Position numbers and translations under genes: made by a program. A stretch of DNA of 64,000 bases, from the NCBI GenBank assembly GCA_000196815.1, contig FP929003.1, positions 2,565,501 to 2,629,500 on the forward strand, written 5' to 3'. Positions 1-64,000 of the stretch are shown piece after piece (positions within the stretch are counted from its first letter, which is position 1; every line of letters begins with the position of its first letter). Origin of the DNA: Nitrospira defluvii. GTDB lineage: Bacteria > Nitrospirota > Nitrospiria > Nitrospirales > Nitrospiraceae. The notes below the pieces were generated by a model. The model did not search any database. It had not been told where the DNA came from and saw nothing but the letters and a program-made list of their open reading frames with translations.

Positions 1-217
1 CTTCCATCTTTGCCACCCTGGATTGGCTGGATTGGATGCGCTCAGCCAGTTGAACTTGTGACAGACCCTGTTTAGTTCGTCGATCTCGCAAGCTTCGGCT
101 GAGGGCCAGCTTCATGTCGATGAGCGCCGCTTCCGCGTCTGAGAGCTCCAGGAACTCTTTCACCGACCCGACGGCCCATCCGGCCGCTTCCAGCTTGGCT
201 CGTTTTGCATTCTTCAT
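1..217 (-). CDS. XRE-family antitoxin (HigA-like), 3' end beyond window
   Basis: The reading frame starts at the ATG at 217 and runs off the left edge. It gives about 72 residues with a helix-turn-helix (GLSQVQLAERIQSSQSRVAK). It starts 13 bases after the toxin gene's stop, so the two form one operon in toxin-first order, as in HigBA systems. It differs from the copy at 6593-6934 at only about 6 of 72 residues. By family, the antitoxin neutralises the RelE-like toxin and represses the shared promoter. Its C-terminus is outside the window and cannot be judged. Confidence 0.8.
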   Translation of the reverse strand, partial: MKNAKRAKLEAAGWAVGSVKEFLELSDAEAALIDMKLALSRSLRDRRTKQGLSQVQLAERIQSSQSRVAKME

Positions 218-230
218 CGTGATGTTCCTC

Positions 231-572
231 CTACGATCCCATCATTCGGTCATAATCTCTAAGCCGACGTCGGCAGGTCTCAATGACCGATTGAGGCGTC
301 TGTTGAGTCTTCTTCTTAAACACGTCGAGAATGACGACAGCATCTGCATCTGCTCTGTATATAATACGAAACGTGCCGCCCTCATCGGTGATCCGTAACT
401 CATGGCATCCTGTTCCAATGACAGGCATGGGCCGTGAATGCGGAAGTCCAAGGGATTCGCCTTCCTGCAATAACCTCAAGAGATATCCCGCTTCAAGTCG
501 CGCAGCTTGGGAAAAAGGCGGCGTCTTGACTTCACTCCGAAGCCAGATAAGGGGTTTGTCCATCCTGCCCAT
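231..572 (-). CDS. RelE/ParE-superfamily toxin (Gp49/HigB-like)
   Basis: A 113-residue basic protein with the layout of phage-derived Gp49/HigB toxins. It has a central SRPMPVIGTGCHELRI segment, then the core strand TFRIIYRADADAVVILDVF, then a C-terminal KKKTQQTP stretch and a basic helix. Members of this family are usually ribosome-dependent mRNA interferases. The gene immediately precedes the XRE antitoxin and lies just downstream of a perfect palindrome, so a complete self-regulated module is likely. An internal Met at codon 4 (563) is an alternative start. Confidence 0.8.
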   Translation of the reverse strand: MGRMDKPLIWLRSEVKTPPFSQAARLEAGYLLRLLQEGESLGLPHSRPMPVIGTGCHELRITDEGGTFRIIYRADADAVVILDVFKKKTQQTPQSVIETCRRRLRDYDRMMGS

Positions 573-604
573 CAGTCAGACACCGACGATTCGTTCGATG
601 ACAG

Positions 605-632
605 GACTATATGTCATATCTGACATATAGTC
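605..632. promoter_or_regulatory. Perfect 12-bp-arm palindrome, probable toxin-antitoxin operator
   Basis: GACTATATGTCA at 605-616 and TGACATATAGTC at 621-632 are exact reverse complements around a 4-base spacer. The site lies 33 bases upstream of the toxin start and is AT-rich in a GC-rich setting. XRE antitoxins bind such palindromes to autoregulate. Its right edge touches the stop codon of the small gene at 631-780. Confidence 0.6.
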
Positions 633-780
633 AAGATTGGTACTGATTGATGGGATTGAAGATATTGAAGTCGCGCTGGTACTTCTCGTCGAACCCCTGC
701 TCCGCCCCGCTGGTCCCGATCGACGCGAGCCAGAGCAGTCCGCCGATGATCGTCGCAGTCCACACCTGAGCCTGTCTCAT
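631..780 (-). CDS. Small secreted peptide with FNPINQY motif, hypothetical
   Basis: A 49-residue product. The ATG at 780 is preceded by a strong GGGAGG Shine-Dalgarno about 6 bases away, so it is preferred over the upstream in-frame Met at 840. Residues 1-26 look like a signal peptide (hydrophobic ATIIGGLLWLASIGTSGA). The mature part would be about 23 residues and ends NIFNPINQYQS. I do not recognise a function. The FNPxN(Q/R)Y motif recurs as a translatable repeat at 6400-6486. The gene is co-directional with the toxin operon downstream. Confidence 0.5.
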   Translation of the reverse strand: MRQAQVWTATIIGGLLWLASIGTSGAEQGFDEKYQRDFNIFNPINQYQS

Positions 781-975
781 GGCCGCCTCCCTTGTCTCGG
801 TTTCGATCCTGCCAGGCAGCCTACACCATGACCGTGACATCCGGGGTCACTCTTGGGAAGGAGACGTGAAGTGGGAGATGCAACAGGTGAGAAACTCGCA
901 CCATCGGGCAACCGACGCCCGAGCCTCGGAAGTCTTACGTTATCCGTCTATCGAACCAGCCTCAAGCATCCCCAC

Positions 976-3054
976 CTACGTCTTTGGTGCGGCATCCCCA
1001 GGTGGCCCGTCCACGAGGAGCGTGATGTGGAAGGCCGTGCCTTTTCCTTCCTCGCTTTCGACGCTGATGGTGCCGCCATGCGCATCAACCACGTCTTTGA
1101 CGATCTTCGTCCCGAGGCCGGTTCCTCCTGCTTTGCTGCTGATCGCGCGATAAGTGAATAGACTGTCGCGGACTTCTGGCGACATGCCCTTGCCCGTATC
1201 GATGACGGAGAGCACTATTCTGGATCCCCCTGGCTCGGTGCGGCCTCGCACTGTGACCGAGCCGACCGGCGGGACTTCGGGAATGGCGTTGTTGACGAGG
1301 TTGTAGAGTGCGTTGAACAGCCGGTGTTCGTCGGCACGGATGACCGGGAGATCGTCGAGCCCGTCGGTCCGGAGTGCCACCTGCCTTTCATCGGCAAGGA
1401 CGCGCAGCGTGTCGATGACGCCGGCGACGACGTCGGCCACGCGGCAAGGGGCAAACTGCAGCGGGCGGGTCAGGCCCTTCACCGAATCGGCGATCTCCTT
1501 CACCCGTTCGTGAATGCGTTCGGAGGATCGCCGGATCATCTCGATGAGCTCCTGCGCGATGTCCTGGCTCGGCTTCATCGACCGCAGGGCCGGCTCCGGA
1601 AGTTTTTCGAAACAGTCCCGCACTTCGCTCTCCAGCAGCTGAGCCCCGCTCATGATGGGCATGAGGAGGTTCTTCAGATCGTGGCCGATGTCGCCCAAGA
1701 CCCGTGCCACTTCAGCCAGGCGCTGCTCCTCCGCCAATCGCGCTTCGGTCCGGCGGAGCTCTTCTTCGGTGCGCATGCGATCGATGTACAGGCCGAGCCG
1801 GATGCCGAGATTTCCCACCATGTCGAGCACATCCTGATCCGGCTCGCGAATCGCGCGGAAGAAAAATTCCATCACGCCATAGATTTCTTGGCCCTTCTGC
1901 ACCGGAAAAGCAAACGCCCCATGCAGGCCGGCCTTCTCGGCCAGTGTGGTCCGCCGGAACAACGGATCGACCACCACGTCGGGAATCCACAACGGCTTGC
2001 CGGCCGCCCAGGTGCGCCCGACGAGTCCTTGGCCGCGCGCAAAGGTCCGGCCGCGGCTGTCATGCACGAACTCCTCCGCGTCCAGCTTCGGGATATGCCA
2101 CAGATCGACGAACCGGAGAACCTGGCCCTGTTGATCCAGCTCCCAAAACATCCCCAACTCCCATTCGAGCGTTTCGCCGATCGCCTGCAGCACGGCATGT
2201 CCGACATTTTGGAGCGTCACCGTCTCGGTCATGACTCTGGTCACTGCGTATTCCGCCCCCAGACGCCGCGCCGACCGATTGGCCTCGCCGAGTGCCGCTC
2301 TGGTGTCGTCGACCATCCGCACGTAGCCGCGGCTCACATAGATGAGCGCCATGAGATACCCCGCGAATCGCACGCCATGCCAGATCCACCAGTCGCTTTG
2401 CCAGGGGGCAGAGAAGAGAAACATCGTTTCGGCCAATCCGAAGAGAATTGCCAGCGTCCCCAGGAGCTGGTGCTCCAGTCGGCCGGTCCGTGTGGATTCG
2501 ATCCAGAACCCCGCCGCCCCTGCGAAGAACAAGCAGGCGGCGAGCCCGTTCACCGCAAGAGCCATCGGCACGAATTGGGCCTGCTCGGTGAAGCGGGGCA
2601 AGCGATGGGGCATGGTAACAACGAGCAGGCCGAAGGCAATCGTTCCACCGCCGATGAGGTAGGGCATCAACGCCTTGGCCCGCTTGCCGATCAAGCGCGG
2701 CGGATGCCACACGAACGAGAAGGCCACGCCGCCGAGCAGGCTGGCGGCGCTGCGCAACAACACGAAGCCGTGATCCGGAGAAGAGAGGGCGTGGAATCCT
2801 TCAAGAATTCCCATGCCCAGCAAGCCGCTCGCGATGCCCTGAAGCCGCTCATCGTCCCATTCCACTTTTCGCGCGAGCAACACCAGGCCCGTGAGGATCG
2901 CCGCCAGGCCACCCAAGGCTTCCATCGTGGAATGGAGCGGCAGGTTCACCCAGATGACATGCGGCTGGAAGACATGGATCAGCAGGCCGGAGGGCAGCGC
3001 GATCGCCACGAGGACGACCAGCACCAGCGGATGCATCAACGGTGGGAGGCGCAT
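976..3054 (-). CDS. Membrane sensor histidine kinase with GAF domain
   Basis: 692 residues. The N-terminal ~245 residues hold about seven hydrophobic segments. A GAF-type sensory domain follows at roughly 265-425 (TRVMTETVTLQNVGHAVLQA to the MEFFFRAI strand). The kinase core has an H-box GDIGHDLKN with the phospho-accepting His at about 458, an N-box NALYNLVNNA, a G1 box IDTGKGMSP and a G2 box GGTGLGTKIV. It is a stand-alone kinase: no response regulator lies beside it. Membrane location is inferred from the hydrophobic segments; the signal it senses cannot be read from sequence. Confidence 0.88.
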   Translation of the reverse strand: MRLPPLMHPLVLVVLVAIALPSGLLIHVFQPHVIWVNLPLHSTMEALGGLAAILTGLVLLARKVEWDDERLQGIASGLLGMGILEGFHALSSPDHGFVLLRSAASLLGGVAFSFVWHPPRLIGKRAKALMPYLIGGGTIAFGLLVVTMPHRLPRFTEQAQFVPMALAVNGLAACLFFAGAAGFWIESTRTGRLEHQLLGTLAILFGLAETMFLFSAPWQSDWWIWHGVRFAGYLMALIYVSRGYVRMVDDTRAALGEANRSARRLGAEYAVTRVMTETVTLQNVGHAVLQAIGETLEWELGMFWELDQQGQVLRFVDLWHIPKLDAEEFVHDSRGRTFARGQGLVGRTWAAGKPLWIPDVVVDPLFRRTTLAEKAGLHGAFAFPVQKGQEIYGVMEFFFRAIREPDQDVLDMVGNLGIRLGLYIDRMRTEEELRRTEARLAEEQRLAEVARVLGDIGHDLKNLLMPIMSGAQLLESEVRDCFEKLPEPALRSMKPSQDIAQELIEMIRRSSERIHERVKEIADSVKGLTRPLQFAPCRVADVVAGVIDTLRVLADERQVALRTDGLDDLPVIRADEHRLFNALYNLVNNAIPEVPPVGSVTVRGRTEPGGSRIVLSVIDTGKGMSPEVRDSLFTYRAISSKAGGTGLGTKIVKDVVDAHGGTISVESEEGKGTAFHITLLVDGPPGDAAPKT

Positions 3055-3275
3055 CTCAGGTTATCGGGTCTCGACGAGTCGACAGCTGGGCCCTAGCATG
3101 GGCCGGACGATGAAGAAGGTCAAGGGACGAACACCTCCTACCCCTCCACGACTGCGCCGGTGATGCGCAGCGTCAAGGAAGAGGTTCAGAGCACGTGCTC
3201 CTGTCGGACCTCCGCCAACCGCACGTCTTCATGGATGAGCCCTCCTCGACTCGGCACCCACGTTCTCGCCCGTAA

Positions 3276-3310
3276 GAATCGTCCGACGTACTGCGTCTGT
3301 CGGACAATTC
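3276..3310. repeat. Inverted repeat in the 385-bp divergent gap 3055-3439
   Basis: GAATCGTCCGAC (3276-3287) faces GTCGGACAATTC (3299-3310), 12-base arms with one G/T wobble and an 11-base loop. It lies between the divergent kinase and protease genes, 130 bases upstream of the protease start. There is no uridine tract, so an operator or mRNA hairpin is as likely as a terminator. I see nothing else definite in the gap. Confidence 0.4.
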
Positions 3311-3439
3311 TTTCCCATTTTCGCGTTGACGGATCTACGTAGTTATGTCACAACCGCTCGCCGCACGAACAGCCTGCTTCAGTGCCTCGCGGTACGATCG
3401 TACTGCGACAGCTCAAACATATCTTTCAAAGGAGACCCC

Positions 3440-5401
3440 ATGCCTCAAGACATAGAACGCGTGAGACGGATTAAGGCCGCCGCTGAAGATGACCTCCTGA
3501 GCAGGCCCGGCGTAACCGGTGTGGATGTCGGATACAAGTTCGTGAACGGCCGGAAAACCGATGAGATCGTCATTCGTATTCATGTGGCAGAAAAAAAGGA
3601 CGTTCCTCAGGATCAGAAGATCCCCGATACCATCCAGGGCGTAAAGACGGATGTCATCCAGAAGCAGTTTCGACCGGCGGGAGATCGTGGCTACTACAAC
3701 ACGATACTCGGCGGAATCGATATCGGCCCCCTACGCATCGTCGACTTGCAGTCCATCGCCGGCACCCTGGGCGCCATTGTCATCGATAATAGTACCCAGG
3801 ACAGGATGCTGTTGAGCAACTACCATGTCCTCTGTGTGAACGAGGGATGGAACCAAATGGGCGATGCGGGACGGCGCATCACGCAACCGTCCTCCGGTGG
3901 CATCTTGGTTGCGACGATACAACGAGGGATTCTCAACAAGGATGCAGATGCGGCGGTCGCTCGTCTGGACAACATCACGAAGTATACCTGCGGGGTACAA
4001 GACATTGGCGCCATCAAAGGAACCGCCGCTCCGGAACTCGGCATGGCGGTTCGCAAACGGGGTCGGAGCACTGGTTTGACCTACGGTACGATCCATGCTT
4101 TGGACCGGACCGTACAAGTGCCCTATGCCCACGGCGTGGGCACCATCGTTTTCAGGAACCAGGTGGAAATCTATCCCGACACCACGCGGAACCCTCAGTT
4201 TGCCGATCAAGGAGATTCGGGATCAGTCATTGTGAATGATGCAGGCCAAGCCGTAGCCCTCCTCTTTGCGATCGACGCGGATTCCACAGGCACAGGCACA
4301 GCCACCCCCATCCACACGGTACTGGAAAAGTTGAACGTGAGCATGGCCATTGAAGGAATCGGCGGATTTGATGTGTCCTCCTCAGACGACCAGGCCTTCG
4401 CGTTGGACTACACCGGCGCAGGCAGGTCGAATCACTTGGTGTTCTATAGGCCGGGGAAAGGCACCATCTTCATCGTGAAGCAGGGCGGTTCCAGTGGTTT
4501 CGTACCCGTCTACCAGGGCCATTCCGGCATTGGTTCCTTCGATCTGTCGGCGCCTCAGGATAAGGCATTTGCCCTCGACTATGACGGTGTCGGCACAGCC
4601 AATCATCTCGTCTTGTACCGGCCTGGAAAGGGCGCGGTGTTTATCCTCAAGAAGGATGGTGTGGGGACGTACTTTCCTGTTTTCAAAGGCACGCCCAGTG
4701 GCGGCGGCATTGGCGGCTACGATCTGTCCTCGGCTGATGATCGCGGGTTTGCGTTCGACTACGCCGGTACAGGCAAGCTGGACCACCTGGTGTTCTACCG
4801 GCCCGGGAAGGGCATGGTGTTCATTCTGAAAAAGGACGGCCCCGGCACGTTCTCGCCTGCCTATCAGAGCCATTCCGGCATCGGTGGGTATGATCTGTCG
4901 TCCTCGGACGACCGGGCGTTTGCATTCGACTATACCGGCACAGGCAGATTGGATCATCTGGTGTTCTACCGGCCTGGCAAGGGAAGTATCTTCATTCTCA
5001 AGAAAGACGGTACCAGCGGCTTCACACCTGTCTATCACAGCCAATCTGGAATTGGAGGCTTTGACCTTTCTGATTCGAACGACCACGTGTTTGCCTTCGA
5101 CTACGACGGCAGCGGGACAGCCAACCACCTTGTGTTGTACCGGCCCGGGACCGGCGCGATCTTTATCATTAAGAAGGACGGTACCGGAAATTATTATCCC
5201 GTGTACCAACAGACCCCAGGTGGAAGCGGAATCGGCGGTTATGATCTATCGTCGTCTGACGATCGCGCGTTTGCGTTCGACTATGCGGGGACGGGCAAGC
5301 TGGACCACCTGGTGTTGTACCGGCCCGGGAAGGGCATCGTGTTCATTTTGAAGAAGGACGGCCCCGGCAAATTTTCGTCCGTCTACCGGGCGACGAAGTA
5401 A
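3440..5401 (+). CDS. Trypsin-like serine protease with six C-terminal repeats
   Basis: 653 residues from the ATG at 3440, which has AAAGGAG 6 bases upstream; an earlier in-frame Met (3326) lacks one. Residues 20-60 (GVTGVDVGYKFVNGRKTDE) resemble the small domain before NAL1-like S1 peptidases. The catalytic triad is visible as SNYHV (His129), DADAAV (Asp170) and GDSGS (Ser260). From about 307 there are six units of 57-60 residues of the type IGGYDLSSSDDRAFAFDY..G...DHLVFYRPGKG.IFILKKDG, consistent with a six-bladed propeller or similar fold. No signal peptide is seen. The substrate is unknown. Confidence 0.8.
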   Translation: MPQDIERVRRIKAAAEDDLLSRPGVTGVDVGYKFVNGRKTDEIVIRIHVAEKKDVPQDQKIPDTIQGVKTDVIQKQFRPAGDRGYYNTILGGIDIGPLRIVDLQSIAGTLGAIVIDNSTQDRMLLSNYHVLCVNEGWNQMGDAGRRITQPSSGGILVATIQRGILNKDADAAVARLDNITKYTCGVQDIGAIKGTAAPELGMAVRKRGRSTGLTYGTIHALDRTVQVPYAHGVGTIVFRNQVEIYPDTTRNPQFADQGDSGSVIVNDAGQAVALLFAIDADSTGTGTATPIHTVLEKLNVSMAIEGIGGFDVSSSDDQAFALDYTGAGRSNHLVFYRPGKGTIFIVKQGGSSGFVPVYQGHSGIGSFDLSAPQDKAFALDYDGVGTANHLVLYRPGKGAVFILKKDGVGTYFPVFKGTPSGGGIGGYDLSSADDRGFAFDYAGTGKLDHLVFYRPGKGMVFILKKDGPGTFSPAYQSHSGIGGYDLSSSDDRAFAFDYTGTGRLDHLVFYRPGKGSIFILKKDGTSGFTPVYHSQSGIGGFDLSDSNDHVFAFDYDGSGTANHLVLYRPGTGAIFIIKKDGTGNYYPVYQQTPGGSGIGGYDLSSSDDRAFAFDYAGTGKLDHLVLYRPGKGIVFILKKDGPGKFSSVYRATK

Positions 5402-5457
5402 CCCGGGTAGCGAGACGCGATCGCCTTTGCGGTCCCCGGCTGCCGCGGAGCCGCTCA

Positions 5458-6231
5458 TTAGCCGGCACGGACGGCGCCATGCCGGATCTCCACGAATTCC
5501 TGATTGACGGGAATTTTGAAACTGCCGCTCGGCTGCGCGAAGTGCGTTGTCAGATAGGTCTCCACCTCTCGCTTGGTCGGCGGGTTCGTCAGATCGAGAA
5601 GGTTGAGCATGAATTCCGCCACGGCGTTGGTCTTGGCGAGATCGGGCATCTCGACGTGGGCCGGGTCCATCGTTATGGTGACTTCATACCGATCGCCGTG
5701 CTTAGCGCAAAACCTGTCCATCGTCTGCCGGAGCTCGAAGCGATGGCCGAAGAAATGATGGAGCATGTTCATGCACCCACTCTCGCGGTGCTGCAGGACA
5801 AGGACCGTGACGCCGCCTGGCGCCATCCAGGACACGAGCCGCTCGATGTGCGCGAGCCAGTCCTTGGCGGGAATGTAATAGAGCGTGTGGGAGCAAAGCA
5901 CGAAATCGCCCTGGGCGGTCGGCTGCGCCTCCATGATCGGCTGCTCGATCGCCTCGACGGCAGGCAATGCCTGGCGAAGTTGGTTCAAGAGATAGGTATT
6001 CGGTTCGATCGCGATGGTCTGCGTGAAGGAGCCGGCGAAGGTCTTGGCCATCTCCCCGTTCCCCGCCCCTGCGTCGATGAAGGCCCGTCGGTTCGGGAGC
6101 CCCTTCACCACCCGCTCAAGCCACTTACGCGCGTTGCGCTTCTGGTCCGTATGGTCGAGGAAGATCTGAAACGCTTGCTTGTAATCCTGTCCCTGGCTAT
6201 CGAAAATCCGGATACGTGCCTCGTCCGTCAT
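5458..6231 (-). CDS. Class I SAM-dependent methyltransferase
   Basis: 257 residues from the ATG at 6231, chosen because GGGAGGAG lies 6 bases upstream. SAM motif I is FIDAGAGNGEMA (51-62), followed by an acidic strand end IAIEPN and post-motif LCSHTLYYIP. This is a Rossmann methyltransferase of the Methyltransf_11/12 type. The frame stays open upstream to 6645, but that extension has no support and covers an intergenic repeat. The substrate is unknown. It converges with the protease gene, with 56 bases between them. Confidence 0.78.
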   Translation of the reverse strand: MTDEARIRIFDSQGQDYKQAFQIFLDHTDQKRNARKWLERVVKGLPNRRAFIDAGAGNGEMAKTFAGSFTQTIAIEPNTYLLNQLRQALPAVEAIEQPIMEAQPTAQGDFVLCSHTLYYIPAKDWLAHIERLVSWMAPGGVTVLVLQHRESGCMNMLHHFFGHRFELRQTMDRFCAKHGDRYEVTITMDPAHVEMPDLAKTNAVAEFMLNLLDLTNPPTKREVETYLTTHFAQPSGSFKIPVNQEFVEIRHGAVRAG

Positions 6232-6399
6232 GGCGCTCCTCCCGGCCGTGCGACGAGCGCAGCATACAGGAGTCTGGATAAGCGGTCTATGGAGAGAACA
6301 GGAGAGACACTGCAGCGCTGATGGCTGATAGCCTATGACGAATGACCGGAAGCGAAGGGCGGATGGCGTGAACGGCACGGTGGGATGACACGCATCGAT

Positions 6400-6486
6400 C
6401 TGATTCAACGGATTCTCCGGGCGATAGCGATTCACCGGATTGAAAGGATTGTTGGGGTTGAACTGGTTGATCGGATTGGCAGGGTT
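6400..6486 (-). other. Translatable NP-repeat remnant in the gap 6232-6592
   Basis: Read on the minus strand this stretch gives 29 residues in tandem NPxNPxNQF / NPNNPFNPVNRY form, the same motif as the tail of the peptide at 631-780. No start codon with a ribosome site or stop delimits a gene. The frame continues into the methyltransferase gene downstream. It may be a fragment of a larger secreted NP-repeat protein gene or an untranslated element. The rest of this 361-bp gap holds short dispersed repeats. Confidence 0.4.
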
Positions 6487-6500
6487 GCGAGACGTCGGTC

Positions 6501-6545
6501 GTGAAACGTCCATCGTGAGCGGTGAAACGTGAGACGTAAAACATA
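6501..6545. repeat. Dispersed intergenic repeat (GTGAAACGT family)
   Basis: Contains GTGAAACGT twice plus GTGAGACGT. The same words occur between genes at 9005-9105, 9470-9505 and 48282-48300. A second short element, TGATGGCTGATAGCCTATGAC at about 6315-6335, resembles the one near 9430. Confidence 0.45.
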
Positions 6546-6592
6546 GAGCTGTTTTAGCGTATACGAACGACGGTGCGCGCACGGCCGCTAGG

Positions 6593-6934
6593 CTACGCTG
6601 CCCGCCCCTTCCTGCTACGGTCTTCGCCGCTGAGCGCTTTGGCAAGGTCGGCGGAGCTGGCGCCGATGAGCAATAGCGAGCTGACCAAGAGGTCCATGGA
6701 CACGGAAGGTTCGCCGGCTTCCATCTTCGCCACCCTGGATTGGCTGGATTGGAGGCGCTCAGCCAGTTGAACTTGTGACAGCCCCTGTTTAGTTCGTCGA
6801 TCTCGCAGACTCCGACTGAGTGCTAACTTCATACCGATGAGCGCCGACTCTGCCTCGGACAGGCCCAGGAACTCCTTCACCGACCCAACAGCCCATCCGG
6901 CCGCTTCCAGTTTGGCTCGTTTTGTATTCTTCAT
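6593..6934 (-). CDS. Orphan XRE-family antitoxin, second copy
   Basis: 113 residues with the same helix-turn-helix as the antitoxin at 1-217 (GLSQVQLAERLQSSQSRVAK, about 49-68) and about 92% identity over the shared part. C-terminal half is SVSMDLLVSSLLLIGASSADLAKAL. No toxin gene of the HigB type precedes it; upstream is a frameshifted brnA remnant. It may be an orphan regulator that can still bind the operator at 605-632, or a decaying copy. The frame itself is intact. Confidence 0.75.
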   Translation of the reverse strand: MKNTKRAKLEAAGWAVGSVKEFLGLSEAESALIGMKLALSRSLRDRRTKQGLSQVQLAERLQSSQSRVAKMEAGEPSVSMDLLVSSLLLIGASSADLAKALSGEDRSRKGRAA

Positions 6935-6955
6935 CTGAAGTACCAGCGGAAAGTT

Positions 6956-7248
6956 CTACGCAGCTTTTGCGGCCGCTTTCGCCAGGAGTTCATGAATCAA
7001 GGATTGATAGGGCTTCCCTGCTTGGCGGCCATCTTGCGAAGCTGGCTCAGAAGTTTCGGGGACAGACGAATGGCGATCAACTGCTTGGCCATGCCGCTGG
7101 CCGGCCGGCCGACTCGACGCATACGTTTCAACTCTGCGTCCGTCGCTTCCGGGATATCGAAGAAATCAATTTGCGAGTCCGGTATATGCTTGACGCTCTT
7201 TTCGACTCGCCTGCCTTGCGCTGATGAGCCGGATGGTTTCTTTCTCAT
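6956..7248 (-). pseudogene. brnA: BrnA-type antitoxin, broken by a 1-base frameshift
   Basis: From the ATG at 7248 (AAGGAGAG 4 bases upstream) the frame encodes IDFFDIPEATDAELKRM, VGRPASGMAKQLIAIRLSP and LLSQLRKMAAKQG, the normal BrnA ribbon-helix-helix layout, then runs out of frame and stops at 6997. Adding one base near 7013-7016 restores KPYQSLIHELLAKAAAKAA and a stop at 6956, the expected family C-terminus. So a single base has been lost, unless this is a sequencing error. The start overlaps the brnT remnant. Confidence 0.75.
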
Positions 7249-7309
7249 GGCCTCTCCTTCGTATCGTATACACCACAAAGAGGATTCGCCCTGACAGAGA
7301 CCGGTCTAT
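7166..7309 (-). pseudogene. brnT: BrnT toxin, C-terminal remnant
   Basis: In a frame different from BrnA, the minus strand encodes SLSGRILFVVYTIRRRGHEK followed by ETIRLISARQASRKERQAY and a stop at 7166. These match the last strand and helix of BrnT RNase toxins (LFVVYT ... IRxISARxAxxxER). Everything upstream of about 7309 is missing: the sequence switches abruptly to a fragment of a WYL-regulator gene. BrnT normally precedes and overlaps BrnA, as here. Confidence 0.7.
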
Positions 7310-7450
7310 GTTTGCGCCGCGATACGTTGTGCTTCCTCTCGCACCGCTTCCCGCAGGCTGTCCGGCTTAAGCACCTTCACGCCGCTGCCGAAACTCAACA
7401 CCCACCCAACACATTTTCTATTGTCGGCAATACAACCCTGGGCCCACCAT
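7306..7450 (-). pseudogene. 3' fragment of a WYL-regulator gene (duplicate of 7923-8912 end)
   Basis: The minus strand reads GWVLSFGSGVKVLKPDSLRE then AVREEAQRIAAQT and a stop at 7306, nearly the same as the C-terminus of the intact WYL protein (GWVLSFGSGVKVLKPDSLRE, AVRQEAQRIAAQGE). Similarity extends with frame slips to about 7450 (IADNR versus VADTR) and then disappears. It is a partial, decayed duplication about 600 bases from its source. Confidence 0.7.
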
Positions 7451-7481
7451 CACACCGCGCTCGGCGGGACGCGCAGCTTGA

Positions 7482-7592
7482 CTACACCAACGCCACATCG
7501 CGCAACAACATGATCGCCCCCCTTCGTCGGGCGGTCCTTTCATATCGCGCATCCGCCGTGACCAAGACCGCATACTGTAGTGGCAGTCCCAC
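7482..7592 (-). pseudogene. VapC PIN-domain toxin, C-terminal remnant
   Basis: The frame from about 7592 gives GLPLQYAVLVTADARYERTA then RRRGAIMLLRDVAL and a stop at 7482. The VTAD-xR strand-helix and LRDV end match the C-terminus of PIN-domain VapC toxins. The N-terminal three quarters is absent. It follows the damaged vapB gene directly, as expected for vapBC order. Confidence 0.5.
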
Positions 7593-7609
7593 TGACAGAA
7601 CCCATCATG

Positions 7610-7843
7610 TCACAGCCGACCTGACTCCCGAGCCCGACGGAGATCGCGCATCGGCACCGGCAATCTGGATCGGCGACGGCCCAGCAACGCGTCGATCGCT
7701 TCACTCCTGCGCTTCTACACCAGCTGTTCCTCAACGGTTTGCGACATGAGGTCGGCAATGACCCGGCTCTTATTCTTTCCTGCGAATGTTCGATCGAATC
7801 GCTTCTTTACAGCCTCAGGAATGCTGAAACTTACTGTCGCCAT
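7610..7843 (-). pseudogene. VapB-like ribbon-helix-helix antitoxin with in-frame stop
   Basis: From ATG 7843 the frame reads MATVSFSIPEAVKKRFDRTF, AGKNKSRVIADLMSQTVEEQ, then LV and a TAG at 7715. Reading on gives KRRSEAIDALLGRRRSRLPV and RDLRRARESGRL to a TGA at 7610, the usual tail of this antitoxin type. The amber codon splits DNA-binding and toxin-binding parts. A truncated 42-residue DNA-binding peptide could still be made. Confidence 0.65.
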
Positions 7844-7922
7844 TGTCGTCTCCCGGTTTCGAGAAATGAATGTAGATCAATCCTTCAACGTCAGCGTTCT
7901 CTTATGGCACCCCCTCGCCCCC

Positions 7923-8912
7923 TCACTCCCCTTGCGCCGCGATTCGTTGCGCTTCCTGACGCACGGCTTCGCGCAGGCTGTCGGGTTTGAGGACCTTCAC
8001 CCCGCTGCCGAAGCTCAGCACCCACCCGATTAGTTCTCGGGTATCGGCCACGGAGAGGGTCATCCGCAGGCCGCCGCCTTTGGTGCGCTTGCTCCCCTGC
8101 GTGGCGTGCCAGACTCGATCCTTCACCCAGGCGGCAGTGGCCTTGTTGAACTCCAATTCCACCTCGATACGCGGCCCGCGCATGACGGTCAGCGCATCCT
8201 GCACGAAGGCGTCGAGATCGAAATGCAGCGGCATCTGATAGGGATGGTCGGTGGGCGTGACGGATTTGATCCGCTCCACGGCGAACATGCGCGGCTCGCG
8301 CCGCAGGTGGCAATAGGCAATGAGGTAGAGACCGCCGGTCGCATACCAGAGACGGTAGGGATCGACTTCGCGCCTGGTCGTGCGGCCGCGCGAGGCGGAG
8401 TCGTAACGGATCTGCACGGTGGTGGCGTCGGCGATAGCTCTAGTGAGTCGGTCGATGGTTTCGCGATGTTGCCGATACCGCTTGTGCGGACCGAGGCCCA
8501 CGCTGAAGGTGCCGTCGAGTTGTTGCACCAACGCCACGCCCTGCGGCGGCAGCGCGGCGGCGGCTTTTCCCAAGGCAGACTGCAAGGAGGTGTGGAGTTC
8601 GGTGCCTTCCAGCGGGGTGATGAGCCGACGGCTGAAGGTCAGCGCCATCAGTTCCGAGGGGGAGAAGCGCAAGCCGGGGACGTTGCGAAATCCCTCCATG
8701 AGGCGCCAGCAGGTCTGGCCGTTGACGCGTTCGGTGACGAGGGGGTAACCGGCTTCTTCCAGCGCGGCGAGGTCGCGACGGAGGGTGCGGGGATGACGCG
8801 TGGAGCCGGGCGCGAGCGACTCGGCCAGTTGCTCCAGCGTGAGGCCCTGCCGCGACGCCTCCAGCTGCTTCAACACCACCAACAGACGCACCGCCTGATC
8901 GTTGCGCGCCAT
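7923..8912 (-). CDS. WYL-domain transcriptional regulator
   Basis: 329 residues. An N-terminal winged helix-turn-helix occupies about 1-65 (LTLEQLAESL then RTLRRDLAALEEAGYPLVTE). A WYL domain spans roughly 150-235 (IRYDSASRGRTTRREVDPYR, LWYATGGLYLIAYCHLRREP, RMFAVERIKSV). A C-terminal extension (WCX) ends IAAQGE. WYL proteins bind nucleic-acid or nucleotide ligands and often control stress or defence genes. It stands alone next to decayed toxin-antitoxin genes, and its 3' end is duplicated at 7306-7450. Confidence 0.88.
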   Translation of the reverse strand: MARNDQAVRLLVVLKQLEASRQGLTLEQLAESLAPGSTRHPRTLRRDLAALEEAGYPLVTERVNGQTCWRLMEGFRNVPGLRFSPSELMALTFSRRLITPLEGTELHTSLQSALGKAAAALPPQGVALVQQLDGTFSVGLGPHKRYRQHRETIDRLTRAIADATTVQIRYDSASRGRTTRREVDPYRLWYATGGLYLIAYCHLRREPRMFAVERIKSVTPTDHPYQMPLHFDLDAFVQDALTVMRGPRIEVELEFNKATAAWVKDRVWHATQGSKRTKGGGLRMTLSVADTRELIGWVLSFGSGVKVLKPDSLREAVRQEAQRIAAQGE

Positions 8913-9004
8913 CGTCTCTCCGCTTCCGGCCCGGTCGATTGCGGCGCCAGTCTATCAGGATGGCGCGAGGGAGAGAAGAGCTGCGGAGAGGGGGAAGAGC
9001 CGTC

Positions 9005-9105
9005 TCTCGTGAAACGTGAAGCGTATCTCGTAGGGCCCCGAGGAGGCATTGCGACCGGACCGAAACGTTTCACCGTTTACGTTTCACGTTTCACGGCCCT
9101 CGAGG
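9005..9105. repeat. Dispersed intergenic repeat cluster
   Basis: TCTCGTGAAACGTGAAGCGT followed by ATCTCG (9005-9030), and a run of ACGTTTCACCGTTTACG / TTTCACGTTTCACGG (9064-9096). The pattern also occurs at 6501-6545, about 9470-9505 and, shortened, at 48282-48300 inside a riboswitch. It fills most of the gap between the WYL gene and the next operon. Confidence 0.5.
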
Positions 9106-9116
9106 CCCTCGCCCGC

Positions 9117-9395
9117 TCAGGTAGGAATATCGGTGGTGCCGTCGTAGGAGGCGCGGGATTGGTGGGAAATCTTCAACACGTCGCCGTCTCTCACAACGGA
9201 ATCGAGCGACCCGACCTTGCGATTCACGGTCACGAGCAATTCGCCGCGCACCACATACGGCGCCAAGCCGTCCAGCAGCTCGGCATTGCCCTCGATCAGT
9301 GCCTTGATGGCCACCGGCCCTTCCACCTCCAGATCCAATTCCGTTTCCGTCACCCGCTCTTGTAACGTCGGCCCAAGAATCAACACTTTGACCAT
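9117..9395 (-). CDS. ThiS/MoaD-like beta-grasp protein without C-terminal GG
   Basis: 92 residues. VKVLILGPTLQERV, a short helix (AIKALIEGNAELLDGLAP), then LLVTVNRKVGSLDSVVRDGD and VLKIS form the beta-grasp pattern of the MoaD/ThiS sulfur-carrier superfamily. The family's C-terminal Gly-Gly, used for adenylation and thiocarboxylation, is absent: the chain ends GTTDIPT. It may therefore be a non-carrier ubiquitin-like protein. It lies 123 bases downstream of the cytochrome gene on the same strand. Confidence 0.65.
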   Translation of the reverse strand: MVKVLILGPTLQERVTETELDLEVEGPVAIKALIEGNAELLDGLAPYVVRGELLVTVNRKVGSLDSVVRDGDVLKISHQSRASYDGTTDIPT

Positions 9396-9424
9396 GATCT
9401 ACAGATCCTTCATGAGATTGGTAA

Positions 9425-9510
9425 TAGGAGCGTATGGCTTATAGCATATGACTAACAGTGGACGACGGAGTTTTCGATACGAGAGACGAACGACGTTTCA
9501 CGAGCGACGG
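9425..9510. repeat. Dispersed intergenic repeat pair
   Basis: CGTATGGCTTATAGCATATG near 9431 is related to ATGGCTGATAGCCTATGAC near 6317. Next to it is CGATACGAGAGACGAACGAC and GTTTCACGAGCGACGG, related to the GTGAAACGT family. It lies between the ThiS-like and cytochrome genes. Confidence 0.4.
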
Positions 9511-9518
9511 CCCTCCCG

Positions 9519-9761
9519 TCACCCCTGAACCCGCGCGTGGCAATGCAGGCAATCCTGCCGCTTGGGATGCTGTACCGGTAAGGGACGAGCGCCGGTCGGC
9601 ACGTGGCAAGCCAGGCAATCCTTCTCCATCGTCACGGCCTGATGCGCGCTGTTGGCCGGCACCTTCGGGTTGCGGTCGCGCGGGGAAGGCAGCAGCGCCA
9701 CGCCACCCACCACGAGCAACGCCAACACCACAAAAATGATATCCACTTTGCGAAAGGTCAT
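9519..9761 (-). CDS. Small membrane-anchored diheme c-type cytochrome
   Basis: 80 residues: one N-terminal membrane helix (IIFVVLALLVVGGVALL, 8-24), then two heme-binding motifs, CLACH (49-53) and CLHCH (71-75), each preceded by Asp. The heme part would be periplasmic. The start codon overlaps the stop of the large flavin/iron-sulfur dehydrogenase gene by 4 bases (ATGA), so the two are translationally coupled. This suggests the cytochrome accepts its electrons or links it to the respiratory chain. That role is inference; sequence-wise it resembles NapB/NrfB-like small multihemes only in motif. Confidence 0.75.
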   Translation of the reverse strand: MTFRKVDIIFVVLALLVVGGVALLPSPRDRNPKVPANSAHQAVTMEKDCLACHVPTGARPLPVQHPKRQDCLHCHARVQG

Positions 9762-12598
9762 TGGCCGGCTCCTGGTCCTCTGTCGGTTGCTGCGCCCGCC
9801 TCATAGGCGTCGTTGAGTAGCTGCGCCACATGTTTCACCGCCACGCGGCCGCGCATGCCGTTGCTGAGCTGAATCATGCAGGCCGGGCAACTGGTGGCCA
9901 CCGTCTCCGCCCCGCTCTGCTCGATATTTCGCCGTTTCCGGTCGAAGACCTTCTGCGACGTGTCGTAGTCCTTCACGAGATAGGTCCCGGCCCCGCCCGC
10001 GCAGCGGTCGGCATCGGTCATCTCCACATAGTCCGATCCCGGGAGCTGTTTGAGCAACTGCCGCGGCTCCTTGGTCACCCCGGCGGCTCGCAGGTGACAA
10101 GAGGAATGGTAGGTTACCTTGCCGGTCCGGGCTTCTGGCGTCCCCATCGGTGGATGCTGGTCGGATCGCGCCACGAATTCCGTGATGTGGACCACCTTCT
10201 TCGCCAACGCGTCCGCCGCCTGCTGTTCCGGACCACTCTCGAAAAACTTCTTGTATTCCTTGAGCATGAGTGTGCAGGAGGCGCAGCCCGTGACGACCTG
10301 ATCATAGCCCGCCAGGGACTGCAGATTGAAGCGAGCATTGTCTTTGACCAGATCCACATGCCCATAGGTTTCGATCGGCGTCCCGGAACAACGCTGCGGA
10401 GGAAGTTCCGGCTCTACGTGATGTTTGCGCAGGACGGAAATGACCGCGTCCCCCACCCCGTCCTCGAAATAGTTCGCTGCGCAGCCATGAAAGTAGGCGA
10501 CGCGGGAGCCGGTCTTGGACTTCGCAGGTTGCGTGAGCTCCGAATACCGGTCGCGCAAGTGGGTGGTTGCGAGTGTGGGCAGGACCATATCCGCCGGAAG
10601 TTTGGCCGTCGGGGCAATGCGTTTTAGGAGCGGCGCGGCCAGGCGTTCGAGCAGGGCGCGCGGAGCAGGCCGATCCCACCACGATTGCGTTCTTGCCAGA
10701 AGTGTAAGTATCGCTTCAAATACAGGCAGCTTCGCCTGCAGCGCAAAGAGCCAGCGCGATCCCCGGTTGGGATTCTCGGCGCGCCGCTGGAGGATCAGCT
10801 CGGACACATCCACCCCGGCCGGACAGATCGTGCGGCAGGATTTGCAATTCAAGCAGGCCTCTACCACCCGCTTCGAGTCGAGATAGCTGTAGTCCTTCGC
10901 CGTGACGATTTCGAACCAGCCGCGCGAGCTCATATCTTCCGACTGGAACACGTCGTAGACCGGACAGACGGAGTTACACTTCGCGCAGGTCGCACAGGAT
11001 TTCGACAACCGCTGGTAATCGATGTGTTCGGTAAACGGCGTCTCGCTGATCTTGATGCCGGGATTCATCACGTTCGCGGGGTCGAGCGTCTGCTTCACCT
11101 GCACGAAGAGTTGATACAACTCGTCGCCGAACATCTTGCGCACATATTCCGCCCGCACGCGACCGTCGCCATGCTCGCCGCAAATAGACCCCTCGAACCG
11201 GGACAGCACGGCTCCGTGAATCTCATGGTAGGCCTGCACCATCTTGTCGAAGTCCCGCCGGTCGTTCACGTCGAGCAAGGGCGTGATGTGGGCGTTCCCA
11301 TTGCCGATATGGCCGAAGATCGCCACCGGCACATGCTGTCCCTCGAAGAAGGTTTCCAGGTAGCGGATCAATTCGCTGATGCGTGTGGCAGGCACGACCA
11401 CATCGTCCACGAAGTTGATCGGCTTCTTACGCGGATCGAACCGGTAGAGCGTGGGGTACAGGGCCTTCCTGGCTTTCCAGAGCTGGTCGCGCTGCTCCTT
11501 ATCGTAGGCGATGGTCAGGTCGCCGCAGAGTTGATAGCGTCCGCAGATGGCAGCCATCTGATCGGCCCGTTCGCGCAGGTCGCCCTCGCCTGCGCTGCTG
11601 TCGAGCTCAGCCAACAGGGTGGCGGCCGCATCGGCGGGAATGCCATGGGCCGACCGCCCGATCAGGTTCAGAGTGTTCGCATCCATGACTTCCAGCGCGC
11701 TGGGCCTGAGGCTCAACAGATGCGGCACTGCCTCCCCGACTTCTTCGAGACGGCGAAAGTGAATCAGCGCCGTGAGCGTACCCTGTGGTTTCGGCACGAG
11801 ACGAAGCGTCGCTTCGCTCACCACGCCCAGCGTGCCCTCGCTGCCGACGAACAGTTTGGGAAGATCGAAGCAGCCCCGACTCAGCCCGTCGGCGAGACCG
11901 AACAGGTTATACCCGCAACTATTCTTGCTGACCGTCGGCTTCTTGCTGTCGATCAGGCTGCGCTGCCGCTGGACGAGGTCGAGGATCGGCTTGAGCGACG
12001 GATGGGCCGCGAGGGTCCGATCCAATTCCGGATCGTTGAGGTTCATCGAGGAAGCGGAGAGCCAGGAGCCGGACGGCAGGCAGACCCGCATAGCCTGAAC
12101 GTTGTCTTTCACGGAGCCATAGATGAGGGTGTGGGGGCCGGCCGAATTGTTGGCGAGCATGCCCCCGAGTTTGCACATGTCCCCGCTGGACGGATCGGGG
12201 CCGAAGAGGAGATTGCGTCGCCCGAGCTGCTTGTTCAATTCCGCCAGGACGATCCCCGGCTGCACGCGGGCCCGGCGCTCCTCCTCATTCACTTCGAGGA
12301 TACGGTTCAGCTTGGAGATATCCAGGATGATGCCGGAGCCGATGGCAGAGCCGGTGAGATTGGTGCCGGCCGCGCGCGGCGTGAGGGGGATGCCCCGTTC
12401 CACCGCAAATCGCACGACGGCCTCGATGTCGCCTTCATGTTCCGCGAGCACGACGGCTTGCGGCTGCACCCGGTAAATGCTGGCATCGACGGCGTAGGCG
12501 GTCAACGCGGGCACGTCGTTCCGGACCTTCGCCTGTCCGAGGAGTTGCCGAAGGCCGCTGACGACGACGGATGAGGTGTTGGGAAGGATGAGGGTCAT
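9758..12598 (-). CDS. Fused FAD-dependent oxidoreductase / 4Fe-4S protein (GlcD-GlcF type)
   Basis: 946 residues. Residues 45-265 are an FAD-binding type 4 domain (PLTPRAAGTNLTGSAIGSGI, VGSEGTLGVVSEATLRLVPK). Residues 280-515 are the FAD-oxidase C-terminal domain (GHIGNGNAHITPLLDV, GEHGDGRVRAEYV). A dicluster ferredoxin follows: C535, C538, C541, C545 and C582, C585, C588, C592. Two CCG domains carry HGCAANYF...QRCSG and RCAGGAG...SCPACMIQL. The family oxidises 2-hydroxyacids such as D-lactate or glycolate and passes electrons to the membrane. Separate GlcD, GlcE and GlcF chains are the usual form; here one chain does both. The exact substrate is not evident. Confidence 0.88.
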   Translation of the reverse strand: MTLILPNTSSVVVSGLRQLLGQAKVRNDVPALTAYAVDASIYRVQPQAVVLAEHEGDIEAVVRFAVERGIPLTPRAAGTNLTGSAIGSGIILDISKLNRILEVNEEERRARVQPGIVLAELNKQLGRRNLLFGPDPSSGDMCKLGGMLANNSAGPHTLIYGSVKDNVQAMRVCLPSGSWLSASSMNLNDPELDRTLAAHPSLKPILDLVQRQRSLIDSKKPTVSKNSCGYNLFGLADGLSRGCFDLPKLFVGSEGTLGVVSEATLRLVPKPQGTLTALIHFRRLEEVGEAVPHLLSLRPSALEVMDANTLNLIGRSAHGIPADAAATLLAELDSSAGEGDLRERADQMAAICGRYQLCGDLTIAYDKEQRDQLWKARKALYPTLYRFDPRKKPINFVDDVVVPATRISELIRYLETFFEGQHVPVAIFGHIGNGNAHITPLLDVNDRRDFDKMVQAYHEIHGAVLSRFEGSICGEHGDGRVRAEYVRKMFGDELYQLFVQVKQTLDPANVMNPGIKISETPFTEHIDYQRLSKSCATCAKCNSVCPVYDVFQSEDMSSRGWFEIVTAKDYSYLDSKRVVEACLNCKSCRTICPAGVDVSELILQRRAENPNRGSRWLFALQAKLPVFEAILTLLARTQSWWDRPAPRALLERLAAPLLKRIAPTAKLPADMVLPTLATTHLRDRYSELTQPAKSKTGSRVAYFHGCAANYFEDGVGDAVISVLRKHHVEPELPPQRCSGTPIETYGHVDLVKDNARFNLQSLAGYDQVVTGCASCTLMLKEYKKFFESGPEQQAADALAKKVVHITEFVARSDQHPPMGTPEARTGKVTYHSSCHLRAAGVTKEPRQLLKQLPGSDYVEMTDADRCAGGAGTYLVKDYDTSQKVFDRKRRNIEQSGAETVATSCPACMIQLSNGMRGRVAVKHVAQLLNDAYEAGAATDRGPGAGQ

Positions 12599-12705
12599 GC
12601 TTGTGATTACGTTGCGTCATTGTAGTCGCTCGGCAGAGAGCAGGACAAGTGAGTTGTTGCGTCGCACCCGATTCGCTAAGATACGTGCCATTCGAACGAG
12701 GCGTC

Positions 12706-13677
12706 ATGTCACCTCCCATCCTCTATATTTCCCGCCTGCTGCCCGATCCGGTCATGGCGGCAGCCCGCCAGCAGTTTCAACTCTTCAATGAGCCGCGCGA
12801 CATCGCGCCATCGTGGGAGACCTTCAAGGCAGGACTTCGCGAAGCGGACGCCGCCATCTGCACCCTGACCGATCGCGTAGATACAGCGCTGCTGGCCGAA
12901 CCGACGAGACTCAAGATCCTGGCGAACTATGCCGTGGGGTACAACAACATCGACCTCGCCGCCGCGACGGCCAAGGGCATTGTGATTACGAACACGCCGG
13001 ACGTGTTGACCGACTCGACGGCCGATCTCACCTGGGCCTTGATCCTGGCGGTGGCGCGACGCGTGGCGGAAGGCGACGCCTACGTGCGAGCGGGCGCCTG
13101 GCCCGGTTGGGCACCGACTCAGATGCTGGGGACGGATGTCTCGGGCAAGGTGCTGGGAATCGTCGGCATGGGGCGGATCGGACAGGCGGTGGCGAGGCGG
13201 GCCGCCGGGTTCAACATGCGCATTTGTTACAGTTCACGGACCCCGCATACGCCGGGACAGGGCTCATCGCAATGGGACCAGCGCGCCCTGCCCGACCTGC
13301 TGAGGGAGGCCGACTTCGTGACTCTGCATGTCCCGCTCACCCCGGAGACTCATCACTTGATCGGTGCGCGGCAGCTGGCACTCATGAAGCCCACGGCGTT
13401 TCTGATCAATACCTCGCGAGGTCCGGTGGTGGATGAAGGCGCGTTGGTCGATGCGCTCCTGCGACGTCGGCTGGCCGGCGCGGGGCTGGATGTGTTTGAA
13501 CAGGAGCCGGTCTTTCACCCCAGCCTGCGCGACCTCCGGCAGGTGGTGCTCCTTCCGCACCTGGGCTCCGCCACCCTGGCGACGCGTGTGCGCATGGGAA
13601 TGATCTGTCTGGAGAATATCGCCGCAGTCTGTTCCGGAAGGCCGGCCCCGAATCAGGTGAGTCGCACGCAGGCGTAG
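12706..13677 (+). CDS. D-2-hydroxyacid dehydrogenase (glyoxylate/hydroxypyruvate reductase type)
   Basis: 323 residues from ATG 12706, preceded by CGAGG; an upstream Met at 12649 adds an unrelated leader. NAD(P)-binding loop GMGRIGQAVARR sits at about 150-162. Substrate and catalytic features are NYAVGYNNID, the Arg of INTSRGPVVDEGALV, and the His of LPHLGSAT. It would reduce glyoxylate or hydroxypyruvate, or oxidise D-glycerate. It is divergent from the flavin/iron-sulfur dehydrogenase with 107 bases between, and both may act on 2-hydroxyacids. Confidence 0.85.
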   Translation: MSPPILYISRLLPDPVMAAARQQFQLFNEPRDIAPSWETFKAGLREADAAICTLTDRVDTALLAEPTRLKILANYAVGYNNIDLAAATAKGIVITNTPDVLTDSTADLTWALILAVARRVAEGDAYVRAGAWPGWAPTQMLGTDVSGKVLGIVGMGRIGQAVARRAAGFNMRICYSSRTPHTPGQGSSQWDQRALPDLLREADFVTLHVPLTPETHHLIGARQLALMKPTAFLINTSRGPVVDEGALVDALLRRRLAGAGLDVFEQEPVFHPSLRDLRQVVLLPHLGSATLATRVRMGMICLENIAAVCSGRPAPNQVSRTQA

Positions 13678-13732
13678 TGACTCTGCGTTCGCATCGGCCC
13701 ACCATCGTCAGGATTCTTTACGGAAGCAGGTG

Positions 13733-15652
13733 TTAGTGGCCGGCGAGTGGCAACGGACTGATCTGACTGGAAGCCGGAAGTTCCGGATGGGCCACCCCGT
13801 TGGTGCCGAGGCTGCGTAGCGCTTCGACCCGGCGGGGCACATCGTGGAACGAGGGAATGGACTGATACATGGCCAGCGCTCGGTCGCGGGCGCCGGTTTT
13901 CTCATAGAGCATGGCCAGTTCATACCGCACGAGCTGCGCATTGCCTCCCCGGCAGCGCGAGTCGGCGATGAGTTTCTCCAGCAATTGAATGGCTTGGTCC
14001 AACCGGCTCTGTTCCTTGAGGCAGAGTCCCAGCATCAGGCAGGAATCGACGAAAAACCCGGAGTCCTTCATCGAGGAGACGAACTCTTCCTTTGCTTCCT
14101 CCAACAACCCCATGTCCTTGTAGGCCATGCCCAGCGCGTACTGCGTTTCCGCGTCCGCCTGGACGACGGGCGAAGGGGCCACCACGGGGACTGGAGCCGG
14201 CTCGACAGGAGCGGCCTGGGAAACAGGCGGCGCCGGAGCAGGCACAGATGGCGGTGGCGGAGTGACCTGTGCCGCCACTGGCGACGGCGCGGGGGCCGGA
14301 GCGGCTGGAGCCGCCGGGGCACCCTGTAATCGAAACGGCATATCTTCTGCCGGTTCGGCGATGGCCGGAGCAGAAAGCGGTTCCGGTAGTGGTTCCGGTT
14401 CGAGCTGGATTGCGACAGGCTCCGGTGTCACCACCATCGGCTCAGTGACTTCCGGTTCGGTGGACGAGGAGGCAGTCGGGTCGAACGCCGGCGCGAGCTT
14501 GCGGGCAATGGCACTGCCCGGGGCCAACGCCTGGACCTTCTCGAACAGCTCAGCCGGCAACGTGGGCATGCCCGGTTCCGGATGTTCCAGCAAAATCTCC
14601 ACGGCCCTGCCGAAATGCTGCGCTGCCGTGGCGGCATCCCCTTTTTCCTGATAGAGCTCACCGAGCAGTTCCAGCATCGGTACGGACGCCGGTTCCACCT
14701 TGAGATAGTCGTTAATCAACAACTCGGCCATCGCATAGTCTTGCGCGCGCAACGCGGCGCCGGCCAGGAATCGATATTCACCCAACGCGACTTGCAGATT
14801 GCCCTGCAACAGATGCAGCCGCGCCAACAGTTGGCAGATTTCCGGATTGCCCGGCTCCCGGCTCAACAGCTGCGTCAACATGGCTTCGGCGCCGGCATAC
14901 TGCCCTTCTTCGATCCGGCGCGTCGCTTCAGCCATGAGATCGCTGCCTTCACCCGGCTTTGCCGCGGCCGCAGAGGGTTTGGCGGCGCGTGCCAGGCTCA
15001 AGGGCGCGCTTCCGCCCGCCTCGATCATGGTGACGATTTCTTTGGCTTCGGCGTTCTCCGGATTCAGGCGCAAGACCGCCGCATACATGGCATTGGCCTG
15101 TTCATATTGTTGGGCGGCGGAACGCTCCCGGCCGAGCTGGAGATACACGCGAATCGCTTCGTCGACTAATTGTTCCTGCTCACAAAGTTCCGCCACGCGC
15201 AGCTGCGCATCCAGATTCGACGGATCATGTGAAATGATTTTGCGGTAGATCTCCAGGGCTTCTTTGTTGCGGCCGTCCTTAAAATAGTGCTTACCCAGGG
15301 TCAGATAGTCCTGGACGGCGCTGCTTAACAACCCCCGCTCCGCATTCAAATCGCCGAGGTGTCGATAGATGTCGATCTTGGTGGGATCGACCTTGAGAAT
15401 TTTTTTATAGGCGGCAATGGCCTTGAGGACAGACCCTTCGGAACGGAAGGCGCCGGCGGCTTGAAGAAAGGCGGCGACGGCGTCGGGCGTGGCATTGCGT
15501 TTCAGCTGGAGGTCGCCGATGGAGTTGAAAATCGTCCCGTCGGCCGGGGTATCGGTGGTGAGTTTTCGCCATTCGGCGATGGCAGCTTCGTACTGCCCCT
15601 TGGAGGCAAAGAGCTGCGCGTTTTGGAGAACTGTTCGGCGATCGACAGCCAA
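13733..15652 (-). CDS. Tetratricopeptide-repeat protein with proline/alanine-rich linker
   Basis: 639 residues from a TTG start at 15652, supported by GAGGAG 6 bases upstream. The N-terminal ~370 residues are tandem TPRs (AAIAEWRKLT, AIAAYKKILKVDPTKIDIYR, ALEIYRKIISHDPSNLDAQL). A low-complexity Pro/Ala/Glu linker covers about 400-515. Two or three more TPRs end the chain (YALGMAYKDMGLLEEAKEEF). No signal peptide or membrane helix is seen. TPR proteins scaffold protein complexes; its partner is unknown. It is transcribed alone and converges on the dehydrogenase gene. Confidence 0.8.
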   Translation of the reverse strand: MAVDRRTVLQNAQLFASKGQYEAAIAEWRKLTTDTPADGTIFNSIGDLQLKRNATPDAVAAFLQAAGAFRSEGSVLKAIAAYKKILKVDPTKIDIYRHLGDLNAERGLLSSAVQDYLTLGKHYFKDGRNKEALEIYRKIISHDPSNLDAQLRVAELCEQEQLVDEAIRVYLQLGRERSAAQQYEQANAMYAAVLRLNPENAEAKEIVTMIEAGGSAPLSLARAAKPSAAAAKPGEGSDLMAEATRRIEEGQYAGAEAMLTQLLSREPGNPEICQLLARLHLLQGNLQVALGEYRFLAGAALRAQDYAMAELLINDYLKVEPASVPMLELLGELYQEKGDAATAAQHFGRAVEILLEHPEPGMPTLPAELFEKVQALAPGSAIARKLAPAFDPTASSSTEPEVTEPMVVTPEPVAIQLEPEPLPEPLSAPAIAEPAEDMPFRLQGAPAAPAAPAPAPSPVAAQVTPPPPSVPAPAPPVSQAAPVEPAPVPVVAPSPVVQADAETQYALGMAYKDMGLLEEAKEEFVSSMKDSGFFVDSCLMLGLCLKEQSRLDQAIQLLEKLIADSRCRGGNAQLVRYELAMLYEKTGARDRALAMYQSIPSFHDVPRRVEALRSLGTNGVAHPELPASSQISPLPLAGH

Positions 15653-15828
15653 GAAGACTCCTCACCCGACGTTGAGAGTCAACGCTAACAGTCTGCCTTT
15701 TCTTTGTCAAACAAATGGATAAAAGAGCAACACCGCGAACGCGGCGTCCAGAGCGGACGAAATCAACGGGGGCAAACCGGCGGCCCCTCCGGAACAGGGA
15801 GGGGCCGCGGATTACGATGCCACGGCAA

Positions 15829-16047
15829 TCAGGAGGCCGTCGCGAGGTCCTTCAACACGTTGGCCGCTTGCGGCCCCTTGGCTCCCTGCACGATGTCGAA
15901 CTCGACGTTCTCACCCTCTTTCAACGTCTTGAATCCCTCGCCTTGCAGCGCGGAATAATGCACGAAGACATCGTCTCCGCCATCGAGCCGGATAAACCCG
16001 AACCCCTTACGATCGTTGAACCATTTCACTGTCCCCTTGGTCTTCAT
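15829..16047 (-). CDS. Cold-shock domain protein
   Basis: 72 residues, a complete single cold-shock domain: [15 protein letters not shown] contains RNP1, VFVHYSAL contains RNP2. It acts as an RNA chaperone in the cytoplasm. GGGAGG lies 6 bases before the ATG. A candidate promoter at 16227-16255 would give a leader of about 170 bases, typical of cspA-type genes, whose 5' regions act as temperature-sensitive elements. Confidence 0.95.
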
Positions 16048-16226
16048 ACGGTCCTCCCTTTCTCAACGCACAGACATAATGAGCGCATCAGCTCGCCGGC
16101 TGAGTCGCGTGGCATGGTAATGATGACGATAAAAGGAGAAATAAAACCGACGAGCGTGGAAGCTCTTGCGAGGCGTTGAGACAATATTCAACCCGAACCA
16201 TCGTGACCTACTGAAAAGTGCGCAGC

Positions 16227-16255
16227 GATGTACCATGGGGTGCAAATCTTGTCAA
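16227..16255 (-). promoter_or_regulatory. Candidate promoter of the cold-shock gene
   Basis: On the minus strand TTGACA (16250-16255) is followed after 17 bases by TACATC (16227-16232). The -35 box is perfect, the -10 box weak. Transcription from here would produce a long leader before 16047. This site and the lptF promoter occupy the 310-bp gap 16048-16357. Confidence 0.35.
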
Positions 16256-16287
16256 GCGGATAGTTTCGAGAATGGCTCTCAGATCTG

Positions 16288-16316
16288 TTTACAAGCTCCG
16301 TAGACTCTTCTATAGT
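16288..16316 (+). promoter_or_regulatory. Candidate sigma-70 promoter of lptF
   Basis: TTTACA (16288-16293), a 17-base spacer, then TATAGT (16311-16316): both boxes are one base off consensus and spacing is ideal. It lies 42 bases upstream of the lptF start and would drive lptF-lptG and perhaps the following genes. Confidence 0.6.
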
Positions 16317-16357
16317 GCGGCAACCCAAGTCATCGTTGTAGGATTTCGACCGCCCTC

Positions 16358-17443
16358 GTGCTGCACACCATCCTCGATCGCTATATTTTCCGCGAGCTCT
16401 TCTCCCCGTTCGGCATCAGCCTGGCTGCGCTCTGTTTCGTCATGCTCACGAAAGAGCTGTTGCGACTGGTGGAACTGCTGGTGACGAAGGGGATCGGCTT
16501 TCTCTCGGTCCTGAAAGTATTCGCTCATTTGCTGCCGTCGTTTCTGGTCCTCACCCTGCCTATCGCGGGCATTATTGCCACCATTACAGCCTTCGGCCGG
16601 TTATCCCTCGACAAAGAACTCGTCGCCATGCGCGCTGCCGGCTTCAGCCTCCTGCGGCTGTCCCAGTCGGTCTTTATATTCGCCGCGCTGGTCTGCGGCC
16701 TCACGCTGGTGATGGCGCAGTACGGGCAACCATGGAGCAACGTCAATCTCAAGAAGGTGGCGCTGAACCTGTTGCGCGACGAACTCGTGCTGGAACTCGA
16801 TCGCGGCGTCTTTAATGAAGCCATTCCCAAGATGACGATCTACGTACCCGACGCCCAGGAGGGACAGGACAACCGGGGCATTTTCGTGGCCGATGAACGG
16901 AACCCGGCCGATCCACGTATCATCGTCGCACAGCAGTATCAGGTGATGACCGATCCGGCCAGCAGCCAGGTGGCGCTGCGGCTGATGAACGGCGTCATCC
17001 ATAGTCGCCCCCAGAATCCGGAGGAGTATCAGAAGATTTCGTTTACGTCCTACGACTTGAAGCTGAGCCTGAGCGCGAGCCTGTACGGCGCGGAGGAACG
17101 CACGCCGATCGACGTCATTCGCGCCAAACTGGAGAGCACCGGCTGGACAGATACCAACGCGTTGCGGCGCTTGATGGAATATTATAAGGACCTGGCCTTC
17201 CCGGCGGCCTCGCTGGTGTTCTGTATCCTGGGGGTGCCGGTCGGCATCGTGTCCAAACGTTCGGGCAGCATCGGCGGGTTTGCGGTCGGCGTGCTGGTGG
17301 TCATCGCTTACTATGTCATCAATGTGGCCTGCGAGTTTCTGGTCACCACTCTGTGGATTTCCCCGTTCGCCGGCGCCTGGCTCCCCAATGTCATCTTCAC
17401 CGTGGTGACCATTCTGTGGTTCTATCGGGTGAGCCGCCAATAA
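16358..17443 (+). CDS. lptF: LPS export ABC transporter permease LptF
   Basis: 361 residues, GTG start at 16358. YjgP/YjgQ family: three N-terminal membrane helices (to about 120), a periplasmic beta-jellyroll middle region (about 130-265), and three C-terminal helices (FPAASLVFCILGVPVGIVSK onward). With LptG and the ATPase LptB it pulls LPS from the inner membrane and hands it to LptC/LptA. lptG starts 4 bases after its stop. The initiator lacks a strong ribosome site, but the N-terminus (LDRYIFRELFSPF) is typical of the family. Confidence 0.9.
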   Translation: MLHTILDRYIFRELFSPFGISLAALCFVMLTKELLRLVELLVTKGIGFLSVLKVFAHLLPSFLVLTLPIAGIIATITAFGRLSLDKELVAMRAAGFSLLRLSQSVFIFAALVCGLTLVMAQYGQPWSNVNLKKVALNLLRDELVLELDRGVFNEAIPKMTIYVPDAQEGQDNRGIFVADERNPADPRIIVAQQYQVMTDPASSQVALRLMNGVIHSRPQNPEEYQKISFTSYDLKLSLSASLYGAEERTPIDVIRAKLESTGWTDTNALRRLMEYYKDLAFPAASLVFCILGVPVGIVSKRSGSIGGFAVGVLVVIAYYVINVACEFLVTTLWISPFAGAWLPNVIFTVVTILWFYRVSRQ

Positions 17444-17447
17444 TCCT

Positions 17448-18539
17448 ATGAACATTCTGTTTCGCTATATGCTGCGCGAGTACGTGAAGATCTTCGGCAT
17501 GTGCTTCGCCGGGCTCATGACGATCTACCTCGTCATCGACTTCTTCGAGAAGGTGCGCCGCTTTCTGCGGTACGACGCCCATGCCCTCGATGTGCTGGCC
17601 TACTTCGTCCTCAAGATGCCCGCGATTTCCTACCAGATCGCACCGCTGGCTGTCCTGATGGCGACCCTGCTCACGATCGGCCTGTTGTCGCGCAGCCATG
17701 AAATCACCGCGATGCGCAGCTGCGGTATCAGCCTCTATTGGATTACCTCCCCGTTCCTGTTTCTCGGCACCGTCTTGGCCCTGGTCCTGTTTGCCTTCAG
17801 TTCGACCGTCATTCCCCTCGCCCTCGCCAAGGCCGAGCAGATCAAAACGACCCGGATCGAAAAACGAGCGGTGCCGGTCTCGGTGAAAGCGGCACAGCCA
17901 TGGGTCAGCCTGGGCGGCCAGACCTTGATGAACATCGACACCATCGACCCGGGCGGCGCGGTGTTACGAAAGATCCGCCTCTATCGCCTGAGCCCGACGT
18001 TCGAACTGGAGCAAATTGCGGAGGCACAGCGCGCGGTGTATTCGCCGCAGGGCTGGGTCCTGGAAGACGGCATCCGGCGCTCGTTCCGGCAGGATGGGAC
18101 GGTCTCGGTGAACAGTTTTCAGACCGAACCCTTGCCGCTCGCGCAAATTCCCGACGACTTCACGACCTGGCTGGAGTTGGATTCGGAAACGATGACACTG
18201 CCGGAGATTCGCGCCTATGTCGATCGGCTGCATCTGGGCGGCACGATCCTTCCGCGCCTGCTGACGGATTATTATGGCCGGATCGCCTTCCCCTGCGTGA
18301 CCTTTATTATGGTGGTCGTCGGTATTGCCTTGAGCCTCCGGCGCACCGGCGTGCGCGGCAGCGGGATGGCCATGGGCATCGGACAGGCCATGGCAGTGGG
18401 ATTTTTTTACTGGTCCACGCATTCCGTGGCGATTGCGCTGGGACGCGGCGGGGCGCTCGCGCCGATGCTGGCAGGCTGGATGGCCAATCTGGTATTTCTG
18501 ACGTTTGGCTTTTATCTGCTGTTGAAGGTCCGTTACTGA
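17448..18539 (+). CDS. lptG: LPS export ABC transporter permease LptG
   Basis: 363 residues with the same six-helix plus periplasmic-domain plan as LptF. N-terminus ILFRYMLREYVKIF, conserved cytoplasmic loop SRSHEITAMRSCGISLYWI, C-terminal helices GRIAFPCVTFIMVVVGIALS onward. It pairs with LptF at the inner membrane. The two genes are separated by only 4 bases. Order and adjacency support the LptF/LptG assignment rather than two unrelated permeases. The ATPase LptB is not in this window. Confidence 0.9.
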   Translation: MNILFRYMLREYVKIFGMCFAGLMTIYLVIDFFEKVRRFLRYDAHALDVLAYFVLKMPAISYQIAPLAVLMATLLTIGLLSRSHEITAMRSCGISLYWITSPFLFLGTVLALVLFAFSSTVIPLALAKAEQIKTTRIEKRAVPVSVKAAQPWVSLGGQTLMNIDTIDPGGAVLRKIRLYRLSPTFELEQIAEAQRAVYSPQGWVLEDGIRRSFRQDGTVSVNSFQTEPLPLAQIPDDFTTWLELDSETMTLPEIRAYVDRLHLGGTILPRLLTDYYGRIAFPCVTFIMVVVGIALSLRRTGVRGSGMAMGIGQAMAVGFFYWSTHSVAIALGRGGALAPMLAGWMANLVFLTFGFYLLLKVRY

Positions 18540-18694
18540 GAGGATCACAAAATAGTCCGCCAGCGGCGTTCGCCCATTCGACAGACGTAGTATCGCCCGC
18601 GAGCGCCTGATGCTTACAGCATTGACTGTGGCGCCACCGTACGGTAAGTAGACAGGCCGCACAAGGCATCACCGGCAAGCAGTGAAAGGGTTCT

Positions 18695-19951
18695 ATGTCG
18701 ACGAGAGTCGTCATCACAGGTCTGGGAGTCGTCTCCCCCATCGGCATCGGGGTGCCGCAGTTCTGGAAAGCGGCATTGGAAGGCCGGTCCGGAATCTCGG
18801 CCATTACCTCCTTCGACCCGTTCCCGCTGGAAGGGTACCGGTCGCGCGTGGCCGGACGCATTCTCGGATTTTCCCCCGAGCAGTATCTCCCGGCCGGTCA
18901 AGGCGACCGGGTAGATCGCTATGCCCAGTTCGCCCTCGTGGCCGCCAAGGAAGCATTGGCGGATGCCGACTTCCGCATGGAGCGGGAAGAGCCGCACCGG
19001 GTCGGGGTCATTGTCGGCGCCGGCATGGGCGGCATGGTGATGGGCGAACGGGAAATCACGCAACTGTATGAACAGAAACGCCCGCACCGGGTGCATCCGA
19101 ACTTTATTCCCGTCATCACGCTGAATTCGGCTTCCGGTATCGTGGCCATGACCTATGGCGCCAAAGGACCCAACCTGACGATTTCCACGGCTTGCTCATC
19201 GAGTGCCCATGCCCTGGGTCAGGCGATGCATGCCATTCGCGCCGGCACGGCGGACGCCGTGATCGTCGTCGGCGCCGATGCCAGTATTACGCCCCTGGTC
19301 TTTGCCGGATTTTGCTCGCTGCGCGCGCTTTCGACCAAGTATAACGAGACGCCAGAACGGGCCTCCCGGCCCTTCGATCGTGGACGGGATGGCTTTGTCA
19401 TGGGTGAGGGCGCCGGCGCGCTGATTCTCGAATCGTTCGCCCACGCGAAAAAACGCAAAGCCCGGATGTACGCGGAAGTGGCCGGCTACGCCGCCACCAG
19501 CGAAGCCCATCATATGGTGATCCCGCGCGAGGACGGCGAAGAGGTGGCGATCACAATGCGCCTGGCCTTGAAGGACGCGGGCGTCACGCCGGCACAAGTC
19601 GACTACATCAATGCCCATGCAACCTCCACGACGGTGGGCGATGCCGTCGAAGTCAAGGCCATTCGTCTCTTGTTCAAGTCCAGGGCCGATAAGCTGGCGG
19701 TGAGCGCCACGAAGTCACTCGTGGGCCATACGCTGGGTGCCGCGGGATCGCTGGCCGGGATCGTCTCGGCCCTGACCCTTACCAGCGGACAAATTCACCC
19801 GACGCTCAACCTTGACGATCCGGATCCGGCCTGCGCTCTCGCGGGGCTGTCTGCGCAACCGCAAACCCGCAAAACCAAGGTCGCGCTGATCAACGCGTTC
19901 GGCTTCGGCAGTAACAATGCCGCGGTCGTCTTAAAATCTCTGTCGGCCTGA
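18695..19951 (+). CDS. fabF: 3-oxoacyl-[acyl-carrier-protein] synthase II
   Basis: 418 residues, full-length KAS II. The condensing triad is visible: Cys167 in STACSSS, His308 in NAHATST and His345 in KSLVGHTLGAAG. It elongates acyl-ACP by two carbons. It lies in a gene run with lptFG upstream and an ACP and lpxD directly downstream. A specific role in supplying the 3-hydroxyacyl chains of lipid A is plausible but not provable here. The 155-base gap before it may contain its own promoter. Confidence 0.92.
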   Translation: MSTRVVITGLGVVSPIGIGVPQFWKAALEGRSGISAITSFDPFPLEGYRSRVAGRILGFSPEQYLPAGQGDRVDRYAQFALVAAKEALADADFRMEREEPHRVGVIVGAGMGGMVMGEREITQLYEQKRPHRVHPNFIPVITLNSASGIVAMTYGAKGPNLTISTACSSSAHALGQAMHAIRAGTADAVIVVGADASITPLVFAGFCSLRALSTKYNETPERASRPFDRGRDGFVMGEGAGALILESFAHAKKRKARMYAEVAGYAATSEAHHMVIPREDGEEVAITMRLALKDAGVTPAQVDYINAHATSTTVGDAVEVKAIRLLFKSRADKLAVSATKSLVGHTLGAAGSLAGIVSALTLTSGQIHPTLNLDDPDPACALAGLSAQPQTRKTKVALINAFGFGSNNAAVVLKSLSA

Positions 19952-20014
19952 CCCGCGTCGGACGACGACATTCGTGCACGTGCGATGTGCCGGCAAGGAA
20001 CGAAGGAACCGGTT

Positions 20015-20356
20015 ATGGCTAAGACTTCAGATGTTTCGGACAAGATCATTCAGGCGCTGGCGGACTATCTCAAGCGGGATGCGGCGTCGATTCAGACGAC
20101 CCATCACCTGCGGGACGATCTGGGGTTGGATTCGATGGCGGTGATCGAGATGCTCTACCGCATCGAAGAAGTCTTTAATCTCCAGATTCCCGACCAGGAC
20201 CTCGTCGGACTGACCACCGTCGGCCAGGTGATCGCCTATGTACAAGGCCGGGTCGCCCCTCCGAAGGCTTCCGCGAAGGCAGCCGAGCACACTCCGGCGA
20301 AAGCCGCGGCGAAGAAGCCCGCAGCCAAGCCTTCTACCAAAAGCAAGAAGGCCTAG
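20015..20356 (+). CDS. Acyl carrier protein with Lys/Ala-rich tail
   Basis: 113 residues from ATG 20015, with AAGGAACGAAGGAACC upstream. Residues 1-80 are a normal ACP with the phosphopantetheine Ser40 in [12 protein letters not shown]. Residues 82-113 form a basic, histone-H1-like tail ([20 protein letters not shown], then [13 protein letters not shown]). House-keeping ACPs are about 78 residues and acidic throughout, so this is probably a dedicated carrier. It is 63 bases after fabF and 4 bases before lpxD, which uses 3-hydroxyacyl-ACP. Confidence 0.85.
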
Positions 20357-20360
20357 CCAT

Positions 20361-21443
20361 ATGACGACCGCAGCGAGACGCACGCCGCTGACACTCCGCG
20401 AACTCCACAGTTATGTCGGAGGAGAACTGGTCGGTTCGCCGGATGCGACCGTCACCGGGGTGGCGAGCCTGGAAGAGGCCGGGCCTGGCGACCTCGCCTT
20501 CCTGACTTCCGAACGCAATTTGAAATCTCCGCAGACCGCTGTCATCGGAGCCCTGCTCGTCGGGCGTCGCCTGCCTGATTGCCCGTCTCCGCAGCTCGTG
20601 GTGGATAATCCTGCGTACGCCTTTGCACGGGCCGCCCAGCAGTTTTTTACGCGACCGACCCGCAGCCGCGGCATCGCCCAGGGCATCACCCGCGGCGAGG
20701 ACGTGACCATCGGCGCGGATGCGTCGATTTGGCCGGGCGTGACCGTCGGAGACCGTGTCTCCATCGGCGCAAGGGTCACCCTCTACCCAGGGGTCTTTAT
20801 CGGCGACGATAGCGTCATTGGTGATGATGCCCTCCTCTACCCCAACGTGGTGGTTCGCGAAGGCTGCCGTCTCGGCGCTCGCGTAATCGTGCACAGCGGC
20901 ACGGTGATCGGCAGTGACGGATTCGGCTACGTCCAGTATCAGGGACGTCACCAGAAGATTCCGCAATTAGGCGGCGTGCTCATCGAGGATGACGTGGAGC
21001 TGGGCTCCAATGTGAGCATCGATCGCGCCACGTTCGGCAATACCGTCATCAAGCGCGGAACGAAGATCGATAATCTCGTGCAGATCGCGCACAACGTAAC
21101 GGTGGGTGAACACAATATCCTCGTCGCACAGGTCGGCATTGCCGGCAGTACGACGCTGGGGAAATATGTCATGGTGGGTGGCCAGGCCGGCCTCGCCGAC
21201 CATTTGCAGATCGGCGATCAGGTCATGATTGCCGCAAAATCCGGTGTGACACGAAGCCTGGAGCCCAATCAAATCGTCTCCGGCGCACCGGTGATGGCCC
21301 ATGCAACGTTTCTGAAGGCCCAGGCGGTGATTCCGCAGTTGCCGGAACTACGCCAGCGAGTCCGCGAGTTGGAAGAACGACTTGCGAAGTTGGAGCAGGT
21401 CCGTCAGGCACCCGCCAAATCCCGCACACCCCGTCGCAAATAG
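20361..21443 (+). CDS. lpxD: UDP-3-O-acylglucosamine N-acyltransferase LpxD
   Basis: 360 residues from ATG 20361. N-terminal uridine-binding domain ([39 protein letters not shown]), then a left-handed beta-helix of hexapeptide repeats (about 105-320). The catalytic region is [13 protein letters not shown] and [14 protein letters not shown]. The C-terminal helix [20 protein letters not shown] is typical. It adds the N-linked 3-hydroxyacyl chain in lipid A synthesis. It sits 4 bases after the ACP gene, likely translationally coupled. Confidence 0.93.
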
Positions 21444-21460
21444 CCGGCGCCGCCGGATCG

Positions 21461-21985
21461 TCAGTTCTTCAGCACCGACTTCCAGAAGAAGAGTTTTGCC
21501 CAGAAGAATCCGGCCCAGGGTAAAAAACAGGCCGCGATCGGATGGACTGCGCCGTAGAGCACGCTGAGCATCGAGCCGGCAAGCAGGAGCGCCAGGCCGA
21601 CCATATAGGCGCCGGGAGCCCACGGCGACCCGCTGGCCTGCTCCTGAGTCGCTGCACTCTCTCGTTTGGGTTTGCCGCTCTTGCTCACTGTCGGCTGCCG
21701 CATGCGCGCTGCAAACACCTCCGGGCGATTGCTCAGAATCCACCGGTGATAGGTCGTCTGCAGCCACCCGAGCACCCCGCCCAGCAGCAACAGCCCGGAA
21801 CTCTGGAGAAAGGTCCACCACGTGTAGGTGTCCGTGGCGATGAGTTGGTACGCGAGCCCGCCGACCCCGCCGATCATGGAAATCAGGCCGAGGATACCGG
21901 CCGGAAATAACATGTAAGCTTTGATATAGGCCGTCGCTCGCGCGTCGTGTCCTTCTTGCTGTTTGAGAGAGATCAGTTTTGCCAT
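21461..21985 (-). CDS. Integral membrane protein, hypothetical
   Basis: 174 residues, about four membrane helices in two pairs (FPAGILGLISMIGGVGGLAY and FLQSSGLLLLGGVLGWLQ; then GAYMVGLALLLAGSMLSVLY and IAACFLPWAGFFWAKLFF). A basic loop of about 45 residues lies between the pairs. I do not recognise the family. It converges on lpxD with 17 bases between. Confidence 0.6.
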   Translation of the reverse strand: MAKLISLKQQEGHDARATAYIKAYMLFPAGILGLISMIGGVGGLAYQLIATDTYTWWTFLQSSGLLLLGGVLGWLQTTYHRWILSNRPEVFAARMRQPTVSKSGKPKRESAATQEQASGSPWAPGAYMVGLALLLAGSMLSVLYGAVHPIAACFLPWAGFFWAKLFFWKSVLKN

Positions 21986-22255
21986 GGGCGTGATGGTCGT
22001 ACAATCGCAACCTCAACCGCAAGAGAAAATGTATCGGACGTGACAAATTCCAGCGAACGGCGACGTAAGCATCCCTGTCCCGTGCAGCGCCACCTCTTCG
22101 ATCGACGAGTAGGAGCCGAGACCACGCGGGGCGTAGGCCGACGGAGTTGATTCCCTCTAAGCAGGCGCAGAGACAGGTGTTGAGCGAGCAGTGGATCGAT
22201 CGTTCAGGATTGACGTGAGAGACCGGCGATCTCAACGGACTGGCATCATTCTTCC

Positions 22256-22278
22256 CCGTCCACAAGAACTGTGGACGG
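22256..22278. repeat. Perfect 9-bp inverted repeat in the 488-bp gap 21986-22473
   Basis: CCGTCCACA (22256-22264) and TGTGGACGG (22270-22278) flank a 5-base loop. It lies about 200 bases after the end of the chemosensory operon and 270 bases before the membrane-protein gene. No uridine tract follows on either strand. It could be a factor-dependent terminator stem or an operator. I see no gene or RNA in the rest of this gap. Confidence 0.35.
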
Positions 22279-22473
22279 ACTGTGCGCAACCATGTGGACA
22301 GACACCCACAAGCAGTAGCTGCGTAGGAACGCGCGCAATGTGCTCAATAATTAGGCGGCGTGACGTGAGGTATCTCAGCAGAATGGAACGGTGTTCAGCT
22401 TTGAACGGTTGAGGGAGAGCGGCAAGGAAGAGGAGGCAAACCGGCTATCAAGCCGGAGGGGTTCGCCAAACCG

Positions 22474-24546
22474 CTATGCGATGGGGAGGATGTCAAAAAT
22501 GGCTGCTCGTTCCACGCGACCGACATCGACCCATTGCTGGGCCAGCGGGATCAGCGTCGCCAATCGTTCTTCCACAGCTGCCAATCGCTCGCGAATCACC
22601 GCCGGTTTGTGCTGAGCCGTGACGCGGAGGAACGTGCGGAGACCATGCAGGAACAGGCTGATATTCGCCGCAGCCACTCGCTCGGCCGCATCGGAGAGCG
22701 CCTCGATTTCGACAAAAATGGGTTCCAACGCCTGGGGTGGAAATACGCGATCCTCACTCGTGAGCGCGACATGCCTGAGCGTGGCGATCACCGCCGGGAT
22801 ATGCGCCTGCATGTGCGCAAGGAATCGCTCATCCAGCTCATCCAACTCCTGCAACAGTCGCCCGATGGCACGCGCATCCAGCACGCCTGCCCCCTGCTGC
22901 ATCTCCTGCTCGGCGCGCTGAATTACGGTATCCAGTACATCGCGCACCGGTTGGAGCGATCGACCTCGCGCTTGATGCAACTGCCGCAAGGCGTCAAGTA
23001 TGGATGCGGCCGGCAACGGGGCGGAAGGCGCGTCATCCGGCATATGAGCCTCAACAGCCGCGGGCACGTCGACGACCACCGGCACAGGAGTTTCAGTCAC
23101 AGGCTGCCGCACAGCTACGGTCGGTTTCGGACTATCTTGTGGAGGACGTTCGACGGCATGAAGGGCCTGCACCGTCTTGCTGATTTCGAGCAACCCCTCC
23201 CGAAGCGACGCCACGTGATGAGCCGCCACGGTGCGCTCATGTTTTGCGGCGGCCTGAAGGAGCGGAAGCATCCGGGTCGCCATGTCTTCCACGGCCGTCA
23301 ACCCGACGGTCGCGGCGGATCGCGCGAGGTTGCTGACGCTCTGCCACAAAATCGTGCTCAACTTGGCGCGGCGTCCCTGTTCACTTGTCGTGTCGAGCCG
23401 CTCGAGCGCCGTCTGGATCTGATTGAGCCATTCACGGGCCTCCAATACAAACAGGCCGAGAATTTCTCGCCGGACATGCGGGCCCTGGTCAGGCGCTTCG
23501 ATGGCCGACTGGACCTGCACAGGCTGCGCGGCTGCCTTGGGTTGCCCCACCGCAGCCTGAATCACGCCGGCGATCGCATCCAGACTTTCGAGCAGCGCGG
23601 CAAACTGATCCGATGCGCTTGTCGGCGTAGCGCGCTCGGCAGCCGTCGGTGCGGTTGCAAACGTGACGCGCTCCAATGCCGGTGAATCGACAGTCTCTGC
23701 GACCGACACCTGAGGCAACTGACTGAGATCGAGGTACCGCGGTGGATCGCTCACCGCGGTCTCCTGTGCGCCGGTCACACGGAGCACCGGACGGGATGGG
23801 TATCGAGGCGTGATTCTCACCACCACACCTTCTTCGCCGCTGCTCAGACGCACCTTGGTGCCCAGCGGGTAGACCGAGAGTTGCTCGACCAATCCTTTCA
23901 TGATTTCACGGGGAAACGCAGTACGCTCCGTGTTCAATAACTCACGGATCGCCTCGTGCGGGAGGAGGCGCCGGCGGTACGGGCGCGGACTGACCAACGC
24001 GTCGAAGATATCGACGAGTCCGATGATCTGCGCCAGCTCATTGATTTCACGCCCCTTCAAACGGTTCGGGTACCCCTGCCCCTTCCCGCGCTCATGGGCC
24101 TGCAATACCACTTCGGCCAACCAGGCATAGTCCGCACCGAGACGTTCGATCACTCCATACCCCAAGCGCGGATGTTGCTCGACCAGAGCCCGTTCATCGG
24201 AGCTCAGGCGGCCGGTCTTCGTCAGCAAGTGCTGCGGCACGGCAAAGATACCGATGTCATGGAGGAGCCCGGCCAACGCCAGACGCCGCAACTCCGCGCC
24301 GTAATAGCCGAGGCCGATCCCGACCTTCGTCGCGAGAATGCTCACATTGACTAGATTGGTAACCAGCGGAGGGCCGACCGGACTGGACAGGGCCTCAACG
24401 ACTAATTGATCGTTTTCCTGAATCGACGCGACGATGGTGCCGGCAAGCTGGGTCAACTCCGTCAGGTTCACCGGTTCCTGCCGTTGCACGGCGGCAGCGA
24501 CCCGCATCAGCGCATCCTCAGCCTGCCGGTAGTGATTCTGCTCCAT
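22474..24546 (-). CDS. Degenerate HD-GYP protein with Hpt-like C-terminal region
   Basis: 690 residues. Residues 55-215 are an HD-GYP fold: LLHDIG (H96-D97), EQHPRLGYGVIERLG, HERGKGQGYPNRLKG (151-165) and LVDIFDALVSPRPYR. Several metal ligands look lost: Asn64 stands where the first His is expected, Ala150 replaces the first His of HHE, and Lys155 replaces the Asp before GxGYP. Residues 358-470 match the Hpt fold of the neighbouring CheA, but the HTLKGSA motif has become SNLARSA, with Ser405 in place of the phospho-accepting His. It is the last gene of the chemosensory operon. A regulatory rather than catalytic role in c-di-GMP signalling is inferred. Confidence 0.75.
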   Translation of the reverse strand: MEQNHYRQAEDALMRVAAAVQRQEPVNLTELTQLAGTIVASIQENDQLVVEALSSPVGPPLVTNLVNVSILATKVGIGLGYYGAELRRLALAGLLHDIGIFAVPQHLLTKTGRLSSDERALVEQHPRLGYGVIERLGADYAWLAEVVLQAHERGKGQGYPNRLKGREINELAQIIGLVDIFDALVSPRPYRRRLLPHEAIRELLNTERTAFPREIMKGLVEQLSVYPLGTKVRLSSGEEGVVVRITPRYPSRPVLRVTGAQETAVSDPPRYLDLSQLPQVSVAETVDSPALERVTFATAPTAAERATPTSASDQFAALLESLDAIAGVIQAAVGQPKAAAQPVQVQSAIEAPDQGPHVRREILGLFVLEAREWLNQIQTALERLDTTSEQGRRAKLSTILWQSVSNLARSAATVGLTAVEDMATRMLPLLQAAAKHERTVAAHHVASLREGLLEISKTVQALHAVERPPQDSPKPTVAVRQPVTETPVPVVVDVPAAVEAHMPDDAPSAPLPAASILDALRQLHQARGRSLQPVRDVLDTVIQRAEQEMQQGAGVLDARAIGRLLQELDELDERFLAHMQAHIPAVIATLRHVALTSEDRVFPPQALEPIFVEIEALSDAAERVAAANISLFLHGLRTFLRVTAQHKPAVIRERLAAVEERLATLIPLAQQWVDVGRVERAAIFDILPIA

Positions 24547-24745
24547 TTCCTCTCAGCCTCCAGCCTCGATGCGCTTCGTCACCCGGCGCGCCGTTGTTTC
24601 CACCTGTGTATGGTCCAATGGTCCAAGTCAGGGGGATCAGCACAGCCATCCGGAATGATTCTCATGGTGGAGATGCGCCGTCAACTCAATGAAGCCTGTC
24701 CGGGAAGTCTTGTCCGAGGCCGGTCGCGCACTGTGAGGAGCGCCC

Positions 24746-25693
24746 TCAGGCGGCAGGCAGCAGCCGGCTCATCAGATCCCGTTCCTGCTGTCCGGCGGTG
24801 ATCCAGTCTTCGATCGTGGTCATCACGGCGAGAATGCGCCCTTCCACGGCCTCGACGCGCTGGGACGCGATCACGATACGGCGCTGGACGATCAAGGCCA
24901 GGAAGCTCTGAAGGCCGGTGAGAAAGGTCACCAGCGGGGTGGCATTGACCTGCTTGGCCATGCCCTGAAGCTGTTCGATCTGCTGCATGCAGGTGCCAAG
25001 CACGTTGTTTGGCTCCAAACCCGTTACCCCCTCGACCCGGAGCCTGCTCAGATTGTGCGCAATGCCGGGCAATGCTTCTCGCAGCGAGTCCAGGCATCGG
25101 GCATCCGTGTTTTGGAGCTCACCCAACAACTGCTGAAACGCAGCCGTCTGTATCCGGCTCTCCCCCTGCCTCGCCTCCTGCTCCAATCGATGCATGACTT
25201 GTGGAATTAAACTGCGGGAAGCGACTCCCTTGGCAACCTGCTCGTCTTGAAGCATGCGAAGCGCGTTCAGGAGCGTGAGGAAATCGATGGCCGGCTCCGG
25301 TTGTAGGGGCGTGTCCTGGACAGGACCAAGGTCCAGCGTGATGCCAGTGGCCATCGTGACGGACGCGATGACGAGACAGAACTGTTCACGGACCGTGCCG
25401 AAATCCTGCTTGGTCGCCGTCGTCCGGTCTTTCAGGGTGTCGATGAAGGGAAGCAGCGCGAAGGTGGCACGTTCGACATCGGGGAGGTTCACCGTGGCGG
25501 CAGAACCACCGAGGCTGGTGATGCCCCTGACCACGGCATCCACCAATTGGGCATGCCGGTCGGTATCAGGCTGGCTTTCCAGCTCGGTCAAGGCGGAATG
25601 GATCTGAATGAGCCACTCTTGCGCCTCCTGACCGAACAGTTCAATCAGTTCTTTTTGAAAATCGTCTTCGGTCTGTTCTGGTTCGGTCGACAC
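24746..25693 (-). CDS. Hpt-like all-helical protein lacking the phospho-accepting His
   Basis: 315 residues, helical, no membrane segments. Residues 13-80 resemble CheA Hpt domains (ELIELFGQEAQEWLIQIHSA; GITSLGGSAATVNL), but the His of HTLKGSA is Thr59. It is paralogous to the C-terminal half of the HD-GYP protein downstream (EAREWLNQIQTALERL versus EAQEWLIQIHSALTEL). It may bind kinase or regulator without transferring phosphate. The family name is unknown to me. It lies 59 bases after the coiled-coil response regulator gene. Confidence 0.6.
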   Translation of the reverse strand: MSTEPEQTEDDFQKELIELFGQEAQEWLIQIHSALTELESQPDTDRHAQLVDAVVRGITSLGGSAATVNLPDVERATFALLPFIDTLKDRTTATKQDFGTVREQFCLVIASVTMATGITLDLGPVQDTPLQPEPAIDFLTLLNALRMLQDEQVAKGVASRSLIPQVMHRLEQEARQGESRIQTAAFQQLLGELQNTDARCLDSLREALPGIAHNLSRLRVEGVTGLEPNNVLGTCMQQIEQLQGMAKQVNATPLVTFLTGLQSFLALIVQRRIVIASQRVEAVEGRILAVMTTIEDWITAGQQERDLMSRLLPAA

Positions 25694-25752
25694 AGTAATG
25701 CCCTGCTTCTGACCTATGCACTCGCCCGGACATACGGACGAGTGACGGCCTC

Positions 25753-27243
25753 CTAGCGTTTGCCATTCCCGAGTTGGGAGGCCAGCCCGGCAATCTCACC
25801 CAGCTTCCTCGCCATATCTTCAAACCGGCGAGTCGACTGCTCCGCCATGTGCTCGGCCTCCATCGCCCGTTTCTCGAGCTGCATCGAACGCTCCTGCTCA
25901 CTGACCAGAGCGAGATCCAACTCACCGACACGCTGCGCCGCCGCCTCCAACTGCTTGACCTGAACCAACAGAGCCGCTGCGGCCTCCCGTTCAGCCGAGA
26001 GCGCCGCGTCGAGCTCAGCGATCTGAGCCTGGGCTTTCGCGCCGGCTTCTTCCAGCGCCGGCACCTTGTCCGCACTGTGTTGCAGCTCGACACGCTCCCG
26101 TCGCTGCAGCTCTGCCTGCTCACGTTCAGCCGCCAGAGTCGTTTCGAGCTCGTGGACGCGCGTTTCGACCTGCTCAAGACCGGTAATTTGCTGTACCAGT
26201 TGATTCGCCGCTTCCCGCTCTGCCTCCAGATGGGCCTCCAATTCCGCAATACGCGCGGCGTGACGGACCCCCTCCGAAACCTGTTGGGACAATTGCTGCG
26301 CACGATGCTGCTCATCGGCGAGAGCCGTCTCCAGCTCGCCGATCCGGAGCATCTGCTTTGACACTTCTTCCAACTGTTCTGCGAGAGCGGTTCGCTGCGC
26401 CCGCTCGTCGGCCAAACTCTGGTCCAATGTTTGTGTGTGGGACGACAGAGCTGCAACCTGCTCGTGCTGCTCATCCAACGCACGCTGGATGTGCGCGATC
26501 TGCTGGGTCTGCTCCAGACTGCGCCGACGCTCCTCGTCCAACTGCGCTTCGAGCTCGCTGATCCGCGTGTCACGTTCCGCCAAAATTGCCTGATGATGCT
26601 CATGATCATGTGCCGGCGGAGCCGGCTCAGCGGCATGGAACGCGGGAGCCGCATCCTCCATGGCGTCGCGGGTCATCATCGCAGGTATGGCATGAGGCTC
26701 TTCAGGACTGATCGTGATCGGCTCGAGCGACGGCCGATGCTCCTGAGCTTCTACATGGGGCGCTGCAATTTCTTCCGGCACAGGCATAGCGGGCACGGCA
26801 CACACCTCTGCCACGAAAGATGACTCCACAGTCGTTTGCGGCTGCGGCATTTCCGGGATCGGAGCAGGTTTTTGTGGGCGCTTTGTAAGCAGATCCAGTA
26901 CACGATCCTTGAGCGAGGAACCCTGAAACGGCTTCTTCAAGACCCCGTCGGCCTTGCACGACTCTGCTTGCCTGGACACTTCCTCGTTCACAATGCCGCT
27001 GATCAGGAGTACGGGGAGATCCGCGAGGTTTGCCTGTCCCCGGATGTACGCACAGACCTCATAACCGCTCTTGTCCGGCATGATGACATCGGACACGATG
27101 AGATCGGGGCGATCCTTACTTAGCAGCGCCAGAGCCTCCGATCCGTTCGCGGCCAGCGTGACCCCCATCCCGGCCTCGGTCAGGAGACGCTCGGCTACCT
27201 TACGGACTGCGATACTGTCGTCGGCAATCAAGATCTTTGGCAT
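25753..27243 (-). CDS. Response regulator with long coiled-coil output
   Basis: 496 residues. Residues 1-125 form a receiver: acidic pair D8-D9, phosphorylation site Asp52 (LIVSDVIMPDKSG), conserved Lys in GVLKKPF. A Pro-rich linker follows (about 128-210). From about 215 to 485 there is an almost uninterrupted Glu/Gln/Ala-rich coiled coil (IAELEAHLEAEREAANQLVQ and many similar heptads). No DNA-binding or enzymatic output is seen. Phosphorylation by the CheA in the operon might control oligomerisation or localisation. That is inference. Confidence 0.8.
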   Translation of the reverse strand: MPKILIADDSIAVRKVAERLLTEAGMGVTLAANGSEALALLSKDRPDLIVSDVIMPDKSGYEVCAYIRGQANLADLPVLLISGIVNEEVSRQAESCKADGVLKKPFQGSSLKDRVLDLLTKRPQKPAPIPEMPQPQTTVESSFVAEVCAVPAMPVPEEIAAPHVEAQEHRPSLEPITISPEEPHAIPAMMTRDAMEDAAPAFHAAEPAPPAHDHEHHQAILAERDTRISELEAQLDEERRRSLEQTQQIAHIQRALDEQHEQVAALSSHTQTLDQSLADERAQRTALAEQLEEVSKQMLRIGELETALADEQHRAQQLSQQVSEGVRHAARIAELEAHLEAEREAANQLVQQITGLEQVETRVHELETTLAAEREQAELQRRERVELQHSADKVPALEEAGAKAQAQIAELDAALSAEREAAAALLVQVKQLEAAAQRVGELDLALVSEQERSMQLEKRAMEAEHMAEQSTRRFEDMARKLGEIAGLASQLGNGKR

Positions 27244-27271
27244 GTCGTTCCTCTACACAAGGCAAGGCTCA

Positions 27272-27748
27272 TCAAGCGGGACGGTTCGATGAGACCCCCA
27301 AGGTTGTCAGGTTGATGATAGGAAGTTCTTCTTCGCCGGCGATACACGTTCCCGCAATGTCAGGATCGTGACCGACGCGATACTGTACTGCCGAGCGTGC
27401 CACCATGTGCAGCGAAGGAACCTGGGAATCGATGCAGATCGCCAGCGGTCCGTCCACATGTTTGACAACCAGACACAGCGGCTCGCCATCCTGCAGGGGA
27501 CGATTGAACTTCGCCGCCAGGTCGAATACCGGAAGACACCCCTTCTCCTGTCGAACCAGCGCGCACACAAACGGCGTATCGCTGGGAACCGCCGTCGCGC
27601 CCGTCCACGGCATCACTCCGGCGATCTCCTCGGTTCTGGCGGCCAACCGCTGACCGCCCACCGAAAACACCACCATGTGCTGCATCCGCGCCCCGGTCGC
27701 GCCTGTGCTACCTGTGTGCGGTTGTCTGCGTAGCTGAGTACGTAACAT
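27272..27748 (-). CDS. cheW: CheW-type adaptor
   Basis: 158 residues from ATG 27748, with GAGGA 6 bases upstream. The frame is open further upstream, but that part overlaps the preceding gene and lacks CheW features. The CheW fold covers HMVVFSVGGQRLAARTEEIA, FVCALVRQEKGCLPVFDLAA, CLVVKHVDGPLAICID and ELPIINLTTLGV. It links the CheA kinase to the receptor. It is one of three CheW-type genes in the operon, the others at 27765-28337 and 33797-34342. Confidence 0.75.
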   Translation of the reverse strand: MLRTQLRRQPHTGSTGATGARMQHMVVFSVGGQRLAARTEEIAGVMPWTGATAVPSDTPFVCALVRQEKGCLPVFDLAAKFNRPLQDGEPLCLVVKHVDGPLAICIDSQVPSLHMVARSAVQYRVGHDPDIAGTCIAGEEELPIINLTTLGVSSNRPA

Positions 27749-27764
27749 GGTCGATCCTCGTACC

Positions 27765-28337
27765 CTATTTCGCCGATCCGACTGACATCGCCGACGCCGC
27801 TTCCAAGGCTGCCGAAGGCAGGCGGAGTCTGGAATCGAATTCGCCCGGCCGCCGTTCCGACGCCTGAAGGGCAAACACATCCAACACATTGTTCCGGGAC
27901 GGAAGCTCGAGGACCCAAAACGGATTGGCGATGAGCGCGATATACGACGACTCGACAAACAATCCGAGCAATCGTTCCCGCTCCCCTCCTCGAAACTGCG
28001 CAGGGAGCGGCTGGATCAGGGCCCGTTCGACATCGATGAGGCCCACGACCCTGTCCACCGCAAACGACCGCGACCGTTGCTCATTGGCATAGAGCACGAT
28101 CCTGGTCTCAGCCGTGACGCCTTCGGCTTGGATCTTCAAACGACGGGCGAGATCGGCACGTTCGTAGGAAGCATTGGCCCAGGTGACATGCCCGTCCGCC
28201 CCCTCCTCAGCCGGGGTCACAAGGCCGCGAACCCAGTGAGAGGGAAAAGCCATATGCATGGGGCCCATGAGCGTCACGAGAAACCGGACCGCCAACCCGC
28301 TCGACACCACTGCCGTCTTATGTCCGCGGAGCCCCAT
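27765..28337 (-). CDS. Divergent CheW-like protein
   Basis: 190 residues. The pattern FLVTLMGPMHMAFPSHWVRG, ETRIVLYANEQRSRSFAVDR, VVGLIDVERALIQPLPAQFR and SSYIALIANPFWVLEL follows a CheW fold, but sequence is weakly conserved. A C-terminal tail of about 45 residues is extra. It sits between CheA (47 bases upstream) and the more canonical CheW gene (16 bases downstream). It may be a specialised adaptor for this array. Confidence 0.6.
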   Translation of the reverse strand: MGLRGHKTAVVSSGLAVRFLVTLMGPMHMAFPSHWVRGLVTPAEEGADGHVTWANASYERADLARRLKIQAEGVTAETRIVLYANEQRSRSFAVDRVVGLIDVERALIQPLPAQFRGGERERLLGLFVESSYIALIANPFWVLELPSRNNVLDVFALQASERRPGEFDSRLRLPSAALEAASAMSVGSAK

Positions 28338-28384
28338 GCCTGTCCTTCATTCTGCCAGTAACGGTACGAATCGACAAAACGTTC

Positions 28385-31300
28385 CTATTTCTTCACGACG
28401 CTTTCACGGCCTGTCCACTTGCGGACTTCCTGAATCAAGGCGCGTTCTTCCACCGGCTTGGCAATGTACCCCGAGGCCCCGACACTCACAGCCATCTGGC
28501 GATGCTTTTCCCCCGCCCGCGTGGTCATGACAAGAATCGGGGTGGCCTGAGTCTGAGGCCTGGCGCGAAGCGCCTGAATGACTTCAAAACCGTTCAACTT
28601 CGGCATTTCGAGATCGGTGATGATGAGCTGGTACTGCTGCACCAATGCCTTGCGACAGCCTTCTTCTCCGTCGGTCGCCGTTTCGACGGTATACCCGGCC
28701 GACTCCAGCATCCGTCCGACAAACTTTCTGATGCTGAGCGAGTCATCGATCAACAAGAGCGGAAGCTGCCTATCCGAAATCTGCGGCGACGGGGGCTGCG
28801 CCGGTCCCTCAAGCATCGGCGAAGAACCGGGGTTCTGAATGACCGACATGGCCTCATGGTATTCGCGAGTCGTCAACCGGCTGACGTCAAGAACCAGCAC
28901 GACACGCCCCTCGGGATCGATAGTCGCACCACCGAACACGGACCGCTCATACGGCTTCAGGCCGCCCAATGATTTAATGACGATTTCCTGCCGGCCCAGC
29001 AATTCATCAACCGCGCAACCGAGCGCGCCGGTCGAGGTTCGAACAACGACCACAGGAGTCGCCCCGTCGATGGTGCCGGCATCCCGTCGAATGAGGCTGC
29101 CGAGCGGATACACTTCAATGGCTTCGTCGCCGATCTGCAGCACCGACCGATCCCCCATCTGCTGAATCGTCGACGCAGTGGACATCGTGACCTCGCGCAC
29201 ACTGGGGAGCGGAATCGCGTAGCGCTCTTTCCCGACCCGAACGAGCAGTGCGGTTGCGATCAGCAGGGTGAGGGGCAAATGCATCGTGAACTTGGTGCCC
29301 TGCCCGTAGACCGATTCCACTTCGATGTGGCCGTTCATCGTCTCGATGACTCGCTTGACCACATCCATGCCGACGCCGCGTCCGGCCTGATCCCCGACCG
29401 CTTCGGCGGTGGAAAATCCCGGCAGGAAGATGAACTTGATGACCTCGCTCTCCGGCAGTGAGTCCGCGACATCCGCTCGCACGAGACCCAGCTTGACCGC
29501 CTTGGCCTTGATCTTGGCGATATCCAGTCCCGCCCCGTCGTCCTCGACTTCGATCAGCACCGAGTTCCCTCGATGCGCGGCGTGGAGATAGACCGTGCCG
29601 GCCGCCGGCTTCCCTTGGCTGCGACGGACACCCGCGGGCTCGATCCCGTGGTACACCGCATTTCTGACCAGATGGACAAGCGGATCGACAAGCCGCTCCA
29701 CGACACCGGTGTCGATTTCCGTATGTTCGCCGGACGTGACCAAATTGACTTCTTTTCCGGTGGCACGGGCCATCTCACGGGCCGCGCGACGGAAGCGCGT
29801 GAACGGCGTCCCGATCGGCACCATGCGGGCGCGCGCAATCTCATCACGCATACCCAAGGTCAACTGTTGCAGCGACCCCATGTCATCCTGGGCGCGATGG
29901 ATCGACCCGCTGAGCTGCGACATGGATTCGGTAATGTCCGCGGTGACTTCGCTGATTCGCCGGGCCAGGATGTTGAAGTCGTCGTACTTGTCGAACTCCA
30001 GGCTGCCGAAATCGCTGACGCCCGGATACGCCTGTGGCGTGTCCTCGCCGGAGGACGCGGGAGAGGGTTGGAAGGAAAAGGTGTGCTTGTCTTCGAACGT
30101 GCGCACGGCGTCGGTCAACCGGTTCTTGTTGGCCAAGACCTGTGTGGCCAACTGATCCAACGTGCGGAGCCTCTGCTCCAGCCGTCCGCGATCGATCACC
30201 AATTCACCGACCAGATTGAGGAGGCGTTCCAAACGATCACGGCTGACCCGGATCACCTCTCGCTCTTCGCCGGTTTTTCCATCGACGCCTTTGGCCGATT
30301 CCTGCCCCTCGGCTTCGCGAATTTCTTCCACTGAGGCGCCATCGGCAATCGAGGAGACGAGGGGGTGATTCTGGTCCGGTGCCGACTGAGTCTCTCCCAG
30401 TCGTTTCAACTCCTGCAAGGAGTTCGAAAACCGCTGCCTCGTCCGGCCCACCATGGACAAATCCCGTCGCATCAAGGCGCGAATGACATCGATGGCGCGC
30501 AGCAGCACATCCGTATGACCCGGAAGCAGTTCCAGTTGCCCTTCCCGAACGGCGCCCATGAAATCTTCGATGTGATGAGTCAGATCACCGATCGCCTGAA
30601 AGCCTACGGTATACGCCGAGCCTTTCAACGTATGGGCGGTGCGGAACAGTTGGTGGATTGTGTCGGGATTGCCCGCGTCCTTATCGACACGCAGCAAGTC
30701 GGCTTCGAGGCTTTCCAAATACTCCTGCGCCTCCGGCGCGAAATAGGACATCACCTCAGAATCGAGGGCCGGGATCAAATAGGCCTCGGAGAGCTCGCCG
30801 GTGTCCGCCTCGCCCATGGAGTGCCCGACGGAATCGTGATCGGATGGGACCGCAGGCACGGATTCCTGGATCGACGTCTCTTCAGGCCGGCTCAGCGCAG
30901 TGGCAGCCGCTCCAGGCTCACCCTGACTCACGCCCTGCCCCAATTCTCCGAGCATCGTCCTGATACGAGGCACCTCCTGACGCAAGCGGGCCAATGATTG
31001 AGCGTCCCGCGCCATCAGGGAACGGATCACGTCCACCGCCTTCCGCAGAACGGCGATCCAATGCGGCGCGACCGTCACAACGCCCTCACGAACGGCAATC
31101 ATGCAGGATTCGATCGGATGGGCGACATCTCCCACGACTTCAAATCCCACGGTATAGGCCGACCCTTTGAGCGTGTGTGCCACCCGATACAATTGATGAA
31201 TCGTGTCGGCATTCGCCAGGTCGGATTCCAACCGTTGGAGCAGGGTCTGAATCGTGCTGAGGTATTCTTCTGCCTCCGGCGAGAAGTAGGAGAGCACCTC

Positions 31301-31774
31301 TTGGTCCAGGACAGGAATGAGGTACTCATCCGCCGGCTGATCGAAACGCTGCACAGACGCGGCCGACGAGTCGCTTGAAACGGCCGGCAGCAAGTCGGAG
31401 TGGCGCCGGACGAATCCCTCAACCACCGAGGCCTCTTCCCCTCCCCCACGCCCGATCTGCTCGACCTGCCCTCGAAAGGACGCGGCAATTTCGCGCATCA
31501 GTTGCATGGCTTCGGGCCAGCGCGCCGCCGGAATCTCCTGCACGCGTTCGAGTGTATCTTCGAGTAAGGCCCCGAGTTGCCCGAGCCCCGGGAACCCGTA
31601 GAGAAGCGCGGCGCCTTTGAGCTTGTGGCCGACTGTGTGAAATTCGGCGACGTCGGCCGGTTCCGGATGCGCCTTCCCATCTGGATGCAAGGCTTTCCAG
31701 AAGCGCCCCATATCGTCGCCGGCCTCGGCCACGAAAATATCCAGCAACTGGTCGCGATCGAAATCAGCGCTCAT
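28385..31774 (-). CDS. cheA: Hybrid CheA histidine kinase with three Hpt domains and a receiver
   Basis: 1129 residues. Three Hpt domains carry His50 (GHKLKGAAL), His200 (HTLKGSAYTVGF) and His381 (HTLKGSAYTVGF). A dimerisation region is at about 505-640 (RVSRDRLERLLNLVGELVID). The ATPase domain is at about 650-830 (LVHLVRNAVYHGIEP, VEDDGAGLD, GRGVGMDVVKRVIE). A CheW-like domain covers about 830-970. A C-terminal receiver starts LLLIDDSLSIRK with the site in IITDLEMPKLNG. The multi-Hpt and receiver layout is that of ChpA/FrzE-type kinases in non-flagellar chemosensory systems. It is the core kinase of this operon. Confidence 0.93.
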   Translation of the reverse strand: MSADFDRDQLLDIFVAEAGDDMGRFWKALHPDGKAHPEPADVAEFHTVGHKLKGAALLYGFPGLGQLGALLEDTLERVQEIPAARWPEAMQLMREIAASFRGQVEQIGRGGGEEASVVEGFVRRHSDLLPAVSSDSSAASVQRFDQPADEYLIPVLDQEVLSYFSPEAEEYLSTIQTLLQRLESDLANADTIHQLYRVAHTLKGSAYTVGFEVVGDVAHPIESCMIAVREGVVTVAPHWIAVLRKAVDVIRSLMARDAQSLARLRQEVPRIRTMLGELGQGVSQGEPGAAATALSRPEETSIQESVPAVPSDHDSVGHSMGEADTGELSEAYLIPALDSEVMSYFAPEAQEYLESLEADLLRVDKDAGNPDTIHQLFRTAHTLKGSAYTVGFQAIGDLTHHIEDFMGAVREGQLELLPGHTDVLLRAIDVIRALMRRDLSMVGRTRQRFSNSLQELKRLGETQSAPDQNHPLVSSIADGASVEEIREAEGQESAKGVDGKTGEEREVIRVSRDRLERLLNLVGELVIDRGRLEQRLRTLDQLATQVLANKNRLTDAVRTFEDKHTFSFQPSPASSGEDTPQAYPGVSDFGSLEFDKYDDFNILARRISEVTADITESMSQLSGSIHRAQDDMGSLQQLTLGMRDEIARARMVPIGTPFTRFRRAAREMARATGKEVNLVTSGEHTEIDTGVVERLVDPLVHLVRNAVYHGIEPAGVRRSQGKPAAGTVYLHAAHRGNSVLIEVEDDGAGLDIAKIKAKAVKLGLVRADVADSLPESEVIKFIFLPGFSTAEAVGDQAGRGVGMDVVKRVIETMNGHIEVESVYGQGTKFTMHLPLTLLIATALLVRVGKERYAIPLPSVREVTMSTASTIQQMGDRSVLQIGDEAIEVYPLGSLIRRDAGTIDGATPVVVVRTSTGALGCAVDELLGRQEIVIKSLGGLKPYERSVFGGATIDPEGRVVLVLDVSRLTTREYHEAMSVIQNPGSSPMLEGPAQPPSPQISDRQLPLLLIDDSLSIRKFVGRMLESAGYTVETATDGEEGCRKALVQQYQLIITDLEMPKLNGFEVIQALRARPQTQATPILVMTTRAGEKHRQMAVSVGASGYIAKPVEERALIQEVRKWTGRESVVKK

Positions 31775-31826
31775 TCACCCACTCAGCATCCGAGCGGAGA
31801 CCATTCACCGCTCTTTAAGAGTTCTC

Positions 31827-33701
31827 TTACGCGAGCTTGAACTGAGCGACCGAAGAGTTGAGACCTTCGGCCAGTTTTGCCATATCTTCGATCGTGAGTC
31901 GCGTCGAGTCCGTCTGCTTTTGCGTCGCCACGGCACCGCCGGTGAACTCCTTAATGGCTCGACCGACTTTTTCCGTTGAAGCGGTCTGTTCGGACGCCGC
32001 GCTCGCGATGTTCTGGGCCAACTCGGAAGACCGTTTCGCAATGTCTGAAATTTCAGCGAACACGTCGCCGGTCCGGAGCGCCGAAGCGGATCCGGCTTCC
32101 ACCGCCTGCGTTTCGTGCTCCATGGCCACCACGGCATCCTGAGTCTCGGTTTGAATCACTTTCACGAGGTCGGCGATCTCACGTGTGGCTTGCGTGGAAC
32201 TTTCCGCCAGCTTTCTGACCTGGTCGGCGACGACGGCGAATCGGGCGCCGGCCTCACCCGCGCCGGCCGCCTCGATGGCGGCATTGAGCGCGAGCAGGTT
32301 CGTTTGATTGGCGATATCGCGAATCGTCGACACGATTTGCGAAATTTCGAGTGACCGGTCACCGAGGCCTTTCACCTGCTTGGACATACGTTGCACCGCC
32401 GACCGGATACTCTGCATGTCACGCACGGTTTCCTGCACCGCGACGTTGCCGCGTTCCGTGGCCGACAGCACCTGCTTCGCGGAGTCGGACGATGCGCCGG
32501 CCGTGGTGGCCACTTGACGCATACCGGCGGCCAACTGTTCGACCGCGCCCAGCGTGCGTACCGATTCTTCCGCCTGCGCCCGGGCCGTGCCGGACATATG
32601 ACCGGCTGAATCCCGAAGGGTCCCGGCCGACTTGTTCACGCGGTCGGCCGCCTCGCGCACCTGCTTCAACAGTTGTCCGAATCGCGCGATCATCAGGTTG
32701 AATCCGTCCGCAAGGTTACCGAACATGTCGGCCGTCACTTCGCCTCGCCGGGTCAAGTCTCCTTTACCGACTTCGGACACCAGCACGAGGAATTGCATGA
32801 GCCGTTTTTGCATCAGGTCGCGCTCTTCCTCCGTCGACACCAGGACGGTAATACGATCGAGCATGGAGTTGAATGCAGTGGCCATCTGGCCCAACTCATC
32901 GTGTGACTGGATTTTCGCGCGGGCCTGTAGATTGCCGCCGGCGGCCTGCGTCGCGACATTGGCGATGTGGCTGATGCTCCGGGAGAGGAATGTCGCCAGC
33001 AGATATCCGACGAACAATCCGAGGGCCACGGCGACGAGACCGCCGGCCACCAGAATCAGGGTACCGTTGTTGGCCAGGCCTTGCGCATCATCGTTGAGGT
33101 CCTTGGCGACGGCCTCAATGGCCGTGACCTGCTCGTTATGGCGTTTGACGGCATTTTCGAACGAGGGCGTCAGGTTGACCGTCAGGGCCAGGATACCGAG
33201 GGCCCGCATTTGCTCCGCTTGCGTGGAAGACAGGACGTTGCGATCGAAACTATCCGCCATGGCGCTCAGGGCGCCGTCGGCATCCTGGAAGTATTTCTTC
33301 AAGGCCGGTTCAAAGAGGGTCAGATCCTTCGCCTCGTCCCGGCCCGACCGCGATACACGCAGCGTCGTGCTCCTATAGTTATTCACCACCTTGTCGATCT
33401 GGGCTTTCAAGGGCGGCAACTTGGTCACTTCCTGGGCGAAGTCGGCTTGTTTGGTGGCGGACGCGACATCCAGCAGAATCTGGTGGTGTTTGGTCAACGC
33501 GGTTCCCATCTGGGCGAACTCAGCCAACGGCACCGTATAGTCCGCATACACCGTTTGCGACTGCGTGCTGAGTTGGCGCAGGGTAAACACACCGACGCTG
33601 GCCATGATCATGATGATGACACTCACGAGACCGAAACTGACCAGCAGCTTCGTCTTTGTTTTCATGTCCTGGAATTGATTCTTGACGCCTTGCCCGATCA
33701 T
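31827..33701 (-). CDS. Methyl-accepting chemotaxis protein
   Basis: 624 residues. First membrane helix at about 17-38 ([19 protein letters not shown]), periplasmic four-helix-bundle sensor to about 212, second membrane helix at about 213-240 ([20 protein letters not shown]), then HAMP, and a signalling domain whose hairpin tip reads [20 protein letters not shown] followed by [16 protein letters not shown]. It is the only receptor in the operon. Its methylation enzymes CheR and CheB are not encoded nearby. It lies 52 bases before cheA. Confidence 0.92.
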
Positions 33702-33796
33702 GGTGCGCTCCTCCTTGTTCTGCTTTCCTCAACATCCGGTGGCCGGTCGCACAATCTTTGATGACACAGGTTCGCGATGACTCGCGCCCCTGCTGT

Positions 33797-34342
33797 TTAC
33801 GCGATCGACAATATCGCACTCCCTCCGTCAATCTGTGCAAAGACCTGCGGCACCTCCAGCACTCCCCCCAGACGTTCGTCCAGACGAAGTACTGCCGAGA
33901 CACAAGGACGCGCCCCCGCCGGTCCCGCTTGCATGGCCGGCAGCAGGTGCTCACGACTGACGGTGTGAATTTCAGGAACGTGATCGACGAGCACTCCCAC
34001 CTGTCGGCTGCCATGGCGAATCACGACCGCGAACGGCAGCGCGGTTCCGGTCACGGACAGCCCCAGGCTTCCTCGCAGATCAACCAGGGTAATGACCGTT
34101 CCCCGGAGATTGGTGACTCCGGTCAACAGGCTCGGCATGCTGGGCACGACGGTCACCGCTTCCACCTCAAACACTTCACTGACGTGGCGGAGATCAATGG
34201 CGAACAACTCGCCCCCCAGCGTGAGGACACACATACGGAGCGTGCCGTCGATCGACGCGGCAGAAGACCTCGATGGGCTGGAGGGTCCGTGAGCCGGAGA
34301 TGAGTCCGAGGAGTGAGGCTGGATCGTTGGCACGTCGTTCAT
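33797..34342 (-). CDS. cheW: CheW-type adaptor
   Basis: 181 residues. A Ser/Pro-rich leader of about 30 residues precedes a canonical CheW fold: MCVLTLGGELFAIDLRHVSE, LLTGVTNLRGTVITLVDLRG, GVLVDHVPEIHTV. The last strands are VLRLDERLGGVLEVPQVFA. It is the most typical of the three CheW proteins here and lies 3 bases after the response regulator gene, just before the receptor. Confidence 0.88.
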   Translation of the reverse strand: MNDVPTIQPHSSDSSPAHGPSSPSRSSAASIDGTLRMCVLTLGGELFAIDLRHVSEVFEVEAVTVVPSMPSLLTGVTNLRGTVITLVDLRGSLGLSVTGTALPFAVVIRHGSRQVGVLVDHVPEIHTVSREHLLPAMQAGPAGARPCVSAVLRLDERLGGVLEVPQVFAQIDGGSAILSIA

Positions 34343-34345
34343 GGG

Positions 34346-34708
34346 TTAATTCAACGCCCGCTTGACTGCGGCGACCAGATCTTCGGCTTTAAACGGCTTC
34401 ACCACATACCCATTGGCCCCCTGCTGTTGGCCCCAGAATTTGTCGCTTTCCTGTCCCTTGGAGGTGCAGAGGACGATCGGGATGCCCTTGAAGCGCTCAT
34501 CACTTTTCAGGTCACGGCAGGCCTGGAACCCGTTACGCCCGGGCATCACGACATCCAGCACGATCAGGTCCGGCTTGTCCAACGCCAGTTTGTCCTCGAG
34601 TTTGTCGGTGTTCGGATACGACACGACTGTGTGATTGGCAGACTTCAAATAGCCTTCGATCAACTGCAGTTCGGCGTACGAATCATCGACGACAACGATC
34701 TTGCTCAT
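34346..34708 (-). CDS. Single-domain response regulator (CheY/PilH-like)
   Basis: 120 residues, receiver only: acidic DD at positions 8-9 (VVVDDSYAE), phosphorylation Asp in LIVLDVVMPGRNG, Thr/Ser in LCTSKGQESDKFW, Lys in VVKPF. The SKGQESDKFWGQQQGA stretch is typical of PilH/PilG-type regulators of twitching chemosensory systems. It is likely phosphorylated by the CheA of the operon. Its gene is 64 bases downstream of the heme-sensor gene. Confidence 0.88.
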   Translation of the reverse strand: MSKIVVVDDSYAELQLIEGYLKSANHTVVSYPNTDKLEDKLALDKPDLIVLDVVMPGRNGFQACRDLKSDERFKGIPIVLCTSKGQESDKFWGQQQGANGYVVKPFKAEDLVAAVKRALN

Positions 34709-34772
34709 GAGTACGTCCCCCCTTCAAACCTGCTAAATGTGTGCGCGAGACAGACGGTTGACCCGTCGAAAG

Positions 34773-35507
34773 CTACCGCATGGGAATCACGATGCTGATC
34801 GCACCGGCCAGATCGCCCTCATGCCATCCTTCTTTTTTGGCGCCGGTGATGTCACGTTCGCCTTTCGGGTCGCCATGGCAGCTCAGACAGGTGCTTGCGG
34901 CATACTCCGGATCCATCATGCGCAGTACCGGCTTCCCGTCCAACATCGTGGCCTTGCTGTACGGCTGGCCTTTCGGATGGCGGGTGTCGGCAAAAATCCT
35001 CAACACTTCCGACTCAAACTCATCAGGCCGGTTGCCCGGAAACCGATAGTCGGTGCCCGTGAGCTTCACACGAATTCCGGTTTTCCGATAGAACCGCTCG
35101 CCGGACTTGCGGGCGAAGACGGCAGGGATAACCCCTTTGAACCCCACACCTTGCTTATTGATGACGGGCTGCATCTCGTCGATGACTTCTTTTTCGGATT
35201 CCACCATGGCGAGATAGAGCGGCGCTTGCGGAACCGTGGCGGGCCGGCTCAGATCGATCTTGGTGGCTTTGCGAAACCGTTCGATCACCTGATTGGATAC
35301 AAAGTCACCGGTAAACCCTTTGTCGCCCTTACTGGCGTCATTGATTGTGGCCTGGTGTTCGGAAATCACCCCACGGCCGACTTGCAACAACTTGATGAGC
35401 AACTCGGCCGTTTCCACCTCGGTATTGGCCGACGCGGGAGTCGCCGCGCCCATGCAGGTTGCGGTCAGTGCAGCCATCACGATTCTTTGAATGATATGTT
35501 TTGCCAT
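34773..35507 (-). CDS. Secreted heme-binding sensor protein (Tll0287/DUF3365-like)
   Basis: 244 residues. Signal peptide with likely cleavage after ATPASA (about 27). The body matches Tll0287-like/DUF3365 domains (PAVFARKSGERFYRKTGIRV, DFVSNQVIERFRKAT), ending with a c-heme motif CLSCHGDPKGERD (C207, C210, H211) and GDLAGAISIVIPM. These domains are usually the periplasmic part of sensor kinases or receptors. Here the domain is a separate soluble protein encoded first in a chemosensory operon, so it may be a redox or ligand sensor for the receptor at 31827-33701. Confidence 0.8.
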   Translation of the reverse strand: MAKHIIQRIVMAALTATCMGAATPASANTEVETAELLIKLLQVGRGVISEHQATINDASKGDKGFTGDFVSNQVIERFRKATKIDLSRPATVPQAPLYLAMVESEKEVIDEMQPVINKQGVGFKGVIPAVFARKSGERFYRKTGIRVKLTGTDYRFPGNRPDEFESEVLRIFADTRHPKGQPYSKATMLDGKPVLRMMDPEYAASTCLSCHGDPKGERDITGAKKEGWHEGDLAGAISIVIPMR

Positions 35508-35578
35508 ACCGTCTCCTCCTGCCTGCCTCGTAGCGCCCGGTCAACCGAATGCCCCTAAGTCAGCCAATCCCTTGTCAA

Positions 35579-35606
35579 AGATAGCGCAAAATTCTTCGTT
35601 GACAAT
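35579..35606 (-). promoter_or_regulatory. Candidate promoter of the chemosensory operon
   Basis: On the minus strand TTGTCA (35601-35606), a 16-base spacer and TATCTT (35579-35584). It lies 72 bases upstream of the heme-sensor gene. The rest of the 395-bp gap 35508-35902 shows nothing I can name. Confidence 0.4.
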
Positions 35607-35902
35607 TTCATCGACGCACGGAGCCACGCCGGAACCCTGCAGCCCAGGCAGACGTTGTGCATGATCGGTGCCAAACAAAACAATTAGTTAGGATTGCGGA
35701 GCGGAAGAAATTCCTACCGATGAAGTCAGCGATTTTGCGGATGATTATGTGTGGATGGTCTACTATACCCACTATGCTCAGCTAGGCTGACATGGGTGCG
35801 CAATTGTTCACGACGCAAGTCGGAGCGCCAAAGTTTGGTCGCTTTTCGAGAGAAGTGTCAAAGTCCCTTCAGAACCTCGACGAAGAGAGGATGGCGGCCG
35901 GC

Positions 35903-37474
35903 CTAGACCGTCCCGCCTTGGCGAAGGAGCGCCCGGATCGGGGTAAGATCAAGATATTGTTCGACGTGGTCGGCCCATCGATCCATCGCACCGGATCGCT
36001 GTCGGTTCACCCGTTGCGACCACTCCATGTCGGCGGCTGGAAGCCCCTTTCTGATACGCAACCGGTTCAACCATGCGCGTCGACAGAGGGGCTCGTCGAA
36101 CAGGCCATGGATGTAGGTCCCCCAGACCAGACCGTCGTCACTGACCGCGCCGTCGAGCCATGCATCATCCCGTTCGGCGACGTCGCGATGACCTGAACCC
36201 GACGGCTCCTTTCTCTCCAATTCGAAGCAGGGTCGATGTCCATGGCGATCCGTCCGCCCCATATGAATCAAGTACCCTCGCGCCGGGGGCGCCGTCGTCC
36301 CGCCGAGATGCAAGGCACGCGCTTCGACCTGCTCGGTGATTTTCTCCCGCATCAACACCGTCGTCACCTGCAGCAGGCCGAGCCCCTCGCCGCTCCCGCC
36401 TGATTCGACCGCGTCCGGATCGGCAATCTGTCGCCCTAACATTTGATACCCGCCGCAAACTCCGACCACTTCTCCTCCGCGGTGGACATGACCACGCAGG
36501 AGTGATTCGAATCCCTTGCCTCGCAGATAGGCGAGGTCCGCCAATGTGGTTTTGGAGCCGGGAAGCAGAATCGCATCAGCCCCGCCCGCGTCTTCGGGGG
36601 TCGCCGCATATCGCAACGCCACATCCGGTTCGTCCGCGAGCGCATTGAAATCGGTGAAGTTGCTCATGTGGGGCAGCAGCACCACCGCGATGTTGATTCT
36701 GTCCGGCTGAAAGGCGACCTGCCGTCGGATATCGACATCAAGACTGTCTTCCTGATCGAGTGCCAGGTCGCAGAGAAACGGCAGCACACCCAGGACCGGA
36801 ATCCCCGTGCGCTCCCTCAGGAAGCGGACCCCGTCGGCAAAGAGTGCCGCGTCTCCCCGGAACTTGTTGATGACGATTCCGCATACGCGGGCGCGCTCCT
36901 CCGGCGTGATGAGGTCGAGCGTGCCGATGATCTGCGCGAACACGCCCCCGCGATCGATATCCCCGACCAAAATCACCTTGGCATCGGCCATCTCGACGAC
37001 CGGCCAGTTGACCAGATCGCGATCTCGCAGATTGACCTCCGCCGCGCTGCCCGCCCCTTCGATGACCATAACCTCATACTGCGAAGCGAGGCGGGTATAG
37101 CTGCGCTCCACCGCCCGAAACAATTCAGAGTCCCGGTTGCGTGCGAAATAGGCCCGGGCCTCACGCGTGGCAAATACTTTCCCCTGGACGATGACCTGAG
37201 ACCGGGAATCGGATTCCGGCTTGAGCAGAATGGGATTCATATCCACGTGGGCTGGAATTCCACAGGCTTCGGCTTGCAGGGCCTGAGCGCGCCCGATCTC
37301 TCCACCCTCCGGCGTGACAAAGGAATTCAACGACATATTCTGTGCTTTAAAGGGCGCCACGCGGAACCCGGCGCGATACAACAGGCGGCAGAGCCCGGAC
37401 GTGATCATGCTTTTCCCGACGTCCGAGCCGGTCCCCAGAATCGCAATGGCTTTGGCGCGGGGTGATTGGGGCAT
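35903..37474 (-). CDS. cobQ: Cobyric acid synthase (CobQ/CbiP)
   Basis: 523 residues. N-terminal ATP-dependent synthetase with P-loop GTGSDVGKSM (14-23) and AQNMSLNSFVTPEGGEIGRA. C-terminal class I glutamine amidotransferase with nucleophile Cys in GVCGGYQMLGRQI and His in GTYIHGLFDEP. It amidates the b, d, e and g side chains of adenosylcobyrinic acid a,c-diamide. It is the last gene of the B12 operon, 16 bases after cbiZ. Confidence 0.95.
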   Translation of the reverse strand: MPQSPRAKAIAILGTGSDVGKSMITSGLCRLLYRAGFRVAPFKAQNMSLNSFVTPEGGEIGRAQALQAEACGIPAHVDMNPILLKPESDSRSQVIVQGKVFATREARAYFARNRDSELFRAVERSYTRLASQYEVMVIEGAGSAAEVNLRDRDLVNWPVVEMADAKVILVGDIDRGGVFAQIIGTLDLITPEERARVCGIVINKFRGDAALFADGVRFLRERTGIPVLGVLPFLCDLALDQEDSLDVDIRRQVAFQPDRINIAVVLLPHMSNFTDFNALADEPDVALRYAATPEDAGGADAILLPGSKTTLADLAYLRGKGFESLLRGHVHRGGEVVGVCGGYQMLGRQIADPDAVESGGSGEGLGLLQVTTVLMREKITEQVEARALHLGGTTAPPARGYLIHMGRTDRHGHRPCFELERKEPSGSGHRDVAERDDAWLDGAVSDDGLVWGTYIHGLFDEPLCRRAWLNRLRIRKGLPAADMEWSQRVNRQRSGAMDRWADHVEQYLDLTPIRALLRQGGTV

Positions 37475-37490
37475 AAGAAGTGATAAATAG

Positions 37491-38219
37491 TTACACGCGA
37501 TGTGTTGCCGTCCACTCAGTCGCGCGCGCCAGACCTTGTGTCAGGCACTCGGCAACGACCCGCCCGATCAAGGATCCGATCATGGTATGAGTTCCGGCAT
37601 AGTCCGACCGGGGACCGCTTCCCCGCAGGGCACAGGCAACAACCACCGCGTCCGTCCCCGTGCCTGTCGCGCCGGAACGACCGGTCCAGCTGGGCACCGC
37701 ATGGTCACGCAACACTCCGGTCTTGCTCTCCGTCACCACCTGCACCGCACAGACCAGGGCCGGCACGGCGAGGCAGGCATTGGTCACCACCATCAAATTG
37801 ATCGTTCCGGCTCGACGGACAGTGCCGTCAGCTTCTTCTCGCGGCGGCGGCTCACCGGCTCGCACCGCGTTGGTCACACCGACGGTGGCAAAACACTCGA
37901 CCCAGAGGCCATCTGCCTTGTCACGGCACGTCACAACCTGTTTCATCGGAACTGCCGTCATCAGGCCGACACAGTCAGGGTCCACGCCCAAATCCACCGC
38001 GATTCGCTTGAGGTAACGGGCAGGATGTTCCCACTTCGAGTGAGTCGCCTGTCGAACAGGATTGGAGGGCACTTGATGATTCAGGATGTAGCGTGCCGTT
38101 CGAATCCCTCCCCCTCTTGGAGCGGACGACAACACTCGCATGCGGGTTCCCAAATCAAGTATGAGCGTGTCCTTGGCGATTCTCGAGCGAGTGCTGAAAC
38201 CATCCGGACACATCGTCAT
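37491..38219 (-). CDS. cbiZ: Adenosylcobinamide amidohydrolase (CbiZ)
   Basis: 242 residues with CbiZ landmarks: RVLSSAPRGGGIRTARYILN, CVGLMTAVPMKQ, ATVGVTNAVRAGEPP and a Gly/Thr-rich TGRSGATGTGTDAVVVA. CbiZ cleaves the aminopropanol arm of (pseudo)cobinamide to give cobyric acid for salvage. Its ATG overlaps the stop of cobD by 4 bases. Having cbiZ beside cobU, which salvages cobinamide directly, points to remodelling of imported corrinoids. Confidence 0.88.
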   Translation of the reverse strand: MTMCPDGFSTRSRIAKDTLILDLGTRMRVLSSAPRGGGIRTARYILNHQVPSNPVRQATHSKWEHPARYLKRIAVDLGVDPDCVGLMTAVPMKQVVTCRDKADGLWVECFATVGVTNAVRAGEPPPREEADGTVRRAGTINLMVVTNACLAVPALVCAVQVVTESKTGVLRDHAVPSWTGRSGATGTGTDAVVVACALRGSGPRSDYAGTHTMIGSLIGRVVAECLTQGLARATEWTATHRV

Positions 38220-39325
38220 GCGCCACCCCCACGAAGAAGAACCGACAGGGCTCGCAGGAGACGGTCATTGTCGGCCCTCGAGCGAACCGCAACTCGCATC
38301 GAGCGCGCATTCAATCCAGGGACCTGCGAACAATCCCTGATCAGGAGGCCCTTCCGGCGAAGAGCGGCCACCACGGCCGTCGATTTCTGCCCGACCGGCA
38401 ACTCCATCAACAGAAAATTGGCGGCAGAGGGAAAGACCGTGCAACCGGGTAACCGGGTCAGTGCCGTCCGGAACCGTGCTCGCTCCCGTTCCATGAAATG
38501 AAGGCTTCGCCCGGCGTGTCGCACATCTTGCAAGGCGGCGACCGCAGTTCGCTGCGCCAACATGTTCACCGACCAGGGCGGCTGCTGCGCCGCGATTCCG
38601 GCAATCACAGCAGGCTTCGCCATGGCATATCCCACACGCAGCCCCGGCAACCCATAAAACTTGGTAAAGCTGCGCAGCACGATGGTCCTGGCGGGAAGAG
38701 GCTCTGACAAGATCGACGCATGATCGGCATATTCCGCAAAGGATTCATCCACGATACACCAGAGCCCCCGGCGAGCCGCCAGACGCGCAAGCGTCCTGAC
38801 GGCTTCGGCCTCGCAGGCCTGACCGGTGGGACTATTGGGATTACACAGGAGTACCGCACCAATGGCAGGGGCGTCGCTCGCAGGCTGACGCCGCTGCTTC
38901 AACGCTGCACGGACCGTCTCCAGCGGAGGACGATATCCATCGGCACGATTCGCCAACAGCATGCTGACCTGTCCTCCGGAACGCGTCATCGCCTCGGCAT
39001 ATTCGGAAAACGTCGGACCGATCAGCATGAGATGTTTGATTCCCAATGCCCTGGGAAGAAGATGGATCAACTCGGTCGATCCGTTACCGACCAGAAACTC
39101 CTCACTCGGGCGATCCCAATACGCGGCCAGCGCCTGCCGCAGTGCCCAACAGGCCGGATCGGGATAATGACCGAGCCAGGCCTCGGCTGCTCGCAAGGTC
39201 CGCACTGCGGCGGGAGAGGGTCCCAGGGGATTGATGCTCGCGCTGAAATCGATCACTCGATGCAGGTCTCGCCCTAACTCACGGGCCGCCGCATACACAT
39301 CCCCGCCATGACCGATCCGCGTCAT
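38216..39325 (-). CDS. cobD: Threonine-phosphate decarboxylase (CobD), PLP-dependent
   Basis: 369 residues if started at the ATG overlapping the cbiB stop (39325); an ATG 9 bases earlier (39334) is equally open. Aminotransferase class I/II fold: HGGDVYAAA, DFSASINPLGPSP, GNGSTELIHLLPRAL, LCNPNSPTGQ, VDESFAEY, and the PLP-lysine loop SFTKFYGLPGLRVGY. In a B12 operon this is the enzyme making (R)-1-amino-2-propanol phosphate from threonine phosphate. A histidinol-phosphate aminotransferase would look similar, but the context decides. Confidence 0.9.
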   Translation of the reverse strand: MTRIGHGGDVYAAARELGRDLHRVIDFSASINPLGPSPAAVRTLRAAEAWLGHYPDPACWALRQALAAYWDRPSEEFLVGNGSTELIHLLPRALGIKHLMLIGPTFSEYAEAMTRSGGQVSMLLANRADGYRPPLETVRAALKQRRQPASDAPAIGAVLLCNPNSPTGQACEAEAVRTLARLAARRGLWCIVDESFAEYADHASILSEPLPARTIVLRSFTKFYGLPGLRVGYAMAKPAVIAGIAAQQPPWSVNMLAQRTAVAALQDVRHAGRSLHFMERERARFRTALTRLPGCTVFPSAANFLLMELPVGQKSTAVVAALRRKGLLIRDCSQVPGLNARSMRVAVRSRADNDRLLRALSVLLRGGGA

Positions 39326-40278
39326 GAGACCCATAGTGAGAGCAGCGCAAAGAAGAGCCCCAGCCCGGCGGCGATTACCATAATGCGAGTGGCCTGATCG
39401 ATGTGCCCGGGTGTCAACGCGGTGCCGGCATCACCGATTAATTCACCCTCGTGAGCCACGCCGTCGTAATAATTCCGTCCGCCGAGTTGCACGCCCAATG
39501 CGCCGGCCATGGCCGCTTCCGGCATGCCGCTGTTCGGGCTGGCATGTTTGTCGCCGTCCCGATGCAGGATGTACCAACTGTCCTGCACACGATGCCACTG
39601 CGCGGTCGCCAGACCCGAGGCCAGCGCGATAAACCCGCCTGTCAGTCTGGCAGGCACCCAGTTCATCACATCGTCCAATCGGGCAGAGGCCCAGCCGAAA
39701 TGTTCATACCGCTCATCGCGATGCCCCACCATCGAGTCGAGCGTATTCACCGCCTTATAGGCCAGCGCGAGCGGCGCGCCGCCAAGGGAGAGGTAGACGA
39801 GCGGCGCAATGATGCCGTCGGCGGTGCTTTCGGCGATCGTCTCCACAGTGGCACGCACAATTTCCGGCTCCTCCAGTGCGGAGCTGTCCCGGCCGACAAT
39901 CCTGGCCACAGCCTCACGCGCCGCTGCAAGATTCCCTTCCTGCAACGCACGACTGACCGGCTGGACATGATCGAACAGATCACGGCCCGCCAGTGAGGTA
40001 TAGGCCAGACCGATACTGACCAGTTGTCCGAAGAGCGGAGAGAGCGTGGCCGCCTGCGCAATCAGCCAGGTGGCCGCCGCATAGGCCACTGCCGGTAACC
40101 CCAGCGCAAGACAGGCTCCGGCAATTTGTAAGGCTTGATCGCTGCGGCAGAAGGTCCTGACCCGGTGATCGTACCAGGCAATGAGCATACCCATGCCCCG
40201 CACCGGATGGGGCAACCAGCAGGGATCTCCCGCCACAACATCCAGCGCCGCCGCCAATACCAACTCGCCGCCGGTCAT
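39322..40278 (-). CDS. cbiB: Adenosylcobinamide-phosphate synthase (CbiB)
   Basis: 318 residues, inner-membrane protein with several helices. Family landmarks are ALDVVAGDPCWLPHPVRGMG, ETIAESTADGIIAPLVYLSL, AYKAVNTLDSMVGHRDERYE, FGWASARLDDVMNWVPARLT and PNSGMPEAAMAGALGVQLGG. It attaches aminopropanol phosphate to adenosylcobyric acid. It overlaps both neighbours by 4 bases (cobS and cobD). In the aerobic-pathway nomenclature the same protein is called CobD, a naming trap with the preceding entry. Confidence 0.93.
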   Translation of the reverse strand: MTGGELVLAAALDVVAGDPCWLPHPVRGMGMLIAWYDHRVRTFCRSDQALQIAGACLALGLPAVAYAAATWLIAQAATLSPLFGQLVSIGLAYTSLAGRDLFDHVQPVSRALQEGNLAAAREAVARIVGRDSSALEEPEIVRATVETIAESTADGIIAPLVYLSLGGAPLALAYKAVNTLDSMVGHRDERYEHFGWASARLDDVMNWVPARLTGGFIALASGLATAQWHRVQDSWYILHRDGDKHASPNSGMPEAAMAGALGVQLGGRNYYDGVAHEGELIGDAGTALTPGHIDQATRIMVIAAGLGLFFALLSLWVS

Positions 40279-41039
40279 CGCGCCATCACCAAGACCGGGA
40301 TCGATAAAAGGAAGAGAATTTCGATCACTTCATTCGTGGCGCCGAGCAGATCTCCCGTCACCCCGCCGAACCATGCCTGACAACCGCGCCGCACCACGAC
40401 CACCACCAAAGCTCCCAAGCCGATGGTTGCCGCTGCCGCATTCACTCCTAAACCGGCCGTCAGCGCACAGGCCAACACGAAACTCGCCAGCAACACATGT
40501 TGCCAAGAGAGATGAGTCAGAAACGCCGCCGCCAGCCCGCCTTCACTCCTGGCATAGGGAGACGCCCAGGCGACTGAGACCATCGCCCAACGACCCAGCG
40601 CCGGCATACAGAGCAGCACGGGAAGCCGAACCGGTTGAGGAAGAGCGAGCAGCCCGGCGTACCGCAACAACAGCGAGAGGAAGAGACCGGTCGCGCCGAG
40701 TGCCCCGACACTGGGATCGCGCATGATGCGAAGGCGGTCGGCCACGGTCCGCCCGCCGGCCAAGCCATCCAGGGTGTCTGCGAGCCCGTCCTGATGCAGC
40801 CCGCGTGTCAGGAGCACCAGCAGCACGATCAGCAGGACATTCACCACCTCGGCCGCCAGGAACAACCGCAAGGCAATGTCAGCCGCCGCAAGGAATCCAC
40901 CGATCAGCAGCCCGACCGTGGAGTACCAGGCCATCGACGTGGCCAGTTCCGCGGACGACGGCTCGTGGTGGCTTCGGCTGATCGGAATCGCCGTGAGAAA
41001 ATGCCAGGCAAAGACAAAGGGTCTGGTCATGGCGGCCAT
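40275..41039 (-). CDS. cobS: Adenosylcobinamide-GDP ribazoletransferase (CobS)
   Basis: 254 residues from ATG 41039, one base after the cobT stop; starts at 41030 or 41060 are possible. Polytopic membrane protein with FAWHFLTAIPI, the conserved TRGLHQDGLADTLDGLAGGR, RLRIMRDPSVGALGATGLF and a C-terminal GGVTGDLLGATNEVIEILFL. It joins alpha-ribazole and adenosylcobinamide-GDP, the last ring-assembly step. Overlaps cbiB by 4 bases. Confidence 0.92.
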   Translation of the reverse strand: MAAMTRPFVFAWHFLTAIPISRSHHEPSSAELATSMAWYSTVGLLIGGFLAAADIALRLFLAAEVVNVLLIVLLVLLTRGLHQDGLADTLDGLAGGRTVADRLRIMRDPSVGALGATGLFLSLLLRYAGLLALPQPVRLPVLLCMPALGRWAMVSVAWASPYARSEGGLAAAFLTHLSWQHVLLASFVLACALTAGLGVNAAAATIGLGALVVVVVRRGCQAWFGGVTGDLLGATNEVIEILFLLSIPVLVMAR

Positions 41040-41040
41040 C

Positions 41041-42093
41041 TCAGTCACGTTGCGACACACCCGCTTCTTCGAACGTCGCCATCTCGGTCAGAATCTTGAT
41101 CGACGCCTGCACGAGGCTCATCCCCAGGCAGGCTCCGGTCCCTTCACCTAACCGCAGGTCGAGATCGAGCAGCGGCTTCAAGCTCAGATGCTCCAGAATC
41201 GCCTGATGACCACGTTCCACCGAACGGTGCGAGGCGATCAGATAGTCCCGACAGAGCGGCTGCAACCCCACCGCAATCAGCGCCGCAGCCCCGGCAATGA
41301 ACCCATCCAACACCACAGGGACCCGTCTTGCCGCCGCACCAAGAATAAGTCCGGCCAAACCGGCAATCTCCAGACCGCCGACCTTCACGAGCGCATCGAT
41401 GGCATCGGCCCGGTTCGGACGATGCCGGTCGAGTGCCTGCTCGATGACGGCGACTTTGCGGGCGTGACCCGCTTCGTCGATGCCGGTTCCCCGCCCCGTG
41501 ACCTCAGCCACCGGCCGTCCGGTCATAACTGCTGTGATGGCGGCACTCGGCGTTGTGTTGCCGATGCCCATCTCGCCGGTCCCGATCAGACCGATCCCTT
41601 CACGCGCGGCCTCTGTGGCCAACTCGATCCCGACCTGCAACGCTTGCACCGCCTGGTCACGACTCATCGCGGATTCCACCAGGAGATTGTTCGTTCCCGC
41701 CATCACCTTCTTGTGAATCAGGCCGGAGACCGACCCAAAGTCGTAGGCGACTCCGATATCCACCACGCGCACGTCCACCCCGGCGTGACGAGCCAGCACA
41801 TTGACGCCGGCGCCGCCACGGAGAAAGTTCAACACCATTTGTGGCGTGACTTCACGCGGATAGGCGCTGACCCCCTCAGTCGCCACACCATGGTCGGCCG
41901 CAAATGTAAACACGACCCCGCGCGGCACTGCCGGTTTCACCTCGCCCGTGATCGTGGCATACCGCACCGCGGTTTCTTCCAGCCGCCCCAGACTCCCGAG
42001 GGGTTTGGTCAACCGGTCCAGGCGGGCTTGCGTCTGCCCTGCGATTGCTTGCTCCACAGGTTGAATGCGTGCCAACACTTCCTGGAGTGTCAT
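41041..42093 (-). CDS. cobT: Nicotinate-nucleotide--dimethylbenzimidazole phosphoribosyltransferase (CobT)
   Basis: 350 residues, normal length. Landmarks: RLTKPLGSLGRLEETAVRYA, FTFAADHGVATEGVSAYP, MVLNFLRGGAGVNVLARHAG, IGLIGTGEMGIGNTTPSAAI, KVGGLEIAGLAGLILGAAAR, and near the end LRLGEGTGACLGMSLVQASI, which carries the catalytic Glu. It activates the lower ligand 5,6-dimethylbenzimidazole made by BluB from the same operon. It lies 16 bases after cobU. Confidence 0.95.
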   Translation of the reverse strand: MTLQEVLARIQPVEQAIAGQTQARLDRLTKPLGSLGRLEETAVRYATITGEVKPAVPRGVVFTFAADHGVATEGVSAYPREVTPQMVLNFLRGGAGVNVLARHAGVDVRVVDIGVAYDFGSVSGLIHKKVMAGTNNLLVESAMSRDQAVQALQVGIELATEAAREGIGLIGTGEMGIGNTTPSAAITAVMTGRPVAEVTGRGTGIDEAGHARKVAVIEQALDRHRPNRADAIDALVKVGGLEIAGLAGLILGAAARRVPVVLDGFIAGAAALIAVGLQPLCRDYLIASHRSVERGHQAILEHLSLKPLLDLDLRLGEGTGACLGMSLVQASIKILTEMATFEEAGVSQRD

Positions 42094-42109
42094 CGGGTCT
42101 TCTCTCCTG

Positions 42110-42643
42110 TCATTTGAGTTTGAGCGACTGGCCGCTTATGACAAAGTAGACTTCGTCGGCCGCTCCCGCGATCTGTTGATTCACCCGACCGGCGACATCG
42201 CGAAACGCGCGCGCACTGCGACTCGTCGGCACCAGCCCGAAGCCCAATTCGTTGCTCACCAGCACCACCCGCGCCTTGGTTCCGCGAATAGCCTGCAGCA
42301 ACTCCTCCACACGAGGGACCATTTCAGCCCCGGCCATGCGACGTCCGCACACATTGCTCAGCCACAGCGTCAGACAATCCACCACGACGGTTCGATATCC
42401 CTGCGCTTCCGCTCGAAACCAGCCGGCCAAGTCACGCGGCACCTCGGCGGTGATCCAGTCGGCGGGACGGGTCTCGCGGTGACGCGCAATACGCGTTTTC
42501 ATCTCACCGTCCAGCGCCTGCCCGGTTGCAACAAAGGCCTTCGGGCCTCGGCGGCCTGCCCGATCGAGCGCCGCCTGACTTTTTCCCGATGCGGCGCCGC
42601 CAAGTACCAGAATGAGATGGGATCCTGTGGACGACTTCTTCAT
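42110..42643 (-). CDS. cobU: Adenosylcobinamide kinase / guanylyltransferase (CobU)
   Basis: 177 residues. P-loop GGAASGKS (15-22), guanylylation His in RHRETRPADWITAEVP, and VVVDCLTLWLSN. It phosphorylates adenosylcobinamide and transfers GMP to it. C-terminus VNQQIAGAADEVYFVISGQSL is typical. It lies 4 bases after the PduO-type gene. Confidence 0.95.
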   Translation of the reverse strand: MKKSSTGSHLILVLGGAASGKSQAALDRAGRRGPKAFVATGQALDGEMKTRIARHRETRPADWITAEVPRDLAGWFRAEAQGYRTVVVDCLTLWLSNVCGRRMAGAEMVPRVEELLQAIRGTKARVVLVSNELGFGLVPTSRSARAFRDVAGRVNQQIAGAADEVYFVISGQSLKLK

Positions 42644-42647
42644 CGGC

Positions 42648-43244
42648 CTAATCGGCGGTCGCGCCGGATTCGCGTTGCCATAAAAACTCAGGTTCGCCTT
42701 GGGTCTTCGACACCCAACGGGCCAGCACGAACAGCGCGTCGCTCAACCGGTTCAAATACTTATTCAGCTCGGCTGCCACCGCTTCCTCCCGGCTCAACCG
42801 GATACAGATACGTTCCGCGCGGCGGCAGATCGTTCGCGCTTGGTGGAGCGTTGCCGAGACCTTGCCGCCACCGGGCAGAATGAACTCCTTCAGCGGGGCG
42901 AGCTCCTCCTGGCATCGATCGATCATCTCCTCGAGCTTCGTCACATCCTTCGCCGTCACCTCCGGCATATTGGGAAAGGTTTGGCCCGGCGCCGTGGCCA
43001 GAATACTGCCGACATCGAAGAGCTTGTTCTGCACCCAGCGCAAATCCGCCTCCAATTGCGTCGACGCGGCAGAGCCATTCCCGGCTTCGGCGTTCATCGC
43101 GCGCACCAATCCGACGGAGGCATTCAACTCATCGACTGTGCCGTAGGCCTCGACCCGCAGACAGTCTTTCCAAACCTGTTGTCCGCCGGCTAACCTCGTT
43201 TGGCCCGCGTCGCCCGTTCGTGTATAGACCTTGGTGATTCGCAT
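42648..43244 (-). CDS. pduO: PduO-type ATP:cob(I)alamin adenosyltransferase
   Basis: 198 residues from ATG 43244, with AAGGAGA 11 bases upstream. PduO landmarks: KVYTRTGDAGQTRLAGGQQV, VEAYGTVDELNASVGL, LPGGGKVSATLHQARTICRR and RLSREEAVAAELNKYLNRLS, then DALFVLARW. It transfers the adenosyl group to the upper axial position. A second, unrelated adenosyltransferase (CobO type, 44168-44767) lies in the same operon. The coding start overlaps the 3' end of bluB by 55 bases. Confidence 0.92.
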   Translation of the reverse strand: MRITKVYTRTGDAGQTRLAGGQQVWKDCLRVEAYGTVDELNASVGLVRAMNAEAGNGSAASTQLEADLRWVQNKLFDVGSILATAPGQTFPNMPEVTAKDVTKLEEMIDRCQEELAPLKEFILPGGGKVSATLHQARTICRRAERICIRLSREEAVAAELNKYLNRLSDALFVLARWVSKTQGEPEFLWQRESGATAD

Positions 43245-43978
43245 CCCGGTAGTCTCTCCTTCCCTTCGACTCTCTGACCCCATGCCTCATAGTGCACCAA
43301 ATTTTCGACAGAAAGCCTGGCTCGCCACCCGGCGGCCTCAAGGTCCGGCTTCTTCGCAAACTCCGACACATATCCGAGACAGAGATAGGCCAGGACCTTG
43401 ACCGGCCTCGGAATACCCAACAGGCGCTTCAGCGCCGCGTGATTCAAGATACTGACCCATCCGACCCCGATCCCTTCGGCGCGTGCCGCCAGCCAGAGAT
43501 TCTGAATGGCGCAACAGGTACTATAGAGGTCCGTATCCCGCACCGTCGAACGGCCTAACACACGCGGGCCGCCTCGTTGCCGGCTGCAGGTCACGCAGAG
43601 ATTGACGGACGATTCTTCAATACCTTCCAGTTTGAGGCTTCGATACAGGTCCGCACGAGGCTTTGTGTACCGCAGCGCGGCAGCCGCATTCGAATCGAGA
43701 AAAAGCTGCTTCACCGCGCGCTTTGTCTCATGCGTGCGGACAATCACAAAGTCCCAAGGCTGCATGAAGCCCACCGATCCGGCATGGTGCGCGGCGTTCA
43801 GCAAACGTGCCAGCACCTCGTCGGGGATCGGTGTCGGCAGAAAATTTCGACGGACATCCCGACGTTCATAAATCGCCCGATAGACCGCCTCTCGTTCAGC
43901 CTTGGAAAACAGTTCGGACGGCTCGGCCGTTGTTCGAGTCAACCGCTCTCGTTTGTCACGTACCATGAGGCGTTTCAT
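43190..43978 (-). CDS. bluB: 5,6-dimethylbenzimidazole synthase (BluB)
   Basis: 262 residues from ATG 43978; ATGs at 44005 and 43966 are alternatives and none has a clear ribosome site. Nitroreductase-like flavin fold with BluB features ERRDVRRNFLPTPIPDEVLA, AAHHAGSVGFMQPWDFVIVR, TDLYSTCCAIQNLWLAARAE and GIGVGWVSIL. It breaks down FMN with oxygen to make the B12 lower ligand, so the host likely lives with oxygen. The C-terminal 18 residues overlap the pduO start. Confidence 0.9.
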   Translation of the reverse strand: MKRLMVRDKRERLTRTTAEPSELFSKAEREAVYRAIYERRDVRRNFLPTPIPDEVLARLLNAAHHAGSVGFMQPWDFVIVRTHETKRAVKQLFLDSNAAAALRYTKPRADLYRSLKLEGIEESSVNLCVTCSRQRGGPRVLGRSTVRDTDLYSTCCAIQNLWLAARAEGIGVGWVSILNHAALKRLLGIPRPVKVLAYLCLGYVSEFAKKPDLEAAGWRARLSVENLVHYEAWGQRVEGKERLPGCESPRSIHERATRAKRG

Positions 43979-44171
43979 TCGAAGGCTGCGGTCCAAGTAC
44001 TCCATCCGCGACCTGCTGCAAACAGACGGGGCAAAGGCAGTCCTTAAACCGCGCGGCAATCCAATCCATCTGCTGTTCGGTAATACCGATCTTCCCGCAC
44101 CAGCATTGATACCCGACACATTCGAACGGCTGCCGGCAATGCTCACAGGTTTTCGCCACCGGCCCTCTCAA
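43956..44171 (-). CDS. Small cysteine-rich CWC-family protein
   Basis: 71 residues from a TTG at 44171 that overlaps the cobO stop; a GTG at 44159 is an alternative. Cysteines are arranged as CEHC, CVGYQCWCG and CLCPVCL, a likely zinc- or metal-binding knot with the CWC signature. Function of this family is not established. Its place inside the B12 operon, overlapping both cobO and bluB, suggests a role in corrinoid or cobalt handling, which is inference only. Confidence 0.65.
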   Translation of the reverse strand: MRGPVAKTCEHCRQPFECVGYQCWCGKIGITEQQMDWIAARFKDCLCPVCLQQVADGVLGPQPSNETPHGT

Positions 44172-44767
44172 AACTCCACCCCTGCCTGCGCCTTGATGCC
44201 TTTTCGGAACGGATGTTTTACCTGCTTCATCTCCGTCACCAGATCCGCAGCCTCGATCAATTCCTCCGGAGCCCCTCGGCCGGTGATGACGACATGTTGC
44301 ATCGCCGGCCGCTGCTGCACACGCGGCAGGACTTCAGACACCGCCACATAGCCGTGGTGCAGCGCAATATTGAATTCATCCAGGATCACCATCGCATAGG
44401 ACGGATCGCGCATGAACTCGCAGGCCTTGGCCCAGGCCGCCTGCGCATGGCTCGTATCGCGCTCCCGATCCTGTGTCTCCCAGGTATACCCTTCACCCAT
44501 ACGGAGAAACGTCACGCGGTCGCCGAACGATTTCAGGATGCGCTCCTCTGCGGTGTCGATCGCCCCCTTGATGAATTGCACGATCGCCACCTTCATGCCG
44601 TGGCCGAGCACACGCAGCGCCATGCCAAGCGCGGCAGTGGTCTTGCCCTTCCCCGCGCCGGTATAGACGATCAGCAAGCCCTTCTCGTCCTGCGCCGCCT
44701 CAATACGACGGTCCACCGACGCCTTCAGCCGCTGCATTCTGGCCGTATGTTCACCTTGATCCGTCAT
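44168..44767 (-). CDS. cobO: CobO/BtuR-type corrinoid adenosyltransferase
   Basis: 199 residues from ATG 44767, one base after the cbiA stop. P-loop GLLIVYTGAGKGKTTAALGM, then QFIKG, GEGYTWETQD, a DEFN Walker B (YAMVILDEFNIALHHGYV) and VITGRGAPEELIEAADLVTE. It adenosylates cobyrinic acid a,c-diamide and other corrinoids. Co-occurrence with the PduO type in one operon may separate de novo and salvage substrates. Confidence 0.94.
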   Translation of the reverse strand: MTDQGEHTARMQRLKASVDRRIEAAQDEKGLLIVYTGAGKGKTTAALGMALRVLGHGMKVAIVQFIKGAIDTAEERILKSFGDRVTFLRMGEGYTWETQDRERDTSHAQAAWAKACEFMRDPSYAMVILDEFNIALHHGYVAVSEVLPRVQQRPAMQHVVITGRGAPEELIEAADLVTEMKQVKHPFRKGIKAQAGVEF

Positions 44768-44768
44768 C

Positions 44769-46166
44769 TCATACGCTTCCCGCTGAAGCCACGTCCCGTC
44801 GCGCGCGACGCGCGGCCGCAAGCAGATGGTTCACCACTTCCGGACAACTGCCGAAGTGTTGATGACTATACAACGCCAGCGTGTTCCGCCTCATCACCCC
44901 ATCCCGCCCGACCGGCTTGCCGTCCGCATCCGCTAGCGCACAGGCATACTGCAGTTCGTCGCTGGCCTCCAGCAGTGAATAGTGGAACTCATGCCCTCGC
45001 AGCACCGTGCCCGCCGGACCAAGCAGACAGGGCTGTGTCAGCTGCACGGTTCGATACCCCAGCGTCATCCCGGCCTTCCGCATCACCGCCTCAGCGGATA
45101 TGACCCCGACCATCTCATGTCGGCGCCCCGCCATATCACGGATCGCCTGTGTCAGATACATCAATCCGCCACACTCGGCATAAATCGCCCCTCCCTGGTC
45201 GCTGAATGTTCGCACCGCGGATCGCATCCCGACGTTAGCCGCCAAGGCCTCTCCGTAGAGCTCAGGATACCCGCCACCGAGATAGAGCAGATCGACATCG
45301 GGTATCGTGCCATCGCGCAACGGTGAAAACATGACGAGCTCGGCCCCCGCGGCTTTCAGCAACTCAAGGTTGTCTTCGTAATAAAAACAGAAGGCTGCAT
45401 CATAGGCCACCCCGACGCGAACCCGTTGTTGCGTTTCCGCCGGCCTCGCCGGAGGGAGATGTTCGCCCGGGAATGCACCGGCAGACCGGGCCAGAGTCGT
45501 CACCCGCTCCAACTCGATGGTGTCTGCGGCGGAGCGAGCCAACCGGTCATAGAGCTCGCCTGCTTCTTCCTCGATGGCGGTTCTCAGCCCCAGGTGGCGA
45601 TCCCGAATGGTGACAGCCTCGTCAGGCCTCAGATACCCTAGGACCATGAGATCCGTCTCAGCCTCCACCGCCTCTCGCAGCAATCGGTAATGCCCCTCAC
45701 TTCTCACTCGATTAAACAGGACGCCGGCCACGCGCACCGTCGGATCGAACCTGGCGTACCCGGATGCCATCGCCGCAGCCGAACGGGCCATGGCACTGCC
45801 GTCGATCACCAGCAGCACCGGAGCGTGAAGCTGCTTGGCCAATTCAGCCGTGCTGCCCTTCTCGGACAGCGGCGAACTGCTGTCAAAGAGGCCCATCACG
45901 CCCTCGATGATCGACAGGTCCGCGTCAGCTGACGCGCGTGAGAATATCGCTCGATTCAGGGTTTCGCCAAGCATCCAGCCGTCGAGATTGCGCGATGGCC
46001 GACCGGTCACCATCTGGTGATGGCCCGGATCGATGAAGTCCGGCCCCGCTTTGAAGGGTTGAACCACGAGCCCCCTGGCTTTCAGAGCCGCCATCAGCGC
46101 CAGAGCGACGGTGGTTTTGCCGACACCGCTGTGGGTGCCGGCGATGACCAGACGAGGATGGTGCAT
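44769..46166 (-). CDS. cbiA: Cobyrinic acid a,c-diamide synthase (CbiA)
   Basis: 465 residues from ATG 46166. P-loop AGTHSGVGKTT (9-19), KAGPDFIDPGHHQMVTGRPS, and EGVMGLFDSSSPLSEKGSTA. C-terminal amidotransferase with Cys in YAECGGLMYL and LGYRTVQL...LRGHEFHYS. It amidates the a and c carboxylates. The frame is open upstream into btuB, but that part is unrelated; a GTG at 46181 is a minor alternative. It follows btuB by 22 bases. Confidence 0.93.
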   Translation of the reverse strand: MHHPRLVIAGTHSGVGKTTVALALMAALKARGLVVQPFKAGPDFIDPGHHQMVTGRPSRNLDGWMLGETLNRAIFSRASADADLSIIEGVMGLFDSSSPLSEKGSTAELAKQLHAPVLLVIDGSAMARSAAAMASGYARFDPTVRVAGVLFNRVRSEGHYRLLREAVEAETDLMVLGYLRPDEAVTIRDRHLGLRTAIEEEAGELYDRLARSAADTIELERVTTLARSAGAFPGEHLPPARPAETQQRVRVGVAYDAAFCFYYEDNLELLKAAGAELVMFSPLRDGTIPDVDLLYLGGGYPELYGEALAANVGMRSAVRTFSDQGGAIYAECGGLMYLTQAIRDMAGRRHEMVGVISAEAVMRKAGMTLGYRTVQLTQPCLLGPAGTVLRGHEFHYSLLEASDELQYACALADADGKPVGRDGVMRRNTLALYSHQHFGSCPEVVNHLLAAARRARRDVASAGSV

Positions 46167-46188
46167 CGGTCGTGCGCTCACGCTCGCC

Positions 46189-48171
46189 TCACGACTTTCC
46201 CCCGAATGTGACCCGGACGCCGCCGAAGATCGATCGGATCGGCACGCCCGCGCTGGCGACTTCTTCGTACTTCTCATTGAACAGGTTTTCGGCCCGGAGG
46301 TAGGCCTGTAGCTGTTTCGTGACGTCGTAGGTGACCGCCAACGACCACACATCGAATGCCGAAAGCGGTTGCCGATCGCCGGTCGTATTGAACCGCGATC
46401 CGACGTACCGCCCGATGACCGTAATCCACAAGGGATCGATCGGTTGGTAACTTACTGAGGCGCTCCACTGATCGGTGGGCCAGCGCGGCAAACGACTTTG
46501 GCTATCCAGATCGCGCGTGAGCGTGTTCGTATACTGGGCCTGCACGACCACGCCTTTCAACAGCGGCCGATCGCTGGAGTAGGTATAGGTCACTCCCGCT
46601 TCCCATCCCTTCGTGGACGCTTCCCCGAGCTGCTGCGGGCAGAACCCGAACGTGCTGAACGGCGCGCAAAAGACCGGATCGAATGTGGTCGTGATCAAAT
46701 TCCGGTAGCGATTCCAGAAAAATCCTCCCGAGAACTTCAGCTGCTTCGACAGAACATATTGGTCGATTCCCACGTCCATGCTTTGGCTTTTCTCCGGTCC
46801 CAATCGGGAGTTGCCGAAATTGGGAAAATACAGCTCGTTCATGCTGGGCGCTCGAAATCCGGTGGAATAGCCGGCCCGGAGTTTTGTGTCGGTTTCTTTG
46901 TGGTAGTAGCCGCCGGTCAAGCGGTAGGTGGTCGCGTCGCCGAACACGTTGTAACTGTCATGGCGAATCCCGGCCGTCGCAAACACACGATCCCACAGAT
47001 TGAACTGGGCCTGCGCAAATCCCGCGTTGGAGCTCAGGATACGATTGGTGAGTCCGGTGTCGTTCTCACCCTGCTGTTCACGAAACTGATACCCTGCGGT
47101 CAACAGCAGAAGCTTCGTGATTTGAAAATTGTGTTGCCACTCCAGTCGATTGGAGAGGACACGCGTTTCATTCGAAGCCCCGAACGGTATGCCAAACGCT
47201 CCGGTCAGGAGACTGCGCTGGAGAGTCCCTGGCAGAAAGAGCGAAGCCTCCTGTGCCCGTGAGAGCGTGAGCTTCTGGGTCCACCACGTCGTGATCGGCT
47301 GCTCATAACTGCCGCTGAAGACATATTCCTGGCTGCGTATTTTCGAGCCATACACATCGTTCGGCGAAGTGGCGGAGATGTTGTCGAGTTGGACATCCGA
47401 ATTCATCCAGCGCATGGTGAAGTCCAACCGGCCATCCTTCGGCAGGTCGATACCAATTCGCCCGGATCCCTGCCAGTTGCGATAGGAATCCCGTTCGGTC
47501 GCGCCGCGCCGGTAGTTGACGGTCGAAAAGCTCGACGTGTCCCAGCGGGAAAGGGACAGGCTATAGTCGACGGCGCCCTGCTTCCCCGAGACGGAGCCGC
47601 CCTCACGGATGGAGGCGAACGACCCGTACTCCATGAACCCGCCCGCGGTGAGCGGCCCCTCCCCGCGTTTGGTCACGATATTGATGACACCCCCCATCGC
47701 GTCCGATCCCCACAACATACTCTGCGCGCCGCGCAAAATCTCGACGCGTTCGATATTGTCGGTGGTCAGGTTGGCGAAGTTATAACTTCCCAAGGTCGCG
47801 CTGTTGACGATGGCGCCGTCGATGAGGACCAGCGTCTGATTTGCACTGCCGCCGCGAATGGTGGCGCTAGCCGCCGTACCCGGTCCGCCGTTCGAGAAGA
47901 TCGCGACGCCCTGGGCCAATCGAAGGGCCTCGATCACCGTCTTGATGTTCTGCTTTTTCATGTCCTGCGCGGTGATGACCTCAACCGCGCTGGTTACCTG
48001 GCTGACCGGCACCGGAGTTTTTGTGGCCGACACCACGACTTCCTCGGTCTCGACGACGGGGGCAGGCTCGGGTGTTTCCTCAGCAGAGACATCCGCCGCC
48101 CGCAGCGGCGAGACACTTACGAGGCACAGCAGCGCACAACAGACAAACCACTCCCTGACCATACACAACAT
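46189..48171 (-). CDS. btuB: TonB-dependent vitamin B12 receptor (BtuB-like)
   Basis: 660 residues. Signal peptide (REWFVCCALLCLVSVSPLRA), TonB box EEVVVSATKTPVPVSQV, plug domain at about 55-165 (QGVAIFSNGGPGTAASATIR, VEILRGAQSMLWGSDAMGGV, INIVTKRG), then a 22-strand barrel ending FGGVRVTFGGKS. It imports corrinoids across the outer membrane. The specificity call rests on the cobalamin riboswitch directly upstream and the B12 operon around it. AGGGAG lies 7 bases before the ATG, inside a hairpin (48181-48197). Confidence 0.9.
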   Translation of the reverse strand: MLCMVREWFVCCALLCLVSVSPLRAADVSAEETPEPAPVVETEEVVVSATKTPVPVSQVTSAVEVITAQDMKKQNIKTVIEALRLAQGVAIFSNGGPGTAASATIRGGSANQTLVLIDGAIVNSATLGSYNFANLTTDNIERVEILRGAQSMLWGSDAMGGVINIVTKRGEGPLTAGGFMEYGSFASIREGGSVSGKQGAVDYSLSLSRWDTSSFSTVNYRRGATERDSYRNWQGSGRIGIDLPKDGRLDFTMRWMNSDVQLDNISATSPNDVYGSKIRSQEYVFSGSYEQPITTWWTQKLTLSRAQEASLFLPGTLQRSLLTGAFGIPFGASNETRVLSNRLEWQHNFQITKLLLLTAGYQFREQQGENDTGLTNRILSSNAGFAQAQFNLWDRVFATAGIRHDSYNVFGDATTYRLTGGYYHKETDTKLRAGYSTGFRAPSMNELYFPNFGNSRLGPEKSQSMDVGIDQYVLSKQLKFSGGFFWNRYRNLITTTFDPVFCAPFSTFGFCPQQLGEASTKGWEAGVTYTYSSDRPLLKGVVVQAQYTNTLTRDLDSQSRLPRWPTDQWSASVSYQPIDPLWITVIGRYVGSRFNTTGDRQPLSAFDVWSLAVTYDVTKQLQAYLRAENLFNEKYEEVASAGVPIRSIFGGVRVTFGGKS

Positions 48172-48180
48172 CCTGACACT

Positions 48181-48197
48181 CCCTTTCGCTCGAAGGG
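48181..48197 (-). promoter_or_regulatory. Hairpin covering the btuB ribosome-binding site
   Basis: On the minus strand CCCTTCGAGCGAAAGGG folds back on itself, and its 3' arm contains the AGGGAG that lies 7 bases before the btuB ATG. It sits right after the riboswitch aptamer and is a plausible translational expression platform. Confidence 0.45.
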
Positions 48198-48211
48198 TTC
48201 AGTGGTAACAG

Positions 48212-48433
48212 CCGTCAGTTGGGTCTCCTGACTTGCGGATCATCGTGTCTCTGCGCCTTCCCAACCGGAACGTCAACCGTTTCTCGTGAAGCGTATCTCG
48301 CGGACCTCGGTCCTAGGAAATACGTGACATGATCACAGTTCACGAACCAAGTCAGTGGCTCACTGCAGAGTCACTCCCCGCTTACAGTGGCGGCACCGTG
48401 ATGGATTTGCACCATCTTCCCCGACGCTGACGG
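48212..48433 (-). promoter_or_regulatory. Cobalamin riboswitch upstream of btuB
   Basis: Minus-strand hallmarks in order: closing stem CCGTCAG (48427-48433) pairing with CTGACGG (48212-48218), GGTGCAAATCC, CCGCCACTGTAAGCGGGGA, the B12 box GCCACTG, GGGAAGGC and AAGTCAGGAGACC. The peripheral arm between GCCACTG and GGGAAGG is about 85 bases, against about 16 in the second riboswitch, and contains a dispersed repeat. It probably represses btuB when adenosylcobalamin is plentiful. Confidence 0.9.
48282..48300. repeat. Dispersed repeat inside the riboswitch peripheral arm
   Basis: TCTCGTGAAGCGTATCTCG is identical to the ends of the 26-base element at 9005-9030 (which has 7 extra bases in the middle). 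It lies in the enlarged arm of the btuB riboswitch. Confidence 0.5.
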
Positions 48434-48523
48434 CGTCTTCCTGATACACCATTCTCCAGTGATAGACTCGCCCCTTGGCTTCACACGAGGAGGCCGGGCG
48501 CGAACCCCTCTCGCAACATCCGA

Positions 48524-49420
48524 TTAACCCCTGAACGGCATCCCTTGCCGCGGCAACGTGATCCGAGGCAATCCCGACTGGGGATGCGCATCAATCAGGA
48601 CCTCGCAGCCATACACCTCCCGCAACACCTCCACCGACATGACCTCGGCGGGCGCGCCGACCGTCCGCACCTGCCCCGCCCTCAACATGGCCACACGATC
48701 ACAATACTGACTGGCAAGGTTCAAATCGTGCGAGACGATCACGACCGTTAACCCGCGCTCGTCACACAGTCGGCGCAAGGTCGCACAAATGCCCAGCTGG
48801 TGCTGCAAATCCAGAAAGGCCGTGGGCTCATCGAGCAACAACACACGGGGAGCTTGTGTCAATGCCCGCGCAATCATGGTGCGCTGACGCTCGCCTCCGG
48901 ACAGGTCGGTCACGGCTCGCCCGGCGAGATGCGCAATGTCCATCGTGACCATCGCCTGTGATGCCGCCTGACAATCATCCCCATCCTCCCAGCCGAATCC
49001 CAGGCTCCACCCCGACCGCCGACGGTGGGGAAATCGCCCCATCAAGACGGTCTCCGCGACGGTGAACGGAAACATCTGCGGACTGTCCTGCGGCACCACC
49101 GCGACGGTCTGCGCCACCACCTCGTGAGAGAGGCCGCGCAACGGTCGTCCGAACAGGGCGATCTCCCCTTCCTGTGGCACAGCCAATTTCGCCAACAGTT
49201 TCAACAACGATGTCTTGCCGGACCCATTCGGCCCGACGATGCCCAGGATCTCGCCTTGCGCAACCTCCAGCGTCACATCTCGAAGCACCCACGGCTCTCC
49301 CTGTGATCGCGATTGTCCGTAACGAAAATGCACCCCGCCAACCGTATAGGCAGGGTGCGCCACCAGACCGGCCTCTAGGCCTCCGGCCTCGGTCAGAGCG
49401 GTGTGGTCGATCCACGTCAT
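48524..49420 (-). CDS. btuD: Cobalamin ABC transporter ATP-binding protein (BtuD-like)
   Basis: 298 residues from ATG 49420, which overlaps the btuC stop by 4 bases; a Met 7 codons earlier (49441) is inside btuC. Walker A GPNGSGKTS, Q-loop VVPQDSPQMFPFTVAE, signature LSGGERQR, Walker B VLLLDEPT, His switch VIVSHDLNLA. FecE/BtuD subfamily. It powers import through BtuC. B12 specificity follows from its place downstream of a cobalamin riboswitch and btuF-btuC. Confidence 0.9.
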   Translation of the reverse strand: MTWIDHTALTEAGGLEAGLVAHPAYTVGGVHFRYGQSRSQGEPWVLRDVTLEVAQGEILGIVGPNGSGKTSLLKLLAKLAVPQEGEIALFGRPLRGLSHEVVAQTVAVVPQDSPQMFPFTVAETVLMGRFPHRRRSGWSLGFGWEDGDDCQAASQAMVTMDIAHLAGRAVTDLSGGERQRTMIARALTQAPRVLLLDEPTAFLDLQHQLGICATLRRLCDERGLTVVIVSHDLNLASQYCDRVAMLRAGQVRTVGAPAEVMSVEVLREVYGCEVLIDAHPQSGLPRITLPRQGMPFRG

Positions 49421-50577
49421 GCCAGTCGATCCTTTCGCCACACCAGGAGATAGACGAAGAACGGGCCACCGGCTAACGCCGTGATCACCCCGACCGGCAC
49501 TTCCGACGGCACAAACAGTGAACGCGCCACCGTGTCCGCCGCCATCAAGAACATGCCGCCGACCAATGCGGAGGCCGGCAACAACAATCGGTGGTCGGCT
49601 CCGAGCACGAGGCGGACGGCGTGGGGCACGATCATACCGATGAACCCAATCATGCCGCTGAACGACACCACGGCCCCGGTCATCAGGGCCGACACCAGAA
49701 AGATGAACCGTTTGACACGTTCCGCATCAATGCCCAACGAGCGCGCCGGCTCTTCACCCAAGGCCAGAATATTGAGCACGCGGACCTGCTTGAAGAGCAG
49801 CACCAGCCCGATCAGCAGATAGCCCGACAAGGCTGCCAGTACTGGATAGGCGGGTGCCGTGAGCGATCCCATGAGCCAGGCCATCATGCCGAAGGAACGA
49901 TTCGGTTCCATAATCGAGGTGATGAACATGATCAGCGCCGAGAAAATCGCATTCAGGATCACCCCCGCCAACAGCACCGAGTGAATTGGCAGACGCTCAT
50001 GGGTCGACGCCATCCGATAGATTACCGCGAGGGCCACCAGCCCGCCGACAAACCCGCACACCGGCAACAACGACAGAGCCAGCACCGTAGTGCCGATACC
50101 GAACAACACGGCGACCGCGACACCCAAGGCCGCCCCGCTGGAGACACCCAGCACATAGGGATCGGCGAGCGGATTCCGGAGCAAGGCCTGCAACGCCACG
50201 CCGACTGAGGCAAGGCAGCTCCCCACCAGAAATCCGAGCACCACCCGCGGCAGCCTGACCTGAAACAGAATGACGCCGGCCGTGTCGACCATCTGCTCGT
50301 CACCCGGTCGACCGAACAACGGCGACGAGACAAGGCCGAGGATGCGCCCCACCCCGATGTACTGTGTCCCCAACTGCAGACAGACGAGAGCCGACAAGCC
50401 TGCGACGAGGGACAGCAGGGTCATCACGCGCCACCAGCGGGCCGGCGTCAGAATCGAGCCCTGAACCGGCCGGTCGCACGCGACCGTCGGCGGACCAGAT
50501 GGCACGGTACCGGTGGACAAGGTCGATGCAGTCAAGGCGGGCGCGGGAGGCGTGGGGTGGCCGGTTGCTGGCATCAT
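49417..50577 (-). CDS. btuC: Cobalamin ABC transporter permease (BtuC/FecCD family)
   Basis: 386 residues with about ten membrane helices after a Pro/Thr-rich N-terminal extension of about 48 residues. Landmarks: FQVRLPRVVLGFLVGSCLAS, GVALQALLRNPLADPYVLGV, GLVLLFKQVRVLNILALGEE, GMIGFIGMIVPHAVRLVLGA. Start overlaps the btuF stop by 4 bases. It forms the inner-membrane channel for corrinoids. Confidence 0.92.
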   Translation of the reverse strand: MMPATGHPTPPAPALTASTLSTGTVPSGPPTVACDRPVQGSILTPARWWRVMTLLSLVAGLSALVCLQLGTQYIGVGRILGLVSSPLFGRPGDEQMVDTAGVILFQVRLPRVVLGFLVGSCLASVGVALQALLRNPLADPYVLGVSSGAALGVAVAVLFGIGTTVLALSLLPVCGFVGGLVALAVIYRMASTHERLPIHSVLLAGVILNAIFSALIMFITSIMEPNRSFGMMAWLMGSLTAPAYPVLAALSGYLLIGLVLLFKQVRVLNILALGEEPARSLGIDAERVKRFIFLVSALMTGAVVSFSGMIGFIGMIVPHAVRLVLGADHRLLLPASALVGGMFLMAADTVARSLFVPSEVPVGVITALAGGPFFVYLLVWRKDRLA

Positions 50578-51596
50578 GGCTGTACGGGCACCGATTCCGA
50601 CGCGAAGGCTTCAGGGTGGATCGCCCTGGCCAGCGCCTCCAGCCCTTCCATGACGCGCGGGCCTGGGCGGTTGAGGGCATCGGCCGACACTTCACGAAGC
50701 CGGCTTTCTCGAACGGCGGTCACCGTCGTCCAGCGCCTCCAAGCCTCCTGCTCACTTCGCGACACGGTTTCAACCGACCCTCTGGGAAACAGCAGGATTT
50801 CGGGATCTTCCTTCAACACCGTTTCCATGGTGAGACGCGGATAGGGCGCCTTCGCCTCCGCGGCGATATTGAGTCCGCCGGCAAGCCCGATCATCTGGTG
50901 AATGTAACTTCCCGGTCCCACCGTAATGAGCGGCTGGCTATTGATGACATACAAGACCCGAACGCGTGCCAGATGCTCGGTTCTGGCGGTGAGTTCCGCC
51001 ATTCGGCTCCGCATGGCCGCAGTCATGGCATGGGCTTCCGTCGAACGATCAAAAATGCGTCCCAGCGTGTGAATGTGTGAAAAAATGCTCTCCACCGAGG
51101 TGGCTTCCAACAGGAGCACCGGGATCTTCAATTCCTCCAGCTTGGCCAGCACGTTTGCGCGGTGGAACTCCCGCGGCGCGACGATCAATTCGGGCCGGAG
51201 GGCCACCAGGGATTCCAGATTGGGGTTGGCGTACCCGACCTTGGCTTTGGCCTTGGCCGCGACCGGGAAATTGCAAAAGTCCGTGACCCCGACGATCTGT
51301 TCGTCCAGCCCCAACGCAAACAACATCTCCGTGATACTCGGCGCCAAGGACACGACTCGCGTGGGCGCCTTCGCGACATAGAGTTTCCTGCCCGCATCGT
51401 CGATGAACGTGCGCGGGGTAATGTTGGCCATGAACGGCATGCCCGTGAGGATGCCTTGCTGACGACGTTTCATCACCGTGTGATCTTCCTGAGTCTCTCC
51501 GAATGCGAAGGCAAGGCAGGCCACCAGCATAGACGCGACCACGCCGATGCATGCGGCTGCGAACCGGCGACCGGGGATGATTCGAACGGCGCGCAA
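50574..51596 (-). CDS. btuF: Cobalamin-binding periplasmic protein (BtuF-like)
   Basis: About 340 residues from a TTG at 51596, just after the terminator; ATG 51530 is an alternative but would cut the signal peptide (RRFAAACIGVVASMLVACLA). Class III substrate-binding fold: RVVSLAPSITEMLFALGLDE, IVGVTDFCNFP, ESLVALRPELIVAP, GPGSYIHQMIGLAGGLNIAA, LKEDPEILLFPRG. It delivers corrinoids to BtuCD. The open frame continues into the riboswitch, which argues against using the most upstream Met (51674). Confidence 0.85.
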   Translation of the reverse strand: MRAVRIIPGRRFAAACIGVVASMLVACLAFAFGETQEDHTVMKRRQQGILTGMPFMANITPRTFIDDAGRKLYVAKAPTRVVSLAPSITEMLFALGLDEQIVGVTDFCNFPVAAKAKAKVGYANPNLESLVALRPELIVAPREFHRANVLAKLEELKIPVLLLEATSVESIFSHIHTLGRIFDRSTEAHAMTAAMRSRMAELTARTEHLARVRVLYVINSQPLITVGPGSYIHQMIGLAGGLNIAAEAKAPYPRLTMETVLKEDPEILLFPRGSVETVSRSEQEAWRRWTTVTAVRESRLREVSADALNRPGPRVMEGLEALARAIHPEAFASESVPVQP

Positions 51597-51635
51597 ATAA
51601 AAAAATCCCCAGGGCCAACATGGAACCCTGAGGAT
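51597..51635 (-). terminator. Intrinsic terminator of the btuF riboswitch
   Basis: On the minus strand ATCCTCAGGG (51626-51635), an 11-base loop, CCCTGGGGAT (51605-51614), then a run of seven T. The ten-base stem has one G-T pair. It lies between aptamer and coding sequence, the position of a transcription-attenuating expression platform. Confidence 0.75.
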
Positions 51636-51692
51636 TGCACCCGCAATATCATCCTCGCCTATTCCCCAGCCCACGAGGGAATAAAGGGTCTC

Positions 51693-51839
51693 CCTCAGGC
51701 AGGTCTTCTGGCTTATGGTTCATCCTACTCCCCGCGCCTTCCCACTCACCGAACGGTGAGCAGTGGCGCCTGCGGGTTTCGTCCCCATTTACAGCGGCGG
51801 GACCGCGAGGGTTTCTCACCCTCTTCCCTTGACCCGAGG
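51693..51839 (-). promoter_or_regulatory. Cobalamin riboswitch upstream of btuF
   Basis: Minus-strand hallmarks: closing stem CCTCGGG (51833-51839) with CCTGAGG (51693-51699), AAGGGAAGAGGGTGAGAAAC, CCGCCGCTGTAAATGGGGAC, B12 box GCGCCACTG, a short hairpin CTCACCGTTCGGTGAG, TGGGAAGGC and AAGCCAGAAGACC. A compact, canonical aptamer followed by an intrinsic terminator. It likely switches off the whole uptake and synthesis operon at the transcript level. Confidence 0.93.
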
Positions 51840-51976
51840 TGTCTTGAAAAGAGACAAACTCTAGGAGCGTATGGCCGATCTTGTCAAGCTCAAACTTGCC
51901 CGGCCCGGACTTGGTGAACTCTCCCGACGCGGATGCGCACGAGGTCGTCCCGCGCGTCCACATCCGGATACGCGTG

Positions 51977-52234
51977 TTATGAGCGATATCTGAGCTTCAG
52001 GATGAGAATCGCCAGGGTTAGCACCAAGGTCACGAGATTCGCCAGAATAATGGGCAAGGCGCCGAGCATGAGCCCATAGATCAACCAGAGAAAGACCCCG
52101 GTCACGAAGGTGAGCAACATTCCCAGCGACACGTCCTGGGCGGAACGAGTGCGCCAGGTCTGTTGCAGCTGAGGAATGAACGCGATGGTGGTGAGGGTCC
52201 CTGCCAGCAATCCGATGAGCGTGACCTGATCCAT
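51977..52234 (-). CDS. SemiSWEET sugar transporter
   Basis: 85 residues from ATG 52234; a Met 15 codons earlier (52279) is less likely because the family starts close to the first helix. Three membrane helices with the PQ-loop motif IAFIPQLQQTWRTRSAQDVS and GMLLTFVTGVFLWLIYGLML, then NLVTLVLTLAILILKL. SemiSWEETs dimerise to form a passive sugar pore. It is divergent from rpmB. Confidence 0.85.
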   Translation of the reverse strand: MDQVTLIGLLAGTLTTIAFIPQLQQTWRTRSAQDVSLGMLLTFVTGVFLWLIYGLMLGALPIILANLVTLVLTLAILILKLRYRS

Positions 52235-52307
52235 ATCTGCAACCTCAGTGGAGTGAGCGGCGCGAGCGGGAGAGGGCATCCTGGTAGGGAGAATTCACCT
52301 CAGCAGC

Positions 52308-52337
52308 TTGTCATGACCTGTGACGCTATGGTAGCAT
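52308..52337 (+). promoter_or_regulatory. Candidate promoter of the L28 gene
   Basis: TTGTCA (52308-52313), an 18-base spacer, TAGCAT (52332-52337), 55 bases before the L28 start. Box quality is moderate. Confidence 0.3.
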
Positions 52338-52392
52338 CCCCTCCCATCTAAGGACTAGTCGTTGAAAGACGCCGCAACAAAGGAGTAGGGCC

Positions 52393-52584
52393 GTGGCATT
52401 TGCCTGTGATCTCTGTGGGAAAAAGCATCAAACCGGTAATAACGTCAGCCACGCAAATAACAAGACGAAGCGCGTCTTCAATCCCAACCTGCAGCGTGTG
52501 AAGGCGCTCGTGAACGGGTCGGCCTTGCGCATTCGGGTGTGCACGCGTTGCCTGCGGTCCGGCCTGGTCAAAAAAGCCGTCTGA
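52393..52584 (+). CDS. rpmB: 50S ribosomal protein L28
   Basis: 63 residues from a GTG at 52393 with AAAGGAG about 9 bases upstream. Family features: [34 protein letters not shown] and a C-terminal [17 protein letters not shown]. It keeps the CxxC...CxxC zinc-ribbon cysteines (CDLC, CTRC), the zinc-binding form of L28. It is transcribed alone. Confidence 0.95.
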
Positions 52585-52851
52585 TTGCTCCGCTTTTCTT
52601 CCCCGTCTCATCAGCTCGTGATCTGATCTCGCGCCTGAGTTGCGCCTTCTCCCCGCTCGCCCTGCTTCAGATTCGGTACGGCCACACACACCACCACAAA
52701 TAGTCTGCCGCCTCAATGGTTCCGGACTCGGAGAGACCGGGGACGATGCAGGAAATCTTCCCCAAAGGAGACGCGCCCCCGCTATCCGTGTACAATCCCC
52801 TGCCAGGCAAGCGGGTGAAAAAAACGGATCCCAGTCGAATCGGGAGGCAAC

Positions 52852-53226
52852 ATGATACAGATCAGTCGGTCGCTCAGCCTCGTCATCATCTCCATGCTGA
52901 TCACAGCATGCAGCCATTTTCAGAACCGGGAAGCGGCCTATCTGGATTCCGCCAAGGGGTGGGCCACTCAAGCCCAGGTGCGGGAGAAACTAGGCGCGCC
53001 CAAGACAGTTCGACAGGACGAGGGCGGAGCCACCGTGTGGGTCTATGAATTGCGCGAGCAACAGTCCGGGAACAGGCTGACCGCACCCGGAATGTGGTGC
53101 GAACAGTATCTCCTCACTTTCGACGACAAGACCGTGCTCCAGAAATGGAGGCAGGTGTCCCATTTCCATGGCGGCGAACTGATGCCGCAGGAATGCATTC
53201 CGGGGGCAGAACCGGAGAAGTCCTAG
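52852..53226 (+). CDS. Outer-membrane-type lipoprotein, SmpA/OmlA-like
   Basis: 124 residues with a lipobox LITAC (Cys20), so lipid-anchored. The mature part (GWATQAQVREKLGAPKTVRQ, ATVWVYELREQQSG, CEQYLLTFDDKTVLQKWRQV) has the alpha/beta pattern of BamE/SmpA-like domains. Two later cysteines (WCEQ, QECIPG) could form a disulfide. GGGAGG precedes the ATG. Its role is unknown. The gap behind it (53227-53566, 340 bp) holds nothing I can identify. Confidence 0.7.
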   Translation: MIQISRSLSLVIISMLITACSHFQNREAAYLDSAKGWATQAQVREKLGAPKTVRQDEGGATVWVYELREQQSGNRLTAPGMWCEQYLLTFDDKTVLQKWRQVSHFHGGELMPQECIPGAEPEKS

Positions 53227-53560
53227 CGAAAGTGCAGCGGGGATGGATGCAATACTCTGCCCTCTCGCTACCTGCGAGGCTGCCGAGTGTACAGAATATG
53301 ATGCACTTGGAGAATGCGGGTAGCAGGAGCAACCCGGGGAAACATCGGTGCTGAAGCGGGAGATTGAGGGGATCGGTGGGTTGAGTCAGAACGGAAACTT
53401 CTGGCTTACGACTTGATCCAGAAGGTGCTTGAGGTCGAACAGCGAAGTGACTGAAATCCCATGGCAGGCCTGGCTGGATTCTGAAAAAGCATCCGAAACC
53501 AAATAACGGCAGATCTCAAGAGGTCTTTGAACCTGGATTTTCAACAACGACTGCGGTCTC

Positions 53561-54622
53561 GCACGGTCAGAAGAAACGTTGGGACACGACGATGATGTCG
53601 TCAGGCAGGATCGGCGCATCCAGGGCCAGCTCCACCGTCCGCTCCTGGCCGTTCACCTTCCGTAACACCTTCGGCGTCTTGGAGGCCTTGTCGGTAAAGC
53701 CCCCCGCCATCGTAATCGCCATGTGCAGCGTCAGCCCCCGTTCGTACCAAAAGTCGCCCGGCTTCTTCACTTCTCCGTTGACGTAGAATCGCCGCGCTTG
53801 CGGGATGACCAGCAGGTCGTCCGGCTGTACCGGGGCATTCGGATCCACCTGCAGCGTCGTCACCCCCTGTGCCCCCCGCCGCTCCACCCGCACATCCGTC
53901 TTATCCGCCTTCTCCGTGAACCCGCCCGCCATACTGATCGCCTTCTGCACGGAGATCCCCGCCTCATAGGTGTACCGCCCCGGCGTCCGTACTTCTCCCG
54001 TCACGTACACCTTCTGCCGCTCCGCGACGACGATCGTATCCTCCGGCATGATCGGCGACTCCAACGTCACGACGGGGTGCTCTTCCTGGTTGTTCACGAT
54101 CCGCACGAGTTGCAGCCGCTCCACATCCCCTCGCTCCGTCACCCCGCCCGCCATCGCCAGCGCCTTCTGCAGGCTCAGCCCCTCCTTGTGCGTGTAGCTG
54201 CCCGGGTTCTTCACCTCGCCGCTCACATAAAACTTGTCGCTCTTCGGGACGACCAGGATGATGTCCTCCGGCAAGACCACAGCATCCTGCGGGACCACCG
54301 TCGTCTCCACCCCCTGCTCCGTCGTCCGGGTCAGTTTGACGACGCCGGCCTCCGCCTTCTCCGTCACGCCCCCGGCCACGGTCAACACCCGCTGGATCGT
54401 CGCGCCCGGTTCGTAGGCATACCGCCCCGGCGTCTTCACCTCGCCGGTCACATACACCCGCTGTCCCTCCCGCACGATGATCAAATCTTCCGGCTGCACC
54501 GCCGCCTCCAGCGACAGCACCAGGCTCTGCTCCTGCCCGTCCACCACCCGCCGCACCGTCAAGGCCTGCCGATCCGCCTTCTCTGTCGCCCCCCCCGCCA
54601 TCGCCAACGCCTTCTGCAGGCT
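53561..54622. repeat. 1,062-bp direct repeat, copy 1
   Basis: Nearly identical to 55548-56609 (offset 1,987 bases). I could see only about four substitutions. It begins 6 bases beyond the stop of the first SLBB gene and ends within its coding region, where the two copies diverge abruptly. Confidence 0.9.
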
Positions 54623-55459
54623 GATGTTCTCGTTATAGGGATAGGCACCGGGGGTCCGAACTTCCCCGCTGATATAAAACTTGCGATTCTGGGTGTTGAC
54701 GGACAGGATATCATTCGGCAAGATCACGTCGTCCACGCCGATCGCCACCGTCTGAGCGCCGCTCTCCGTCACCCGCGTCACCTTGAAAGCCTGCTTCTCT
54801 GCCTTCTCTGTGAAGCCCCCGGCCAGCGAAACGGCTTTGTTGGCCGTCAATTGCTCTTCGAAGGGATAGGGATACGAACCTGGACGGGTCACCTCGCCCA
54901 TCAGGTAAAATTTTTGCACCTGCCCGACCACAATGGTGTCGTCTGGAAAGAGAGGGGTATGCAGTTGCGCATTGACGATTTCATCCTGATCAGCTTTCCG
55001 GCGCGTGACCGTCAATAGGTTCTTTGCCGCCTTCTCTGTAAAGCCCCCGGCCATGGTGATGGCCTTCTGAGCCGTCAAGCCGTCTTCATACGGAAAACCG
55101 CCTGGCGCTTTGACCTCTCCGCTGACATAGATATTCCGATGACGGACAATGGATACCGTCACCTTGGGCAACCGCACGTACCCCGCAGCCAGGCGTTTAG
55201 TGAGGTCCGCCTGCAGATCCTCGGTGGTCTGCCCACCGACGTGGAGCACTCCCAACAGCGGATAATTGAGCTTGCCGTCCCCGCCGACCCGGCTCTCGAG
55301 GGTTAAGTCGTCCTCCCCGAACACTTGGATTCGAATCACGTCGTTGGGTCCGATGCGATAACCGGCCTGCGGAACATTCGGATTCGCCACCGCCCCGCTG
55401 AAGGCCATGAGCAGAACCATCGCGACGTTGACCCAACACAAGACGACCCGCTTGACCAT
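53567..55459 (-). CDS. Polysaccharide export protein with seven SLBB units
   Basis: 630 residues from ATG 55459. Signal peptide (VVLCWVNVAMVLLMAFSGAV). An N-terminal poly-export domain (YRIGPNDVIRIQVFGEDDLT; ADLTKRLAAGYVRLPKVTVS) is followed by seven SLBB units of about 75 residues, each centred on a (F/V)Y(V/I)xGEVxxPGxY...ALxMAGG core. It ends IIVVSQRFF, with the terminal Phe of outer-membrane proteins. Wza-type proteins usually have two or three such units, so this one is long. Its 3' two thirds are nearly identical to the next gene. It likely forms part of an exopolysaccharide export conduit. Confidence 0.85.
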   Translation of the reverse strand: MVKRVVLCWVNVAMVLLMAFSGAVANPNVPQAGYRIGPNDVIRIQVFGEDDLTLESRVGGDGKLNYPLLGVLHVGGQTTEDLQADLTKRLAAGYVRLPKVTVSIVRHRNIYVSGEVKAPGGFPYEDGLTAQKAITMAGGFTEKAAKNLLTVTRRKADQDEIVNAQLHTPLFPDDTIVVGQVQKFYLMGEVTRPGSYPYPFEEQLTANKAVSLAGGFTEKAEKQAFKVTRVTESGAQTVAIGVDDVILPNDILSVNTQNRKFYISGEVRTPGAYPYNENISLQKALAMAGGATEKADRQALTVRRVVDGQEQSLVLSLEAAVQPEDLIIVREGQRVYVTGEVKTPGRYAYEPGATIQRVLTVAGGVTEKAEAGVVKLTRTTEQGVETTVVPQDAVVLPEDIILVVPKSDKFYVSGEVKNPGSYTHKEGLSLQKALAMAGGVTERGDVERLQLVRIVNNQEEHPVVTLESPIMPEDTIVVAERQKVYVTGEVRTPGRYTYEAGISVQKAISMAGGFTEKADKTDVRVERRGAQGVTTLQVDPNAPVQPDDLLVIPQARRFYVNGEVKKPGDFWYERGLTLHMAITMAGGFTDKASKTPKVLRKVNGQERTVELALDAPILPDDIIVVSQRFF

Positions 55460-55547
55460 GGAATGCTTGACCTCCGATTTAAGCGACACACAAGCACACT
55501 GCCGCCATATTGTTCGCATATCCCGACTTGGGCGGCAAGTGCGCCCT

Positions 55548-56609
55548 GCACGGTCAGAAGAAACGTTGGGACACGACGATGATGTCGTCAGGCAGGATCG
55601 GCGCATCCAGGGCCAGCTCCACCGTCCGCTCCTGGCCGTTCACCTTCCGTAACACCTTCGGCGTCTTGGAGGCCTTGTCGGTAAAGCCCCCCGCCATCGT
55701 AATCGCCATGTGCAGCGTCAGCCCCCGTTCGTACCAAAAGTCGCCCGGCTTCTTCACTTCTCCGTTGACGTAGAATCGCCGCGCTTGCGGGATGACCAGC
55801 AGGTCGTCCGGCTGTACCGGGGCATTCGGATCCACCTGCAGCGTCGTCACCCCCTGTGCCCCCCGCCGCTCCACCCGCACATCCGTCTTATCCGCCTTCT
55901 CCGTGAACCCGCCCGCCATACTGATCGCCTTCTGCACGGAGATCCCCGCCTCATAGGTGTACCGCCCCGGCGTCCGTACTTCTCCCGTCACGTACACCTT
56001 CTGCCGCTCCGCGACGACGATCGTATCCTCCGGCATGATCGGCGACTCCAACGTCACGACGGGGTGCTCTTCCTGGTTGTTCACGATCCGCACGAGTTGC
56101 AGCCGCTCCACATCCCCTCGCTCCGTCACCCCGCCCGCCATCGCCAGCGCCTTCTGCAGGCTCAACCCCTCCTTGTGCGTGTAGCTGCCCGGGTTCTTCA
56201 CCTCGCCGCTCACATAAAACTTGTCGCTCTTCGGGACGACCAGGATGATGTCCTCCGGCAAGACCACAGCATCCTGCGGGACCACCGTCGTCTCCACCCC
56301 CTGCTCCGTCGTCCGGGTCAGTTTGACGACGCCGGCCTCCGCCTTCTCCGTCACGCCCCCGGCCACGGTCAACACCCGCTGGATCGTCGCGCCCGGTTCG
56401 TAGGCATACCGCCCCGGCGTCTTCACCTCGCCGGTCACATACACCCGCTGCCCCTCCCGCACGATGATCAGATCTTCCGGCTGCACCGCCGCCTCCAACG
56501 ACAGCACCAGGCTCTGCTCCTGCCCGTCCACCACCCGCCGCACCGTCAAGGCCTGCCGATCCGCCTTCTCTGTCGCCCCCCCCGCCATCGCCAACGCCTT
56601 CTGCAGGCT
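55548..56609. repeat. 1,062-bp direct repeat, copy 2
   Basis: Partner of 53561-54622, starting at the shared GCACGGTCAGAAGAAACG and running through the last five SLBB units. The left boundary again lies 6 bases beyond the gene's stop codon. Confidence 0.9.
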
Positions 56610-57887
56610 CAGGCCATCCTTGTGGGCATAGCTGCCAGGCGTTTTCACTTCGCCGCTGATATAGAATTGGTCGCTCTTCGGCGAGACGAGAACGATATCG
56701 TCCGGCAGGACCACGGCATCCTGGGGGGCGACCGTCGTCTCCACCCCCTGCTTCGTCATCCGCGTCAGTTTGACGACGCCGGCCTCCGCCTTCTCCGTCA
56801 CGCCCCCGGCCACGGTCAACACCCGCTGGATCGTCGCGCCCGGTTCGTAGGCATACCGTCCCGGTGTCTTCACCTCGCCGGTCACATACACCTTCTGCCC
56901 CTCTCGCACCACAATCAGGTCTTCGGGCTGTACGGCAGCCTCCAGGGGCAGCACCAGGCTCTGCTCCTGTCCATCCACCACGCGCCGGACGGTCAATTCC
57001 TTCCGGTCGGCCTTTTCCGTGACCCCACCGGCCAGCGTGAGGGCCTTTTGTAGACTGATGTTGTCGCTGTAGGGGTACGCGCCGGGCGCTTTGACCTCGC
57101 CGCTGATGTAGACCTTATAGTTGTGACTGCCGATGGCCAGAATATCGCTGGGCAGAATCAGGTCATCCGGCCCGATGCGGATCGTTTGGGCGCCGCTCTC
57201 CGTCACCCGCGTCACCTTCAGGGATTTTTTATCCGCCTTATCGGTAAATCCTCCGCCAAACGAGACCGCTTTTTTCGCCGTCAGTTGCTCTTCGAACGGA
57301 TAGGGCCCGGGACGCATCACCTCGCCCATCAGATAGAACTTCTGCAGCTGAGCCACGACGATCACATCGTCCGGGAGCAACGACGCCGTCAACGGCGCGT
57401 TGAAGGTTTGTTCGTGGCCTTCCGTGCGGCGAGTGATCGCAAGGGTGTTGCGTACGGCCTTGTCGGTGAACCCGCCGGCCATGGTCACAGCCTTCTGCGC
57501 GGTCAGCCCGTCCTCAAACGGAAACCCGCCCGGCGCTTTGACCTCCCCGCTGACATAAACGTTCCGATGGCGGACGATGGATACCGTGACCTTGGGTGAC
57601 CGCACATACCCTGCGGCCAAACGCTTGGTCAAAATCGCCTGCAAATCATGGGTGGTCTTTCCGCCGACCTGCAACACACCCAACAACGGATAATCGAGCT
57701 TCCCGTCCCCTCCCACCCGACCTTCGACCGTCAAGTCGTCTTCGCCGAATACTTGAATCCGTATCACATCGTTGGGCCCGATACGATATCCGGACAGCGG
57801 AGCCTGAGTCTCCGCGGCAGCGGCATGGAGGACCGTGAGAACCGTCAGCACGATGCTCAGCCAGCATAAGATGCCTCGTGTCTCCAT
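55554..57887 (-). CDS. Polysaccharide export protein with nine SLBB units
   Basis: 777 residues from ATG 57887; upstream in-frame codons to 58061 lack export features. Signal peptide ILCWLSIVLTVLTVLHAAAA. Same poly-export domain as its neighbours, then nine SLBB units. Units 4-5 and 6-7 are duplicates of each other (about 450 bases per pair), which explains two more units than the gene at 53567. Ends VVSQRFF. Paralogue of the two flanking genes, spaced by 94 and 189 bases. Confidence 0.85.
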   Translation of the reverse strand: METRGILCWLSIVLTVLTVLHAAAAETQAPLSGYRIGPNDVIRIQVFGEDDLTVEGRVGGDGKLDYPLLGVLQVGGKTTHDLQAILTKRLAAGYVRSPKVTVSIVRHRNVYVSGEVKAPGGFPFEDGLTAQKAVTMAGGFTDKAVRNTLAITRRTEGHEQTFNAPLTASLLPDDVIVVAQLQKFYLMGEVMRPGPYPFEEQLTAKKAVSFGGGFTDKADKKSLKVTRVTESGAQTIRIGPDDLILPSDILAIGSHNYKVYISGEVKAPGAYPYSDNISLQKALTLAGGVTEKADRKELTVRRVVDGQEQSLVLPLEAAVQPEDLIVVREGQKVYVTGEVKTPGRYAYEPGATIQRVLTVAGGVTEKAEAGVVKLTRMTKQGVETTVAPQDAVVLPDDIVLVSPKSDQFYISGEVKTPGSYAHKDGLSLQKALAMAGGATEKADRQALTVRRVVDGQEQSLVLSLEAAVQPEDLIIVREGQRVYVTGEVKTPGRYAYEPGATIQRVLTVAGGVTEKAEAGVVKLTRTTEQGVETTVVPQDAVVLPEDIILVVPKSDKFYVSGEVKNPGSYTHKEGLSLQKALAMAGGVTERGDVERLQLVRIVNNQEEHPVVTLESPIMPEDTIVVAERQKVYVTGEVRTPGRYTYEAGISVQKAISMAGGFTEKADKTDVRVERRGAQGVTTLQVDPNAPVQPDDLLVIPQARRFYVNGEVKKPGDFWYERGLTLHMAITMAGGFTDKASKTPKVLRKVNGQERTVELALDAPILPDDIIVVSQRFF

Positions 57888-58076
57888 AAGATGCCTTCGC
57901 CTCCACGTTCGACGGAACGAAAAGTGGCGTCGTACCCGGACGGATGTCACGGCACTGAGAACGAGAGTCCCGGAGTCATGCCGACAGGATGGTGCCGTCG
58001 GCTGCCGGAACTGCATGCGACGCAGGGGGAACCAGGGATTTGTTCCAACGCGGCACGGCACCGCGGATTCGCCGCG

Positions 58077-58847
58077 CTAGAAAAACCGCTGCGAGACCAC
58101 GATGATATCGTCCGGCAGAACAGGCGCGTTCAATGAGAGCTCAAACATCTGTTCCTGTCCATCGACGATTCGAAGAACCTTGGGCTTTTTCGATGCTTTG
58201 TCGGTAAATCCTCCTGCCATTGTAATGGCCATATGAATCGTCAACCCGCGCTCATAGCCATAGTCGCCCGGCTTATGCACTTCTCCATTCACGTAAAATC
58301 GCTGGGCCTGCGCAACCAGAATCAGATCATCCGGGAGCACCACGGTGGTGACTCCGGCATCAATGATCTCCACCCCCGTCTCCCGGTGACGTTCGACCCG
58401 TATGCCCGCCTTGCTGGCCCGCTCCGTGAAGCCTCCGGCCATGCTGATCGCCTTCTGAACCGTGAGTCCTTCCTCATAGGAGTACCCACCGGCGGCCTTC
58501 ACCTCTCCACTGACATAGAAGTTCCGGTGCCGGGCGATCGAAACCGTCACCCGGGGCTGTTTCAAGTATCCCGCACTCAACCGTGCCTTCAGGCCGGCCT
58601 GCAATTCTTCCGTTGTCTGTCCTGCGACCGGGACTAATCCCAGCAGGGGGTAGTCGATCTTGCCGTCCCCTCCCACCTTCCGTTCCACGGTGAGATCGTC
58701 TTCTCCGTAGACCTGGATGCGAACGACATCATTCGGGCCGATCCGATAGGGTTCCGGCGGGAGAGGTAACGACCCCGCCTCCGACGTCACGCCGAACCCG
58801 ACGACGAGCAAAAAACCGAACAGTCCCTGAAGAAAATTTGTGACCAT
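58077..58847 (-). CDS. Polysaccharide export protein with two SLBB units
   Basis: 256 residues from ATG 58847, with GAGGTGGGG upstream. Signal peptide FLQGLFGFLLVVGFGVTSEA. Poly-export domain (YRIGPNDVVRIQVYGEDDLT, LKARLSAGYLKQPRVTVSIA) and two SLBB units (NFYVSGEVKAAGGYSYEEGL, RFYVNGEVHKPGDYGYERGL). Ends VVSQRFF. This is the normal length for the family and probably the ancestral form of the three. Its start lies inside the 3' end of the upstream dehydratase gene (119-base overlap). Confidence 0.85.
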   Translation of the reverse strand: MVTNFLQGLFGFLLVVGFGVTSEAGSLPLPPEPYRIGPNDVVRIQVYGEDDLTVERKVGGDGKIDYPLLGLVPVAGQTTEELQAGLKARLSAGYLKQPRVTVSIARHRNFYVSGEVKAAGGYSYEEGLTVQKAISMAGGFTERASKAGIRVERHRETGVEIIDAGVTTVVLPDDLILVAQAQRFYVNGEVHKPGDYGYERGLTIHMAITMAGGFTDKASKKPKVLRIVDGQEQMFELSLNAPVLPDDIIVVSQRFF

Positions 58848-60771
58848 CTGCCCCACCTCGTGTTTCGTGGCCCGCGGATTGCTGCTCGCCTTCGGTGCCG
58901 AACCAGTCTCGTTCGACCGCCAGGACTGCATCGCGTTGCGCGGGCTGGAACGCCGGCACCAACGAACCGATCCTGGCCAACACCTCGGTCGCATTCTGCA
59001 GATAAGCCATTTCCTCCAACCCGGCGATCGCGCTCAGCAGCGCCTCCCGTGGGGGAACCTGGTTCAACCGAACAGCCAAAATCTCCTTGAGCGGCGACGC
59101 CATGACCGTCTCATCCGGCCCCACCAGTTCCTCGGCCAGTTTCTCTCCCGGACGGAGGCCGGTGAAACAAATGGGAATCTCCTGTTCCGGCACAAAGCCC
59201 GAGAGCCGGATCAGGTGCCGCGCCAGATCCTGCAACCTGACCTGTTCCCCCATTTCCAGCACGTAGACGGCGCCGGGATTCGCCAACGACGCAGCCTGCA
59301 ACACCAGCTCGACCGCTTCCGGAATCAACATGAAATACCGCTGCACGTCGGGGTGGGTGACCGTGACCGGTCCGCCTCGTTTGATCTGCTGCAGAAAGTG
59401 CGGCACAACGCTGCCGTTACTGCCCAGCACGTTGCCGAACCGCACGGTGATGAAGTTGGTCTTGCCGGTCCGAGCCATGTCTTGAATGATCAGTTCCGCC
59501 ACACGTTTCGTCGCTCCCATGACGCTGGACGGACGCACGGCCTTGTCGGTCGAAATCATGATGAACCGCTCAACACCGAATTCTTCCGACAACGCGGCAA
59601 CGGTGCGCGTGCCGATGATGTTGTTCTTCACCGCTTCGCAGGGGTTGTATTCCATCAAGGGGACATGCTTGTGGGCGGCGGCATGAAACACGATCTGCGG
59701 CTGATAGGCCTCCATGGTCGATCGAAGCCGATCTGCATCCGTCACATCGCCGATGACCGGATAAATGTGGGGCGGGGCCGTGCGAGGACCCAACTCGCTG
59801 TGGATGGCATACAACCCGTTCTCGTACCGTTCGAACAGGATGAGGCATTCCGGCGCGTAGGAGGCGATCTGCCGACACAACTCGGACCCGATCGAGCCAC
59901 CCGCCCCTGTCACCAACACCCGTTTTCCTTTCAACAGCGTAGCGGTCAGGGACCGATCCAAATCGACACGGGGCCGGTGCAGCAAGTCCTCCACTGAAAG
60001 ATTGCGCAACTGATTCACCTCGGACTTGCCGTCCAACAGCACGCTGAGGTCGGGCAGAATCTTGATCGACACGTTGTAGGCCAACAACGCCTTGGCGATT
60101 TCCCTGGTGGCCGTGGCGCCGATGCTGGGCATGGCGATCAGAATGGTGTCGGGCTTGACGCGTTCCATGATGCCGGGAAGTTGCGCTCGCGTGCCCAAAA
60201 CCTTGACGCCATGGATACGTTGGCCGGCCTTCCGCCGGTTGTCGTCGATAAAGCCCACCGGCTGATACCCGAAGGCCTTGTTCTGTCGAAGTTCGCGCAC
60301 CAGCCGTTCTCCTGCATCGCCGGCGCCATAGATCAACACGCGCTTCATGTCGCCATTGGATGAAGAAGGATATCCGACACGCCGGGCGACCCGCATCCCG
60401 CCGGTAAGCACGATCAACAGCAACGCATCGATCAGATAGACCGTCCGCGGATACGCCGTCTGCCCGAGTCCATACCGTGTCACCAGAAAAAACACGATGC
60501 TGCCGCTCAACGTCGCGCCGACGATATTGCCGAGGTCCCAGAGGCTGGTGTACTGCCAGACCGTGCCGTACAGCCGGAAGGGAATGAACATCAGGAGACG
60601 CACGGCGACTAGAATCGGGAGGGTGCCCAGAAAGATGTCCATCGCCCAATCCGGAAGATCTCCGTCAAAGCGGAGCCAGAACGCCGCATAGTTGGCGATT
60701 CCCATCAGGAGGATGTGCACCAACAGCACGAGCAGGCACTTCGGATTAGAGAATCGAGACAGTGTCAACAT
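58729..60771 (-). CDS. CapD/WbpM-type nucleotide-sugar 4,6-dehydratase, membrane-bound
   Basis: 680 residues from ATG 60771. Four membrane helices at 1-120 (LVLLVHILLMGIANYAAFWL onward), a first Rossmann domain (VLIYGAGDAGERLVREL), and the catalytic short-chain dehydrogenase domain (VLVTGAGGSIGSELCRQIAS, STDKAVRPSSVMGATKRVAE, VRFGNVLGSNGSVVPHF). The catalytic motif has Met for Tyr, as in the WbpM subfamily. It converts UDP-HexNAc to a 4-keto-6-deoxy sugar for polysaccharide. The last ~60 residues (after SLVPAFQPAQRD) are atypical and overlap the next gene. Confidence 0.88.
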   Translation of the reverse strand: MLTLSRFSNPKCLLVLLVHILLMGIANYAAFWLRFDGDLPDWAMDIFLGTLPILVAVRLLMFIPFRLYGTVWQYTSLWDLGNIVGATLSGSIVFFLVTRYGLGQTAYPRTVYLIDALLLIVLTGGMRVARRVGYPSSSNGDMKRVLIYGAGDAGERLVRELRQNKAFGYQPVGFIDDNRRKAGQRIHGVKVLGTRAQLPGIMERVKPDTILIAMPSIGATATREIAKALLAYNVSIKILPDLSVLLDGKSEVNQLRNLSVEDLLHRPRVDLDRSLTATLLKGKRVLVTGAGGSIGSELCRQIASYAPECLILFERYENGLYAIHSELGPRTAPPHIYPVIGDVTDADRLRSTMEAYQPQIVFHAAAHKHVPLMEYNPCEAVKNNIIGTRTVAALSEEFGVERFIMISTDKAVRPSSVMGATKRVAELIIQDMARTGKTNFITVRFGNVLGSNGSVVPHFLQQIKRGGPVTVTHPDVQRYFMLIPEAVELVLQAASLANPGAVYVLEMGEQVRLQDLARHLIRLSGFVPEQEIPICFTGLRPGEKLAEELVGPDETVMASPLKEILAVRLNQVPPREALLSAIAGLEEMAYLQNATEVLARIGSLVPAFQPAQRDAVLAVERDWFGTEGEQQSAGHETRGGADGHKFSSGTVRFFARRRVRRDVGGGVVTSPAGTLSDRPE

Positions 60772-60869
60772 GGTAATAGACCGATCAGTTGAAGGTGAAT
60801 AAACCGTCGGAGCGGGCCGACACAGGAGCCTAGGCCCCGGTGAGCCGCAGAGAGATGAAGAGGAATCGA

Positions 60870-61517
60870 TTATTCGATGGGACGAACAGCGGGATCCGGA
60901 CAGACCGGCTGATTGCGCACCAGCCATTCATAGAATGCCGGAACCATACGAGCCATGACGGCTCCGAACAGGCTGGGAAGATAGGACAAGGCTTCGCGTC
61001 TCATGCGCGGGCCGCTGATCCGCTCACCGGACGGAGATACCACGTGAACCGTCGTGTCGCCTCCGGCGAAGATGATGTCGAACACGCCCCGTGCCCTCGC
61101 GAGGTGATATCGGGATGTCACCACGATCACCTTCGTGAACCGCTCGCGGGCAAAGATGCGTCGCAACGCCACGGCTTCATCGATGGTGTTGCGCACAGCG
61201 GTCGCACAGGCCGACCTGGAACCTTGCGCGCGCAAGCAAAACGGGTCGAGTAACGTGGACATGCTGTCCGGCGCAAGCCCCTGTGCCACGAGAGTCTGGG
61301 CATAGACCGTTCGATCGGGACTTCCTGCCAGCGCCACCACCACATCCGCCTTGCCGACCTCCGTAGGAGGAACCCCTTCGGCGTGGGCCACGAGCCACAT
61401 CAACCAAAGCCATGACAACAATCCCCCCGCACCCGCCAGGCCGACTCCGTAGCCGAGCAGCCTCCAGGCATAGGCCGATTGAATGAGCTTCACGGACATG
61501 GCGAGACCGGCTCCCAC
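60870..61517 (-). CDS. YdcF/ElyC-type DUF218 protein
   Basis: 215 residues from a GTG at 61517; ATG 61499 is an alternative. One N-terminal membrane helix (YGVGLAGAGGLLSWLWLMWL), then the DUF218 fold: ADVVVALAGSPDRTVYAQTL, NTIDEAVALRRIFARE, KVIVVTSRYHLARARGVFD. Members are linked to envelope polysaccharide metabolism in several bacteria, but no reaction is settled. It lies in the exopolysaccharide gene run, 11 bases after the aminotransferase gene. Confidence 0.8.
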   Translation of the reverse strand: MGAGLAMSVKLIQSAYAWRLLGYGVGLAGAGGLLSWLWLMWLVAHAEGVPPTEVGKADVVVALAGSPDRTVYAQTLVAQGLAPDSMSTLLDPFCLRAQGSRSACATAVRNTIDEAVALRRIFARERFTKVIVVTSRYHLARARGVFDIIFAGGDTTVHVVSPSGERISGPRMRREALSYLPSLFGAVMARMVPAFYEWLVRNQPVCPDPAVRPIE

Positions 61518-61528
61518 GCTCCGTCCTC

Positions 61529-62647
61529 TCAGGCCAACAATTGCTTGACCTCCGCACAGACCGCGTCGATTTCCTGATCGGTCATATGGGAGTACAACGG
61601 GAGGGCCAACCCCTCCTGGCTCGCCTTCTTGGTCTGCGTCAGCTGTGCACTCAGTTTCATCGGATATTTCTGGAAGATCGCTTGCGCGTGGACCGGCGGG
61701 TAAAAGTACCGCTTCGTCTGAATGCCGGCCTTTTTGAGGTCCTCATAGACTTGGTCTCGACTGCGTTTGGCCTGCTCCCCGATGAAGAGCACAAAATAGT
61801 TTCCGCTGGTGCTTCGATCGTACGGAAACTCTTGCACCCAACAGCCAGGCAAGCTTCCCAAACGATCGCGATACACCGCAATCCGTTCGGTCCTGGCCTT
61901 CACGAGATCATGTACCCGTTGAAGTCCGAGCAGGCCGACTGATGCATGCAGTTCGCTCATCCTAGCCGACAGGCCCAGATGGACCATTTCTTCGCCTTTC
62001 ACCGGATCCTTCCCATAATCACGCATCGACCGTATGCGCTCGGCGATGCCGGCGTCGTTCGTCGTCAATATACCGGCTTCAATGGCAGTCACCACCTTCG
62101 TGGGGCTGAGCGAAAACACTTCGCAAACCCCGAACTGCCCGAGTGGCTGGCCCTTGTAGGTGGCCCCCAGGCCCTGCGCGCTGTCGAAATAGACGGGGAT
62201 CCCCCGCCTGCGGCCAATCTCCAGCAAGGCGTCAACGTCCGGCGGCAACCCGTACACCGAGACCCCGCAAATGGCGCCGGTGTTGGGGGTGATGTTGCGT
62301 TCCACATCCGCGGGATCCAATGTGCAGGTCCCCGGAAGGCAATCGCAAAAGACCGGCACGAGGCGATTCCAGAGCAACGCCTGAGCGGTGGCCGCAAAGG
62401 TGAACGATGGCACAATGACCTCGGTGCCTGGGCGTAATCCGAGCGCTTGCGGCACCAGCATGAGGCCCGCAGTACAAGAGGAGAGCGCAATCGCATACCG
62501 CGCCCCGGTGACGCGACAGGCCTGCTCTTCCAAACTTCGCACGACCGGACCGACGGTCACGATTCCCGTTTCCCACCCGTCGTGCATCATGGTGAGAATG
62601 GTCTCCAAGGCAGGGAGCGTGGGTCTGATGATCGGCATTGTGGTCAC
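61529..62647 (-). CDS. DegT/DnrJ/EryC1-family sugar aminotransferase
   Basis: 372 residues. A GTG start at 62647 is favoured because GGAGG lies 5 bases upstream; ATG 62638 is the alternative. PLP fold with ALSSCTAGLMLVPQALGL, VIVPSFTFAATAQALLWN, FDSAQGLGATYKGQPLG, and the lysine loop VFSLSPTKVVTAIEAGILTT. It transaminates a keto sugar nucleotide, plausibly the product of the CapD-type dehydratase in the same run, to an amino sugar for the polymer. Confidence 0.9.
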   Translation of the reverse strand: MTTMPIIRPTLPALETILTMMHDGWETGIVTVGPVVRSLEEQACRVTGARYAIALSSCTAGLMLVPQALGLRPGTEVIVPSFTFAATAQALLWNRLVPVFCDCLPGTCTLDPADVERNITPNTGAICGVSVYGLPPDVDALLEIGRRRGIPVYFDSAQGLGATYKGQPLGQFGVCEVFSLSPTKVVTAIEAGILTTNDAGIAERIRSMRDYGKDPVKGEEMVHLGLSARMSELHASVGLLGLQRVHDLVKARTERIAVYRDRLGSLPGCWVQEFPYDRSTSGNYFVLFIGEQAKRSRDQVYEDLKKAGIQTKRYFYPPVHAQAIFQKYPMKLSAQLTQTKKASQEGLALPLYSHMTDQEIDAVCAEVKQLLA

Positions 62648-62922
62648 GGTATCCTCCGTAATGTAGGTGAAGCAGGTATCGGATGATGCTGGGCGAAGAT
62701 TCCGAATAGTCGGGTGCGGCGCAATCGAGACAGGCGAAGGTCAGCGGTTCCGGCGCGCTCCTCGTGAAGAGGCAGAGACCGGACTTCGTATTGCGAATGG
62801 AGCCGAGGAGGCCCCCTCAGTCTAGAGTTTCTGGAAACATGGCTGCGGCAAGGCTCTGCGAAACCGGGGAAAGACATCGAGCACCCGGATGGGCGTCGAC
62901 ACGGAGGCGAGAAAATCCGTAT

Positions 62923-63402
62923 TCAGCCGCCATACTCCCACGGTGTGTCGGCCATTGTGAGTGGTTTGACCCGTTCCCGACAGACTGCCTCGAGGACTTC
63001 CAGAATAACCACGGCATGATCACTCCCTTGGTCGACGATCTGGCGGACGGCACATTCCAGATACGCAGGCGCATTACTAAGAATGGGCGCGAGGGTGGTG
63101 CCTTCGGAAAAGGGTTCGCCGTTGATCGTTCCGTCTTGAACGGCCGTCGGCGTAAAGAACTTTTTTGCCATCTCGGTTTGTTCGTGGCTCAGTACGTGAA
63201 GTGCCGCCACGGAACTTTTGGCAAGACAACGAAATACGCTGTTGGTCGGGCGAACGGCGACCGTCAGCAGCGGCGGGGTGAAGGACGCCTGCGACACCCA
63301 GGTGACGGTCGCGGCGCCGAAACCGTCATCGCTGCGGGAGGTCAGAATATAGACCCCGTTGGTGAACATACGGAGCGCGTGTTTCTTATCGGTGACATTC
63401 AT
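62923..63402 (-). CDS. Flavin reductase-like FMN-binding protein
   Basis: 159 residues from ATG 63402 with GGAG 7 bases upstream. Split-barrel flavin-binding fold: ALRMFTNGVYILTSRSDDGF, GAATVTWVSQASFTPPLLTV, AVRPTNSVF, FAVNVL-equivalent AALHVLSHEQTEMAKKFF, and AYLECAVRQIVDQGSDHAVV. It binds FMN and probably reduces it with NAD(P)H. It stands alone after a 275-base gap without visible genes. Confidence 0.85.
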   Translation of the reverse strand: MNVTDKKHALRMFTNGVYILTSRSDDGFGAATVTWVSQASFTPPLLTVAVRPTNSVFRCLAKSSVAALHVLSHEQTEMAKKFFTPTAVQDGTINGEPFSEGTTLAPILSNAPAYLECAVRQIVDQGSDHAVVILEVLEAVCRERVKPLTMADTPWEYGG

Positions 63403-63438
63403 GCGTGATCTCCACAAACTGAAGCCATCTCGATCGAC

Positions 63439-64000
63439 TCAACGGCCTGCTTCCGGCAGCGTCTTTGTGAAACGCGCGGCCAGCTGTTCTACGGGTATCG
63501 TGAGCCGTATCGTTCGCCCAAGGAGCACCGCCCCTCGACCGGCTATCGCTTCCCACCGGTCCGGCGCATCGAAACAGAGCAGCCGGCGCCGAGGGTCCAA
63601 CCGATGGAGCGCGGCCAAGGCCGCCTCATCGTCCAGCAGCACCGATGAGGCAATACGGAAGAAGTCTGTCCCCAACCGACCGATCGTATAGGCGGCCCGC
63701 TGGGTGCTGAGCGCGAACTGGGAGAATCCGTATTGACTGTAGTCGTGGTCTGCAGGACCAAGAAAAGTCGATGACCAGGCTTGGCCCGCGGAGGGCGACA
63801 CCGAAGGAATCGGCACTGCCGTCACGATGCGCTGCGCGACCGGCTCCAGGCCCAATGAGCGATACCAGGCGGCGGCTCGCGTATTGTCCTCGTAGACGTC
63901 CAGCGAAAGGGTGCGCGCCGCGCCGGTATTGAGCCCGGCCAGCCCGCGAGCCCACAACCAGGTGCCGACCCGACGGCCCTGTACCGACGGATGCACGAAC
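63439..64000 (-). CDS. GNAT-family N-acetyltransferase, N-terminus beyond window
   Basis: The frame is open to the right edge. The first residues visible, FVHPSVQGRRVGTWLWARGL, are the acetyl-CoA-binding loop of GNAT enzymes, followed by LSLDVYEDNTRAAAWYRSLG, the conserved fifth strand and helix. About 115 further residues form an extra C-terminal domain (STFLGPADHDYSQYGFSQFA; LDDEAALAALHRLDPRRRLL). The substrate is unknown. It lies 36 bases upstream of the flavin reductase gene. Confidence 0.8.
   Translation of the reverse strand, partial: FVHPSVQGRRVGTWLWARGLAGLNTGAARTLSLDVYEDNTRAAAWYRSLGLEPVAQRIVTAVPIPSVSPSAGQAWSSTFLGPADHDYSQYGFSQFALSTQRAAYTIGRLGTDFFRIASSVLLDDEAALAALHRLDPRRRLLCFDAPDRWEAIAGRGAVLLGRTIRLTIPVEQLAARFTKTLPEAGR

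What the first reader, a model, noticed from the sequence alone, without database searches (positions are those of the whole stretch)
22474..25693. Two Hpt-like proteins without the phospho-histidine, one fused to a degenerate HD-GYP domain
Seen: the HTLKGSA motif intact in the operon's CheA becomes SNLARSA (Ser405) and TSLGGSA (Thr59). The HD-GYP part keeps HD and GYP but has Asn64, Ala150 and Lys155 where metal-binding or signature residues are expected. Inference: pseudo-phosphotransfer domains that may bind CheA or receivers as decoys or scaffolds, linking the array to a catalytically impaired c-di-GMP module. I do not know a described system built this way.
Basis: partly seen in the sequence, partly recalled or inferred. 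Interest (0 to 1): 0.65.

Follow-up and report, generated by a model that had tools for sequence, protein, structure and literature searches.

The report
Two dead relay domains, conserved in Nitrospira
A chemosensory gene cluster in Nitrospira bacteria carries two relay-type proteins that have lost the residue that carries phosphate, one of them joined to an enzyme domain that has lost its catalytic residues but kept its likely signal-binding ones, and this has been kept across the family, so both probably work as docking or sensing parts rather than as enzymes.

Summary
The 315-aa and 690-aa proteins carry Hpt-fold domains with Thr59 and Ser405 where His should be, and the HD-GYP part has Asn64 and Ala150 at two metal-ligand positions. 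All four Hpt active-site residues (His, Lys+3, His+19, Glu+22) are gone. The HD-GYP also lacks the counterparts of D183, E185 and K225. The losses are ancestral: 0 of 122 Hpt-like domains in 80 named loci (nearly all Nitrospirota) have His, and 76 of 76 HD-GYP copies share the H189, K225 and H276 losses. It is not decay: the pseudo-Hpt is about as conserved as the CheA Hpts, and the c-di-GMP recognition residues are invariant. Best reading: FimL-like receiver-docking proteins of a Chp/Tfp-like operon, one fused to a DvhD-like non-hydrolytic c-di-GMP sensor. Each half has a precedent (FimL and non-His Xpt domains of ChpA; DvhD). I found none for the fusion, in a library limited to open papers. 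The HD-GYP seems to have arrived paired with an XrtA/ExeA-type ATPase that this genome has lost. Binding to receivers or c-di-GMP is inferred, not shown. New variant of a known kind.

The parts
22474..24546 (-). 690-aa protein (P0001): degenerate HD-GYP + pseudo-Hpt + C-terminal helical domain
23923..24351 (-). HD-GYP core (residues 66-208 as matched by Pfam HD_5). N64 (codon just upstream), I100, A150 replace H189, K225, H276 of PmGH; G58/P60 replace D183/E185; H96, D97, H125, H151, D179, GYP kept; Y159, R188, Y190, R191, E207 (nucleotide recognition) invariant
   Evidence: PMC4159591, PMC13090378
23155..23478 (-). pseudo-Hpt of P0001 (residues 357-464), Ser405 at 23332-23334 in place of His
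   Evidence: on CheA P1 1tqg: Z 15.0, rmsd 2.2, 103 aligned
22477..23001 (-). C-terminal helical domain of P0001 (516-690), homologous to the C-terminal part of P0002; no Pfam or NCBIfam family found
24746..25693 (-). 315-aa protein (P0002): pseudo-Hpt + C-terminal helical domain
25343..25663 (-). pseudo-Hpt of P0002 (residues 11-117), Thr59 at 25517-25519 in place of His
   Evidence: on 1tqg: Z 13.3, rmsd 2.4, 104 aligned
24549..24745 (-). short gap where many relatives encode an XrtA/ExeA-type AAA ATPase (absent here)
25753..27243 (-). receiver domain + long coiled coil (RECcc); directly precedes P0002; candidate docking partner
27272..27748 (-). CheW-like protein (region; start codon not fixed)
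27765..28337 (-). divergent CheW-like protein
28385..31774 (-). CheA: three Hpt (His50, His200, His381), dimerisation, ATPase, CheW, receiver
31827..33701 (-). methyl-accepting chemotaxis protein (4HB-HAMP-MCPsignal)
33797..34342 (-). CheW
34346..34708 (-). CheY-like single-domain receiver
34773..35507 (-). Tll0287-like protein heading the operon in many relatives

Best explanation
The two proteins are conserved non-catalytic parts of a Chp/Tfp-like chemosensory operon. P0002 is a pseudo-Hpt docking protein that works like FimL: it holds a receiver (most likely the adjacent REC-coiled-coil protein or CheY) near the array without taking or giving phosphate. P0001 is a second copy of it, joined to an HD-GYP that most likely cannot hydrolyse c-di-GMP but still binds it, so that c-di-GMP level changes dimerisation or docking and is fed into the chemosensory output (type IV pili and/or exopolysaccharide). 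Shown here: folds, missing catalytic residues, retained recognition residues, conservation, duplication, operon context. Inferred: loss of activity, c-di-GMP binding, receiver binding, output.
For: Hpt fold. Hpt active-site quartet absent in all 122 domains of 80 loci, with 0 His at the acceptor site (T 92, S 10, N 8, A 6, M 4, G 2). Pseudo-Hpt entropy 0.86 bits against 1.31/1.08/0.60 for the three CheA Hpts in the same loci and 1.86 for its own C-terminal domain. In PmGH, alanine at H189, H276 or K225 essentially abolishes activity (PMC4159591); all three are replaced in 76 of 76 HD-GYP copies, while Y159, R188, Y190, R191 and E207 are 29/29. Of the genome's other HD-GYP copies, the five aligned keep H189, H276 and H277. 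Operon order conserved. Precedents: FimL has Gln at both sites, interacts with PilG and FimV and helps hold PilG at the pole (PMC3019171, PMC10519157); non-His Xpt domains of ChpA are not phosphorylated in vitro (PMC10782961); DvhD binds c-di-GMP without hydrolysis (PMC13090378). PilT/PilU-family ATPase present in the genome.
Against: No interaction or binding was measured. P0001 keeps five metal ligands (H96, D97, H125, H151, D179), more than DvhD, so some metal binding or residual activity is possible. In the fused pseudo-Hpt the Gly+4 of the HxxKG motif is Lys/Arg in 40 of 42, which may hinder receiver docking. The pseudo-Hpt tail was lost in one clade that keeps the HD-GYP, so the fusion is not essential everywhere. 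No output is known for this operon.
Confidence: 0.5

Rival explanations
1. Decoy/antagonist: the pseudo-Hpts compete with CheA's Hpts for receivers and damp the phosphorelay, as plant pseudo-HPts are thought to do.
For: Same Hpt fold and intact second half of the motif; pseudo-HPts are a recognised class in plants (mechanism recalled).
Against: Extra C-terminal domain, HD-GYP fusion and constant presence with the operon fit a structural part better; Gly+4 lost in the fused copy.
Confidence: 0.15
2. The HD-GYP is a pure protein-interaction module (for example with GGDEF proteins or PilZ) and binds no nucleotide.
For: Catalytic residues lost; the RpfG GYP motif is reported to mediate GGDEF complexes (discussed in PMC4159591).
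Against: Residues equivalent to PmGH R314/K317/Y285 and DvhD Y652/E668 are invariant in 29 of 29 fused copies.
Confidence: 0.15
3. The HD-GYP is still a phosphodiesterase, with a rearranged mono- or di-metal site or another cyclic dinucleotide as substrate.
For: H96, D97, H125, H151, D179, D182 and GYP invariant; paralogues have Glu at the H276 position, a possible ligand.
Against: Positions where PmGH alanine mutants lose activity (H189, H276, K225, D183) are all replaced (PMC4159591); Ala/Val at H276 cannot bind metal.
Confidence: 0.12
4. Thr/Ser phosphotransfer (histidine, threonine and serine 'Xpt' domains as named in ChpA).
For: T or S at most sites (102 of 122).
Against: A, M, N and G also occur in intact orthologues; Lys+3, His+19, Glu+22 gone; ChpA non-His Xpt domains unphosphorylated in vitro (PMC10782961).
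Confidence: 0.04
5. Decaying duplicates without function.
For: Loss of active-site residues.
Against: Open frames and strong conservation over the family.
Confidence: 0.02

Closest known systems
FimL (Pseudomonas/Acinetobacter Pil-Chp)
   Same: Separate protein with Hpt-like domains lacking His, tied to a multi-Hpt CheA system; holds the receiver PilG at the pole with FimV
   Different: FimL has Gln, is homologous to ChpA's N-terminus and lies outside the main operon; here the gene is in the operon, has Thr/Ser, a single recognised pseudo-Hpt and a further C-terminal domain, and a second copy fused to HD-GYP. Homology to FimL itself was not tested.
Non-His Xpt domains of ChpA and Rhodobacter CheA3
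   Same: Hpt domains with Thr/Ser or otherwise without His in chemosensory systems
   Different: Those are parts of the kinase; these are separate proteins
DvhD (Desulfovibrio vulgaris)
   Same: HD-GYP without key catalytic ligands; matching nucleotide-contact residues
   Different: DvhD is a membrane PAS/HD-GYP receptor of the Dvh adhesin system; it lost HD itself, here HD is kept; no pseudo-Hpt
Bd1817 (Bdellovibrio)
   Same: Closest fold match of the HD-GYP part (Z 21.5); described as inactive in PMC4159591
   Different: Bd1817 lacks the GYP Tyr; no chemosensory context known to me
Plant pseudo-HPts
   Same: Hpt fold without His in a phosphorelay
   Different: Unrelated system

Membership tests
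Hpt domain (fold/family) | Four-helix Hpt fold and family sequence signal | tested here: met
   (41/42 solo members); the 690-aa copy alone is below Pfam's cut-off (16.7 vs 24.6 bits). Designed bundles score alike, so fold alone would not suffice.
Hpt domain (active phosphotransferase) | Phosphorylatable His with Lys+3, His+19, Glu+22 | tested here: not met
   0 of 122 domains have His; quartet absent
HD-GYP domain (fold/family) | HD_5/HD-GYP profile, HD and GYP motifs | tested here: met
   (PmGH 4mcw Z 16.4; DvhD 9rbz Z 15.7)
HD-GYP c-di-GMP phosphodiesterase (active) | Metal ligands H189, H221, D222, H250, H276, H277, D305 and K225/D183 | tested here: not met
   H189, H276, K225, D183, E185 replaced; activity itself not assayed
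Non-hydrolytic HD-GYP c-di-GMP receptor (DvhD-like) | Retained nucleotide-contact residues | tested here: met
   Y159, R188, Y190, R191, E207 in 29/29; the DvhD contact K582 was not mapped with certainty and looks replaced by Ile/Leu
Non-hydrolytic HD-GYP c-di-GMP receptor (DvhD-like) | Binding of c-di-GMP without hydrolysis | not testable with these tools
   needs ITC/DRaCALA and HPLC
FimL | Sequence homology to FimL / ChpA N-terminus | not tested
   FimL sequence was not aligned; no FimL family hit appeared in Pfam or NCBIfam
FimL | Binds the output receiver and a polar hub | not testable with these tools
   needs interaction assays
Tfp/ACF-class chemosensory system | Multi-Hpt CheA with C-terminal receiver | tested here: met
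   about 93% of multi-Hpt CheAs are ACF or Tfp class (PMC10782961). Which of the two, and the output, were not tested.

The most novel reading that the evidence does not exclude
A single protein lets c-di-GMP speak directly to a chemosensory array: a catalytically dead HD-GYP senses c-di-GMP and switches the docking of a phosphate-free Hpt onto CheA or a receiver, a coupling route built wholly from pseudo-enzymes and fixed early in the Nitrospiraceae.
Probability: 0.3. Interest if true: 0.72.

Novelty: new variant of a known kind. Interest (0 to 1): 0.52.

Why it matters
The role of the Hpt domains without His in type IV pilus chemosensory systems is an acknowledged open question (PMC10782961, PMC12632253). 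Here such domains are free-standing, conserved and physically joined to a c-di-GMP-type sensor domain, so docking without phosphotransfer can be tested apart from kinase activity. Nitrospira are key nitrite oxidisers living in flocs and biofilms, and I found no paper in the held library on how they link chemosensing to c-di-GMP.

Tried and rejected
Recent decay: rejected by conservation in 80 loci. Misframe or mispredicted ORF: rejected, open frames in close relatives. His shifted to a neighbouring position: none; H32 in helix A of P0002 is nearly invariant but lies elsewhere and its role is unknown. C-terminal domain of P0002: no Pfam/NCBIfam family; structure matches are unspecific helical bundles and it was not folded alone, so nothing is claimed for it. 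PDB sequence search with the single P0002 sequence gave only weak CheA P1 hits (E 0.14); the profile improved this to 8e-4. No paper found on a Nitrospira Chp-like operon or an Hpt/HD-GYP fusion; absence from an open-licence library is weak evidence. The search for relatives in other phyla used two narrow patterns, so a wider spread is not excluded.

Full report
WHAT IS THERE. The window lies in a 4,317,083-bp single-contig genome whose nearest named relatives are Nitrospira; the size matches Ca. Nitrospira defluvii as I recall it, not verified. On the - strand a chemosensory operon runs Tll0287-like, CheY, CheW, MCP, CheA with three Hpt domains and a C-terminal receiver, two CheW-like proteins, a receiver with a long coiled coil (RECcc), P0002 (315 aa) and P0001 (690 aa), ending against a convergent lpxD-like gene.

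THE OBSERVATION. P0002 matches Pfam Hpt above its cut-off (32.5 bits) and P0001 below it (16.7 bits). The two are homologous over P0002's full length (27%, E 4e-29), so P0001 = HD-GYP + a second copy of P0002. The acceptor position is Thr59 in P0002 and Ser405 in P0001, whereas CheA's Hpt domains keep His50, His200 and His381. In Hpt domains the His works with Lys+3, His+19 and Glu+22 (known for CheA P1; recalled). CheA Hpt2 and Hpt3 have all four; P0002 and P0001 have none.

CONSERVED, NOT DECAYED. I collected 80 loci with named organisms and read every copy. Solo site: T 67, A 6, M 4, S 3. Fused site: T 25, N 8, S 7, G 2. His: none in 122. The rest of the motif (LGGSAA in solo copies, LA[KR]SA in most fused ones) is nearly invariant. 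Over the same genomes (36 rows) mean column entropy is 0.86 bits for the pseudo-Hpt, against 1.31, 1.08 and 0.60 for CheA Hpt1, Hpt2 and Hpt3, and 1.86 for P0002's own C-terminal domain. Early-branching relatives (L084-L087) with a single copy have T or A too, so the His was probably lost before the duplication. A tree puts solo and fused copies in two mirrored clades for nearly all rows (short search, early branches weak).

THE HD-GYP. In 76 of 76 operon copies the equivalents of PmGH H189 and H276 are N and A/V, and K225 is L/I/V, while H221, D222, H250, H277, D305 and GYP are kept. D183 and E185 are also replaced in the fused copies. In PmGH, alanine at H189, H276, K225 or D183 essentially abolishes hydrolysis (PMC4159591). 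The five other HD-GYP proteins of this genome that were aligned keep the H189 and H276/H277 counterparts, so the loss is particular to this copy. Residues that contact the nucleotide are invariant in 29 of 29 fused copies: Y159 (Y285), R188 (R314; DvhD R650), Y190 (DvhD Y652), R191 (K317), E207 (DvhD E668) (contacts from PMC4159591 and PMC13090378; the mapping to DvhD numbers is mine). That is the pattern expected of a binder that does not cut. DvhD, also without key metal ligands, binds c-di-GMP and does not hydrolyse it (PMC13090378). P0001 keeps more ligands than DvhD, so inactivity is likely but not certain.

STRUCTURE. AlphaFold2 models from locus alignments: P0002 mean pLDDT 86.9, P0001 70.6 with low-confidence linkers at 299-359 and 466-513. 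P0002 11-117 lies on T. maritima CheA P1 (1tqg) at Z 13.3, rmsd 2.4, 104 residues; P0001 357-464 at Z 15.0, rmsd 2.2, 103 residues. Designed four-helix bundles score alike, so the assignment leans on sequence and structure together. P0001's HD part matches Bd1817 (Z 21.5), PmGH (16.4) and DvhD (15.7).

ORIGIN. Outside the Nitrospiraceae two HD-GYP homologues (L205, L206) follow directly on an XrtA/ExeA-type AAA ATPase; in L205 the following genes include polysaccharide-export-like and chain-length/tyrosine-kinase-like proteins as I read the sequences. Paralogous HD-GYPs inside the family (L100, L102, L103, L108) also sit beside this ATPase. In 37 of 76 operon loci an ATPase of this type was found; in the window the space between P0002 and P0001 is about 0.2 kb without an ORF. 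So an ATPase/HD-GYP pair probably joined the operon behind P0002. On the HD-GYP tree the fused form looks ancestral and the pseudo-Hpt tail was lost mainly in one clade of 30 rows.

HOW IT PROBABLY WORKS. FimL of P. aeruginosa has Gln at both Hpt-like sites (PMC3019171), interacts with PilG and FimV and, with ChpA, holds PilG at the pole (PMC10519157); in Acinetobacter it is needed for pilus placement (PMC9596432). Non-His domains of ChpA are not phosphorylated in vitro, their role is open (PMC10782961) and a scaffold role has been proposed (PMC12632253). By analogy P0002 docks a receiver. RECcc is the best candidate because it precedes P0002 in 79 of 80 loci, the exception being a contig that starts about 0.1 kb before P0002. 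P0001 would add c-di-GMP control. The genome has about six GGDEF-bearing ORFs and PilT/PilU-type ATPases, so the signal and a possible output exist. Docking, c-di-GMP binding and output are inferences.

VERDICT. Observation confirmed and extended; interpretation partly supported; each half has a described precedent, the fused arrangement none that I found. New variant of a known kind.

Noticed in passing
window 24549-24745; L205, L206, L088, L159: An XrtA/ExeA-type AAA ATPase gene pairs with this HD-GYP family in and outside the operon (37 of 76 loci, paralogues, EPS-type clusters) and is missing in the window genome.
   Followed up: partly
window 25753-27243: Receiver followed by about 350 residues of coiled coil whose length differs much between relatives; its gene precedes P0002 in 79 of 80 loci.
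   Followed up: partly
window 34773-35507: Tll0287-like gene heads the chemosensory operon in many relatives but was not detected in many loci of the clade with an unfused HD-GYP; possible sensor input.
   Followed up: no
P0002 residue 32 (helix A), window 25598-25600: His32 is nearly invariant in solo pseudo-Hpts though not at the acceptor position; role unknown.
   Followed up: no
L096-L104, L108: Second group of HD-GYP proteins in the family with Asn, Met and Glu at the H189, K225 and H276 positions, also beside the ATPase in several cases.
   Followed up: partly
L130, L121, L182: Records titled Omnitrophota and Nitrosospira carry the Nitrospira operon or part of it; probably mis-binned or mislabelled contigs.
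   Followed up: no
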